Shown: positions 1 to 35,201 of the stretch, in pieces
Position numbering within the stretch: position 1 is the stretch's first letter
Layout: the number at the start of each line of letters is the position of its first letter
From: a virus
Length of the DNA: 35,201 bases
Strand: one strand, 5' to 3'
IMG/VR virus record: IMGVR_UViG_3300032087_004318
Span: 1-35,201 of that record
Translations under genes and position numbers: made by a program
The notes under the pieces: generated by a model
What the model was told of the DNA's origin: nothing
Seen by the model: the letters and a program-made list of their open reading frames with translations, nothing else
Database searches by the model: none

Positions 1-91
1 GACAAGGAGATGAAGCAGCTGGCAGCTGAGGAGCGTAATGCCAGAAAAGAGCTGGACGATATGCGCAAGGAAGCAGCAGACAAGCGCAGAG
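1..91. repeat. Terminal direct repeat, left copy
   Basis: These 91 bases recur exactly at 35111-35201. The tape-measure reading frame crosses the joined ends without a shift (33335 and 35120 are in the same phase, and 35120 corresponds to base 10). The sequence is therefore circular or circularly permuted with a unit near 35,110 bp. A direct repeat inside a coding region with no flanking signal fits an assembler overlap better than a packaging repeat, but a true terminal redundancy cannot be excluded. Confidence 0.9.
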
Positions 92-390
92 AGTTTGAGG
101 AGTCTATTGATGCTGAGGGTGCTGGCATCGGTGGTGAGTCTGGTGGTGCCCTTGGGGGTGGTCAGTTTGACGCATCACAGCTGGATGGGATTGACACTGA
201 GGGGCTCAAGGCTGGCGGCTCAGCTGCTGCTGAAGGTTTTATAAACTCATTTGCTGCACTTAGGATGGGCGGCAATAAAGGCATAGACATTGCCAAGCAG
301 CAGGTTGATGAGGCCAAGAAAACCAATGAGCACCTTGGTGACATAGCTTTGCTTATACGAGAGAACCCGACAACTGTAGGAGTTGTTTAA
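1..390 (+). CDS. Tail tape measure protein, C-terminal part (continues from 33335)
   Basis: This is the last 130 codons of the tape-measure gene that starts at 33335. Joined across the end repeat the gene is 2166 nt, giving about 721 residues. The segment is charged and probably coiled coil at first (KEMKQLAAEERNARKELDDM), then a glycine-rich linker, then an amphipathic end. The product sets tail length and fills the tail tube. The stop TAA at 388-390 overlaps the next start (TAATG), showing translational coupling. Confidence 0.9.
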   Translation, partial: DKEMKQLAAEERNARKELDDMRKEAADKRREFEESIDAEGAGIGGESGGALGGGQFDASQLDGIDTEGLKAGGSAAAEGFINSFAALRMGGNKGIDIAKQQVDEAKKTNEHLGDIALLIRENPTTVGVV

Positions 391-1406
391 TGACTGTGAC
401 AATGGTTGAGCTGCATGACTCGCGCAGTGCAAATGTATCTGCTAAGGATGTCTCTGCAAAAATAATATATATGCTTGAGGGCTCAGCGGATGATGCAGAT
501 ATTCATGAGCATATTTTAACTCATGCACCATCTAACCACCTTGGCCTTTTCGGCGACAGCTACACACTCAAGCCTATTAAAATTGATGGCGTTAATAGTG
601 TCTGGCGCGCTGAGCTTACTTACAAGTTACCTGATGAGGAGAAGGAGCAGCAAAGGCAGCAGGATCAGGCTGACAGAAATGCTGAGCGCACGTGGGAAAT
701 AAGCTTTAGCACCACAGGTGCCAGCATGAATATCAGCCATAGCATTGAGACTGTTAACTATAACAGCCACCCAAACAATGCAGACCCTGCCCCGATATTT
801 GATCAGGCAATCATGGTGGGGTCAGATGGCTCAATCTCTGGCACAGATATTGTTATACCTACTCTCACATTTACAGAGGTGCACAGCTTTGCACCTTCAC
901 TGATTACATACAATTTCATCAAGACCCTGAGCAACCTGACTGGCACAACAAATAATGCAGCTTTTAGAACCTTCCAAGCTGGTGAGGTTTTATTCACAGG
1001 AGCAGAGGGCAGCTGGAATGATAACCTAATTAACATTACTTACAACTTTGCAATGAGTCCCAATCTAACAAGCGTTGATGCAGCTGGTGTTACAGGGCTA
1101 TCAAAAAAAGGGCATGAGCTGATCTGGGTATACTATCAGGATGAAGTGGATGCCAGTGCTCATGCAGCCACAAAAAGTGCGCGCGCTGCTTATGTTGAGA
1201 AGGTTTATGAGGGGTCTGATTTTGATGACCTGCACCCCAGCCCTAATGTTGGTCTAGATAATGCAATAACAAGCAGGGCAGCATACGCCAGCTGGCGTGC
1301 AACCCAGAGAACTAATAGCACATTTGATGGCTTGAGCTCTGGTGGTAACACATACACCCCATCTGGCGGTGGTGGTGACAGTGGTGATGGTGGGGGTGAC
1401 CCGTAA
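390..1406 (+). CDS. Distal tail / virion structural protein, unknown family
   Basis: This 338-residue protein follows the tape measure directly, the position usual for distal tail or baseplate proteins. No specific domain is recognised. A Q/E/R-rich stretch at about residues 85-105 looks helical. The body is Thr/Ser/Asn-rich, as in beta-structured tail proteins. The C-terminus is a Gly/Ser/Asp low-complexity tail ending in GDP, of the same kind as the ends of the proteins at 1406 and 31658. It is coupled at both ends (TAATG). A structural role is inferred from position and composition only. Confidence 0.6.
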   Translation: MTVTMVELHDSRSANVSAKDVSAKIIYMLEGSADDADIHEHILTHAPSNHLGLFGDSYTLKPIKIDGVNSVWRAELTYKLPDEEKEQQRQQDQADRNAERTWEISFSTTGASMNISHSIETVNYNSHPNNADPAPIFDQAIMVGSDGSISGTDIVIPTLTFTEVHSFAPSLITYNFIKTLSNLTGTTNNAAFRTFQAGEVLFTGAEGSWNDNLINITYNFAMSPNLTSVDAAGVTGLSKKGHELIWVYYQDEVDASAHAATKSARAAYVEKVYEGSDFDDLHPSPNVGLDNAITSRAAYASWRATQRTNSTFDGLSSGGNTYTPSGGGGDSGDGGGDP

Positions 1407-2284
1407 TGCCAGCAGGTGAATACTTAAAAGCAGGTGACCCTCTTGTAATCCGTGCAGCTGTTTGGAATCAGTTTGTCGATGCAAAAGATGTTGTATTAAA
1501 CTCAGCCAGAAGGCAGAGCACAGGTGTTAAACCAGTCAGCTGGTCTGACTTTGTGCTATGCAAAAATACAAGCGCATCAAACATTGCAGACCTCACTGCT
1601 GTATATATAGATCAGGCCAGCCCCCCTCAAGACCCGTCAGCCTCAGCAGATCAGCTGCAGGCAATGCGTACATCACCAGTCATGAATTGTGTGCCAGCTC
1701 AGACCTTAGGTACTGATTGGAATAAGGGAGTTCCAGCAGGTGTGGCGCTCACGCCAATTAAAGCAGGAGCGTCTGGGTGGGTGCAGGTCTCTGGTGCTTG
1801 CTTGTTAAAGTCTGTCACGCTGCAGGATGACTATGATGATTTAGTTGTGATGGATGCCAATAATAGTCTGTGCAGTGCTGCTTATGGTCACAGGGGTTGG
1901 CGTATACTCTTAAAGCCAGCCAGTGATAACACACCCATTGTGGTTGTTGAGCTATCACAGTCACGCTCAAGGTACTGCTCAAAGCTCAGGGGGATTGTCT
2001 CATCCTTTGATAGCAATGCAGGCACAGCTACTATTATGAATCTTGTGGGTTTTGATGGTGATGTTAAATACACTGACACCACAGTTGATGCTGTTGATGT
2101 GTTTAGCTGGGGCAGTGATTTTATTAACGTCAATGCAGTTGCCATGTGTTTTTATAATATTGACTCAGAGCAGTGGGAGATTGTGCAAGTTAGTTGCCCA
2201 CCAGAATCATCAGGAGACAGCACCACAGGAGACAGCACCACAGGCGATGGCACCACAGGTGGTGGTACCACAGGAGACCCTTAA
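1406..2284 (+). CDS. Virion structural protein with Gly/Thr/Asp repeat tail
   Basis: This 292-residue protein begins at an ATG overlapping the previous stop. The main part is beta-rich in composition with scattered cysteines (about seven). The last 25 residues are short imperfect repeats of the type GDSTT ending in GDP, encoded by near-tandem DNA at 2214-2280. Such tails may be linkers or surface-exposed. Its place between the tape-measure/distal gene and two cysteine-rich genes argues for a tail-tip or adsorption component. No enzyme motif is seen. Confidence 0.55.
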   Translation: MPAGEYLKAGDPLVIRAAVWNQFVDAKDVVLNSARRQSTGVKPVSWSDFVLCKNTSASNIADLTAVYIDQASPPQDPSASADQLQAMRTSPVMNCVPAQTLGTDWNKGVPAGVALTPIKAGASGWVQVSGACLLKSVTLQDDYDDLVVMDANNSLCSAAYGHRGWRILLKPASDNTPIVVVELSQSRSRYCSKLRGIVSSFDSNAGTATIMNLVGFDGDVKYTDTTVDAVDVFSWGSDFINVNAVAMCFYNIDSEQWEIVQVSCPPESSGDSTTGDSTTGDGTTGGGTTGDP

Positions 2285-2286
2285 AA

Positions 2287-2778
2287 ATGGTAAGCCCATG
2301 CTGCTGCAATATCTGCAAGTGTAATAAGTTTGAGGGTGTAAGCGCTTTTCAAGCTGGGGGCTTGCAAATGATCACAAAAGACTTTGACATCGGTGAAGAT
2401 TGTGCAGCTCTCACGTGTTATGACCAGACGGTTGCTGCATCATTTGACGCTCAGCACTTTTCTGGAGGCGCTGTGGTTAGGCTCTATCTTGATTACATCT
2501 CAGACAGCAGTGGTGTCAGGTATCATTACGCTGATTTTGATTGTACTTTTAACTCATCTACAGGTGCATTTGATTCAACTATAGAGATAGGTGACCACAC
2601 TCAGGTGCTGGTGTCTGTTGTGCAAAATCAAAGAGTGGTGACAGCTACCCAGAGCATTAACCCCTCAGCCTGTCTCTGGTGTGCCAATAATGAATTTAGC
2701 GCGCGCTTGTGTCATGGGTATGCTGTCTCTTCATTTGTCACACCATTTGGCGGCTCTAAGCAGGGGTATGTGATTTGA
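2287..2778 (+). CDS. Cysteine-rich putative tail-tip protein
   Basis: 163 residues from ATG 2287, three bases after the previous stop. An in-frame extension upstream exists but would overlap the previous gene's repeat tail, so the short start is preferred. The N-terminus is strikingly cysteine-rich (SPCCCNICKC), and there are about 11 Cys in total, suggesting metal binding or, in a virion, disulfide-stabilised or metal-centred structure. The remainder looks like beta strands. Its 3' end overlaps the next gene's TTG start. Function is not recognised. Confidence 0.55.
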   Translation: MVSPCCCNICKCNKFEGVSAFQAGGLQMITKDFDIGEDCAALTCYDQTVAASFDAQHFSGGAVVRLYLDYISDSSGVRYHYADFDCTFNSSTGAFDSTIEIGDHTQVLVSVVQNQRVVTATQSINPSACLWCANNEFSARLCHGYAVSSFVTPFGGSKQGYVI

Positions 2779-3545
2779 CTTTATTAGACGTGACTAGCGG
2801 CTTTAACTTAGGTGCTAAAGAGTGCATTGATTGCATTGTTGACAACTGCCAAGGGTGTATTCAGTGGTGCAAGTTTGGAGCTGTGCCACAGAGTTTGTCT
2901 GTCGGTATACAGGCTGTTTTCCCGCCAGCTGGTCTGCGTGTTTATAATAATGGTGATGCAGGTTACCCCTTTACTGCTCCTGCATGTATCACAGACCCTC
3001 AGGCAGCAGTAGAGTGCTGCAGTGTAAATTGCCAGACAGACTTAAACGGCACATTCAATTTGCAGCTTGTTAGTTATGGTGGCAATTACTGGGAGGAGTG
3101 TCGGGCATTGTATGAGCGTGTAACTTTTTGGTGTGATGGTGTGGTTGAGATTGGAGAAAACAACCCCCATGCGAATTATGGCTATCAAGGTATGCCCTCT
3201 ACAAAGTTTGACCCAGCCACTAGTAAGTGGTGTGGTGATAGGGCAGTGCTGTGGACTGAGATGAAATTCTGGCCAGTAGTCCCCAATGATTACAGATTAA
3301 ATATTGATTTGCGTGTAAGGGGTAACCCACCTGCTTATGACCCAGTGGCAGGGGCTCTCACTAACGGCTGTGGGATGTTCACAGACAACTGGATTCAGCG
3401 TTATGTGAAATCTTTTGGCTCACCGATACAACCTAATTTTCAGCTGGCAGATTGCTATGATGTGTCTGGTGGAATCCATGAATCATATATAAGCGGTTTC
3501 GTTGGTGTGATGAATAAGAAATATTTTAATATCACGGTGAATTAA
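2775..3545 (+). CDS. Cysteine-rich virion-region protein
   Basis: 256 residues. The start is taken as TTG 2775, which overlaps the previous TGA (TTGA). No ATG gives a comparable length. It has about 14 cysteines, with a dense N-terminal group (CIDCIVDNCQGCIQWC, about residues 17-32) and pairs further on. The body is Trp/Tyr/Asn/Pro-rich, as in secreted or tail-surface folds. No signal peptide is evident. It probably pairs with the previous protein in the tail tip. The family is not recognised, and the TTG start is inferred from the overlap. Confidence 0.5.
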   Translation: MTLLDVTSGFNLGAKECIDCIVDNCQGCIQWCKFGAVPQSLSVGIQAVFPPAGLRVYNNGDAGYPFTAPACITDPQAAVECCSVNCQTDLNGTFNLQLVSYGGNYWEECRALYERVTFWCDGVVEIGENNPHANYGYQGMPSTKFDPATSKWCGDRAVLWTEMKFWPVVPNDYRLNIDLRVRGNPPAYDPVAGALTNGCGMFTDNWIQRYVKSFGSPIQPNFQLADCYDVSGGIHESYISGFVGVMNKKYFNITVN

Positions 3546-3878
3546 ATGCCCTACTGGAAGTGCCCGAAGTGTGAGCATGGCTTTAATGTAAACAAAGTAA
3601 TCTATCCTGTTTATTGCAAATGTGGTTTTAAGGATGTTGGAGACCTGCCAAGCACTTTGGTAAAGCTTGCAAGGTTTACGGTGGCTGCAGTGAAGCACAT
3701 TGCCAATGGCTCACCCACAGCCAGTGATGAGCTCATTGAGGAGAGGCTTAATATCTGTAAAGGCTGTGAGTTCTACACAGGTCACAGCTGCAGAAAGTGT
3801 GGCTGTAATATCAACAGTAAAAAGCTGGTGAGTAAAGTTGCTTGGGAGGATTCAAATTGCCCAGAGGGTAAATGGTAA
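3546..3878 (+). CDS. Small protein with two zinc-ribbon-like clusters
   Basis: 110 residues. There are two Cys clusters: CPKC and CKC near residues 6-26, and a second set in the C-terminal third (ICKGCEFY, CRKCGC, then a CPEGKW end). The spacing fits rubredoxin- or zinc-ribbon-type knuckles. Similar C-terminal patterns occur in small proteins near the tail genes of other phages (from memory, not checked). It is the last gene before the probable lysis region and starts one base after the previous stop. It may be a morphogenesis factor rather than a virion part. Confidence 0.6.
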   Translation: MPYWKCPKCEHGFNVNKVIYPVYCKCGFKDVGDLPSTLVKLARFTVAAVKHIANGSPTASDELIEERLNICKGCEFYTGHSCRKCGCNINSKKLVSKVAWEDSNCPEGKW

Positions 3879-4045
3879 TTGTCACAGGCAATTAAAGCCA
3901 CCTGCTCCAGCGTCACAATGTATGTGGCTGTGAGATAATGAGTGCAGTGGGTCTCATGGATGCTGACCACACGCCAATACATAAAGCAGGCAGATGAGAC
4001 CGTCAGCCCTGCTGGTTTATTTGAGCCACGCCAAGGAGGGTAAAA

Positions 4046-4174
4046 GTGAGGAATTTAAGAGAGGCAATGGAGTGCTTATTTTTTCTCACGGGCTCTGTTT
4101 TTTTTGTTTCTCAAATTTGGAAAGTCATCATTTACTGGTGGTGGCTGCATAGGCTTGGTGATGGTTGGGGGTAG
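4046..4174 (+). CDS. Small membrane protein, possible holin-type or lysis accessory
   Basis: A 42-residue frame starting at GTG 4046 behind a strong Shine-Dalgarno sequence (AAGGAGGG, 5 nt spacing). The product has one hydrophobic, aromatic-rich segment (about residues 10-34, ending in a YWWWL run), so it is a likely single-pass membrane peptide. It overlaps the next frame by 14 nt. Size, location after the tail genes and the membrane segment suggest a lysis-module role, but nothing in the sequence proves that. Confidence 0.5.
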   Translation: MRNLREAMECLFFLTGSVFFVSQIWKVIIYWWWLHRLGDGWG

Positions 4175-4409
4175 GAAAAGAAGAAGGGCAGAGGCTCACA
4201 CATCTAGTGGGGGTGCCACCCGTGGTGAGTCAAGAGTTGAGGCCAAAGCTGAGCTCAAGGAAAATAAATACAGTTACAAAATTGAGAAGACTGCAGGCAA
4301 GGCTCAGCTCATTGATGCCAAAGCCAGAAGGCTCAAATGGCTCTGCATACTTTTGGGCATGATACTCATGCTGGCTGGCGCTTGGAAACTTAAACTTTTT
4401 GGAGGATAG
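4161..4409 (+). CDS. Basic protein with C-terminal membrane anchor
   Basis: 82 residues from ATG 4161, inside the end of the previous gene. A longer form from TTG 4104 is possible but would overlap it by 71 nt. The N-terminal half is strongly charged (RKRRR near the start) and helical. One transmembrane segment follows (CILLGMILMLAGAW, about residues 60-75). No lipobox, so not a clear spanin. Probably part of the same membrane-protein cluster as the genes at 4046, 4412 and 4808. Confidence 0.5.
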   Translation: MVGGRKRRRAEAHTSSGGATRGESRVEAKAELKENKYSYKIEKTAGKAQLIDAKARRLKWLCILLGMILMLAGAWKLKLFGG

Positions 4410-4411
4410 CA

Positions 4412-4621
4412 ATGCTGTCTAATTTCTTGGAAGCCCTGAAGGGTAGCAAGCGTGCAGTCACAGGCTTGCTGACTATCGTTGCAATGTTTGCATACAACCA
4501 CTTTAATCTGGTTGACTATGGCATGACTGAGGAGACTGTGAACAATATAGTTATGACCGTCTGCGCTCTCATCATAGGCGACAGCCTGAGGCCAACCGTG
4601 GAAGGCAAAAAAGATGAGTAG
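4412..4621 (+). CDS. Putative holin-like small membrane protein
   Basis: 69 residues with a good Shine-Dalgarno (GGAGG, 7 nt before ATG). It has two moderately hydrophobic segments (about residues 17-30 and 44-57) with a short turn between and a charged C-terminus (EGKKDE). This plan is common to small phage holins and other inner-membrane phage proteins. Its neighbours are also small membrane proteins. No sequence family was recognised, so 'holin' is an inference from topology and location. Confidence 0.45.
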   Translation: MLSNFLEALKGSKRAVTGLLTIVAMFAYNHFNLVDYGMTEETVNNIVMTVCALIIGDSLRPTVEGKKDE

Positions 4622-4811
4622 AAAATTTTGGTACATTAACCCCACTGGCCGTGAGCGCATTATGGTTAGGAGCAACAGCTGCCATGCACAGGTAGCAAGT
4701 GAGCCAGCCATTGTGGCTCTTGGATTTGTTCGGGTTGGTGTCGTCAAGTATTGGCTGCATGTTGTGCTGTGGAGATCATGGAAGCGCAAAGCAGAAGCAG
4801 GAGAGGCATGA
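4614..4811 (+). CDS. Small basic protein in lysis-type cluster
   Basis: 65 residues. The ATG overlaps the previous gene's end (GATGAGTAG), which supports coupling. The product is basic with a weakly hydrophobic middle (AIVALGFVRVGVV, about residues 32-44) and a WRSWKRK stretch. Function is not recognised. It could be a membrane-associated accessory protein. The reading frame's reality rests on the tight overlaps at both ends (its stop overlaps the ATGATG of the next gene). Confidence 0.4.
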   Translation: MSRKFWYINPTGRERIMVRSNSCHAQVASEPAIVALGFVRVGVVKYWLHVVLWRSWKRKAEAGEA

Positions 4812-5053
4812 TGGAAACAGCCCAGCTCATTGACGTTGCCACCTCTCTTGGCTTTCCTGTTTGCATCTGTCTGGTGCTGCTCTTTGCTATTAAGAAGTCA
4901 GCACAGGTATTACTTGAGAGAGTGCTTGACCCTCTGGTTACTTCTCACCGTTCTTTTCTATCACGCACAGAGGAGCAAATGAGTCAGCAGTCTATAGTGC
5001 TCAAGCAGCTGGCTGATATGCAGCGTGATATTCTGGATGAGATTAAGAGCTAA
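4808..5053 (+). CDS. Holin-like protein (BhlA/UviB-type layout)
   Basis: 81 residues from ATG 4808 (a second ATG at 4811 is equally possible), with AGGAGAGG just upstream. It has one transmembrane segment near the N-terminus (FPVCICLVLLFAI, about residues 15-27), then an amphipathic helix or coiled coil rich in Q, L and S to the end. This layout matches small bacteriocin/phage holin-like proteins such as BhlA and UviB. It is the last gene before a terminator, which closes the tail-lysis transcription unit. Confidence 0.5.
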   Translation: MMETAQLIDVATSLGFPVCICLVLLFAIKKSAQVLLERVLDPLVTSHRSFLSRTEEQMSQQSIVLKQLADMQRDILDEIKS

Positions 5054-5059
5054 AAAGCA

Positions 5060-5083
5060 CCTAAAAACTTTTTAGGTTTTTTT
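5060..5083 (+). terminator. Intrinsic terminator after the lysis-type genes
   Basis: An A/T-rich inverted repeat (CCTAAA.../...TTTAGG) is followed directly by seven T. It ends the late transcript just before promoter block 1. Confidence 0.8.
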
Positions 5084-5091
5084 CTGTCTCA

Positions 5092-5181
5092 GCTGTTAAT
5101 TATTGTTGACAGCTATATAGCTGTGACGATATAAATAAAGCATAAGAATTACTTAATCACTTTTACTCAGGGCACAGACAA
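5092..5181 (+). promoter_or_regulatory. Repeated promoter block, copy 1
   Basis: -35 TTGACA at 5106-5111, an 18-nt spacer, -10 TATAAA at 5130-5135. The spacer overlaps a perfect 16-bp palindrome, ACAGCTATATAGCTGT (5109-5124), between the promoter hexamers, an ideal place for a repressor. The 5' leader contains a TAAG/CTTA small inverted repeat and ends in GGGCACA 5 nt before ATG. The whole ~90 bp recurs at 6893, 7258 and 25309. Confidence 0.85.
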
Positions 5182-5511
5182 ATGAGCACAGACATCCAAA
5201 AAAACGAACTGACCACAAATGACAGTGATGTACTTATCACTTACCTGATCAAAGACCTTAATAAGCTTGAGCTTGAGCTTGATAAGCTTGTTAAGGAGCA
5301 AGCCACTGGCAAGGTTGATGACAACAGCATAGAGGCTGTCTTTGTAATGCGTAAAGTAATCAAAGCACATGAGCTGGCTAGTAAGCTAAGTGCATCAGAT
5401 TGCTGGAGTGATTTGGCAGAGCGAACCTTTATAGGCATGGTTGATGTTTTTGCCTTCAGCTACGGTGACCGATGTGAAAAACTAGGTTTACCTAACAGGT
5501 TTGCTGAGTAA
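5182..5511 (+). CDS. Orphan cassette gene, helical protein
   Basis: 109 residues, ATG 5 nt after the GGGCACA box of promoter block 1. It is acidic and mostly helical, with a leucine/charged alternation near residues 30-40 (NKLELELDKLV) that could be a short coiled coil. No family was recognised. It is the first gene of the cassette array, so it should be the most strongly expressed from the block-1 promoter and is a candidate early host-interaction protein. That role is inferred only from its context. Confidence 0.65.
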   Translation: MSTDIQKNELTTNDSDVLITYLIKDLNKLELELDKLVKEQATGKVDDNSIEAVFVMRKVIKAHELASKLSASDCWSDLAERTFIGMVDVFAFSYGDRCEKLGLPNRFAE

Positions 5512-5513
5512 TT

Positions 5514-5558
5514 AACCAGCCCCCTCACGGGGGCGCATTTTTAGAAGGGCACAGAGCA
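5514..5558 (+). repeat. Hairpin + T-run + GGGCACA cassette spacer, copy 1
   Basis: A perfect 6-bp stem (GCCCCC / GGGGGC, loop TCAC, 5519-5534) is followed by CGCATTTTTAGAA and GGGCACA (5547-5553), then 5 nt to the ATG at 5559. The same module precedes 5870, 6169, 7797, 25733 and 26035. It can act as a weak terminator as well as a translation leader. Confidence 0.85.
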
Positions 5559-5822
5559 ATGGTACCTACAGAAGTTTTAATTAAAGAGATGCAGCAAACA
5601 GGTGAGCTGCCTAGTGACTACAGGCCAGAAGACCGGAACCAGCTGGCCATTGATTACCTCTATGGTCAAATAGAATTTGTGAAAGATCAGATTGAGAAGT
5701 TTAGCCAGCTGGGCAAGCAGGATTATGTGGAAGGGCTTGAGAGATCAATACCAAAGCTGCATGCACAAATTGCCTACTGGATGGGCAAAGCTGCATGGAA
5801 GCACACAGGTTATACAGAGTAA
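5559..5822 (+). CDS. Orphan cassette gene
   Basis: 87 residues, helical, with alternating charged and hydrophobic residues (IEFVKDQIEKFSQL at about 38-51). No signal peptide, membrane segment or known motif. It lies between two hairpin/GGGCACA spacers, so it is an independent module. The start is fixed by its position 5 nt after the GGGCACA box. Function unknown. Confidence 0.65.
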   Translation: MVPTEVLIKEMQQTGELPSDYRPEDRNQLAIDYLYGQIEFVKDQIEKFSQLGKQDYVEGLERSIPKLHAQIAYWMGKAAWKHTGYTE

Positions 5823-5869
5823 TTAATTAAGCCTCTCACGGGGGCGCATTTTTAGAAGGGCACAATACG
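5823..5869 (+). repeat. Cassette spacer, copy 2 (imperfect stem)
   Basis: GCCTC-TCAC-GGGGGC (5831-5845) keeps the G-rich arm but has a C-to-T change in the left arm. TTTTTAGAA and GGGCACA (5858-5864) are unchanged, with ATG 5 nt later. The box is better conserved than the stem. Confidence 0.8.
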
Positions 5870-6124
5870 ATGTCAGAACAGATTTTTTACTATAACGAAA
5901 ATTGCACCCTAGGTGGCCAGCTTTGTTTTGATGACGGCCAGATCGACTCTTACCTCAATGATGAGGGCTGTGATATATCTGCATTTAATGATGCAAGTGA
6001 TACAGTCGAAGAGACATTGGAATGGGCATATGAAGTGTTGAGAATAACCACACCCACCCTAGCCAGCAACTGGTTTAGGCATAAGGTGGCTTTGAATGTA
6101 ATTGAATATCTTAAAGACAAATAA
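5870..6124 (+). CDS. Orphan cassette gene, acidic protein
   Basis: 84 residues, strongly acidic in the first half (many D/E between residues 20 and 48), then a helical C-terminal half. Strong acidity in a small early phage protein can reflect DNA mimicry (as in Ocr-type antirestriction proteins), but there is no specific similarity to support that here. Start fixed by the spacer module. Function unknown. Confidence 0.65.
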   Translation: MSEQIFYYNENCTLGGQLCFDDGQIDSYLNDEGCDISAFNDASDTVEETLEWAYEVLRITTPTLASNWFRHKVALNVIEYLKDK

Positions 6125-6168
6125 ACCAAGCCCCCTCACGGGGCGCATTTTTAGAAGGGCACAATACC
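6125..6168 (+). repeat. Cassette spacer, copy 3
   Basis: Hairpin 6130-6144 (GCCCC/GGGGC with TCA in the loop), T-run, GGGCACA at 6157-6163 and ATG 5 nt downstream. Confidence 0.85.
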
Positions 6169-6867
6169 ATGGGGATTTATGTACACGATTTGAGAAGCAA
6201 AAAGAAGAGGGTGGCAATTCACAATAAGGAAGATTTCAAATGTGGTACCAGCAACCTGTACCTCATGCCTTACCAGTATAAGTATGGAGTTGCTAATGAC
6301 TCAATTTGCAATCGCTCAGCAACGTGGGCTCACAAGGCTGGCAATCGAATAGATGAAACTGATGCACAAAAAAGGTACATGGAGAAAGTGGCTGAGATGA
6401 GGAGATACAATTACCCACTCAATGCCTCCTTTTGCGGCTGGCCACCTAATCTGCTGATTCTCTCAAATGACTTTGAGAACCTCATAGGGTGTGAGGTCTT
6501 CATCTACACTGGCACGGTATCCTGCTATGATGGCGGTGGTTGCTTGCAGGCTTTTGGTTACATCACAGGTCAGAGCGCCAGTGGGCAGTACATTGTAAAG
6601 CGTGAGTATTCTGAGTTTGAGGTTGTTGATATGGGTAACACTTTTGAGCCTGAGTACCATGGCTGCACAGTGCACAGAACCACCACCCACTTTGTAAAGA
6701 CTGCTCATGAGTTAGGTATTGATGAATACCCTTACCCATACTCTGCCACACATCTTGTGCACAGCAGTGACTATGAGGAGGTCTGGTATCGTGATGGCTT
6801 TGAGATCAAGGAGCCACTCACTGCTGCTGAGTTGCGTGAGAAAAACCAGCCCATTTGGCAGGTGTAA
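6169..6867 (+). CDS. Largest orphan cassette protein
   Basis: 232 residues, rich in Tyr, Cys, His and Gly. A central segment (about residues 108-130, with CEVFIYTG, CYDGGG and GYITG) suggests a compact beta fold. No endolysin motif, peptidase triad or nuclease motif could be assigned. It ends block 1: a poly-A/poly-T terminator overlaps the stop codon. It is the only gene in the array of a size compatible with an enzyme, so it deserves structure prediction. Function unknown. Confidence 0.65.
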   Translation: MGIYVHDLRSKKKRVAIHNKEDFKCGTSNLYLMPYQYKYGVANDSICNRSATWAHKAGNRIDETDAQKRYMEKVAEMRRYNYPLNASFCGWPPNLLILSNDFENLIGCEVFIYTGTVSCYDGGGCLQAFGYITGQSASGQYIVKREYSEFEVVDMGNTFEPEYHGCTVHRTTTHFVKTAHELGIDEYPYPYSATHLVHSSDYEEVWYRDGFEIKEPLTAAELREKNQPIWQV

Positions 6868-6883
6868 AAAAGTTGCTTTTTTT
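6866..6883 (+). terminator. A/T hairpin terminator overlapping stop codon
   Basis: AAAAAAG / CTTTTTT inverted repeat around TTG, ending in a run of seven T. It separates the block-1 transcript from promoter block 2. Confidence 0.6.
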
Positions 6884-6892
6884 ATTGCTCCG

Positions 6893-6981
6893 GCTGTTAA
6901 TTATTGTTGACAAGTATATAGCTGTGACGATATAAATAAAGCATAGGAATTACTTAATCACTTTCACAAGGGCACAGACAA
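6893..6981 (+). promoter_or_regulatory. Repeated promoter block, copy 2
   Basis: TTGACA 6907-6912, 18-nt spacer, TATAAA 6931-6936. The palindrome is changed in its left arm (ACAAGTATATAGCTGT) compared with copies 1 and 4. The leader ends in GGGCACA 5 nt before the ATG at 6982. Confidence 0.85.
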
Positions 6982-7200
6982 ATGAGCACAAATATTAAAA
7001 AATTTGAAATTGGAAAAACTTACTCATGCAGAAGCATCTGCAACTATGACTGCATTTTTTCCATCGTGGTTACAGACCGGTCAAAATGCTTTGTAAGCAC
7101 AGCCTGTGGCAAAAGGCTCAAGGTAACTATCAGAGATGGTGAGGAGACCGTAATGCCACAGGGCAGGTACTCAATGGCACCAGTAATCTCAGCAGCTTAG
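6982..7200 (+). CDS. Small beta-rich orphan protein
   Basis: 72 residues with YSCRSICNYDCIFS near the N-terminus, then alternating basic and hydrophobic strands and a YSMAPVISA end. I recall small phage and plasmid proteins with a comparable Tyr/Arg-Ser-x-Cys pattern and YSM-type end, but no function is known to me and this was not checked. It shares its first six bases after ATG (ATGAGCACA) with the gene at 5182, both directly after a promoter block. Start fixed by the block. Confidence 0.65.
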   Translation: MSTNIKKFEIGKTYSCRSICNYDCIFSIVVTDRSKCFVSTACGKRLKVTIRDGEETVMPQGRYSMAPVISAA

Positions 7201-7204
7201 GAAA

Positions 7205-7249
7205 TTAACCAGCCTCCTCACGGGGGCTAAAAACTTTTTAGTTTTTTTT
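7205..7249 (+). terminator. Cassette hairpin fused to intrinsic terminator
   Basis: A C/G-rich hairpin of the cassette type (7212-7227) is followed not by the GGGCACA box but by CTAAAAACTTTTTAG and a run of eight T. This is a spacer joined to a terminator, marking the end of the block-2 transcript. Confidence 0.7.
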
Positions 7250-7257
7250 ATGTCTCA

Positions 7258-7346
7258 GCTGTTAATTATTGTTGACAAGTATATAGCTGTGACGATATAA
7301 ATAAAGAATAAGAATTACTTAATCACTTTGCACGGGAAATAAAACG
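7258..7346 (+). promoter_or_regulatory. Repeated promoter block, copy 3
   Basis: TTGACA 7272-7277, 18-nt spacer, TATAAA 7296-7301, with the same variant palindrome as copy 2. Its 3' end has diverged: CACGGGAAATAAAACG replaces the GGGCACA box before the ATG at 7347. Confidence 0.8.
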
Positions 7347-7526
7347 ATGAAAAACCAAATCAAAAAAATTAAGTCTACTGTTTTCGACTATTACAACGGC
7401 ACAGCAGAGATTAACGAAAAAATGTACACCGTTACAATTATTCCTACTAAGGGGATGAAATTTACAACCACGCTAAGAGGCTTCAAAAACAATGTAGCAA
7501 ACGGCGTTATTGAATTAATTAAATAA
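7347..7526 (+). CDS. 59-residue basic orphan protein
   Basis: Starts at ATG 7347, directly after promoter block 3. The product is lysine-rich at the N-terminus (MKNQIKKIK), then probably two or three beta strands. It is more A/T-rich and asparagine/lysine-rich than its neighbours, which hints at a different origin. It lacks the GGGCACA box that almost all other cassette genes have. No function recognised. Confidence 0.55.
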   Translation: MKNQIKKIKSTVFDYYNGTAEINEKMYTVTIIPTKGMKFTTTLRGFKNNVANGVIELIK

Positions 7527-7530
7527 CGGC

Positions 7531-7578
7531 AACTCTAGGAATAAGAATTACTTAATCAATTTCACAAGGGCACAGACA
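7531..7578 (+). repeat. Truncated promoter-block leader (no promoter hexamers)
   Basis: Bases from AATAAGAATTACTTAATCA onward copy the 3' half of the promoter block and keep the GGGCACA box (7568-7574), but the TTGACA/TATAAA half is absent. The gene at 7579 is therefore read from block 3. The junction shows that the 3' half of the block can move or be retained alone. Confidence 0.75.
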
Positions 7579-7752
7579 ATGACTCCAGAGCAAAAAGAAT
7601 TTGAATTAAACAGACTACGCAACCAGTACAGGCAATGCGTTGAGCTTGGCATGACTGACTCAGCATGGCTCTATCGCAAAGAGTTTATTTTACTGCGTGA
7701 TAAAAACATTGTAGGCCAGCCTGACTGGTCAGAGTTTGAGGGCTTAGAGTAA
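7579..7752 (+). CDS. 57-residue orphan protein
   Basis: Starts 4 nt after a GGGCACA box. It is helical and charged (MTPEQKEFELNRLRNQYRQC), with two Trp and an acidic C-terminus. It has the look of a small helix-turn-helix hairpin or an inhibitor, but no family was recognised. The start is well fixed by the leader repeat, and the stop is followed at once by another cassette hairpin. Confidence 0.6.
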   Translation: MTPEQKEFELNRLRNQYRQCVELGMTDSAWLYRKEFILLRDKNIVGQPDWSEFEGLE

Positions 7753-7796
7753 TTAACCAAGCCCCTCAGGGGCGCATTTTTAGAAGGGCACAAAAA
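7753..7796 (+). repeat. Cassette spacer, copy 5
   Basis: Hairpin GCCCC-TCA-GGGGC at 7761-7773, TTTTTAGAA, GGGCACA 7786-7792, ATG 4 nt later. The loop is TCA rather than TCAC, with a matching change in stem length, as in the copies at 25694 and 25995. Confidence 0.85.
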
Positions 7797-8045
7797 ATGA
7801 AGATAAAACCAACAACCTGCTCATGCACAACATGGGTGGAAGTAGCAAAGAAAATAGAGCAGTGGCTACCAAAGTACCACACTGTCACTAATGAGGATTT
7901 AGCTGCTCTCATTGAGCCCCTATTCAGTGACCTGCACACCATGGCTGCTCTGGCTGATATGGCCAGTGAGGCAACCACTATCATGCTGTCAACGTACCTC
8001 AAGCAATGGCATGAGAATCCCCATTTACTAGATGAGGTGGCGTGA
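7797..8045 (+). CDS. Orphan cassette gene, helical
   Basis: 82 residues, with a Cys-x-Cys near the N-terminus (CSCTTW) and then helices (KIEQWLPKYH, then Ala/Met-rich). No domain recognised. It is the last gene with a cassette spacer in this island. The following genes are joined by 1-11 nt stop/start overlaps instead, so it heads a conventional operon of five small genes. Confidence 0.6.
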   Translation: MKIKPTTCSCTTWVEVAKKIEQWLPKYHTVTNEDLAALIEPLFSDLHTMAALADMASEATTIMLSTYLKQWHENPHLLDEVA

Positions 8046-8329
8046 TGTGGAAAAGCAGAACTAAGCATATTATCTCAGACATATCCAAGCGCAGAGTGTG
8101 GACTACCACAGACAACCAGTATCAGATCATCTACACAGAATCACTGTTGATGCCAAAGCCATGGAAGAAGCTGAGGAAGGATGAGCGCAAGAAGTACCTC
8201 AGGCCAGTGTGGCAGGCTTTTGTAATGCAGCCTGACGGTGACGGGTACACATGGCTTGTGCGTAAGTACTTTAGAACATTCAAAGCAGCAGAGCGTGCAA
8301 TCAAGAAGCACCAGAGGGGGGCAGCATGA
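8045..8329 (+). CDS. Small basic protein, unknown
   Basis: 94 residues from ATG 8045, overlapping the previous stop (TGATG). It is very basic (K/R-rich, especially about residues 38-50 and 75-90) with several Trp and Tyr, as in nucleic-acid-binding proteins. No named domain. The coupled start and shared operon with a zinc-knuckle protein and an XRE-type protein suggest a DNA- or RNA-related role, which is an inference. Confidence 0.55.
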   Translation: MWKSRTKHIISDISKRRVWTTTDNQYQIIYTESLLMPKPWKKLRKDERKKYLRPVWQAFVMQPDGDGYTWLVRKYFRTFKAAERAIKKHQRGAA

Positions 8330-8547
8330 AAGGCAAACAAAGAAGGCAGACAGGCTGGCGTGATTTTGGAGCCACCAACAAAGTGGGCACATGCCTCTGG
8401 TGTGGCTCAAAGATTGGAGCTAGAAAACCAACAGGCAAAACCCCTGAGCACTTTTGCACGCTCAGGTGCTCCTCTCAATTTGGGTCAAGCATGGCAGAGC
8501 AGGGTTATAAGTTAATTGATGATTCTGACAATAAGGGGGGTGCCTGA
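8326..8547 (+). CDS. Small zinc-finger-like protein
   Basis: 73 residues with CLWCG (about residues 23-27) and CTLRC (about 45-49), a four-cysteine arrangement fitting a treble-clef or zinc-ribbon knuckle. The N-terminus is basic (KGKQRRQ). It overlaps both neighbours by a few bases (ATGA and TGATG), so it is translationally coupled. Likely a small nucleic-acid-binding or protein-interaction factor. Exact role unknown. Confidence 0.6.
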   Translation: MKGKQRRQTGWRDFGATNKVGTCLWCGSKIGARKPTGKTPEHFCTLRCSSQFGSSMAEQGYKLIDDSDNKGGA

Positions 8548-8657
8548 TGTACATACAAAGCCCCATACTAATAGAAGTGATTACCCTGAGCGCCATGGCT
8601 CTCTGGTTAATCACAAATCTTTTCTTAGAACTAAAGGAGGTGTCAGGTGATCATTGA
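8547..8657 (+). CDS. 36-residue single-pass membrane peptide
   Basis: ATG 8547 overlaps the preceding stop. It encodes one hydrophobic segment (IEVITLSAMALWLITNLFL, about residues 9-27) and a short charged tail. It overlaps the following GTG-started gene by 11 nt and contains that gene's Shine-Dalgarno (AAAGGAGGT). Being short, it could be chance, but the overlaps on both sides and the clean transmembrane pattern support a real peptide. Confidence 0.4.
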   Translation: MYIQSPILIEVITLSAMALWLITNLFLELKEVSGDH

Positions 8658-8868
8658 CACAGACAATAAGCCAGCTGCTGTGGCTCAGGTCATTAAGGTC
8701 AGGAAGGCTAAGCAGCTATCTGTATATGAGCTGGCCATTAAAAATGATGCTGGTGTCAGTCAGCCCCACTGGTCTGATATTGAGGCTGGCAAAAAAGAGC
8801 CCTCTTGGGAGGTACTTTTTTTGATGCTTAAAGCGCTTGGCTGCAACATAAGCATAGTAGTAAAGTGA
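8647..8868 (+). CDS. XRE-type helix-turn-helix protein
   Basis: 73 residues from GTG 8647, with an excellent Shine-Dalgarno (AAGGAGGT) five bases upstream. The fold pattern is that of Cro/CI-type domains: VIKVRKAKQLSVYELAIK, then VSQPHWSDIEAGKKEPSWEV, then LFLMLKALG. The recognition helix would be around SQPHWSDIE. Probable DNA-binding regulator, possibly of the palindromic operators in the promoter blocks. That link is a guess based on proximity. A strong terminator follows. Confidence 0.7.
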   Translation: MIIDTDNKPAAVAQVIKVRKAKQLSVYELAIKNDAGVSQPHWSDIEAGKKEPSWEVLFLMLKALGCNISIVVK

Positions 8869-8890
8869 ACCACCCCAAGAGGGTTAAAGA

Positions 8891-8919
8891 GGATGAGCCT
8901 GCAAGCTCATCCTTTTTTT
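8891..8919 (+). terminator. Strong intrinsic terminator between convergent genes
   Basis: A perfect 8-bp stem (GGATGAGC / GCTCATCC, loop CTGCAA) followed by seven T. It ends the cassette operon and overlaps the integrase stop codon, so it may also act on the opposite strand. Confidence 0.9.
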
Positions 8920-9778
8920 ATGCGCACCGTTTGACCGTCACTGGCTTGGCTGGTTTAAGCAGAGCCCTTGGTGCAATGTAGTGTTTACGGGCAACCTCTG
9001 TGCCACTAACATGGCCAAGGCTACGGCTGGCAGCTTCAAGGCCGTCACGCTCAGCAACCATGGTGGCGTGAGTTTTCCTGAGAGCCTTGAGACCAACCCC
9101 CACCCCTTTCAGGCCAGCACGCTCAAAAGCCTTATCACACCAATGGCGTAAGCAGTCTTTACTCACTGGCAGTATGAGCCTCCTGTTGAGTGCTCCTGAG
9201 TAGTCACAGAGATTGACAAGCTCCTTGGTCACCTGAGCACAGTGCAGCTGCCCTGTCTTTTGCTGGATGAAAGTAAATACACCAGCACCGTCAATCTGGC
9301 TCCTCTCTAGGTGCCTGATGTCAACAGCTCTGAGCCCTGCCTGCAGCGCAAAGAGTATGGCAATCTCAGCCACTAGTGAACCATCAAGCCCAATGCTGAG
9401 CCTGCCTGATATACTGCGTGCAGCATCAAGCAGCCTGCTCACCTCATCCATGCTCAAGCTTTGAGGAGGCTTGAGAGTTAGCCTGACTTTTCTGATGCGC
9501 TTTGAGTGATAGGGAGCGCATAGCCCCAGCTCTGCTGAATAATTCCACATGACCAAAATGCCAGCCTTGCGGTTTTTAACCGTGGCCGTGCTGTAAGTTT
9601 GCTCAAGTTGTAAAATCAAATTGTTAACTGTGACCTCTGTGAGGTCTGCGACAGTTGGCTCATAATCAAGAAAGCCAGCAAGGTTGTTAATCGCAATTAA
9701 ATATTGCTGCTGGCAACCTGCACCGATTGCACGCTCTACTGTGAGCTGACTAAGCAGCTCCTTCAATGTCTTTTGCAT
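8918..9778 (-). CDS. int: Tyrosine recombinase (phage integrase)
   Basis: 286 residues, minus strand. The N-terminal SAM-like DNA-binding domain covers about residues 1-90. The catalytic domain has R150 (in LQAGLR), K174, the KxxR box K231-R234 (usual first residue is His), H256 (LGHVSG) and the nucleophile Y267. It catalyses site-specific integration and excision of the phage. The attP core lies just upstream at 9924-9975, the normal arrangement. The start is the only suitable ATG, with AGGA upstream. It is the only minus-strand gene in this half of the genome. A Lys instead of His in the HxxR box is tolerated in other phage integrases. Confidence 0.95.
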   Translation of the reverse strand: MQKTLKELLSQLTVERAIGAGCQQQYLIAINNLAGFLDYEPTVADLTEVTVNNLILQLEQTYSTATVKNRKAGILVMWNYSAELGLCAPYHSKRIRKVRLTLKPPQSLSMDEVSRLLDAARSISGRLSIGLDGSLVAEIAILFALQAGLRAVDIRHLERSQIDGAGVFTFIQQKTGQLHCAQVTKELVNLCDYSGALNRRLILPVSKDCLRHWCDKAFERAGLKGVGVGLKALRKTHATMVAERDGLEAASRSLGHVSGTEVARKHYIAPRALLKPAKPVTVKRCA

Positions 9779-9804
9779 TTTGCAAATATCCTAATAAGGG
9801 TCAT

Positions 9805-9824
9805 TGCATCCATGCTGCATCCAA
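9805..9824. repeat. Direct repeat near attP (possible integrase arm sites)
   Basis: TGCATCCA occurs twice, three bases apart, between the integrase start and the attP core. Short direct repeats here are candidates for arm-type integrase binding. Not proven. Confidence 0.35.
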
Positions 9825-9923
9825 GCGCGTGATTTTTTTATCGTCCGTCTAAAGCTCCAGCTTTAGAACAATCTTTTTTTACACTCCAGAGGTAAGGGTT
9901 GTGACATCTGTGATGCCACTATA

Positions 9924-9975
9924 TTCAGGTTCTAGTGCCCACTAGGGCGTGCAGGTTCAACTCCTGTCATCCGCA
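9924..9975 (+). other. attP: attP core: 3' half of a tRNA-Leu(CAG) gene
   Basis: The bases read as the 3' half of a leucine tRNA: anticodon loop TTCAGGT (anticodon CAG), 3' anticodon stem, long variable arm with a GCCC/GGGC stem, T-arm GCAGG-TTCAACT-CCTGT, acceptor strand CATCCGC and discriminator A. The 5' half (an acceptor strand like GCGGATG, D-arm) is missing upstream and no CCA follows. It is therefore not a functional tRNA but the segment of identity with the host attachment gene. Integration would restore the host tRNA 3' end. The exact core boundaries cannot be fixed without the host sequence. Confidence 0.85.
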
Positions 9976-9981
9976 CTGCAG

Positions 9982-10048
9982 CCACCGGCTGTGCCTAAAA
10001 ATTGCCTTTGGTGATTGTTCTTAACCAGTATTAGGCAGAGCACGGTGG
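9982..10048. repeat. Imperfect inverted repeat beside attP
   Basis: The left arm 9982-9998 (CCACCGGCTGTGCCTAA) and right arm 10031-10048 pair with only a few mismatches across a 32-nt loop. It lies between attP and the regulator gene. It could be a structured RNA end, an excisionase/integrase arm region or a transcription block. There is no T-run on the plus strand. Bases 9779-10101 carry no protein gene. Confidence 0.5.
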
Positions 10049-10064
10049 TTGTCTATGTACAAAA

Positions 10065-10082
10065 TTGTCAACTTTTGTAAAC
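10065..10082 (-). promoter_or_regulatory. Operator-like site upstream of the XRE regulator
   Basis: Read on the minus strand this is GTTTACAAAAGTTGACAA. It matches 10381-10398 and 18292-18309 at nearly every base. Each holds two TTGACA-like half sites one helical turn (10 bp) apart. Located just before the regulator start, it suits autoregulation. Confidence 0.6.
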
Positions 10083-10101
10083 TGAAAGGATGATAGCAAC
10101 A

Positions 10102-10341
10102 ATGATCACAGATGAGCAACTCAAGCAAAACCTCCAGCGCAACATCAGGCGGCTGCTGGATCAGACTGAGATGAGCCAAAGCGATTTAGCACGCGCCACT
10201 GGTGAAAGTCGCAGCAGGATAAGCTTAGTCGTTAACAGCTGCAGAGTTCCAAGTGCAGCCTCACTGGCTAGAATTGCTGAGGCACTTGACACCACAGTTG
10301 ATGAATTGATTACCAACCCCAAGCGCAAACGCTCAGCGTAA
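10102..10341 (+). CDS. XRE-family (CI/Cro-like) transcriptional regulator
   Basis: 79 residues from ATG 10102 (GAAAGGA 11 nt upstream; a further ATG at 10090 would leave no spacing). A full helix-turn-helix domain: IRRLLDQTEMSQSDLARATG, then ESRSRISLVVNSCRVPSAAS with the recognition helix, then LARIAEALDTTVDELI. It ends in a basic tail (NPKRKRSA). It is a minimal repressor or Cro without a cleavable C-terminal domain. It is flanked by two copies of the same operator (10065 and 10381), so it probably controls the lysis-lysogeny switch, itself and the csrA/replication operon. Confidence 0.85.
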   Translation: MITDEQLKQNLQRNIRRLLDQTEMSQSDLARATGESRSRISLVVNSCRVPSAASLARIAEALDTTVDELITNPKRKRSA

Positions 10342-10380
10342 AAAATACAGCGCACACTTATAAACTTTTTTACAAAGAGT

Positions 10381-10411
10381 GTTGACAAAAGTTGACAACC
10401 TTTGATATAGT
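10381..10411 (+). promoter_or_regulatory. Promoter with overlapping operator for the csrA-replication operon
   Basis: -35 TTGACA 10382-10387, 18-nt spacer, -10 TATAGT 10406-10411. The operator GTTGACAAAAGTTGACAA covers the -35 box and spacer, so a bound regulator would block RNA polymerase. It drives the gene at 10487 and everything coupled to it. The leader (10412-10486) contains a CACCAGC/GCTCTGGTG hairpin. Confidence 0.75.
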
Positions 10412-10457
10412 CTTTCTTGGTTAAGGATAATCACCAGCTGCCACGATGGCTCTGGTG

Positions 10458-10510
10458 TGACAAGGAAGTTACAAAGGAGTCAATCAATGTTGACGCTAAC
10501 AAGGAAGTTA
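10458..10510 (+). promoter_or_regulatory. Putative CsrA/Rsm binding sites in leader and start of csrA-like gene
   Basis: ACAAGGAAGTTA occurs twice (10460-10471 and 10499-10510). Between them is the Shine-Dalgarno ACAAAGGAG (10471-10479). All three contain GGA in an ACAAGGA-like context, close to the known CsrA target consensus (RUACARGGAUGU). Two sites bracket the start codon at 10487, a classical arrangement for autorepression of translation. RNA structure and binding are untested. Confidence 0.55.
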
Positions 10511-10744
10511 GGGCAGTCTCTAGAGCTTGAGCTCTCAGGGCTGGCCACAATGGTGGCCAGCGCTGCTGCCTCTAAAGCACGCTGTGGTGAATCTGATGCA
10601 GACATAGCTGAGAGCATTAAGCATCTGCTCCCAAGCCTCACAGTGAAACTATCTAAAGTGCGTGGCACCTCTGCCAGCATATCAATCCAAGCACCCCAGT
10701 CAGTTGCTGTAAGGCGCACTGAGATTGAGAAGGTGGAGCAATGA
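10487..10744 (+). CDS. csrA-like: CsrA/Rsm-family RNA-binding regulator with internal helical insertion (RsmN/RsmF-like)
   Basis: 85 residues from ATG 10487 (AGGAG 7 nt upstream; an in-frame GTG at 10457 has no such signal). The N-terminus MLTLTRKLGQSLELEL is CsrA strand 1-2, and the C-terminal part (about residues 51-80: LTVKLSKVRG, ISIQAP, VAVRRTEI) is CsrA strands 2-5. R6 and R77 match the two arginines that contact GGA in CsrA. Between the halves about 33 residues are inserted, including a helix (DADIAESIKHLL), a layout like RsmN/RsmF of Pseudomonas but longer. CsrA proteins bind GGA motifs as dimers and repress or stabilise mRNAs. First gene of the early operon and coupled to the next gene (ATGA). 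Confidence 0.8.
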   Translation: MLTLTRKLGQSLELELSGLATMVASAAASKARCGESDADIAESIKHLLPSLTVKLSKVRGTSASISIQAPQSVAVRRTEIEKVEQ

Positions 10745-10989
10745 GCCTGCCTGTGTTTTATGTAAAGAGAGATGCAAATGATTATGAGGCTTACCATGTG
10801 CGCTGTCTGCGTGATGGTGGTGCTGATGATTATGTATGCACTATTAATGAGTTCCACCTTGGGTGGTTCCTTTCTGAGTTTGATATGGAGTTTCTACGCA
10901 ATGCAGAAGATTGTGGGGTACCTGTTGCTCTGTCTGTTGATGCTGCTTTTGCTGGGATGCAAAAGCAGTGGAGGAGAAAAGCAAAATGA
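10741..10989 (+). CDS. Small early protein, unknown
   Basis: 82 residues, overlapping the csrA-like stop (ATGA) and the helicase start (ATGA), so it is locked in the operon. It has mixed helix/strand composition, rich in D/E and aromatic residues, with Cys near residues 22, 33 and 58. No motif recognised. Located between an RNA-binding regulator and a helicase, it may act in early gene control or replication, but the sequence does not say which. Confidence 0.55.
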   Translation: MSLPVFYVKRDANDYEAYHVRCLRDGGADDYVCTINEFHLGWFLSEFDMEFLRNAEDCGVPVALSVDAAFAGMQKQWRRKAK

Positions 10990-12608
10990 TTACAGCAAAG
11001 TGCCAAGGGGAGCGCATAGCTATAAGCTACACAGAGGCCACTGAGGCTGATGCCATTGCCTGCCAGCGGCTGATTGGCTCTATGGGGTCACCAGCACGGT
11101 CAGGAGCTGGGGCAACAGTGCAGGCAACCCCTGCCTCTGCAGCCAAGCTGCTCAGTGCTGACACCTTTGAGGTCAATGCCTCTGCTGGTGTAGAGATGCT
11201 TGCAGACCTCTGGGATGAGGGATTGAGAGCACAGGCCATGCCTGAAAAGTACAGGTCAAGCACAGAGCCATGGGCTCACCAGCTTGATGCTTTCAGGTTT
11301 GCATACTCAAAGCAGTCAGCTTTGCTGGCTCTTGAGATGGGCTGTGGTAAGAGCAAGGTTGCCATTGACCTGCTGACGGCGTGGGAGTCTAAGACGGTTC
11401 TTATAGTTTGCCCCAAGAGTGTGCTTGGGGTCTGGTCTAGAGAGTTTGCTGCTCACTATCCAGATGACTACAGCATCAGAGTCATGGACTCTGGCACTGG
11501 CAAAAAGAAGGCCAGCGTTATTGAGAGCCTCATTGACCTTGACGGTGAGGCTTGCAGGGTTGTGGTCATTAACTATGAGAGCCTCATATCAAAGCCAGTG
11601 GCTGCTGTGTGCACACGCAAATGGGATGCAATCATTTTGGATGAGTCCCACAAGATCAAAGCACCCACAGGCAAGACCAGTAAAATGCTTTTTAACATTG
11701 GCAAACGTGCACGCCACAAGCTCTGCCTCACTGGGACACCCATGCCACACAGCCCACTGGATTTATTTGGGCAATTCAGATTTTTAGATTGTGGGATATT
11801 TGGCACCAGCTGGGTCAAGTTTCGCAGCAGGTACGCTGTCAGCCACCCAAGGTTTCCCAATCAAATTCAACACTGGCAGAATCAGGATGAGCTGGCTGAC
11901 ATTTTTAATACACTGGCTTTCAGGGTTAAAGCATCTCAAGTGCTAGACCTGCCAGAAGCTCATCACATTAAATGGCCAGTGACGCTCAGCAAGACAGGTG
12001 CTGCTGTCTATAAAGACATTGAGACAGACCTTATCAGTGATGTTACCAATGGCACGGTCACAGTCACCAATGCTCTGACCAGATTGCTGAGGCTGCAGCA
12101 GATCACCAGTGGCCACATTAAAACTGATGACGGGCTGATAGCCAGCGTGTGTGATTCCAAGAGGCTGGCCATGCGTGAGATTGTTGAGGGTATTGATTTG
12201 TCTGAGCCTGTGGTGGTGTTCTGCAAGTTTACCAGTGACCTTGACGCTGTGAAGCAGCTGGCCAAAGACACTGGCAGACGTTATGGGGAAATTTCAGGCA
12301 GGAGAAAAGACCTGACTGACACAGGTGATATGCCTGATGATGTGAAGCTCATGGCAGTACAAATACAGGCAGGAGGCTGTGGCATTGACCTCACGCTTGC
12401 ACGGTTCGTGATTTATTACTCAATCGGCTTTAGCCTTGGTGACTATGAGCAGTCACTTGCCAGAGTGCACAGGCCAACCCAGTCACGCTCAGTGACCTAC
12501 TGGCACCTCTCATGTGCTGGCACAGTTGATGATGCTGTCTATAGGGCGCTGAGGAATAGGAAAGATTTAGTTACCTCAGTCATGGAGGAGCTTGGCAGTG
12601 CTACATAA
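10986..12608 (+). CDS. SNF2/DEAD-like superfamily 2 helicase
   Basis: 540 residues from ATG 10986 (GGAGGAG 9 nt upstream, ATGA overlap). Motifs in order: Q-like PWAHQLDAF (about 95-103), Walker A MGCGKS (118-123), DESH box (219-222), LTGTP (248-252), FCKF and AGGCGIDL in the second lobe, and motif VI QSLARVHRPTQ (about 500). It is an ATP-dependent DNA translocase of the type common in phage replication modules, probably for fork remodelling or recombination. The first ~85 residues are a lineage-specific extension. No nuclease domain is fused. Its ATPase motifs appear intact. Confidence 0.9.
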   Translation: MITAKCQGERIAISYTEATEADAIACQRLIGSMGSPARSGAGATVQATPASAAKLLSADTFEVNASAGVEMLADLWDEGLRAQAMPEKYRSSTEPWAHQLDAFRFAYSKQSALLALEMGCGKSKVAIDLLTAWESKTVLIVCPKSVLGVWSREFAAHYPDDYSIRVMDSGTGKKKASVIESLIDLDGEACRVVVINYESLISKPVAAVCTRKWDAIILDESHKIKAPTGKTSKMLFNIGKRARHKLCLTGTPMPHSPLDLFGQFRFLDCGIFGTSWVKFRSRYAVSHPRFPNQIQHWQNQDELADIFNTLAFRVKASQVLDLPEAHHIKWPVTLSKTGAAVYKDIETDLISDVTNGTVTVTNALTRLLRLQQITSGHIKTDDGLIASVCDSKRLAMREIVEGIDLSEPVVVFCKFTSDLDAVKQLAKDTGRRYGEISGRRKDLTDTGDMPDDVKLMAVQIQAGGCGIDLTLARFVIYYSIGFSLGDYEQSLARVHRPTQSRSVTYWHLSCAGTVDDAVYRALRNRKDLVTSVMEELGSAT

Positions 12609-12658
12609 AAAATACCCAGCGTTATATGAACTATTCAAAGCATTAAAGGAGCAAGAGA

Positions 12659-13048
12659 GTGAGAGATTACATAGAGGATTTTCTGGGACTTCAGAAGCTG
12701 ACCAAGAGAAAAGAGCAGGAGTTAAAGGAGATCAAAGAGCGCAAGGAGTCAGCCGCCAAGCTGCTGCTTGAGCAGATGGCAGCCAATGGGCTTGAGAGTG
12801 TGAAGGCAGAAGGTGTGACACTCTACCCACGCAACATGCTCAGCGTAACTGTGCAAGACAAAGAGAACATTGAGGCACTGCTTGAGTCCCATGGGCTTGA
12901 GCACTGCATAGGTGTAAGACCTGCAACGCTTAAAAGTGCAGTGACTGAGATGATAGGTACAGAGCGTGAGCTGAGTGCTGTGCCAGATGACTTAAAGGCA
13001 GCTCTGAAAATTACAGAATTTACAAGACTAGGTATGCGAAGCAGCTAA
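12659..13048 (+). CDS. Coiled-coil early phage protein
   Basis: 129 residues from GTG 12659, with AAAGGAG 7 nt upstream. The first 45 residues are a very charged coiled coil (KLTKRKEQELKEIKERKE), followed by a mixed domain with several V/T-rich strands. This layout resembles small phage replication or recombination helper proteins (Gam-like or Gp157-like in general plan), but no specific family was recognised. Between helicase and the next gene, so probably part of the DNA-processing set. Confidence 0.55.
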   Translation: MRDYIEDFLGLQKLTKRKEQELKEIKERKESAAKLLLEQMAANGLESVKAEGVTLYPRNMLSVTVQDKENIEALLESHGLEHCIGVRPATLKSAVTEMIGTERELSAVPDDLKAALKITEFTRLGMRSS

Positions 13049-13063
13049 GAAAGGAAATAGCGA

Positions 13064-13795
13064 ATGAGTACCGAATTAACAACCCTAAAGAGTGAGAATT
13101 TTTTAGCCCTTGCAGAGGGCTCAGACTTAGCAGAGGCCATGAGTGCCAACATGATTGGCGGCGGTGGCATCACTGCCCAAGACCTAATAAGGGTCAAGAC
13201 CCCCACAGGAGGCAGCACCGTATGGCGATTTGAAGACATTACAGGTGACGTAGAAGCCAAGGAGCTCACAGGTATCTTTGTCTTTTGGGCAGCTGGTGGC
13301 GTGCTGTGGCCAACAGAGAACCCAAGCGGTGCAAGCCCTGTGCTTGTGACTAAAGACCTCAAGACAGCAAGGCGGGTGGGTGATGATTACGGCGACCTTG
13401 ACCCAGATGTACTTGATAGCTTCCAGAATCCTGATGGCACTTATGACTGGCACCGGCTATGTGTCGCCAAGGGTGCTCCTTATGGTTTTGGCTCTGGCAA
13501 GAATGGTGGCAAGCGTGCTGATGAGTACCGCACCATCGGGCTGCTAAGACCAGAGGACACACTGCCAATCATGGTGACGGTTAAGGGTGGAAGCTTCAAG
13601 TCAATGCTTCCATTTGTAACCCGTCTGCCAGTGGCTCACTACCGCTGCATCATCAGCCTTGGGTTGGAGAAAACAACCAACAACAACGGGCAGGAGTTTT
13701 CAAGAATTCAGCCCAAGCTGGTTGGCCAGCTTACCAAGGAGCAGGGTGAGACAGTAAAGCAGATGTTTACAGAGCCATTAAATCAATCGCTCTAA
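13064..13795 (+). CDS. Putative replication accessory protein (possible single-strand DNA-binding)
   Basis: 243 residues, ATG preceded by AAAGGAAA. It is Gly-rich near residue 30 (MIGGGGI), then beta-rich, with WAAGGVLWPTEN, YGFGSGKNGGKR and a C-terminal segment ending LNQSL. The composition and place between helicase and primase-polymerase would suit an ssDNA-binding or recombination mediator. The family was not recognised and the acidic tail typical of SSB proteins is absent, so the role is an inference. Confidence 0.5.
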   Translation: MSTELTTLKSENFLALAEGSDLAEAMSANMIGGGGITAQDLIRVKTPTGGSTVWRFEDITGDVEAKELTGIFVFWAAGGVLWPTENPSGASPVLVTKDLKTARRVGDDYGDLDPDVLDSFQNPDGTYDWHRLCVAKGAPYGFGSGKNGGKRADEYRTIGLLRPEDTLPIMVTVKGGSFKSMLPFVTRLPVAHYRCIISLGLEKTTNNNGQEFSRIQPKLVGQLTKEQGETVKQMFTEPLNQSL

Positions 13796-13811
13796 TTGAG
13801 TTGCTCCGATG

Positions 13812-13847
13812 CTCACCCCTGATGACCTCATTGAGTGAGGGGGTGAG
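13812..13847 (+). other. RNA hairpin in leader of the zinc-ribbon gene
   Basis: CTCACCC (13812-13818) pairs with GGGTGAG (13841-13847), and CCTCA pairs with TGAGG inside (13826-13840), with a seven-base bulge. No T-run follows, so it is not a terminator. It sits just upstream of the ribosome-binding site of the next gene and may modulate its translation or protect the mRNA. Confidence 0.45.
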
Positions 13848-13873
13848 TTATGGAGAGCAGGGAGGCAGGAGCT

Positions 13874-14059
13874 ATGGCGTGCATGACTCACGAGTGCATG
13901 AGATGTCAGAAAACATGGTTTAACAATCGCACTGAGTACAGGTGCTCTGATTGTGGTGGCAGAATTGTCAGCACATTTGATGAGGCGTGGCTTGAGTTTG
14001 ATGGTGTTGTGCCCTCCTGTGATGAGGAGGATTGGTATGAGGAGAGTGCTGATGAGTGA
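13874..14059 (+). CDS. Small zinc-ribbon protein
   Basis: 61 residues from ATG 13874 (GGAGG 8 nt upstream); an earlier in-frame ATG at 13850 is also possible. Two Cys pairs (CMRC and CSDC, spaced about 18 residues) form a clear zinc ribbon. The rest is acidic (EEDWYEESADE). Such small zinc ribbons with acidic tails are common in phage early regions. It overlaps the next gene (GATGAGTGA). Likely a DNA- or protein-binding factor in the replication operon. Confidence 0.6.
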   Translation: MACMTHECMRCQKTWFNNRTEYRCSDCGGRIVSTFDEAWLEFDGVVPSCDEEDWYEESADE

Positions 14060-14303
14060 CAAGGAAGTAAACCCCAAGCACTACAGAGTGGGGCGGCTGG
14101 AGTTCTATGATGGCATCATGCAGATGATGGGTGAGAGGGTGATGACATTTAAGCAGGCCGTAGATACATGGAATGTGCTTAGGTACACCTTCAGGCATGA
14201 CCTGAAGGGCATGACCAATGATGACTACCTGACAAACTTAAAAAAAGCTGAGTGGTTTTTAGGAAAGTTAAAGGATCAGTATAAGGGCACTGATGATGGG
14301 TAG
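14052..14303 (+). CDS. DUF3310-family phage protein
   Basis: 83 residues. The N-terminal NPKHYRVGRLEFYDGIM and the later NVLRYTFRHDLK followed by DDYLTNLKKAEWFLGKL match the DUF3310 pattern (NPxHY ... IE ... N.ikY..R.. K ... DL.KA..yL), a family frequent in phages and thought to relate to nucleotide or helper functions, but biochemically undefined. Its start codon is followed by ACAAGGAAGT (14059-14068), the same 10-mer as the putative CsrA sites at 10460. Coupled to both neighbours. Confidence 0.8.
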   Translation: MSDKEVNPKHYRVGRLEFYDGIMQMMGERVMTFKQAVDTWNVLRYTFRHDLKGMTNDDYLTNLKKAEWFLGKLKDQYKGTDDG

Positions 14304-14574
14304 CTGGCACATCAGGAGAGAGAAGCGCGCCAAGTGCTTGGCGTGTGGGCTTGGGTTTGAGAATACAAAGTTTTTACAGATGCACCTGACGCTAAGCAAG
14401 TGGTGTCATGATGAGCATTACAAGGAGCAGGCAATAAAAGATGGGCAGCAAGGAGCAACTTCAGGAGATTGCAAGGCTAGGTATAAAGATAATCCCACTG
14501 GAGAAGGCTGGGAAGCGTCCCTTCATACGCAACTGGCCAGAGCAAGCATCAAGAGAAGAGGCAAAAATAAGTGA
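14296..14574 (+). CDS. Single C2H2-like zinc-finger protein overlapping the primase gene
   Basis: 92 residues from ATG 14296, which lies 4 nt after GGGCACT, nearly the cassette box (ATG 14293 also in frame). The N-terminal half holds a finger-like set: CLACGLGF, then HLTLSKWCHDEH. The C-terminal half (14441-14574) lies in another frame of the primase-polymerase start and looks low in information, so part of it may be a byproduct of the overlap. It may help primer or template binding next to the primase. Confidence in the N-terminal half is higher. Confidence 0.5.
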   Translation: MGSWHIRREKRAKCLACGLGFENTKFLQMHLTLSKWCHDEHYKEQAIKDGQQGATSGDCKARYKDNPTGEGWEASLHTQLARASIKRRGKNK

Positions 14575-15829
14575 ATGGGTTGAGCAGTACCCTGACCATA
14601 ACTGGGGCATCGTGCTTGGGTCTGACAGCGGCATCATAGATATTGAGTGTGATGATGAGCAGGCAGAGGCCACACTTATTGAGCTGTTTGATGGTGAGGT
14701 GCCAGTGACAGCCATGTACTCAGCCAGCAGGGGCAATCACAGGCTCTTTAGATTTAGGAGAGACCTGCCCAGCACTGCTGTGATGAAGATTGGAGCGCTT
14801 GAGTTTAGGATTGGCTCAGGAGGTGCAGCAGCTCAGTCAGTGATACCACCAAGCACTCACCCGTCTGGTGCTCAGTACCAATGGGTCAACCACTGCACAC
14901 CTGAGGAGGTTGGCTTTGCAGAATTGCGTGATGATGTCGTTGAGAAGATACTGCAGCATTACAACTCAGGCAGGGGCTCAGGTAAACGTAGGGACTGGGC
15001 TGATATTGCAAGGGGCGTGCCAGCTGGTCAGCGTGCAGAGTCAGCCACCCAGTACATTGGCAAGCTGCTCAGTGCTATCAATGACCCCTTTGACAATGAC
15101 CTTGTGAACCTGATGTATACACAGGTGGCGGTTTGGAATAGTCAGAATGACCCACCACTTGATGAGTCAGAGCTTGAGACAACCTTTGACTCAATACTAA
15201 GGAGAGAGCGCAACCAGCGCAACAGTGATGACTTTGCTGAGCCAGTGAGCAGGCAGGTTGCTCTGAGCCACCAAGCTGATGAGGTGCCAAAGGGGTGGCA
15301 TCTGCAGATCATAATGGGCAACCCTAAAATATTCCATTTATATAGCCCCATGTGGTCAGGCTACTTAGAGCTCAGCAGCGTACAGATGACCTCAGCCAGA
15401 CAGATTGAGATTCAAGCACTGGAGCAAAAGACAGTATTGCTGCCAAAGCAATTCACAAAGTTATGGACTGGTGACAGGAGGCAGGAGGGTCTGAGCAGGA
15501 GGCTGGTAGATGCAGCTGACAAGGTTGCTGCTGACATTGAGGATGACCGTGAGCTTGTCATAGCTCAGCTGGTATCTGAGAGAGTTGAGGCAGCACATGA
15601 CCTGAGAGAGGGTCGCAAGCCAGATGGAACAATGCAGCGGCTGGATGATGGGTCTATCGTTTTTAAGTTTGGCTGGCTGCTTGAGCAATTACGGTTTCAT
15701 CATGAAAAGGTAGAGAGGAGAGAGCTTAGCAAGCTCCTCCAGAAGATTAAGGCCACAGAGTACACACAGCGTAGGCTTAAGAGGCTTGCTGGTGACTCAC
15801 TTGGGAAGCTTAAAAGTTTAATTGATTAA
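14441..15829 (+). CDS. Primase-polymerase (bifunctional prim-pol domain)
   Basis: 462 residues. The N-terminal 170 form an archaeo-eukaryotic primase-type Prim-Pol domain: IKIIPLEKAGKRPFIRNWPE, the metal-binding IIDIECDDEQ, SRGNHRLFRF, and SVIPPSTHPSGAQYQW, all in the expected order. The middle and C-terminal regions (after about 185) are not recognised and may hold a helicase-loading or DNA-binding part. It makes primers and possibly extends DNA for phage replication. No separate DNA polymerase was found, so host polymerase probably does the bulk. The start lies inside the previous frame, AAGGAG being 15 nt upstream. Confidence 0.85.
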   Translation: MGSKEQLQEIARLGIKIIPLEKAGKRPFIRNWPEQASREEAKISEWVEQYPDHNWGIVLGSDSGIIDIECDDEQAEATLIELFDGEVPVTAMYSASRGNHRLFRFRRDLPSTAVMKIGALEFRIGSGGAAAQSVIPPSTHPSGAQYQWVNHCTPEEVGFAELRDDVVEKILQHYNSGRGSGKRRDWADIARGVPAGQRAESATQYIGKLLSAINDPFDNDLVNLMYTQVAVWNSQNDPPLDESELETTFDSILRRERNQRNSDDFAEPVSRQVALSHQADEVPKGWHLQIIMGNPKIFHLYSPMWSGYLELSSVQMTSARQIEIQALEQKTVLLPKQFTKLWTGDRRQEGLSRRLVDAADKVAADIEDDRELVIAQLVSERVEAAHDLREGRKPDGTMQRLDDGSIVFKFGWLLEQLRFHHEKVERRELSKLLQKIKATEYTQRRLKRLAGDSLGKLKSLID

Positions 15830-15840
15830 GGATGTTGAAT

Positions 15841-16059
15841 ATGTATGTACTTGAGATGTTGCAGAGATATGTTGAGCACCGGCAAAAGCCCTCAGGGTTT
15901 GTGATGGCACTGCTCACCAATGACCTGCATGGTGCAGTTGCCAGAGCTGACGGTGACAACCGCGCTGACTTGGCTGACATTGTTGAATTCATGAGAGCCC
16001 ATGTGCCAGCAGAGGCATGGGGCTCACCAGAGAAGGTGGCCAAGTGGCTCAAGGGGTGA
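15841..16059 (+). CDS. Small helical protein
   Basis: 72 residues from ATG 15841 (AGGA 9 nt upstream; ATG 15832 leaves no room for an RBS). Amphipathic helices throughout (EMLQRYVEHRQ, then ADLADIVEFMRAHV) with a WGSPEKVAKWLKG end. No known motif. It is the last gene before an A/T-rich repeat region, and might bind it, but there is no direct evidence. Confidence 0.5.
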   Translation: MYVLEMLQRYVEHRQKPSGFVMALLTNDLHGAVARADGDNRADLADIVEFMRAHVPAEAWGSPEKVAKWLKG

Positions 16060-16268
16060 GTTTAATGACTCTATATATAGGAGAAATGAGTAGTAAAAAA
16101 AATAATTTTACACTCATCCACTCATCTAATTAGGTTTGACACTTATATGCCAGTATATAAGGGATGATTTTAATGATGAGTTTTATTATCTCACTCACTC
16201 ATTGACTCATATGTACTGGCTTTTTTTTGTTTGTTTTGATTCCCCCTATATATAAAAGGGCTTTTGAT
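16060..16268 (+). other. A/T-rich intergenic region with ACTCAT repeats and a terminator-like structure
   Basis: It carries at least eight copies of ACTCA or TGAGT. ATGAGTAGTAAAA and TTTTACACTCAT (16086-16117) form a long near-perfect hairpin. ACTCATC occurs twice at 16112-16125, and ACTCACTCAT...ACTCAT at 16193-16210. GCCAGTA (16149-16155) pairs with TACTGGC (16214-16220), followed by eight T, a terminator-like end. This could be the replication origin (iterons plus A/T-rich DNA inside the replication operon) or a regulator/terminator site. No gene was found in it. Confidence 0.5.
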
Positions 16269-17891
16269 ATGGTTGCTGTGGCTAGGTTGATTGGTGGCGC
16301 GGGTACTGGCAAAACCACTGAGCTCATGAGAATTATAGAGCAGGTGGCAGGCAAAGGAGTTGACCCCTACTCTATCGGGTTCTGTAGTTTTACCAGAGCA
16401 GCACGGTTGGAAGCCAGCACCAGAGCAGCTGAGATGTTTGGTATCAGGCAACCTGAGCTAGAGCGCTTTGGTTGGTTTAAGACTCTGCACTCCATTTGTT
16501 ATAGGCAGCTGGGTGTGGGCAGTGAGCTGCTGGCATCTGGTAAGAAAACCTCTGACTGGTTTGAGGAGCATTTTGGGGAGCGTGTAGATGTTGAGGCTGA
16601 TGATGATGTCATGAGCTTTACAGGTAAGAGCAGGACTGGGCAGGTGCTGGCTCTTTGGAGCTCGTGCAGAAATAGGCTTGAGCCTTTTGAGGATAGTTGG
16701 GAGAGGTCAGTTAGGTGCTCAATAGATGTGCCTGACCTTGAAGAGTGCAGGGATGTTGTCAGCAGGTATGAGATGCTCAAGGCCATTGATGGTGTGGTTG
16801 ATTTTGTTGACATCCTTGGCAAGTTTGCTGGCTGGGCTTTTGGTTTTGACGGTCACAATAAATGTGAGCCAGATGGTGAGGTGCCTAATGTGCCTGTCTG
16901 GGTATTTGATGAGCAGCAAGATACAAGTCAGCTGCTCGATTCTGTATGCAGGCGGCTTGTTTACTCTGGCAGCACCTCATGGTGCTACTTAGCAGGTGAC
17001 CCCTTCCAGAGTATCTATGGTTTCTCTGGTGCTGATGGCTCACTTTTTAGGAATTGGGATGCAGACCATGAGCGCATCACAGGCAAGAGCTGGAGGTGCT
17101 CACCTGAGATACTTGAGCTGGGTGAGAGGTGCATTGAGAATTGTGCTGACTACTTTGATAGAGGCATTGAGCCTGCTGCTCATGATGGATCAGTTGGTAT
17201 TACTCAGGCACAAACCATGAGCTGGCTGACTGGCTTGGCTCCTGATGATGATGTGCTATTGCTGGCACGCACCAACAGACTGGCCAGCTGGTTTGCTAAA
17301 AAGTTAAATGCTGTCGGTCTACCTTGGGAGTCTACTAAAGGCACCGGCAGCTGGTTGGCACCATCTAAGAGAATTGCTTTGAGGTGTCTGCAAGCACTAG
17401 CATCTGGTGAGGTTGTTGACTGGCTTGAGTTCTTAGAAGTTGTCAAGCAGATTAATGCAAAAGGCAACCTTACCAGAGGTACTAAAACAAAATGGTTAAG
17501 GGGGGATAAGCCAGCTGCACCAATGGTTAAGCTTGATGGGCTTACAGACTGGGGTGCCACTGATGAGCTTGTCAGTAAGATCAAAGCTGGCAGGTGGTCT
17601 CAGTTGATTGATGGCGGTGCAATTTATGAGCAGGCGTGCTCTAGGTTTGATGTGATGAGCGTGCTTAAGCCAACAATCAAGGTGGGTACAATCCACAGCG
17701 TGAAGGGTGCTGAGGCTGATGAGGTTGTAATGCTGACATCAAGCACCAAGCAGATTAGTAACTCTGAAAAGTATGCAGGTGGATTGGATGAAGAGAGGCG
17801 GCTGGCTTATGTTGGTGTCACCCGTGCAAGAAAAAAGCTTACTCTGCTTAATGACTTAAACGCACGGAGCAGGATGCCCATGCCATGGTAA
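16269..17891 (+). CDS. UvrD/Rep-like superfamily 1 helicase
   Basis: 540 residues from ATG 16269, with AAGGG 8 nt upstream. All main SF1A motifs are visible: Walker A GGAGTGKTT (9-17), FCSFTRAA (motif Ia), VFDEQQD (motif II), LAGDPFQSIYGFSGAD (motif III), LLARTNRLA, VGTIHSVKGAEADEVV (motif V) and RLAYVGVTRARKKL (motif VI). It unwinds DNA 3'-5' with ATP and likely serves replication or recombination. It is slightly shorter than host UvrD (about 720 residues), lacking the C-terminal extension. It overlaps the nuclease gene by 7 nt. Confidence 0.92.
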   Translation: MVAVARLIGGAGTGKTTELMRIIEQVAGKGVDPYSIGFCSFTRAARLEASTRAAEMFGIRQPELERFGWFKTLHSICYRQLGVGSELLASGKKTSDWFEEHFGERVDVEADDDVMSFTGKSRTGQVLALWSSCRNRLEPFEDSWERSVRCSIDVPDLEECRDVVSRYEMLKAIDGVVDFVDILGKFAGWAFGFDGHNKCEPDGEVPNVPVWVFDEQQDTSQLLDSVCRRLVYSGSTSWCYLAGDPFQSIYGFSGADGSLFRNWDADHERITGKSWRCSPEILELGERCIENCADYFDRGIEPAAHDGSVGITQAQTMSWLTGLAPDDDVLLLARTNRLASWFAKKLNAVGLPWESTKGTGSWLAPSKRIALRCLQALASGEVVDWLEFLEVVKQINAKGNLTRGTKTKWLRGDKPAAPMVKLDGLTDWGATDELVSKIKAGRWSQLIDGGAIYEQACSRFDVMSVLKPTIKVGTIHSVKGAEADEVVMLTSSTKQISNSEKYAGGLDEERRLAYVGVTRARKKLTLLNDLNARSRMPMPW

Positions 17892-18160
17892 AAGAGTCAG
17901 CTATTGTTAATGCAATTATGAAGCGTGCACGCTCACTGGGTTTCTGGGTCACCAAAATCCATGGAGGTAATTACCAGAGGAGTGGTCTGCCAGACCTGCT
18001 GTGCATTAAGGGTGGCAGAGCTTTCTGGCTTGAGGTTAAGAGGCCAGATGGCAAGCCCACTAAGTTGCAGCTTCACACTATAGCTGAGCTGCAGGCTTTT
18101 GGTTGTATTGCTGAGGTAGTGTATAGCTTAGCTGAGGCAGAGGAGGTGCTTAGTGTATAA
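17885..18160 (+). CDS. VRR-NUC domain nuclease
   Basis: 91 residues, almost entirely a VRR-NUC fold of the PD-(D/E)xK nuclease superfamily. Catalytic residues D37 (in GLPDLL), E50 and K52 (in LEVKRP) are present, plus the N-terminal E in KESAIVNAI. Stand-alone phage VRR-NUC proteins are thought to resolve branched DNA, acting like Holliday-junction or flap nucleases. Coupled to the helicase gene upstream, and its 3' end overlaps the start of a CsrA-like gene. Confidence 0.88.
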   Translation: MVKESAIVNAIMKRARSLGFWVTKIHGGNYQRSGLPDLLCIKGGRAFWLEVKRPDGKPTKLQLHTIAELQAFGCIAEVVYSLAEAEEVLSV

Positions 18161-18332
18161 AGCCAGATTAAAGGAAGGAGACAGGTTGTGCATTGGTGGC
18201 GTTGAGATCATAGTTGAGAAGGTGGGGTTTAAAAATGTGCATATAGGAGCTAAAGCCCCACCAGAGATGTTGATTAGAGTGGTTAAAAATTGTAGACAAA
18301 AATTGACAAACCAGATACAATCTCAGCAGTGA
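18153..18332 (+). CDS. Second, minimal CsrA-family-like protein
   Basis: 59 residues starting at GTG 18153, with a strong Shine-Dalgarno (AGGAGG) 7 nt upstream and an 8-nt overlap with the nuclease gene. Pattern: KARLKEGDRLCIGG, VEIIVEKVG, NVHIGAKAPPEMLIRV. This follows the CsrA scheme (G.....L.IG, V.V..V, V.IGV.AP.EV.V.R), the IG and IGAKAPPE parts being the most telling. The usual L-T-R at the N-terminus and R44 at the C-terminus are not conserved, so GGA binding may be lost or altered. It may dimerise with other CsrA chains or bind different RNA. The end of the gene contains the promoter at 18293. Confidence 0.65.
   Translation: MYKARLKEGDRLCIGGVEIIVEKVGFKNVHIGAKAPPEMLIRVVKNCRQKLTNQIQSQQ
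18292..18321 (+). promoter_or_regulatory. Promoter with operator for the virion operon
   Basis: -35 TAGACA 18293-18298, 17-nt spacer, -10 TACAAT 18316-18321. The operator GTAGACAAAAATTGACAA (18292-18309) is the same class as 10381-10398. It lies inside the 3' end of the small csrA-like gene. The start point would be near 18328, just before a GAGACC/GGTCTC hairpin. Confidence 0.65.
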
Positions 18333-18354
18333 GACCTTAGTGCCCTTTGGTCTC
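18331..18354 (+). ncRNA. 5' hairpin of a short leader RNA (possible sRNA)
   Basis: GAGACC (18331-18336) pairs with GGTCTC (18349-18354) around a 12-nt loop. With the terminator at 18372-18412 it would form a leader transcript of about 85 nt that starts and ends in hairpins. This could be an independent small RNA or the target of an antiterminator. No GGA motif is seen inside it. Confidence 0.4.
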
Positions 18355-18371
18355 ATTCTGAGTGAATGGCT

Positions 18372-18412
18372 GAGCCTGCTTAGTGTTATTACTAACAGGC
18401 TTGGCTTTTTTT
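18372..18412 (+). terminator. Intrinsic terminator between the virion promoter and its first gene
   Basis: Outer arms AGCCTG/CAGGCT, inner arms TTAGT/ACTAA, then seven T (18406-18412). It lies downstream of the promoter at 18293 and upstream of the RBS at 18415 and ATG 18427. Virion gene expression would need readthrough or antitermination, as at lambda tR'. It may also end the replication operon. Confidence 0.8.
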
Positions 18413-18426
18413 ATGGAGTGAACCAG

Positions 18427-18849
18427 ATGCCAAACGGATTAACCACAAACAGATTTAAGAAAAACATTCTTAATGTTTTCTTCCTTGATGCCACTGAGCC
18501 CACCAGCTTTACTGTCAGGCTTGTGAGTGACACACCTGATGAGGATACAAACAACATAAGTGAGCTCACTGAGATCACTGGTTCCAATTATTCTGCTGTC
18601 ACATTGTCACGCAACTCAACTGATTTTGATGTAATCACTGAGGATGATGCCAATGATGCTGGTTATATAGAGCTGGCTGATGTTGTTTTTACTGGTGCCT
18701 TTTCTGGTGCCACTCACTGTGTGCTGTGTGACAACTCTGGTGATGTTCTGGCTTACTGGCCATTGCAGACTGGTGGTGCTGCTGTCACTGTATCAGCAAA
18801 CCAAACTTATACTTTACAGAATGGAACCATTAAGGCTGTTGATGCTTAA
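18427..18849 (+). CDS. Small virion/adsorption protein, unknown
   Basis: 140 residues from ATG 18427 (GGAG 8 nt upstream; the in-frame extension to 18340 would run through the terminator). Beta-rich composition typical of tail or capsid decoration proteins (SFTVRLVSDTPDE, FTGAFSGATHCVLCDNSGDV, TVSANQTYTLQNGTI). No known family. First gene of the virion operon and coupled to the next. Confidence 0.55.
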   Translation: MPNGLTTNRFKKNILNVFFLDATEPTSFTVRLVSDTPDEDTNNISELTEITGSNYSAVTLSRNSTDFDVITEDDANDAGYIELADVVFTGAFSGATHCVLCDNSGDVLAYWPLQTGGAAVTVSANQTYTLQNGTIKAVDA

Positions 18850-19628
18850 TGGAGGCTGTAATTTGCACACGCTCAGTGAGCTCTGACCCTCTTACTTACC
18901 AAGACGGTGACATTGTTGATACGTTCAGCATAAGCAGGATCAGGATTGCTGCAGCTCAGAGTTTATTTAACCCTAAGCTCTTTGGCTTTAATGCCTCAGG
19001 GCTTAGGGATGACTCTGCACTTATGCAGGTTGTTGATGCTTTCAGTGCTTTCAAGTTTGAGAGAGCTGGCAACAACTCTGCAATCATGACAGACCTTACA
19101 ACAGGCGTGCAGGAGCTGGCTGAGTTTGAGTACTTGGATGAGTACATTAAGAGGCGTGTGCAATCTAAGTCACATCTGGTGTGGGGCACTCAGGGCTCTG
19201 AGGTTTGGTACACAAAGCGAAAAGACAACATAGATCATGTGGCTTTATGGGATTTGATAGAGCAGGTGAGTTATCACATCCGAGAGGATTATAGCCATTG
19301 GCCACTCTCTGAAATTGAAAGGGCATTTTTTCTACCAGTCAGCATGACTGGTAAAGCCTATCAGCCAGATGGAACCACTCAGGATGTTGAGCTGAGTGAC
19401 CCCACTGTATTTGAGCGTAAGGAGCCCGTCACTACTGTTGATGGGTTTGACCCAGATGGTGAGCCCATTGTTGTGCAAACTCAAAAAAGGAAATGGCAGG
19501 TGCCATACTGGGATTTTACTGAGACACTTGGCACTGATGTTGATTTAATCAGGAGCACCAAGGTTGTTGATGCACGGGTTGATGATGACATACCCCATAT
19601 AGATGCTTTGTGTGTTGAGAAGGTTTAG
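18849..19628 (+). CDS. Virion-associated protein, unknown
   Basis: 259 residues, starting at an ATG overlapping the previous stop. Mixed composition, with a helical centre (about residues 80-150) and strand-rich ends. Contains HIREDYSHWPLSEIERAFFLP and a segment rich in acidic residues near the C-terminus. No enzyme motif recognised. The position between a small beta protein and the repeat fibre favours a tail-fibre or adsorption-apparatus role. Confidence 0.5.
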   Translation: MEAVICTRSVSSDPLTYQDGDIVDTFSISRIRIAAAQSLFNPKLFGFNASGLRDDSALMQVVDAFSAFKFERAGNNSAIMTDLTTGVQELAEFEYLDEYIKRRVQSKSHLVWGTQGSEVWYTKRKDNIDHVALWDLIEQVSYHIREDYSHWPLSEIERAFFLPVSMTGKAYQPDGTTQDVELSDPTVFERKEPVTTVDGFDPDGEPIVVQTQKRKWQVPYWDFTETLGTDVDLIRSTKVVDARVDDDIPHIDALCVEKV

Positions 19629-19630
19629 CC

Positions 19631-22183
19631 ATGGCAGTTATTACATCTATAGGGCACACATCGAACCAGCCCACAACTCTCACCACTGGTACACCCAGCA
19701 GCTGCAGCACTACCAGCACAGGTGTGTACTCTGTCTCATTCTCATCTGCCCCCTCTGGTGTCAGTGTTGGTGATATGTACCATGCCACTGATGGTGTCAC
19801 CTCCTATATCACTTATAGCTATTTAGTGCAGTCAATAAGTGGGTCAACATTAGAGCTCAGGTACATCACAGATGATGGTGGCATGATGAGCTCAGGTGCT
19901 GTGTCACCGTGTGCAGTTTATGACTATGACCAAAATTACAACATGGTCACAGCCACAGGTACCTTTAAGCGTGCCTACTCTACCATCACACTCTGGGAGG
20001 CTGGGCTTGATGACTCTGATATATATAGCTCAGGCTCAGATGCTGAGGGGCACCTATTTGCAGACTCTGATTTTAATGAAGCTTTTACCATTAACGGTGG
20101 CAGCACTGTTGGGCTCAACAGCATTAAGCTCACAAGCCATGACTCATCTGGCAACAGGCATGATGGCACAGTGGGCTCTGGCGCAAAAATTAGATACACA
20201 GGCAATGTGCATCAGGTCTGTCTTATTAGCAGGAATGATGTAGAGGTCAGCTGGATTGAGTTCGATATGGGTGCTGGGTCACTCAATAGCAGTAATAACA
20301 GAGCAGTGCAGTGTGATACTAATGCGTATGACGAAATTATTATTTCTCACAACATTGTGCATGACCTGTTTGGCTCTTTTCCGATTGCTATCAGATTTGA
20401 GGGTGGTAATTCATCATCAGATACTAGGTATATTCATAACAATATTGCCTATGATATTGATGACTCTGATGACCGTGTAAAATTCTTTTTACACAATGGT
20501 AATTACCCAGTATTTTGTTGGAATAATACAGTATATAAGCTCAGGACTGGCAGAAGTGATAAAGATGCAGTCAGTTATTTTAGTTGGGCTAACACAGCTG
20601 TTATGGAGCTTAAAAATAATTTAAGCATCCAGACTGCAAGCACTGGGTCAGAGACTTTTGCTACTAATTACAGTTCCGCAAGTGACTACAATGCAACTGA
20701 CCTGAGCAGTGCAACTGGGGGAGCAAATGACATCACTGGCCTTACCAGTAGTGAGTTTGTCAGTGTGACATCTAATGCTGTTGATTTACATTTAAGCTCA
20801 ACAGCATCATCAGCTAATGCTGGTGTCTCTATTGGCTCTACAGCTGGTGTTGATATTGATATTGATGGTGTGCAGCGCTCAGGCACTTGGTCTATCGGTG
20901 CTGACTTTGTTGCTCCTGCTAATGTAAATGTCTCTCTGGGTGTGAGCTCATTTGGGTTGGAGAGCTCAGGTGATTTAATTCACGGCTCAATGATTAGCTC
21001 AGGTGTGAGCTCATTTGCATTAGAGAGCTCAGGTGATTTGATTCACGGATCAATGAGTAGCTCAGGTGTGAGCTCATTTGGTTTAGAGAGCTCAGGTGAT
21101 TTTGATTACGGGTCTGTGAGTAGCTCAGGTGTGAGCTCATTTGGGTTGGAGAGCTCAGGTGATTTAATTCACGGCTCAATGATTAGCTCAGGTGTGAGCT
21201 CATTTGGGTTGGAGAGCTCAGGTGATTTAATTCACGGATCAGTGAGTAGCTCAGGTGTGAGCTCATTTGCATTAGAGAGCTCAGGTGAGTTTTATTATGG
21301 GTCTGTTGTCTCAACTGCTGTAAGCTCATTTGGTCTAGAGACCTCAGGCAGCTTCTCAATGGGCAGCCCTAATGTCATTGCTACACTGGGTGTGAGTTCA
21401 TTTGGTTTAGAGAGCTCAGGTGATTTGATTCACGGCTCAATGACCAGCTCAGGTGTGAGCTCATTTGCATTAGAGAGCTCAGGTGAGTTTGATTATGGGT
21501 CTGTCAGCAGCTCAGGTGTGAGCTCCTTTGGTTTAGAGAGCTCAGGTGAGTTTGATTATGGGTCTGTCAGCAGCTCAGGTGTGAGCTCATTTGCATTAAG
21601 CACATTAATCACCCCTAGTCTCAATTTTAATATAGAGCTTGGCGTGAGCTCATTTGGTTTAGAGAGCTCAGGTGATTTTGATTATGGGTCTGTGAGTAGC
21701 TCAGGTGTGAGCTCCTTTGGTTTAGAGAGCTCAAGTGATTTTGATTATGGGTCTGTGATCAGCTCAGGTGTGAGCTCATTTGCATTAGAGAGCTCAGGTG
21801 ATTTTGATTATGGGTCTGTGATTAGCTCAGGTGTGAGCTCTTTTGGGTTGAGTGCCTCTGGTCAGTTTGACTGGGCTGTTGATATAGGCAGTGCATCAGT
21901 TGCCTTAGAGTCTAGCATTGATGAGCACTATGGCTCAGCAGTATCTACAGGTGCTGTGTCTATTGGCTTTAAGGTGTATGGCCGTGGTGACCTGTTTGGC
22001 ATCTGGTATGTGACTGGCATGATAGAGGTTGCAGCTGTTGATGGTGCTTTAGACTTTGCATCTATCAGCTGCACTGCTGATGTTGCTGTCATTGATGATG
22101 CAGTTATCAGCTCAGTTGATGTGCGTGGTGTGTTTGATGTCTCAGACAATGGCTCTGGGGTGTCTGGTTTCATGGAGATATAA
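19631..22183 (+). CDS. Tail fibre / adsorption protein: beta-helix plus 15 tandem repeats
   Basis: 850 residues. About residues 60-420 look like a right-handed parallel beta-helix (repeated short strands with NNI, DSSG and GSGAKIRYTGN patterns), as in phage tailspikes. From residue 437 there are 15 copies of a 21-residue unit (GVSSFGLESSGDF..GSV.SS) coded by 63-nt repeats, in three blocks split by two unique spacers. The C-terminal ~120 residues are a separate beta domain. It probably binds or degrades a host surface polymer, with the repeats forming a shaft. Repeat DNA is prone to length change. Confidence 0.7.
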   Translation: MAVITSIGHTSNQPTTLTTGTPSSCSTTSTGVYSVSFSSAPSGVSVGDMYHATDGVTSYITYSYLVQSISGSTLELRYITDDGGMMSSGAVSPCAVYDYDQNYNMVTATGTFKRAYSTITLWEAGLDDSDIYSSGSDAEGHLFADSDFNEAFTINGGSTVGLNSIKLTSHDSSGNRHDGTVGSGAKIRYTGNVHQVCLISRNDVEVSWIEFDMGAGSLNSSNNRAVQCDTNAYDEIIISHNIVHDLFGSFPIAIRFEGGNSSSDTRYIHNNIAYDIDDSDDRVKFFLHNGNYPVFCWNNTVYKLRTGRSDKDAVSYFSWANTAVMELKNNLSIQTASTGSETFATNYSSASDYNATDLSSATGGANDITGLTSSEFVSVTSNAVDLHLSSTASSANAGVSIGSTAGVDIDIDGVQRSGTWSIGADFVAPANVNVSLGVSSFGLESSGDLIHGSMISSGVSSFALESSGDLIHGSMSSSGVSSFGLESSGDFDYGSVSSSGVSSFGLESSGDLIHGSMISSGVSSFGLESSGDLIHGSVSSSGVSSFALESSGEFYYGSVVSTAVSSFGLETSGSFSMGSPNVIATLGVSSFGLESSGDLIHGSMTSSGVSSFALESSGEFDYGSVSSSGVSSFGLESSGEFDYGSVSSSGVSSFALSTLITPSLNFNIELGVSSFGLESSGDFDYGSVSSSGVSSFGLESSSDFDYGSVISSGVSSFALESSGDFDYGSVISSGVSSFGLSASGQFDWAVDIGSASVALESSIDEHYGSAVSTGAVSIGFKVYGRGDLFGIWYVTGMIEVAAVDGALDFASISCTADVAVIDDAVISSVDVRGVFDVSDNGSGVSGFMEI
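20939..21892 (+). repeat. 63-bp tandem repeats coding 21-residue units
   Basis: Units start at 20939, 21002, 21065, 21128, 21191, 21254, 21317, 21389, 21452, 21515, 21578, 21641, 21704, 21767 and 21830. Spacing is exactly 63 bp except 72 bp before 21389. Units 7 and 11 have diverged ends, splitting the array into blocks. Each unit is full of GAGCTC-like sequence. DNA identity among the units is high, so recombination or slippage would change the shaft length. Confidence 0.95.
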
Positions 22184-22184
22184 A

Positions 22185-22814
22185 ATGATTAAATTGAAAA
22201 ACTCAAGCGGTGACTTTGTAAAAGTCCAAGAGGGTGAGAGCTGCAACATTAGAGGAGAGGTTAAGGATACCAGTGGTGCACTGGTTACTACACCCACCAG
22301 CATAACCTGCACACTTTTTGACTTAGAGACTGGCGTTGTAATCAATGGCCGTAAAGACCAAAGCATATTAAATGTAAACGGTGGGAGCTATAGCAACGGC
22401 TCATATATTCTGGAGCTGGATGCTGCTGACAATGCGATTGTAGGCAACCTTGATGAAGGCAAGTCTCAGACACACGTTGTGCGCATAGAGATTGAGTACA
22501 ACGATGGAGATAGTGACCGTGTGGCCATTGAGGAGTTTAGCTTTCCTGTTGAGCGTTTGCGTGAGACAGTAGGGGTGGGGGTAGGTGCCAATGAGGTTGT
22601 CATTAATATCTCAGACTCATCTGGCTCTGGTGTGAGTGATGTGTCTGTCTATGTAAGCACTGACAGTGAGGGTGGTGATGTAATTGCTGGCCGTGTGCTA
22701 ACAGACAACCAAGGCAATACCCCATCACTTTATTTAGATGCAGGGGTGTACTATAGGTTTGCTGAGCGTGATGGTTACAGCTTCACTAATCCTATTAAAT
22801 TTGATGTTTCGTGA
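22185..22814 (+). CDS. Ig-like / carboxypeptidase-regulatory-like virion protein
   Basis: 209 residues from ATG 22185 (GGAG upstream). The longer in-frame start would overlap the fibre gene. The N-terminal half shows a pattern of strands as in Ig-like baseplate domains (GEVKDTSGALVTTPTSITCT). The C-terminal half (about 125-209: VNISDSSGSGVSDVSVYVS, GRVLTDNQGN) resembles a prealbumin/CarboxypepD_reg-like fold seen in adhesins. Probably attached to the fibre or a decoration protein. Confidence 0.55.
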   Translation: MIKLKNSSGDFVKVQEGESCNIRGEVKDTSGALVTTPTSITCTLFDLETGVVINGRKDQSILNVNGGSYSNGSYILELDAADNAIVGNLDEGKSQTHVVRIEIEYNDGDSDRVAIEEFSFPVERLRETVGVGVGANEVVINISDSSGSGVSDVSVYVSTDSEGGDVIAGRVLTDNQGNTPSLYLDAGVYYRFAERDGYSFTNPIKFDVS

Positions 22815-22972
22815 TTCTATTTAATTGGGTTGAGAGTTGAGGGGAAGGCTTGAAGCGAAAAAAGCAAAACCCATGACGCTCAAACCCCTATTTTTATAGG
22901 TTCTTATTTTCGTTTAGACACCAAAAGCCCGAGAGAATCCCTTTTGAGGCCGTGTAAAGTTGGTTTCTTGAT
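22815..22972 (+). other. Gene-free stretch before the large terminase
   Basis: 158 bp with no ORF of note. It has an AACC(C)CTAT-TTTT-ATAGGTT hairpin at about 22882-22901, followed by T-rich bases, so a possible terminator for the virion operon. Base composition differs from flanking genes (many A-runs and AAGC). A packaging (cos/pac) site would be expected near here because terminase follows, but no defined motif was recognised. Confidence 0.4.
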
Positions 22973-25027
22973 TTGGCAGTAGACTATCAACTCAAAAAAG
23001 AGCAGGAGCGTGAGCGCAATGCAGCCAAGAGTTTGGCAGGCAGAGACATTGCCCCCATGCCTAAAGTTGCTGACGAAAAAAGAAAAGAGGCAGCAAGGTT
23101 AAGCTTCCAGAATTTTTGTGAGTCATACTTTCCTGAAGTGTTCACACTGGCATGGTCAGATGATCATTTGAAAGCTTTGGAAAAGATTGAGCTGGCAGTG
23201 CTTAAAGGTATGCTCTTTGCCTATGCCATGCCAAGAGGCTCAGGTAAGACCACACTTGCAGAGACTGCAAGCCTGTGGGCTTTGCTGTATGGGCACCGTG
23301 AATTTGTCTGCTTGATTGGTGCCAGTGAAGAGGCTGCAAGTGAGATGCTCAATAGCATCAAGGGAGAGCTTGAGAATAATGAGCTGCTGGCTGATGACTT
23401 CCCAGAGGTCTGTTACCCCATTACTAAGCTGGAGGGAATTGCCAACAGAACCAAGGGGCAGATTTACAACGGTGATAGAACCCATATTGTGTGGACTGGC
23501 AAGCAGGTTGTGCTGCCTACCATCAAGGGCTCACAGGCTAGTGGTGGTGTCATTCAAACTACAGGGCTCACTGGCCGTGTGCGTGGTATGAAATTTAAGA
23601 CAGCATCTGGCAAAAGCGTCAGGCCGTCACTGGTGATAGTTGATGACCCCCAGACAGATGAGAGCAGCAGGTCGCCCAGCCAATGTGCAGCCCGTGAGGC
23701 CATTTTAGCTGGTGCTGTTTTGGGGCTGGCAGGAGCTGGCAAAAAGATTGCAGGGATAATGCCCACCACAGTAATCAGGCGTGGTGATATGGCTGATAGA
23801 ATCCTCAACAGAGATATACACCCAGACTGGCAGGGTGAGAGGACAAAGCTGGTGTACAGGTGGCCAGAGTCCAAGCTGTGGCAGAAGTATGCAGAGATCA
23901 GGGCAGAGCACCTGATTGCTGGAGGTGATGGGAGTGCTGCCACAGACTTCTATAAAAAGAATAGAGAGGAGATGGATTTAGGAGCAGAGGCAGCGTGGCC
24001 TGATAGGTTCAATGAGGATGAGGTAAGTGCAATCCAGCACGCTTGGAATTTAAGGCTTCGTGATGAAGATAGTTTTTTTGCTGAGTATCAGAATGACCCC
24101 CAGCAGAATGAGGAGCAAGATGGTGGGTTGAGTCCAGATGAGATCATCAGCAAGTGCTCAGGCTTTGAAGAGCATGAAGTGCCTTTAGATGTTGAGAGGC
24201 TCACTGCTTTTGTGGATGTGCAGGGCTCATTGCTTTATTACGTCATTACTGGCTGGTCACAAAATATGACCGGCTATGTTTTGACTTTTGGCGCTTGGCC
24301 AGATCAGGGCAAGAGATACTTTACCCTATCAGACGCTCACCCGAATTTTAATACAGAGTTACCCAGTGCAGGCTATGAGGCTCAGCTGCTTCAAGCTTTA
24401 AGCAGGCTAGTGGATGGTGATTTATTTAAGCGCAAGTTTAAGAGAGATGATGGCTCTGAGATGTCACTTGATATGTTGCTCATTGATGCAAACTATGGGC
24501 AGTCTACAGATATTGTGTACAGGTTTGCACGCACATCAGCAAACAAGTCTAAGCTATTTCCCAGCCATGGCCGTTACACTGGAGCCAGCAGCCAGCCCTT
24601 TAGTGATTACAAGCGCAAGAAGGGTGAGCGCATTGGTCTGAACTGGAGAATCCCAGCAATCACTGGCAAGCGTGCAGTCAGGTATTGCCTCTATGACACC
24701 AACTACTGGAAATCATTTATAGCTGGCAGGTTCCGCACTTCTCTTGGTGATGCTGGAAGCTTGTCTGTTTTCAAATGTAACAAACAGAGGCTGCAGATGT
24801 TTGCTGACCAGATGGCTGGTGAGTATGCAATACGCACAACAGGTAGAGGGCGTGAGGTTGATGAGTGGAAGGCCAGACCAGACCAAAAAGATAATCACTT
24901 TTTTGACTGCATAGTTGGAACAGCTGTTGTTGCTTCTATGCTTGGCTGTGATTTGATTGGCAGGGTAGCACAAGAGCAGAGACCCAGAAAAACAAAAAAG
25001 AAATCTAACAGAGTTAGTTATTTATAA
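22973..25027 (+). CDS. terL: Large terminase subunit (TerL)
   Basis: 684 residues. N-terminal ATPase: Walker A MPRGSGKTT (86-94), Walker B LVIVDDPQTDE (about 220), followed by the coupling region. The C-terminal nuclease has acidic residues in FVDVQG (about 418), MLLIDANYG (about 505) and DNHFFDCIVG (about 645). It cuts and pumps DNA into the prohead. The start is set at TTG 22973 because the frame is closed just upstream and no early ATG exists. No ribosome site is clear, so ATG 23057 is an alternative. No small terminase gene was recognised. Confidence 0.9.
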   Translation: MAVDYQLKKEQERERNAAKSLAGRDIAPMPKVADEKRKEAARLSFQNFCESYFPEVFTLAWSDDHLKALEKIELAVLKGMLFAYAMPRGSGKTTLAETASLWALLYGHREFVCLIGASEEAASEMLNSIKGELENNELLADDFPEVCYPITKLEGIANRTKGQIYNGDRTHIVWTGKQVVLPTIKGSQASGGVIQTTGLTGRVRGMKFKTASGKSVRPSLVIVDDPQTDESSRSPSQCAAREAILAGAVLGLAGAGKKIAGIMPTTVIRRGDMADRILNRDIHPDWQGERTKLVYRWPESKLWQKYAEIRAEHLIAGGDGSAATDFYKKNREEMDLGAEAAWPDRFNEDEVSAIQHAWNLRLRDEDSFFAEYQNDPQQNEEQDGGLSPDEIISKCSGFEEHEVPLDVERLTAFVDVQGSLLYYVITGWSQNMTGYVLTFGAWPDQGKRYFTLSDAHPNFNTELPSAGYEAQLLQALSRLVDGDLFKRKFKRDDGSEMSLDMLLIDANYGQSTDIVYRFARTSANKSKLFPSHGRYTGASSQPFSDYKRKKGERIGLNWRIPAITGKRAVRYCLYDTNYWKSFIAGRFRTSLGDAGSLSVFKCNKQRLQMFADQMAGEYAIRTTGRGREVDEWKARPDQKDNHFFDCIVGTAVVASMLGCDLIGRVAQEQRPRKTKKKSNRVSYL

Positions 25028-25038
25028 GGAGGTTTATG

Positions 25039-25281
25039 ATGGCCAAAGCAGGAAGGCCAAAAGGAAGCAAAACAAAAAAGGTTGCAGTGGTTGATGCTGT
25101 GCGCACTAGGTGCATCAAGTGTGGGAGCACACAGAGAACCAAGTACAGCCAGAGGCGTGAGCTTAACACATCTGGCGTGCTACCAGATGGCACTGAGTTT
25201 GATAAGGTTATCTGGCGGCGCACAACATGCAAGAAGTGTGGGCAGGTCAGAGATGACCGTGAGTACCTCAAAGAGGGCTAA
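25039..25281 (+). CDS. Zinc-ribbon protein downstream of terminase
   Basis: 80 residues from ATG 25039 (AAGGAGG 6 nt upstream; ATG 25036 also in frame but too close). A basic N-terminus (AGRPKGSKTKK, AT-hook-like GRPKG) precedes two Cys pairs CIKCG and CKKCG about 40 residues apart, forming a zinc ribbon. The AT-hook-like GRPKG suggests DNA binding. It could be a packaging helper in place of a small terminase, an inference from position. Confidence 0.55.
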   Translation: MAKAGRPKGSKTKKVAVVDAVRTRCIKCGSTQRTKYSQRRELNTSGVLPDGTEFDKVIWRRTTCKKCGQVRDDREYLKEG

Positions 25282-25301
25282 AAAGTTTTTAATTTTTTTT
25301 T
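25279..25301 (+). terminator. A/T hairpin terminator before promoter block 4
   Basis: CTAAAAAGTTTTTAA followed by nine T, overlapping the stop codon. The same kind of terminator precedes every promoter block (5060, 6866, 7228). Confidence 0.65.
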
Positions 25302-25308
25302 GGTTCTG

Positions 25309-25397
25309 GCTGTTAATTATTGTTGACAGCTATATAGCTGTGACGATATAAATAAAGCATAAGAATTACTTAATCACTTTTACTAAGGGCACAAATC
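25309..25397 (+). promoter_or_regulatory. Repeated promoter block, copy 4
   Basis: TTGACA 25323-25328, 18-nt spacer, TATAAA 25347-25352, perfect palindrome ACAGCTATATAGCTGT (25326-25341), then GGGCACA (25387-25393) and ATG 4 nt later. It is nearly identical to copy 1 although 20 kb away. Confidence 0.85.
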
Positions 25398-25682
25398 ATG
25401 AGCTTTGTTATCTACCACATCGAAACCACTAGACTAATCGGAGACATTTACTCTCCAGCTCACAAGTCAGAGCGTGCTGCAAAGTGTGCACGCACTAGAT
25501 ACCTTAAAGCTAATCCTGAGGTTAACCCAGAAGAGTTGGCGATTGCAGACTACTCAGATTTTCACAACAACATTGAGAAAATGGTTGAGCGAAAAAATAG
25601 GATGACTGGTGAGATGTACATGGAGCGTGTTAATACACCACGCTCATGCTCTCCATCCTCAGAGCTTTACTGGAGCATGTAA
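25398..25682 (+). CDS. Orphan cassette gene of a widespread phage type
   Basis: 94 residues. The start IYHIETTRLIGD and the end VNTPRSCSPSSELYWSM recall a small protein seen in many myo- and podoviruses of marine bacteria (memory only, not checked). No function is known to me. It sits behind promoter block 4 and before a cassette spacer, within the packaging region, so it is a mobile accessory gene rather than part of packaging. Confidence 0.65.
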   Translation: MSFVIYHIETTRLIGDIYSPAHKSERAAKCARTRYLKANPEVNPEELAIADYSDFHNNIEKMVERKNRMTGEMYMERVNTPRSCSPSSELYWSM

Positions 25683-25732
25683 CAAATAACCAAGCCCCCT
25701 CAGGGGGGCGCATTTTAAGAAGGGCACAGGCG
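25683..25732 (+). repeat. Cassette spacer, copy 6
   Basis: Hairpin 25694-25709 (GCCCCC / GGGGGC, TCA loop), CATTTTAAGAA, GGGCACA 25722-25728, ATG 4 nt later. Confidence 0.85.
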
Positions 25733-25987
25733 ATGTTATCAGCAAAGCAAGCTGCAAAAAGAATCAGGCAATCAATCAAAAGCTGGGGCTATGACCCAGC
25801 TGGTAAAGTTGAAGTTTTCCCAGAGTGGGGATGTGATACCGTTATAAATATTGTTGTTAAAGGGCAATACAAGGAGGTAGAGGAAATCAAGCTTTTGGAG
25901 TTGTTTGACTTAATAGAGAAGCTGAGGAAGGATACAGACTACCGTTATCTCCACAGTGATTGGCATCACATCAGATTTTGGTATTAA
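25733..25987 (+). CDS. Orphan cassette gene
   Basis: 84 residues, starting at ATG 25733, 4 nt after the GGGCACA box (an upstream in-frame ATG at 25646 lies inside the previous gene and is not used). Basic N-terminus (SAKQAAKRIRQSIKSWGYD), then a strand/helix mix with a C-terminal YRYLHSDWHHIRFWY, rich in His and aromatic residues. No motif recognised. Confidence 0.65.
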   Translation: MLSAKQAAKRIRQSIKSWGYDPAGKVEVFPEWGCDTVINIVVKGQYKEVEEIKLLELFDLIEKLRKDTDYRYLHSDWHHIRFWY

Positions 25988-26034
25988 ATAATAAGCCCCC
26001 TCAGGGGGGCGAATTTTTAGAAGGGCACAGTATT
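25988..26034 (+). repeat. Cassette spacer, copy 7
   Basis: Hairpin 25995-26010 (GCCCCC / GGGGGC), GAATTTTTAGAA, GGGCACA 26023-26029, 5 nt before ATG 26035. Confidence 0.85.
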
Positions 26035-26253
26035 ATGACTCCAGATGGATACAGAATAAACGTAACTCAAGAGGGCTCTCTTTTCGGTGGCAAGGTTCAT
26101 TATTTTTCAATAGATGGAATTGTGGCCAAGTCTGATGCCATGAAAATTGCAGCTGAGATGACTTGGCAATATGGTGAGGAGCATGTGACTCTCAGCCACT
26201 GGCAATCATCGGGCAGAGATGTTGCTATAGATTTTGACCGTGAGCTTGAGTAA
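26035..26253 (+). CDS. Orphan cassette gene
   Basis: 72 residues from ATG 26035, fixed by the spacer (the frame is open further upstream but overlaps the previous gene). Beta strands at the N-terminus (GYRINVTQEGSLFGGKVHYF), then a helix and an acidic end (DFDRELE). No function recognised. Its stop TAA directly abuts the TTA stop of the convergent minus-strand gene. Confidence 0.6.
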   Translation: MTPDGYRINVTQEGSLFGGKVHYFSIDGIVAKSDAMKIAAEMTWQYGEEHVTLSHWQSSGRDVAIDFDRELE

Positions 26254-26451
26254 TTAACCACTTAGCAGCCTTTGGATCATGATGAGCCTGCTGACTAATC
26301 TGGCAGGCTCATCATACTCCAGCTTTACATCATCTATGAGCTCATCAATTTTGCGCTGAGCAATCACGCTCACCTGCCTTGCCCTCATGAGCTCAGTGGC
26401 TTGGCGGTTGGCTCCATCACCAACCCAGCCCTTGCATCTCTCATCTTTCAT
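26254..26451 (-). CDS. Small minus-strand protein
   Basis: 65 residues, basic and helical (QATELMRARQVSVIAQRKIDELIDD). Its ATG overlaps the stop of the phosphoesterase gene (TGATG on the minus strand), so both form one small operon. A 13-bp perfect inverted repeat (26279-26315) lies inside its coding region. It might be a partner or regulator of the phosphoesterase. Unknown family. Confidence 0.5.
   Translation of the reverse strand: MKDERCKGWVGDGANRQATELMRARQVSVIAQRKIDELIDDVKLEYDEPARLVSRLIMIQRLLSG
26279..26315. other. 13-bp perfect inverted repeat inside the minus-strand gene
   Basis: ATGATGAGCCTGC and GCAGGCTCATCAT around an 11-nt loop. GATGAGCCTGC also occurs in the terminator at 8891. 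It lies where two operons converge and could block transcription from both sides. There is no T-run directly after it, so classification as a terminator is uncertain. Confidence 0.55.
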
Positions 26452-27128
26452 CAGTCAAGCCTCATAGGTTCAAAGACTGCATAAACTCCATCTATGACAA
26501 TCCCACAGCCAATGATTGGCTTGCTGGTAAACTTAATGCCATAGTCCATGGCGGCTGTGTGGCGGTCTACGCCACACCCAACACTCATGCCAAATATCAT
26601 GGCATCCTCATTGGCAAAATAGGTCACCCCAGCCTGTGAGTGCAGGTGCCCCTGCACCCAAGAGCAAAAATGGTCTTTTGCATTTTTAAGTGCAGCCATT
26701 TGCCCACCCTTGCCCCTGTCACCGTGCGCATACTTCACACCGTCGATGTCATGCACTGAATACCTTGGCATCCAGTTCCAGTCTGGTGTTTGCCAGATTT
26801 GTCCATAGTCTTTTACCAGCTCTGTGGGTATGCCTGCTGTGCGTGCCTGCCTCTTGGGTAATGCGTCATGGTTGCCAGTCATTACTGTAACTTTGTTAAA
26901 AGCTTTGTAGAGGCTCTGCACTTGGCTCAGTGCTTGGCGGTACTCATCCTCTGGCGCTGGTGTGGCTGGGTTCTTTTCGTGGTAACTAATAGCATTAAAA
27001 TCAGCCACATCACCGATGTGTACAACGGTATCACATCCCCACTCTGCCTCAACCTGTTTCAGAAAATCAACATAGTCACTCAGCATCACTGGGCAATGTG
27101 TATCACCAATCACTAAAACGCGCGCCAT
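26451..27128 (-). CDS. Calcineurin-like phosphoesterase
   Basis: 225 residues, minus strand, with GGAG 8 nt before ATG. The metallophosphatase signature is complete: GDTHCP (about 8-13), HIGDVADF (about 37-44), TGNHD (about 83-87), a later HGD and GHLHS near the C-terminal third. It hydrolyses phosphoesters using two metal ions. Substrate unknown (nucleotides, cyclic nucleotides or nucleic acid). Placed in reverse inside the packaging module, it looks like an accessory (moron-type) gene, perhaps for host nucleotide signalling or defence evasion. Confidence 0.88.
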   Translation of the reverse strand: MARVLVIGDTHCPVMLSDYVDFLKQVEAEWGCDTVVHIGDVADFNAISYHEKNPATPAPEDEYRQALSQVQSLYKAFNKVTVMTGNHDALPKRQARTAGIPTELVKDYGQIWQTPDWNWMPRYSVHDIDGVKYAHGDRGKGGQMAALKNAKDHFCSWVQGHLHSQAGVTYFANEDAMIFGMSVGCGVDRHTAAMDYGIKFTSKPIIGCGIVIDGVYAVFEPMRLD

Positions 27129-27262
27129 TAACTAACTCCTTTTTTATGACCTCCTTTTATTGTCGCAGCTATTAACTGGTCTGCTTCTCTTTTAATTGTC
27201 AACAGATATTAAACCTGCAAAGGTTGCATCAACTTTGTTGGGTGTTTGTGGACAATGGTGGT

Positions 27263-27502
27263 ATGACTCAAAACATAAACAACACAGACGCTGCCAAGAT
27301 TGAGCAGAGTTATGCTGAGCAGATGGTTGTGATTTTGCAGGATGCCCTCAAGATCAATGCAGGCATTTTGTCTGTCAGCATTGACGGGATGACAACACAG
27401 TACTCAAGAGCTCAGGCACTCAAAGAGCTGAGATTCTGGATGAGGCAGGTGGCTGTTGAAAAGGGCAAGCGTCCAAGATTAGCAACAGTGAGGCTGGACT
27501 GA
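27263..27502 (+). CDS. gpW-like head-tail connector (tentative)
   Basis: 79 residues from ATG 27263 (GGTGG just upstream; an earlier in-frame start at 27224 has none). N-terminal helix, then a beta-turn with VSIDGMTTQYSRAQALKELRFW, and a basic end. This plan and the position directly before the portal match lambda gpW (head completion/adaptor). Sequence similarity to gpW itself cannot be confirmed by eye. If right, it closes the head after packaging. Confidence 0.5.
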   Translation: MTQNINNTDAAKIEQSYAEQMVVILQDALKINAGILSVSIDGMTTQYSRAQALKELRFWMRQVAVEKGKRPRLATVRLD

Positions 27503-27503
27503 T

Positions 27504-28868
27504 TTGATTAGAGCGATTGCCCCAGAGGCCACACAGCTCAACTATAAAGCTGCTGAGGCTGACAAAAAGCGTAAGAGCCCAAACACTAGAATTCAGAGCG
27601 TAGACAGTACGCTCACGCCAAGCAAGCGCAAGTACCTAACTGCTAATGTTCGTGATATTCACGATAACATGGCTGTCTGCTCTTGGGCTGTGAGGCGGCA
27701 CTTGGATTATGTAAGCTCTTTTGAATTCCAGCCAAACACAAAAGACCAAGGGCTTAACCGTGAGCTTGAGGAGCTCATGGAGTGGTACAGCAGGCCGCTC
27801 AACTGTGATGCAACATACAGGCACTCACTGCCTGCTCTGGTAAGGATGCTTGAGCAGAGGCGCACAGTGGATGGTGATGTATTTGTTATTAAGCTTAAGA
27901 CTGGCCACCTGCAGGTGATAGAGTCAGACCGTGTGAGAACCCCAGAGGGGCAAGGCTTTGAAAATCTTATACATGGTGTGAAGGTTGGCAAAGCTGGTGA
28001 GCTCAGAGCCATTGCAGTCAACAGACGCAATGACAGGTATGGCTATGAGCTTGAGCGTATGGTTAGGGCTGGCAATGTGATTCACTTGGGATACTTTGAC
28101 AGGTTCGACCAAGTGAGAGGCGTGAGCCCACTGGCCAGTGCTGTTAACCAGTTTAGAGATGTTATGGAAGCCAGTGAGTATGCACTTGCAAGGATGAAGA
28201 TAAGCCAGCTTTTTGGTTTAGTGTTCTATCGTGATTCTGTTGATAGCTTTGGTGACGTTGAGTCAGATGGTGACAGCTACAATGTGGACTTTGGTAAAAG
28301 CTCCGGTTTAGTGCTTGACCTTGAGGCTGGTGACCGTGCTGAGTTTTTGGAAAGTGAAAGCCCCCACCAAGAATTTCAAAGCTTTGCAGAGACCATGACC
28401 ATGGGGGCTCTCAAGGCTCTTGATATACCTATCAGCTTTTTTGATGAGTCCAAGGTTAACTACTCAAGCAGTAGGTCAGCTTGGATAGCTTACCAGAAGA
28501 GCACAGCATCTAAGCAGCGTGCTCTGAGAGATATGCTTAACAGGCTCACAGTGTGGCGGCTTGGCTTATTCATTCAGGATGGATATTTAACGCTACCCTC
28601 TGGCATGACGCTTGGGCAGCTTCGCTGGGACTGGGTAACCTCTGGGACTCCATGGGTAGACCCACTTAAAGAGGTTAGGGGTGACATCCTTGCCATAGCA
28701 GCTGGATTAAAAACTCGTGCACAGGTTGTGCGTGAAAGGTATGGCAGAGACTTTAGGGAGATAGCAGACCAGCTGGCGGTTGAGCAGGAGTACATGGAGC
28801 AAAGTGGTGTGAGCACTTCACTTGATGGGCTCGTAGAGATTAACCCACAGGAGATAGGCAATGAGTAA
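27504..28868 (+). CDS. Portal protein (lambda gpB-like)
   Basis: 454 residues from TTG 27504 (GAGG about 9 nt upstream, TGA of the previous gene just before). Pattern of Phage_portal_2: an N-terminal helical segment with SWAVRRHLDYVSS (residues ~55-67), HLQVIESDRV, IHLGYFDRFDQVRGVSPLASAV (about 190-211), and ALKALDIPISFFDESKVNYSS (about 300-320). It forms the dodecameric DNA channel at one head vertex. Coupled to the protease gene by an 8-nt overlap. Confidence 0.85.
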   Translation: MIRAIAPEATQLNYKAAEADKKRKSPNTRIQSVDSTLTPSKRKYLTANVRDIHDNMAVCSWAVRRHLDYVSSFEFQPNTKDQGLNRELEELMEWYSRPLNCDATYRHSLPALVRMLEQRRTVDGDVFVIKLKTGHLQVIESDRVRTPEGQGFENLIHGVKVGKAGELRAIAVNRRNDRYGYELERMVRAGNVIHLGYFDRFDQVRGVSPLASAVNQFRDVMEASEYALARMKISQLFGLVFYRDSVDSFGDVESDGDSYNVDFGKSSGLVLDLEAGDRAEFLESESPHQEFQSFAETMTMGALKALDIPISFFDESKVNYSSSRSAWIAYQKSTASKQRALRDMLNRLTVWRLGLFIQDGYLTLPSGMTLGQLRWDWVTSGTPWVDPLKEVRGDILAIAAGLKTRAQVVRERYGRDFREIADQLAVEQEYMEQSGVSTSLDGLVEINPQEIGNE

Positions 28869-29946
28869 GAAGGAAATACCAGCAGCGGCATTTAATTTTA
28901 AGGCTGCTCAGGCATCAGTTGACCCAGACACCATGGAGGTCAAACTGCTTGCACGCTCTAGCAAGTCTATTGAGCATTTTTACTGGGGCAATGTAGTCCA
29001 TGACCTAGAGGGCATGAGGCTCACTAAGCCCAGAGTGACTCTAGACTTTAACCACAATGCTGATGAGATCATCGGCTATTTAGATAATTTTGACATAACT
29101 GATGAGGGGCTGGTCTGCACTGGCAAGCTCATCAGCTTTAAGGATGATGACCGTGCAGCACAAATTGCTTACTTAGCTAGGCAGGGTGTGATGTGGGAAG
29201 CGTCTATAAGTTTCGGCGGTGATGGCATTGAAGTTGAGCAGGTAGGTGATGAGCCTGTCATGGTCAATGGCAGGGAGTTCTCTAACGGCTCCATTGTTAG
29301 GAAGTGGCCATTCCGTCAGTGTGCGATTTGTTCTCAGGGTGCTGATGAGCACACCAGCTCTACAGTCCTGAGTAATTCTGATGACCGTTATTTGGTCAAG
29401 TTTTTAGGGAGAAGCGAAATGAGCGAAAAGCAGAATGAGGAGCTTAATGAGCTCCATGATGACGCTGCTGCTCCAGACCAGTTTTCTGCTGCTGAAGTTG
29501 ATGAAGCAGTAGAGGAAGCGGTTGAGGAAGTAGTGGAGGAAGCTGCTGAGCTTGAGCCTGAGGAAGTGGTTGAGGAGGCAGCTGAGGAAGTTGCTGAGGA
29601 TGCCACAGACCTGAGTGCTGATGCTCGCAAGCTCTGTGCACGGTTTATTGCTGAGTTTGGCAATGACGGTGCCCAGTGGTTTGCTGATGGCTTGAGTTTT
29701 GAGGATGCAACAGAGTTGCACAACCAGAACATTAAGCAGCAGCGTGATGAGTTGCTAGAGGAAGTGGCTGAGCTAAAAGCAAAGCTGGCAACTCTAGACC
29801 GTGGTGAGGATGAGCCCTTAGAGTTTTCATCGGCACCCAAGGCAGAAGAGTTAGAGAAGGCCAAGCAGCACGCTGCTTATCGTTCTCAGATTGGTAGTGA
29901 TGCAGGGGCGGCTCTTGTTTCACATTTTTCAAAATCATTCAAATAG
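28861..29946 (+). CDS. Head maturation protease fused to scaffold domain
   Basis: 361 residues. The N-terminal ~180 form an HK97-type prohead protease: LLARSSKSIEHF, VTLDFNHNADEIIGY (catalytic His in HNAD), a strand pair, and MWEASISFGGD (Ser). After about residue 186 comes a Glu/Ala-rich scaffold-like domain (EEAVEEVVEEAAE) and a coiled coil. The protein would guide capsid assembly and then cut the scaffold. ATG 29419 in the same frame has its own RBS, so the scaffold may be made separately (see that entry). Starts inside the portal gene end. Confidence 0.8.
   Translation: MSKKEIPAAAFNFKAAQASVDPDTMEVKLLARSSKSIEHFYWGNVVHDLEGMRLTKPRVTLDFNHNADEIIGYLDNFDITDEGLVCTGKLISFKDDDRAAQIAYLARQGVMWEASISFGGDGIEVEQVGDEPVMVNGREFSNGSIVRKWPFRQCAICSQGADEHTSSTVLSNSDDRYLVKFLGRSEMSEKQNEELNELHDDAAAPDQFSAAEVDEAVEEAVEEVVEEAAELEPEEVVEEAAEEVAEDATDLSADARKLCARFIAEFGNDGAQWFADGLSFEDATELHNQNIKQQRDELLEEVAELKAKLATLDRGEDEPLEFSSAPKAEELEKAKQHAAYRSQIGSDAGAALVSHFSKSFK
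29419..29946 (+). CDS. Possible internal scaffold protein (in-frame start)
   Basis: ATG 29419 is in frame with the protease gene and has AGGGAG 7 nt upstream. It would give a 175-residue acidic, coiled-coil protein (starting MSEKQNEELNEL) equal to the C-terminal half, as lambda Nu3 is nested in gpC. The length, acidity and helical content suit a scaffold. Whether the internal start is used is an inference. Confidence 0.5.
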   Translation: MSEKQNEELNELHDDAAAPDQFSAAEVDEAVEEAVEEVVEEAAELEPEEVVEEAAEEVAEDATDLSADARKLCARFIAEFGNDGAQWFADGLSFEDATELHNQNIKQQRDELLEEVAELKAKLATLDRGEDEPLEFSSAPKAEELEKAKQHAAYRSQIGSDAGAALVSHFSKSFK

Positions 29947-29966
29947 GCTAAGGAAGGATTCACAAC

Positions 29967-30863
29967 ATGGCTGATGTAAGAATGGATTTGGCTGAGGTTG
30001 CAAAGTTTAATGACTCTGACCTTAGCATTGGTATTATTAATGACTTGCTAGATAGCGCACCAGTAATGGCCGCACTTTCTGCCAAGTCGATTGCAGGGCA
30101 TACCTACAATTATCTCAAGAAGACAAGCGCCACAGGGCTTGCTGGTTTTCGTGATGAGAATAGTGGGCGTGAAGAAAACAAAGCTGGTTACACTAAAGTC
30201 ACAACCAACTTAAAAATATTGGATGCCTCATTTAGTGTAGACGTGGCTGTTGCTGATGCAGATGAGCGTGGGGTAGCAGCAATGTTGTCAACCCAAGCTG
30301 TTGACCATTTGCGTGCTGCTTTTTACGCTGCTGAGGATAACCTTATCAATGGTACTGGCACCAATGGCTTTGACGGTCTGGCAGATCATCTGGCAGCTCT
30401 GGGTGATATGGTGATTGACGGTGGAGCAACTACAAACTGCTCTAGTGTTTATGCTGTACGCACTGGCGTTAATGCTGTCTCAAGTGTCTGGGGAGCCTCT
30501 GGAGTCATTAACATTGGTGACACCAGCATCCAGCGCATTGCTGATGCTTCTGGTAGCTTCTCAGCTTACTACACACCTGTGGTAGCATGGGCAGGCTTGC
30601 AGGTGGGTGGCAAATATGATGCAGCCCGTTTGGCTAATGTCTCCAGCTTGAATGATGACAAGATCAGTGATTTGCTGTCTCTGTTCCCAGCTGGCGGGAT
30701 GCCTGATTACCTCATCATGAATCGTGTGCAGTTGAAGGCTCTACAGCAATCACGCACTGCCACGAATCCATCAGGGAATCCGGCACCTTTCCCACAAGAA
30801 TGTTTCGGCGTTCCAGTGATTGTCAGTGATGCAATCGGTAACGCTGAGTCTGTTGTGAGCTAG
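29967..30863 (+). CDS. Major capsid protein (HK97 fold)
   Basis: 298 residues from ATG 29967 behind AAGGAAGGA. The long N-terminal arm, then NYLKKTSATGLAGFRDEN and the following strand-rich segment, an extended helix (LSTQAVDHLRAAFYAAEDNLING) and a C-terminal domain (GVPVIVSDAIGNAES) fit the HK97 fold. Location right after the protease/scaffold gene is standard. It forms the icosahedral shell. Confidence 0.85.
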   Translation: MADVRMDLAEVAKFNDSDLSIGIINDLLDSAPVMAALSAKSIAGHTYNYLKKTSATGLAGFRDENSGREENKAGYTKVTTNLKILDASFSVDVAVADADERGVAAMLSTQAVDHLRAAFYAAEDNLINGTGTNGFDGLADHLAALGDMVIDGGATTNCSSVYAVRTGVNAVSSVWGASGVINIGDTSIQRIADASGSFSAYYTPVVAWAGLQVGGKYDAARLANVSSLNDDKISDLLSLFPAGGMPDYLIMNRVQLKALQQSRTATNPSGNPAPFPQECFGVPVIVSDAIGNAESVVS

Positions 30864-30871
30864 AGGTAGCA

Positions 30872-31237
30872 ATGGTGAAAAGAGTCGTTACTGACAATTT
30901 CAAATCTATCAGGTCACACTCTGGCATAGCTGTTGATTATGTCAGAGGTGATGACTCTGTAAGACTGATTGCAGTGGTTGGCTCTACTGAATTTGCTCAG
31001 GAGTCCCTGTCTGGTTTGTATGAAACAAGCCAGAGCAGGGACTATCTGATTTTGTCAGATGACTTGGAGCTTAATGGCTCCAAGGTATTGCCTGAGCGTG
31101 GTGATGAGGTGCATGAGGTTGATGATGCTGGCACTCTATTTGTTTACCCTGTTATCACTGGTGGTGGTGGTAGAGTTTTTAGCTACTCAGACCCCAGCAG
31201 AGTGGTACTTAGGGTGCATACAAGGCAGGCAAGATGA
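30872..31237 (+). CDS. Head-tail joining protein
   Basis: 121 residues, 8 nt after the capsid gene. Beta-rich, with RGDDSVRLIAVVGSTEF and a Gly-rich turn (VITGGGGRVF). In this slot one finds head-tail adaptors or stoppers of HK97-type phages. No specific motif seen. Ends in an ATGA overlap with the next gene. Confidence 0.5.
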   Translation: MVKRVVTDNFKSIRSHSGIAVDYVRGDDSVRLIAVVGSTEFAQESLSGLYETSQSRDYLILSDDLELNGSKVLPERGDEVHEVDDAGTLFVYPVITGGGGRVFSYSDPSRVVLRVHTRQAR

Positions 31238-31653
31238 GCACAGCCAGTGACATTGCTGATGGTGTTGTGACCTTGATTAATCAGGGCAGCTACTCCAAAA
31301 GCTTTACAGCCAAGCGTGTGACAGTCCCAAGCTTTGAGCTTGAGACTCTTAAAGACGTTGAGGTACACATCTGGCCAGAGAGTGAGCGTTATGCTGGCTC
31401 TAGTAGAAGTGGCACAGAGATTGAGTATCTAATTAGTCTGGCACTGCGTGCACCTGTTGACCCTTACAACTCTCAGCAGCTTGATGAGCTGCTGACTTTG
31501 GTTGAGGAAATCCAAGATACCCTGCTGACTGTGCCTGTAAACAATGCAGGCTTTCGGGGTATGGAGGCTGACCCTCTTTATAACTTAGACACTTTGGATG
31601 ACCTCAGAGCTTTTGTATCTGTGTTGTCTATAACTTATATAAAAGTGAGGTGA
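31234..31653 (+). CDS. Putative tail terminator / head-tail joining protein
   Basis: 139 residues. Pattern of a minor tail protein U-like fold: N-terminal helix, then a strand (VEVHIWPES), a long helix (SQQLDELLTLVEEIQDTLL) and final strands (AFVSVLSITYIKV). Its position before the tail tube gene fits a tail terminator. Overlaps the previous gene by 4 nt (ATGA). Assigned by order and fold pattern. Confidence 0.6.
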   Translation: MSTASDIADGVVTLINQGSYSKSFTAKRVTVPSFELETLKDVEVHIWPESERYAGSSRSGTEIEYLISLALRAPVDPYNSQQLDELLTLVEEIQDTLLTVPVNNAGFRGMEADPLYNLDTLDDLRAFVSVLSITYIKVR

Positions 31654-31657
31654 TAGC

Positions 31658-32104
31658 ATGGCTATTATTTTGGGTAAGGATTGTGTTGCCACTCTTGGTA
31701 GTGCAACCCTTGGGAATATAAAAGATGTTACGATTAACCTTGAAAAGGGTGAAAGTGATGCAACTGTGAGAGCTACTGGGGGCTGGCGTGCAACCATCGG
31801 GACTCTTAAAAATGCGTCTGTAGATTTTCAGATGAATTATGATGACTCAGATGCTCAGGTCACAACTTTGGAATCTGCATTTATGAATGACACACCAGTG
31901 CAAATGAGCTTTGCGGCTGGCACGTCAACTTTCTCTGCTTGGTTTAGCATCACAAACTTTACCCGTAATGAAGGTCTAGAGGATATTGTTACAGTAGATG
32001 TTACAGCTGCAGTAGCTCCTCAGGACGCTTCGGGCAATGCAGTTACTCCAACATTTGGCTCTGGCTCTGGAGGCAGCGGCTCTGGAGATAGTGGAACCCC
32101 TTAG
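31658..32104 (+). CDS. Major tail tube protein
   Basis: 148 residues. N-terminal GKDCVATLGSATLGNIKDVT and VDFQMNYDDSD, then VQMSFAAGTSTFSAWFSITN and VTVDVTAAV, fit the tail tube beta-barrel fold. The C-terminus is a Gly/Ser linker ending in DSGTP, like the tails on the proteins at 390 and 1406. Position before the chaperone pair and tape measure is typical. It polymerises around the tape measure. Confidence 0.8.
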   Translation: MAIILGKDCVATLGSATLGNIKDVTINLEKGESDATVRATGGWRATIGTLKNASVDFQMNYDDSDAQVTTLESAFMNDTPVQMSFAAGTSTFSAWFSITNFTRNEGLEDIVTVDVTAAVAPQDASGNAVTPTFGSGSGGSGSGDSGTP

Positions 32105-32105
32105 T

Positions 32106-32576
32106 ATGCGAACCTTTCAGGATACAGCAGGCAAAACATGGACGCTCAGCCTTAATATTGTTACAGCAAAAAAGATCAGGGATGCTCTGGCTGTTGACTT
32201 TTTTGACGATGACATTGGTGAGACAGTTGGCAAGATTGCCAGCAATCCTATCCTGCTTGCAGATGTTCTGTGGTTATGTGTAGAAGAGCAAGCAAACAAG
32301 GAGGGGGTCAGTGATGAGGATTTTGGCAGAGCCCTTGGGGGTGATGTTATAACCCACGCCACTGACTCCTTCCTTGATGAGCTTGTAGATTTTTACCCTG
32401 AAAAAAAAAGGAAGCTGCTGAGTACAATGCTGCAGAAGTTGAGAACAACAGAGGCAGCGTACATAGAGAAGGCCATGAGTGTGATGACATCGGAAGTGAT
32501 AGACGAGGTGATACAGCAGGAGCTGGCAAAGCTAGACAACCTGAAGGCACTACAGTCTGGCAGCAAGTCTGGATAA
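32106..32576 (+). CDS. Tail assembly chaperone, G-like (frameshift parent)
   Basis: 156 residues from ATG 32106 (in-frame extension to 32037 would overlap the tube gene). Helical and acidic, with EEVIDE-like helices at the end. It acts with the following frame as a G/GT-type pair: nine consecutive A (32401-32409) allow a -1 slip that fuses it to the 32576 frame, giving about 241 residues. Such pairs chaperone the tape measure before tube assembly. Confidence 0.8.
   Translation: MRTFQDTAGKTWTLSLNIVTAKKIRDALAVDFFDDDIGETVGKIASNPILLADVLWLCVEEQANKEGVSDEDFGRALGGDVITHATDSFLDELVDFYPEKKRKLLSTMLQKLRTTEAAYIEKAMSVMTSEVIDEVIQQELAKLDNLKALQSGSKSG
32402..32408 (+). other. -1 ribosomal frameshift site (slippery heptamer A AAA AAA)
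   Basis: The codons GAA AAA AAA AGG around nine A fit the X XXY YYZ rule. After a -1 shift the frame from 32408 is open without a stop through to 32830, including all of the T-like gene. Zero-frame translation stops at 32576. This is the normal G/GT programmed frameshift of long-tailed phages. Efficiency is not predictable from sequence. Confidence 0.8.
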
Positions 32577-32830
32577 TGTCAGGTGTTTTGGGTATCAACC
32601 CACATCCACTCACTTTGCGTGAGCTGGCTTGGATGTTTGACGCTCATGTTAATCAGCTCTGGAACCACACAGCAAGCACTATGGCTTTGTCAGCCAACAT
32701 ACATAGGGGCAAGGGTAAGACAGCCTACAGCCTTAGTGATTTTCACCCGTTCCAGCAAAAGCGTGTGAATTCAGAGGACGGGCTGAGGCAGTTTGCAAAA
32801 GAGGTAGGAGCTAAGTTTACAGATGCTTAA
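32576..32830 (+). CDS. Tail assembly chaperone T-like part
   Basis: 84 residues from ATG 32576, overlapping the previous stop (TAATG). LGINPHPLTLRELAWMFDAH is the usual start of T-type domains. It can be translated as the C-terminal extension of the 32106 gene by a -1 shift, or possibly alone by reinitiation. It overlaps the next gene by 8 nt. Confidence 0.75.
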   Translation: MSGVLGINPHPLTLRELAWMFDAHVNQLWNHTASTMALSANIHRGKGKTAYSLSDFHPFQQKRVNSEDGLRQFAKEVGAKFTDA

Positions 32831-33335
32831 TGTGCAGGCAAAGTTGAGCAGGGTGGTCATGGATGACAAAATGCTCAAGCGCAAAATTGACCGGCAAGAG
32901 AATCGTGTGCTGTATATATTTGGCTCCTTTGTCAGGATGGATGTGAGGAGCAAAGAGCTCAACCTTAAAGGCAAGCGAAAAACTGTAAATATTAAAAGAA
33001 ATAAATTAGGACAGTTCCAGCGTGGTGTATCTGTTAGACAGCACAGCAAGGCTGGTGAGAGGCCAAGGCAATGGCAGGGGCTCCTAAGAAAGTTCATGCT
33101 CTACGATGTTGATAAGTTTAGAAAGTCTGTGGTAATTGGAGCCAAGAAGCTTGGGCGCTCCAGAGGTGCAGGCTTAATGGAGCACGGTGGCTCATTCTGG
33201 TACAGGCTCAGGAAGAAGCACACAGGGCAGGTGCATAGAGGCACAGCCACTGTTGCCCCTAGACCATTTATGCAAAGGCAGTTTGAGCGCAACCTTAAGA
33301 AGTTGCCAGAGATATACAGGAGGGCTGGGTTTTAA
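32823..33335 (+). CDS. Basic tail-morphogenesis protein (HK97 gp10-like layout)
   Basis: 170 residues, very basic (many K and R). A C-terminal RPFMQRQFERNLKKLPEIY resembles the end of HK97-gp10-like / virion morphogenesis proteins (GxxxRPF). Usually this family sits earlier in the head-tail cluster; here it is just before the tape measure. It may join tail tube to head or assist tail completion. Start ATG 32823 overlaps the previous gene. Its stop overlaps the tape measure ATG (TAATG). Confidence 0.6.
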   Translation: MLNVQAKLSRVVMDDKMLKRKIDRQENRVLYIFGSFVRMDVRSKELNLKGKRKTVNIKRNKLGQFQRGVSVRQHSKAGERPRQWQGLLRKFMLYDVDKFRKSVVIGAKKLGRSRGAGLMEHGGSFWYRLRKKHTGQVHRGTATVAPRPFMQRQFERNLKKLPEIYRRAGF

Positions 33336-35201
33336 TGGCTGGGGCTGGTGGAGCAATTAGAGCAGGGCGTGCGTTTGTTGAGCTGTTTCTGCATGACAAA
33401 ATGACTGGAGGGTTGCGCAAGGCAAGTGCAAAGCTCAAAGCTTTTGGGTCAAGTGTGTCAGCCATGGGTGCACGGATGGCTGGCTTTGGCGTTGGTGTTG
33501 GTGTTGCACTTGCAGGAGCTGGCAAAGCATTTGCTGACTTTGAGAATAACATGCAGATGGTGGCAACCATGCTGGATAACCCTGAGGAAAACCTTGAGGC
33601 TTTTAGTGCTGGTGTGCGTAAGCTCTCCAAAGATTTTGGTGAGTCCACTGCCACCATGAGCAAGGGGCTTTATGACATCCTCAGCGCTGGAGTTGCTCCA
33701 GCTGAGGCACTGGATGTGCTTGAGGCATCAGCCAGAGGTGCTGTGGGAGGCATGACCGATGTTGCAACCAGTGCAGATGCTGTCACTACCATGCTTAACT
33801 CATATGGCTTGGAGGCATCACAGGCAGGTGATGTGACTGATTTACTTTTTGGGATTGTCAAGAAAGGTAAAACAACATTTGCAGAGGTAGCTGCCAACAT
33901 TGGTAAAGTGGCATCTATTGCCAACACAGCTGGCGTAAGTATGGAGGAGCTGGGGGCAATGATGGCCACACTCACAGCAGCTGGCTTAAATACAGAAGAG
34001 GCCACCACTGCTGTCAGGCAAAGTATTGCAGCTTTCCTGAAACCATCCCAAGAGGCCAATGCAGCTTTTAAGGAAATGACGGGTATGCAAATGAACCCCC
34101 AGACCCTCAAGCAGCTTGGCGGTTTGCGTGGTGTCTTTGAGCTCATCAAGACAATGAACCCAGACCAAGTGGCCAAGATCTTTCCTAACATCCGTGCCAT
34201 GGCTGGTGTCATGCCAGTGCTCAACAACCTTGAGGGGTTTGATTCATCCATGGAGACCATGGTAAACAGGTCAGGGCTAGCTGGTGATGCTTTTGATAAG
34301 ATGAGCCAAACGATGTCTTTTGCATTTGGCTCAGCCAAGCAGGCAGTCATTGACTTATTTGTTGTGCTTGGTCAGGGCTTGGTGCCAGTATTTAACTGGC
34401 TGGCTGAAACAATTAATAAGGCTGTTACCTACCTGCAGCCATGGATACAAAAGAACCAGCATATCATAGCGTTGGTGGGAAAGCTTGCTATTGGTGCTAT
34501 AGCAGGCGGTGCTGCTCTGATTGTGTTAGGCAAAGCGTTTGCTTTCATAGGAGCAGTTGTGGGGGTGGTAGGCACGGGCATTGCAGTGGTTAAGGGGTTG
34601 CTGCTGGCATTGCTCTCACCTATCGGGTTGGTTGTTGCAGCAGTGGGAGGCATTAGCTATGCCTTTCTCAACTTCACCGATACAGGGCAGCAGGTTCTGG
34701 GTGAAGCTAAGCAGGTATTCAAGAGCCTGTATGGTATTGCTGAGACAACCGTGGGGGGAATCGGTGACGCACTAAAAGCAGGTGACTGGAAGCTTGCAGC
34801 CAAGATTGCTTGGGCTGGCATGAAGTCTGCATGGAAAACTGGCACCCATGCACTCTCTGAGGCATGGATAGGGTTTAAGCATGGCTTTATGAATGTATGG
34901 ACTGACTTGTCAACAGGAGCCCAGAAAGCTTGGACTAAGTTTAGTGGCTGGCTTAAAAAAGGTTGGAATAACTTAAAGGCTGTGTTTGGTGGCGCTGATA
35001 AGGATGCCATGGCTGCAGCTAATCGTGAGATTGACAAGCGCACAGCTCACCTAAACAAGGTGGCTGATATGAAAGCACAGCAGGAGAAATCAGGCAGGGC
35101 TGCACTGCATGACAAGGAGATGAAGCAGCTGGCAGCTGAGGAGCGTAATGCCAGAAAAGAGCTGGACGATATGCGCAAGGAAGCAGCAGACAAGCGCAGA
35201 G
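33335..35201 (+). CDS. Tail tape measure protein, N-terminal part (TP901-like; continues at 1-390)
   Basis: ATG 33335 overlaps the previous stop. The N-terminal ~330 residues show the TP901/PhageMin_Tail pattern: FADFENNMQMVATML, SAGVRKLSKDFGES, LYDILSAGVAPAEALDVLE, VTDLLFGIVKKGKTTFAEVAANIGKV and AGVSMEELGAMMATLTAAGL. A long hydrophobic region follows (about 375-450), which could enter the membrane during DNA ejection, then a charged coiled coil. Joined with bases 1-390 the full protein is about 721 residues, so a tail near 100 nm would be expected from length scaling (inference). Confidence 0.92.
   Translation, partial: MAGAGGAIRAGRAFVELFLHDKMTGGLRKASAKLKAFGSSVSAMGARMAGFGVGVGVALAGAGKAFADFENNMQMVATMLDNPEENLEAFSAGVRKLSKDFGESTATMSKGLYDILSAGVAPAEALDVLEASARGAVGGMTDVATSADAVTTMLNSYGLEASQAGDVTDLLFGIVKKGKTTFAEVAANIGKVASIANTAGVSMEELGAMMATLTAAGLNTEEATTAVRQSIAAFLKPSQEANAAFKEMTGMQMNPQTLKQLGGLRGVFELIKTMNPDQVAKIFPNIRAMAGVMPVLNNLEGFDSSMETMVNRSGLAGDAFDKMSQTMSFAFGSAKQAVIDLFVVLGQGLVPVFNWLAETINKAVTYLQPWIQKNQHIIALVGKLAIGAIAGGAALIVLGKAFAFIGAVVGVVGTGIAVVKGLLLALLSPIGLVVAAVGGISYAFLNFTDTGQQVLGEAKQVFKSLYGIAETTVGGIGDALKAGDWKLAAKIAWAGMKSAWKTGTHALSEAWIGFKHGFMNVWTDLSTGAQKAWTKFSGWLKKGWNNLKAVFGGADKDAMAAANREIDKRTAHLNKVADMKAQQEKSGRAALHDKEMKQLAAEERNARKELDDMRKEAADKRR
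35111..35201. repeat. Terminal direct repeat, right copy
   Basis: Identical to bases 1-91. See the left copy. It lies inside the tape measure coding region. Confidence 0.9.

Follow-up and report, generated by a model that had tools for sequence, protein, structure and literature searches.

Every small gene at two sites of a phage genome (11 of 11) was found to start behind a copy of a repeated module, and these modules are read, with a probability of roughly 0.7, as expression units of the moron type that also provide homology patches through which gene cassettes are gained and lost. The DNA analysed, a stretch of 35,201 nucleotides referred to as the window, is a phage contig of 35 kb, circular and complete. 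Its portal belongs to the lambda family and the relatives of its terminase lie mostly in Planctomycetota genomes; as judged from the sequence, the host is probably a planctomycete bacterium. Site 1 (5061-8045) holds genes c1-c8 and site 2 (25278-26253) genes d1-d3, and no modules were located elsewhere in the window with nhmmer. A tyrosine integrase gene (8918-9778) lies near the array, and xre-type regulator genes (8647-8868 and 10090-10341) adjoin the array. As site 2 is bordered by the terminase/25036 genes on one side and by two reverse-strand genes (26254-27128) that lie upstream of the portal on the other, it lies inside the packaging/head module, in agreement with a preliminary description of this DNA. 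That description had placed the same ~45-bp element around each gene. Two repeat families, modules A and B, were instead found to alternate; the module B copies are real, but the promoter module A had been overlooked, with four of the 11 genes lying behind this longer module and one behind a truncated leader. The modules and genes are as follows.

5061..5176, + strand, module A1: terminator-like CCTAAAAACTTTTTAGG with T7, TTGACA (5106-5111), TATAAA (5130-5135), leader and GGGCACA
5182..5511, + strand, gene c1: 109 aa, N-terminus MSTDIQK
5506..5553, + strand, module B1: stop context GAGTAATTAACCA, GCCCCCTCACGGGGGC, GCATTTTTAGAAGGGCACA
5559..5822, + strand, gene c2: 87 aa
5817..5864, + strand, module B2: hairpin
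5870..6124, + strand, gene c3: 84 aa
6117..6163, + strand, module B3: hairpin
6169..6867, + strand, gene c4: 232 aa
6862..6977, + strand, module A2: spacer palindrome degenerate, AAGTATATAGCT
6982..7200, + strand, gene c5: 72 aa, N-terminus MSTNIKK, C-terminal end YSMAPVISAA
7205..7250, + strand, hybrid: module-B hairpin joined to CTAAAAACTTTTTAG and a T8 terminator-like hairpin
7227..7342, + strand, module A3: altered 3' end, GCACGGGAAATAAAACG ahead of ATG
7347..7526, + strand, gene c6: 59 aa
7539..7579, + strand, truncated module A: only leader and GGGCACA
7579..7752, + strand, gene c7: 57 aa, start ATGACTCCAGA
7747..7792, + strand, module B4: hairpin stem one pair shorter on both sides
7797..8045, + strand, gene c8: 82 aa
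25278..25393, + strand, module A4: perfect palindrome AGCTATATAGCT at 25328-25339
25398..25682, + strand, gene d1: 94 aa
25682..25728, + strand, module B5: hairpin
25733..25987, + strand, gene d2: 84 aa
25983..26029, + strand, module B6: hairpin
26035..26253, + strand, gene d3: 72 aa, start ATGACTCCAGA

Module A (~116 bp) consists of a terminator, a TTGACA-18-TATAAA promoter with a palindromic spacer (AGCTATATAGCT at 5111-5122 in A1), a leader and GGGCACA ahead of the ATG. Its four full copies were recovered at nhmmer E values of 1e-42 to 1e-49, and a fifth leader is truncated (7539-7579). The promoter is near-consensus and is preceded by terminator-like hairpins, and the module is predicted to act as terminator plus promoter. 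Module B (~46 bp) is intercistronic and runs from a GC hairpin through a T-run and GAAGGGCACA to the ATG 4-5 nt further on. Six copies and one hybrid were found, far beyond chance, as had been reported for the two sites; the six gave nhmmer E values of 1e-17 to 1e-22 with a model built from these same copies, and pairwise BLAST E values of about 1e-11 to 1e-4. The + strand of the window has five exact occurrences of the 16-mer TTTTTAGAAGGGCACA and a sixth with a single mismatch; none was found on the - strand or for the reversed control. Single module B hairpins had only a modest folding advantage over shuffles (z -0.5 to -1.8), and the hybrid at 7205-7250 reached z -3.5, with 0 of 200 shuffles folding as well. 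No known RNA family was matched in the window at the Rfam gathering threshold, and the role of the hairpin is a predicted one. All module copies share a single orientation relative to the genes and a fixed distance from the ATG, GGGCACA lying 4-5 nt ahead of it in 10 of 11 genes and being altered at c6.

According to the reading proposed here, each accessory gene would be preceded by a duplicate of an expression module that belongs to the phage itself. Module A would end the preceding transcript and start a new one by means of its terminator, sigma70-like promoter, leader and ribosome site. Module B would part genes within one transcript, its hairpin and short T-run probably forming a leaky terminator or a 3'-end protector, and would then supply the same ribosome site as module A. 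As the module copies are nearly identical, they could also serve as homology patches. Through ordinary homologous recombination from one copy to another, a gene plus one module could be gained, deleted or swapped, and the copies in one phage would stay alike but diverge from those of other phages. We infer general homologous recombination to be the agent.

The genes themselves had been described as sharing no sequence. This holds for the gene bodies but not for some of their starts, where the repeat extends into the reading frame: c1 and c5 both open with ATGAGCACA, and c7 and d3 with ATGACTCCAGA. The 3' end of d3 is GAGTAATTAACCA, with which module B opens, and no hairpin follows; a direct repeat of ~27 bp lies on both sides of c6 (7306-7333 and 7539-7565). 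Nothing convincing was found for the cassette protein families in PHROGs or Pfam, and the C-terminal part of d1 matches Sinorhizobium phage Phosso. The genes had also been taken as orphans, which suits c3 and c4, without relatives in the phage collection, but not c5, whose family was found in unrelated phages. Two of five c5 relatives (L220 and L221) stand behind duplicated leaders of the phages that carry them, with a weaker case in L223 and no repeated leader seen upstream in L219 and L222; among the leaders of core genes the comparison rate was 4 of 186.

In both of these slots, a colinear sister phage (G001, terminase 62%) has promoter-leader and start-associated repeats of its own, and G001 and the window share none of their cassette genes. 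The 85-nt leaders are 83-93% identical among window copies, 69-89% among G001 copies and about 61% between the two phages, compared with 50.6 +/- 2.5 in a shuffled control. In L016 nothing occupies the slot between terL and portal, and in L009, L010 and L022 other genes are found there. Between L010 and L022, which are 92% identical, a clean gene swap was observed between conserved start and post-stop sequences, bordered by the start GAGGAGACAACGATG on one side and on the other by a post-stop hairpin element of 81 bp, likewise conserved, and L022 has one cassette more than L010. Among 13 Pirellulaceae prophage loci, the families behind the element differ (F0-F2; F0-F5-F2; F0-F8-F9-F10-F7-F2; F0-F6-F2; F0-F7-F2). 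Within this comparison, one of L151 and L149 has a gene and an element that the other lacks, and their flanking homologies overlap on the 64-bp element, placing the crossover within it. Some relatives with such loci are prophages of cultured Pirellulaceae, Rhodopirellula rubra CECT 8075 having three of the loci. Counting against the proposed reading, the L010/L022 swap may have used homology outside the repeats, and the Pirellulaceae gene order is largely kept, which simple gain and loss of genes within a syntenic region would produce too. The lack of variation within the window's own species, the G316 regions in which no array was found and the modest folding of single module B hairpins also speak against it.

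Relatives therefore show turnover of genes in these slots and, in one prophage pair, a crossover inside the element. The preliminary description had proposed comparing gene content between repeats, and this differed between the window and G001, between L010 and L022 and among the 13 Pirellulaceae loci. As different genes lie behind the relatives' own repeats, the repeats are probably both on-switches and the points at which genes enter, leave or are exchanged. Since they are lineage-specific in each setting, it is the kind of system that is supported and not the exchange of the window's own cassettes; the earlier idea of modular gain, loss and swapping at short repeats agrees with the turnover in relatives, but exchange was seen only with the repeats of other lineages. 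Other records of the window's own species came from one sample, were near-identical and showed no gene variation among them. The elements are phage-specific. The suggested search of other phage records, run with exact module patterns, recovered only the same phage from one sample, and the G001 element, searched likewise, matched only G001. The window modules were not found in the related loci searched with nhmmer, DNA-similar phage records gave only short, chance-level matches, and a search of viral and genome collections anchored on snf2 returned only G001 and distant loci. In the regions fetched, no array repeats were present near snf2/xre2 in G316 and G062, the closest planctomycete loci by snf2, nor was any such array found in the related prophage G316.

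It is unlikely that the repeats are a regulon only, that is, promoter/operator and ribosome sites kept alike by selection or a trans-acting regulator, with gene turnover as ordinary mosaicism. The operator-like palindrome between -35 and -10 of the A modules, perfect or degraded, would fit such a regulon, as would the different inverted repeats in the spacers of the G001 promoters (ATATGT..ACATAT) and the adjoining xre-type genes. Against it, the repeats stay alike into the opening codons of some genes, both the direct repeat on either side of c6 and the truncated leader (7539-7579) have the appearance of recombination scars, and the L151/L149 breakpoint falls within the element. Uptake of a common host terminator or regulatory repeat, an origin that the preliminary description had itself named as a danger to its account, is very improbable. 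The hairpin and T-run are of ordinary bacterial form, but TTTTTAGAAGGGCACA was absent from seven Pirellulaceae genomes with one mismatch allowed and had a single exact match, about chance, among 392 planctomycete genomes. The Pirellulaceae prophage element is clustered at prophage loci (7 genomes, 6.6-10.8 Mb). For the planctomycete genomes covered, this origin was rejected on these results.

Little probability is likewise given to an integron-like system, in which a phage recombinase would recognise the element and insert or excise cassettes. Units of gene plus element and the nearby tyrosine integrase gene are what it would predict, but G001 has arrays and no match to that integrase, the element sequence varies by lineage, the 46-116 bp of ordinary homology among the copies suffices for general recombination, and the element appears to read as terminator plus ribosome site rather than a recombination core. 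A small mobile repeat (REP/MITE-like) inserting between genes would account for palindromic, intergenic repeats at two sites, and the separate hairpin array in L028 is in keeping with it; the one orientation and fixed ATG distance of all copies, their absence elsewhere in the phage and in the other loci tested, and the lack of any transposase seen make it hardly credible. Improbable as well is a dedicated cassette capture in Planctomycetota phages and prophages, in which a phage or host factor would bind or cut the element and add genes behind a constant leader; the element would then be a true acquisition site, beyond a homology patch.

The preferred reading, expression modules that double as homology patches, bears on the open question of how phages acquire small genes and express them at once. 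Natural sequences reveal the exchange unit, a gene together with one expression module, and, for one pair of relatives, the breakpoint as well. A duplicated leader may flag accessory genes of recent acquisition, in which functions directed against host or defence could be sought.

The statement that no named system has such an element was too strong, as T4-type PeSLs and cluster K SAS/ESAS are close in plan to the arrays, although unrelated in sequence. Morons are autonomously expressed accessory genes of temperate phages with their own promoter and terminator signals. The window genes resemble them in their promoter/terminator signatures, as far as sequence can tell, and in being present or absent between neighbouring core genes, relatives having the slot empty (L016) or filled with other genes (L009, L010, L022); unlike morons, the eleven use duplicates of one module pair and not individual signals. 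An integron cassette array is marked by an IntI recombinase and by attC sites after each cassette; the window has a phage-type integrase, to which the array-bearing sister G001 has no match. The SAS of cluster K mycobacteriophages is a short asymmetric repeat that precedes many non-structural genes, typically ending 3-7 bp from the start codon; about half have an extended upstream element, the ESAS consensus varies by subcluster, and both are confined to the cluster K group and nearly absent from hosts (PMC3203893). The likeness in plan drawn earlier holds: there are two tiers, with the repeat a few bases before the start in one orientation and the long module at 4 of 11 genes. In the window, however, a terminator-like hairpin is part of the short tier, a TTGACA/TATAAA promoter is part of the long one, and one site lies inside the head module. 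Identity with the SAS by sequence was rejected, its 13-bp consensus GGGATAGGAGCCC having no window match at up to two mismatches and five at three mismatches, against 6.1 by chance. The PeSL cassettes of T4-type phages are reportedly the subject of Arbiol 2010 and Comeau 2014. PeSLs (promoter-early stem-loops) are mobile regulatory cassettes of stem-loop terminator and promoter between small variable genes and are held to mediate gene shuffling (PMC4503421). Module A, with its terminator-like hairpin and TTGACA-18-TATAAA in four copies, resembles them. The window phage, however, is not T4-type (lambda-family portal, 35 kb, integrase gene), has an inferred planctomycete host and unrelated sequence, and adds a second tier of hairpin and ribosome site without a promoter. 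Shuffling between repeats in the style of PeSLs was seen in relatives with other element sequences, which suggests that PeSL-like gene shuffling is not confined to T4.

The first and last 91 bases of the 35,201-base record were identical, indicating a complete circular phage contig. Matches were obtained for a lambda-family portal, an SNF2 helicase, a Prim-Pol primase, a UvrD helicase and a metallophosphoesterase, and an integrase and two xre-type regulators are also encoded. A small gene at 10457-10744 gave a CsrA-like match (phrog_9500, E 5.5e-6), and a 63-bp tandem repeat (13 copies, 20858-21930) lies within a tail-region gene (19631-22183), whose matching region in the sister phage G001 (L116 about 1076-1676) also contains internal repeats. 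As relatives of the terminase were found in viral contigs and in bacterial genomes that are chiefly of Planctomycetota and less often of Lentisphaerota, the host is probably a planctomycete or related bacterium.

Eleven small genes were found in two stretches. The preliminary description had claimed that six hairpin/T-run/GGGCACA elements and a seventh hybrid recur among them, and all were confirmed in place, far beyond chance (module B); a second repeat of ~116 bp before c1, c5, c6 and d1 had been overlooked (module A, nhmmer E 1e-42 to 1e-49).

Small genes and repeat modules in the window and in G001
5061-8045, + strand: small genes c1-c8
25278-26253, + strand: small genes d1-d3
Starts at 5061, 6862, 7227 and 25278 (A1-A4): module A, in order a terminator-like A-run/T-run hairpin with T tail, GTTAATTATTGTTGACA, 18-nt spacer, TATAAA, leader AGAATTACTTAATCACTTT, GGGCACA, 4-5 nt, ATG
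7539-7579: fifth module A copy, promoter lost, leader and GGGCACA kept
B1-B6: module B, in order stop context (GAGTAATTAACCA), GCCCCCTCACGGGGGC, GCATTTTTA, GAAGGGCACA, 4-5 variable bases, ATG
7205-7250: hybrid, two successive hairpins (z -3.5)
G001, L116 about 13112, 14214, 14930 and L009 minus strand about 3220: promoter-leader repeats
G001, L116 13379, 14612, 15247, 15595, 15960 (variants 16467, 17104): start-associated repeats resembling AACAAGGACACGAGACAATG, ahead of additional small genes

The layout of the modules suggests promoter and terminator activity. The 18-nt spacer of module A includes AGCTATATAGCT, perfect in A1 and A4 and degraded in A2 and A3, the GGGCACA of A3 also being altered. 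Module B stems vary in length with covarying arms (five pairs in B4, six in B1) and rank near the top in G+C content among the terminator-like sites scanned, but a single copy has only a modest folding advantage over shuffled sequence. GGGCACA was not found upstream of any of the 25 further gene starts inspected, many of which carry ordinary Shine-Dalgarno-like sequence. The repeats extend into coding sequence in c1/c5 (ATGAGCACA) and c7/d3 (ATGACTCCAGA).

None of the eleven genes gave a convincing match in PHROGs or Pfam. Their earlier designation as orphans does not hold for c5, relatives of which occur in cyanophage PSS2, in Butyrivibrio phages and in a further five viral contigs. In L220 (144-3068) one c5 relative is among four different small genes each preceded by a copy of one repeated leader, and in L221 (1839-2499) another is behind a leader present in two copies, with L223 weaker. 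A nearby leader copy was seen for 2/5 c5 relatives versus 4/186 core-gene leaders in related contigs, although these numbers are small. A partial match to d1 was found in Sinorhizobium phage Phosso.

Module sequences were found only in the window's own phage, whose other records, from one sample, are L001 (99.9% identical over 14.3 kb) and L008 (terminase identical). The 16-mer TTTTTAGAAGGGCACA had no match in 7 Pirellulaceae genomes with one mismatch allowed, and its single exact match in 392 planctomycete genomes is about the chance number.

The modules are best supported as expression modules doubling as homology patches, the main rival being a pure regulon with no part in recombination. 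Different genes between conserved repeats in relatives, named in the preliminary description as support for cassette exchange, occur in G001, L010/L022 and the Pirellulaceae loci, the repeats themselves being lineage-specific. Genes of G001 (the record of L009, with L116 and L117 also its loci) match those of the window along almost all of the genome, and their relative order is kept except for the array block, which with c10 and xre1 is inverted relative to flanking genes (L116:12336-18399 versus 5061-10341). The same module plan occupies the two equivalent slots, and no cassette gene common to both phages was found, nor any match in G001 to the window integrase. The 85-nt leaders of the window are 83-93% identical to one another and those of G001 69-89%; across the two phages the figure is about 61%, against 50.6 +/- 2.5 for a shuffled control. 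Concerted evolution may keep the copies alike inside one phage. In two neighboring G001 genes (L116:16485-17904) the leader and the first codons (MLTQKKINEAI) are common over 63 bp, beyond which the genes are unrelated.

Gene turnover is also seen in other relatives. Between terminase/g25036 and portal, L016 is empty (65 bp), and L009, L010 and L022 carry different genes. L010 and L022 (92% identical) share a leader and start (GAGGAGACAACGATG) beside the metallophosphoesterase gene, then have unrelated genes and, after the stop, a common 81-bp hairpin element; L022 also carries one additional cassette. Thirteen Pirellulaceae loci (L149, L150, L151, L154, L158, L159, L160, L170, L172, L177, L180, L182, L196), several per genome, in Rhodopirellula, Rubripirellula, Aporhodopirellula and others, are classed as prophages on their terminase genes and, for most loci, on portal and tail genes too. 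Each has a repeated leader (CATGGCTCATGTGT ... GGAGACA n ATG) before 3-7 small genes on the strand opposite the terminase; gene families behind it differ among loci, their order is mostly fixed, and in 7 whole genomes element copies cluster in these loci. L151 and L149 differ by one gene and one element, the left homology ending and the right homology starting within one 64-bp element, which places the crossover inside the element. Separately, a distant relative (L028:1197-4383) has, upstream of a related terminase, an independent array in which a long, GC-rich, terminator-like hairpin (ACGGGCGCCCGTT..) occurs in four copies between small genes, and a 72.7-kb viral contig (L136:16173-21296) has a ~130-bp promoter-like leader with inverted repeat in at least 6 copies before small genes.

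Under the reading of modules as homology patches, homologous recombination between copies would exchange cassette genes. In the window, c6 is flanked by two ~27-bp leader copies (7306-7333 and 7539-7565), so recombination between them would delete it; the pair is probably a scar of its gain.

The open-licence papers searched did not describe arrays of this kind in planctomycete phages. In plan the system resembles the promoter-early stem-loop (PeSL) cassettes of T4-type phages (PMC4503421), but as the window phage is not T4-type, it is no member of that system. The SAS/ESAS of cluster K mycobacteriophages (PMC3203893) had been called unrelated in sequence, and rightly so: the SAS consensus is absent from the window, which on sequence grounds is therefore not an SAS/ESAS system, while being alike in plan.
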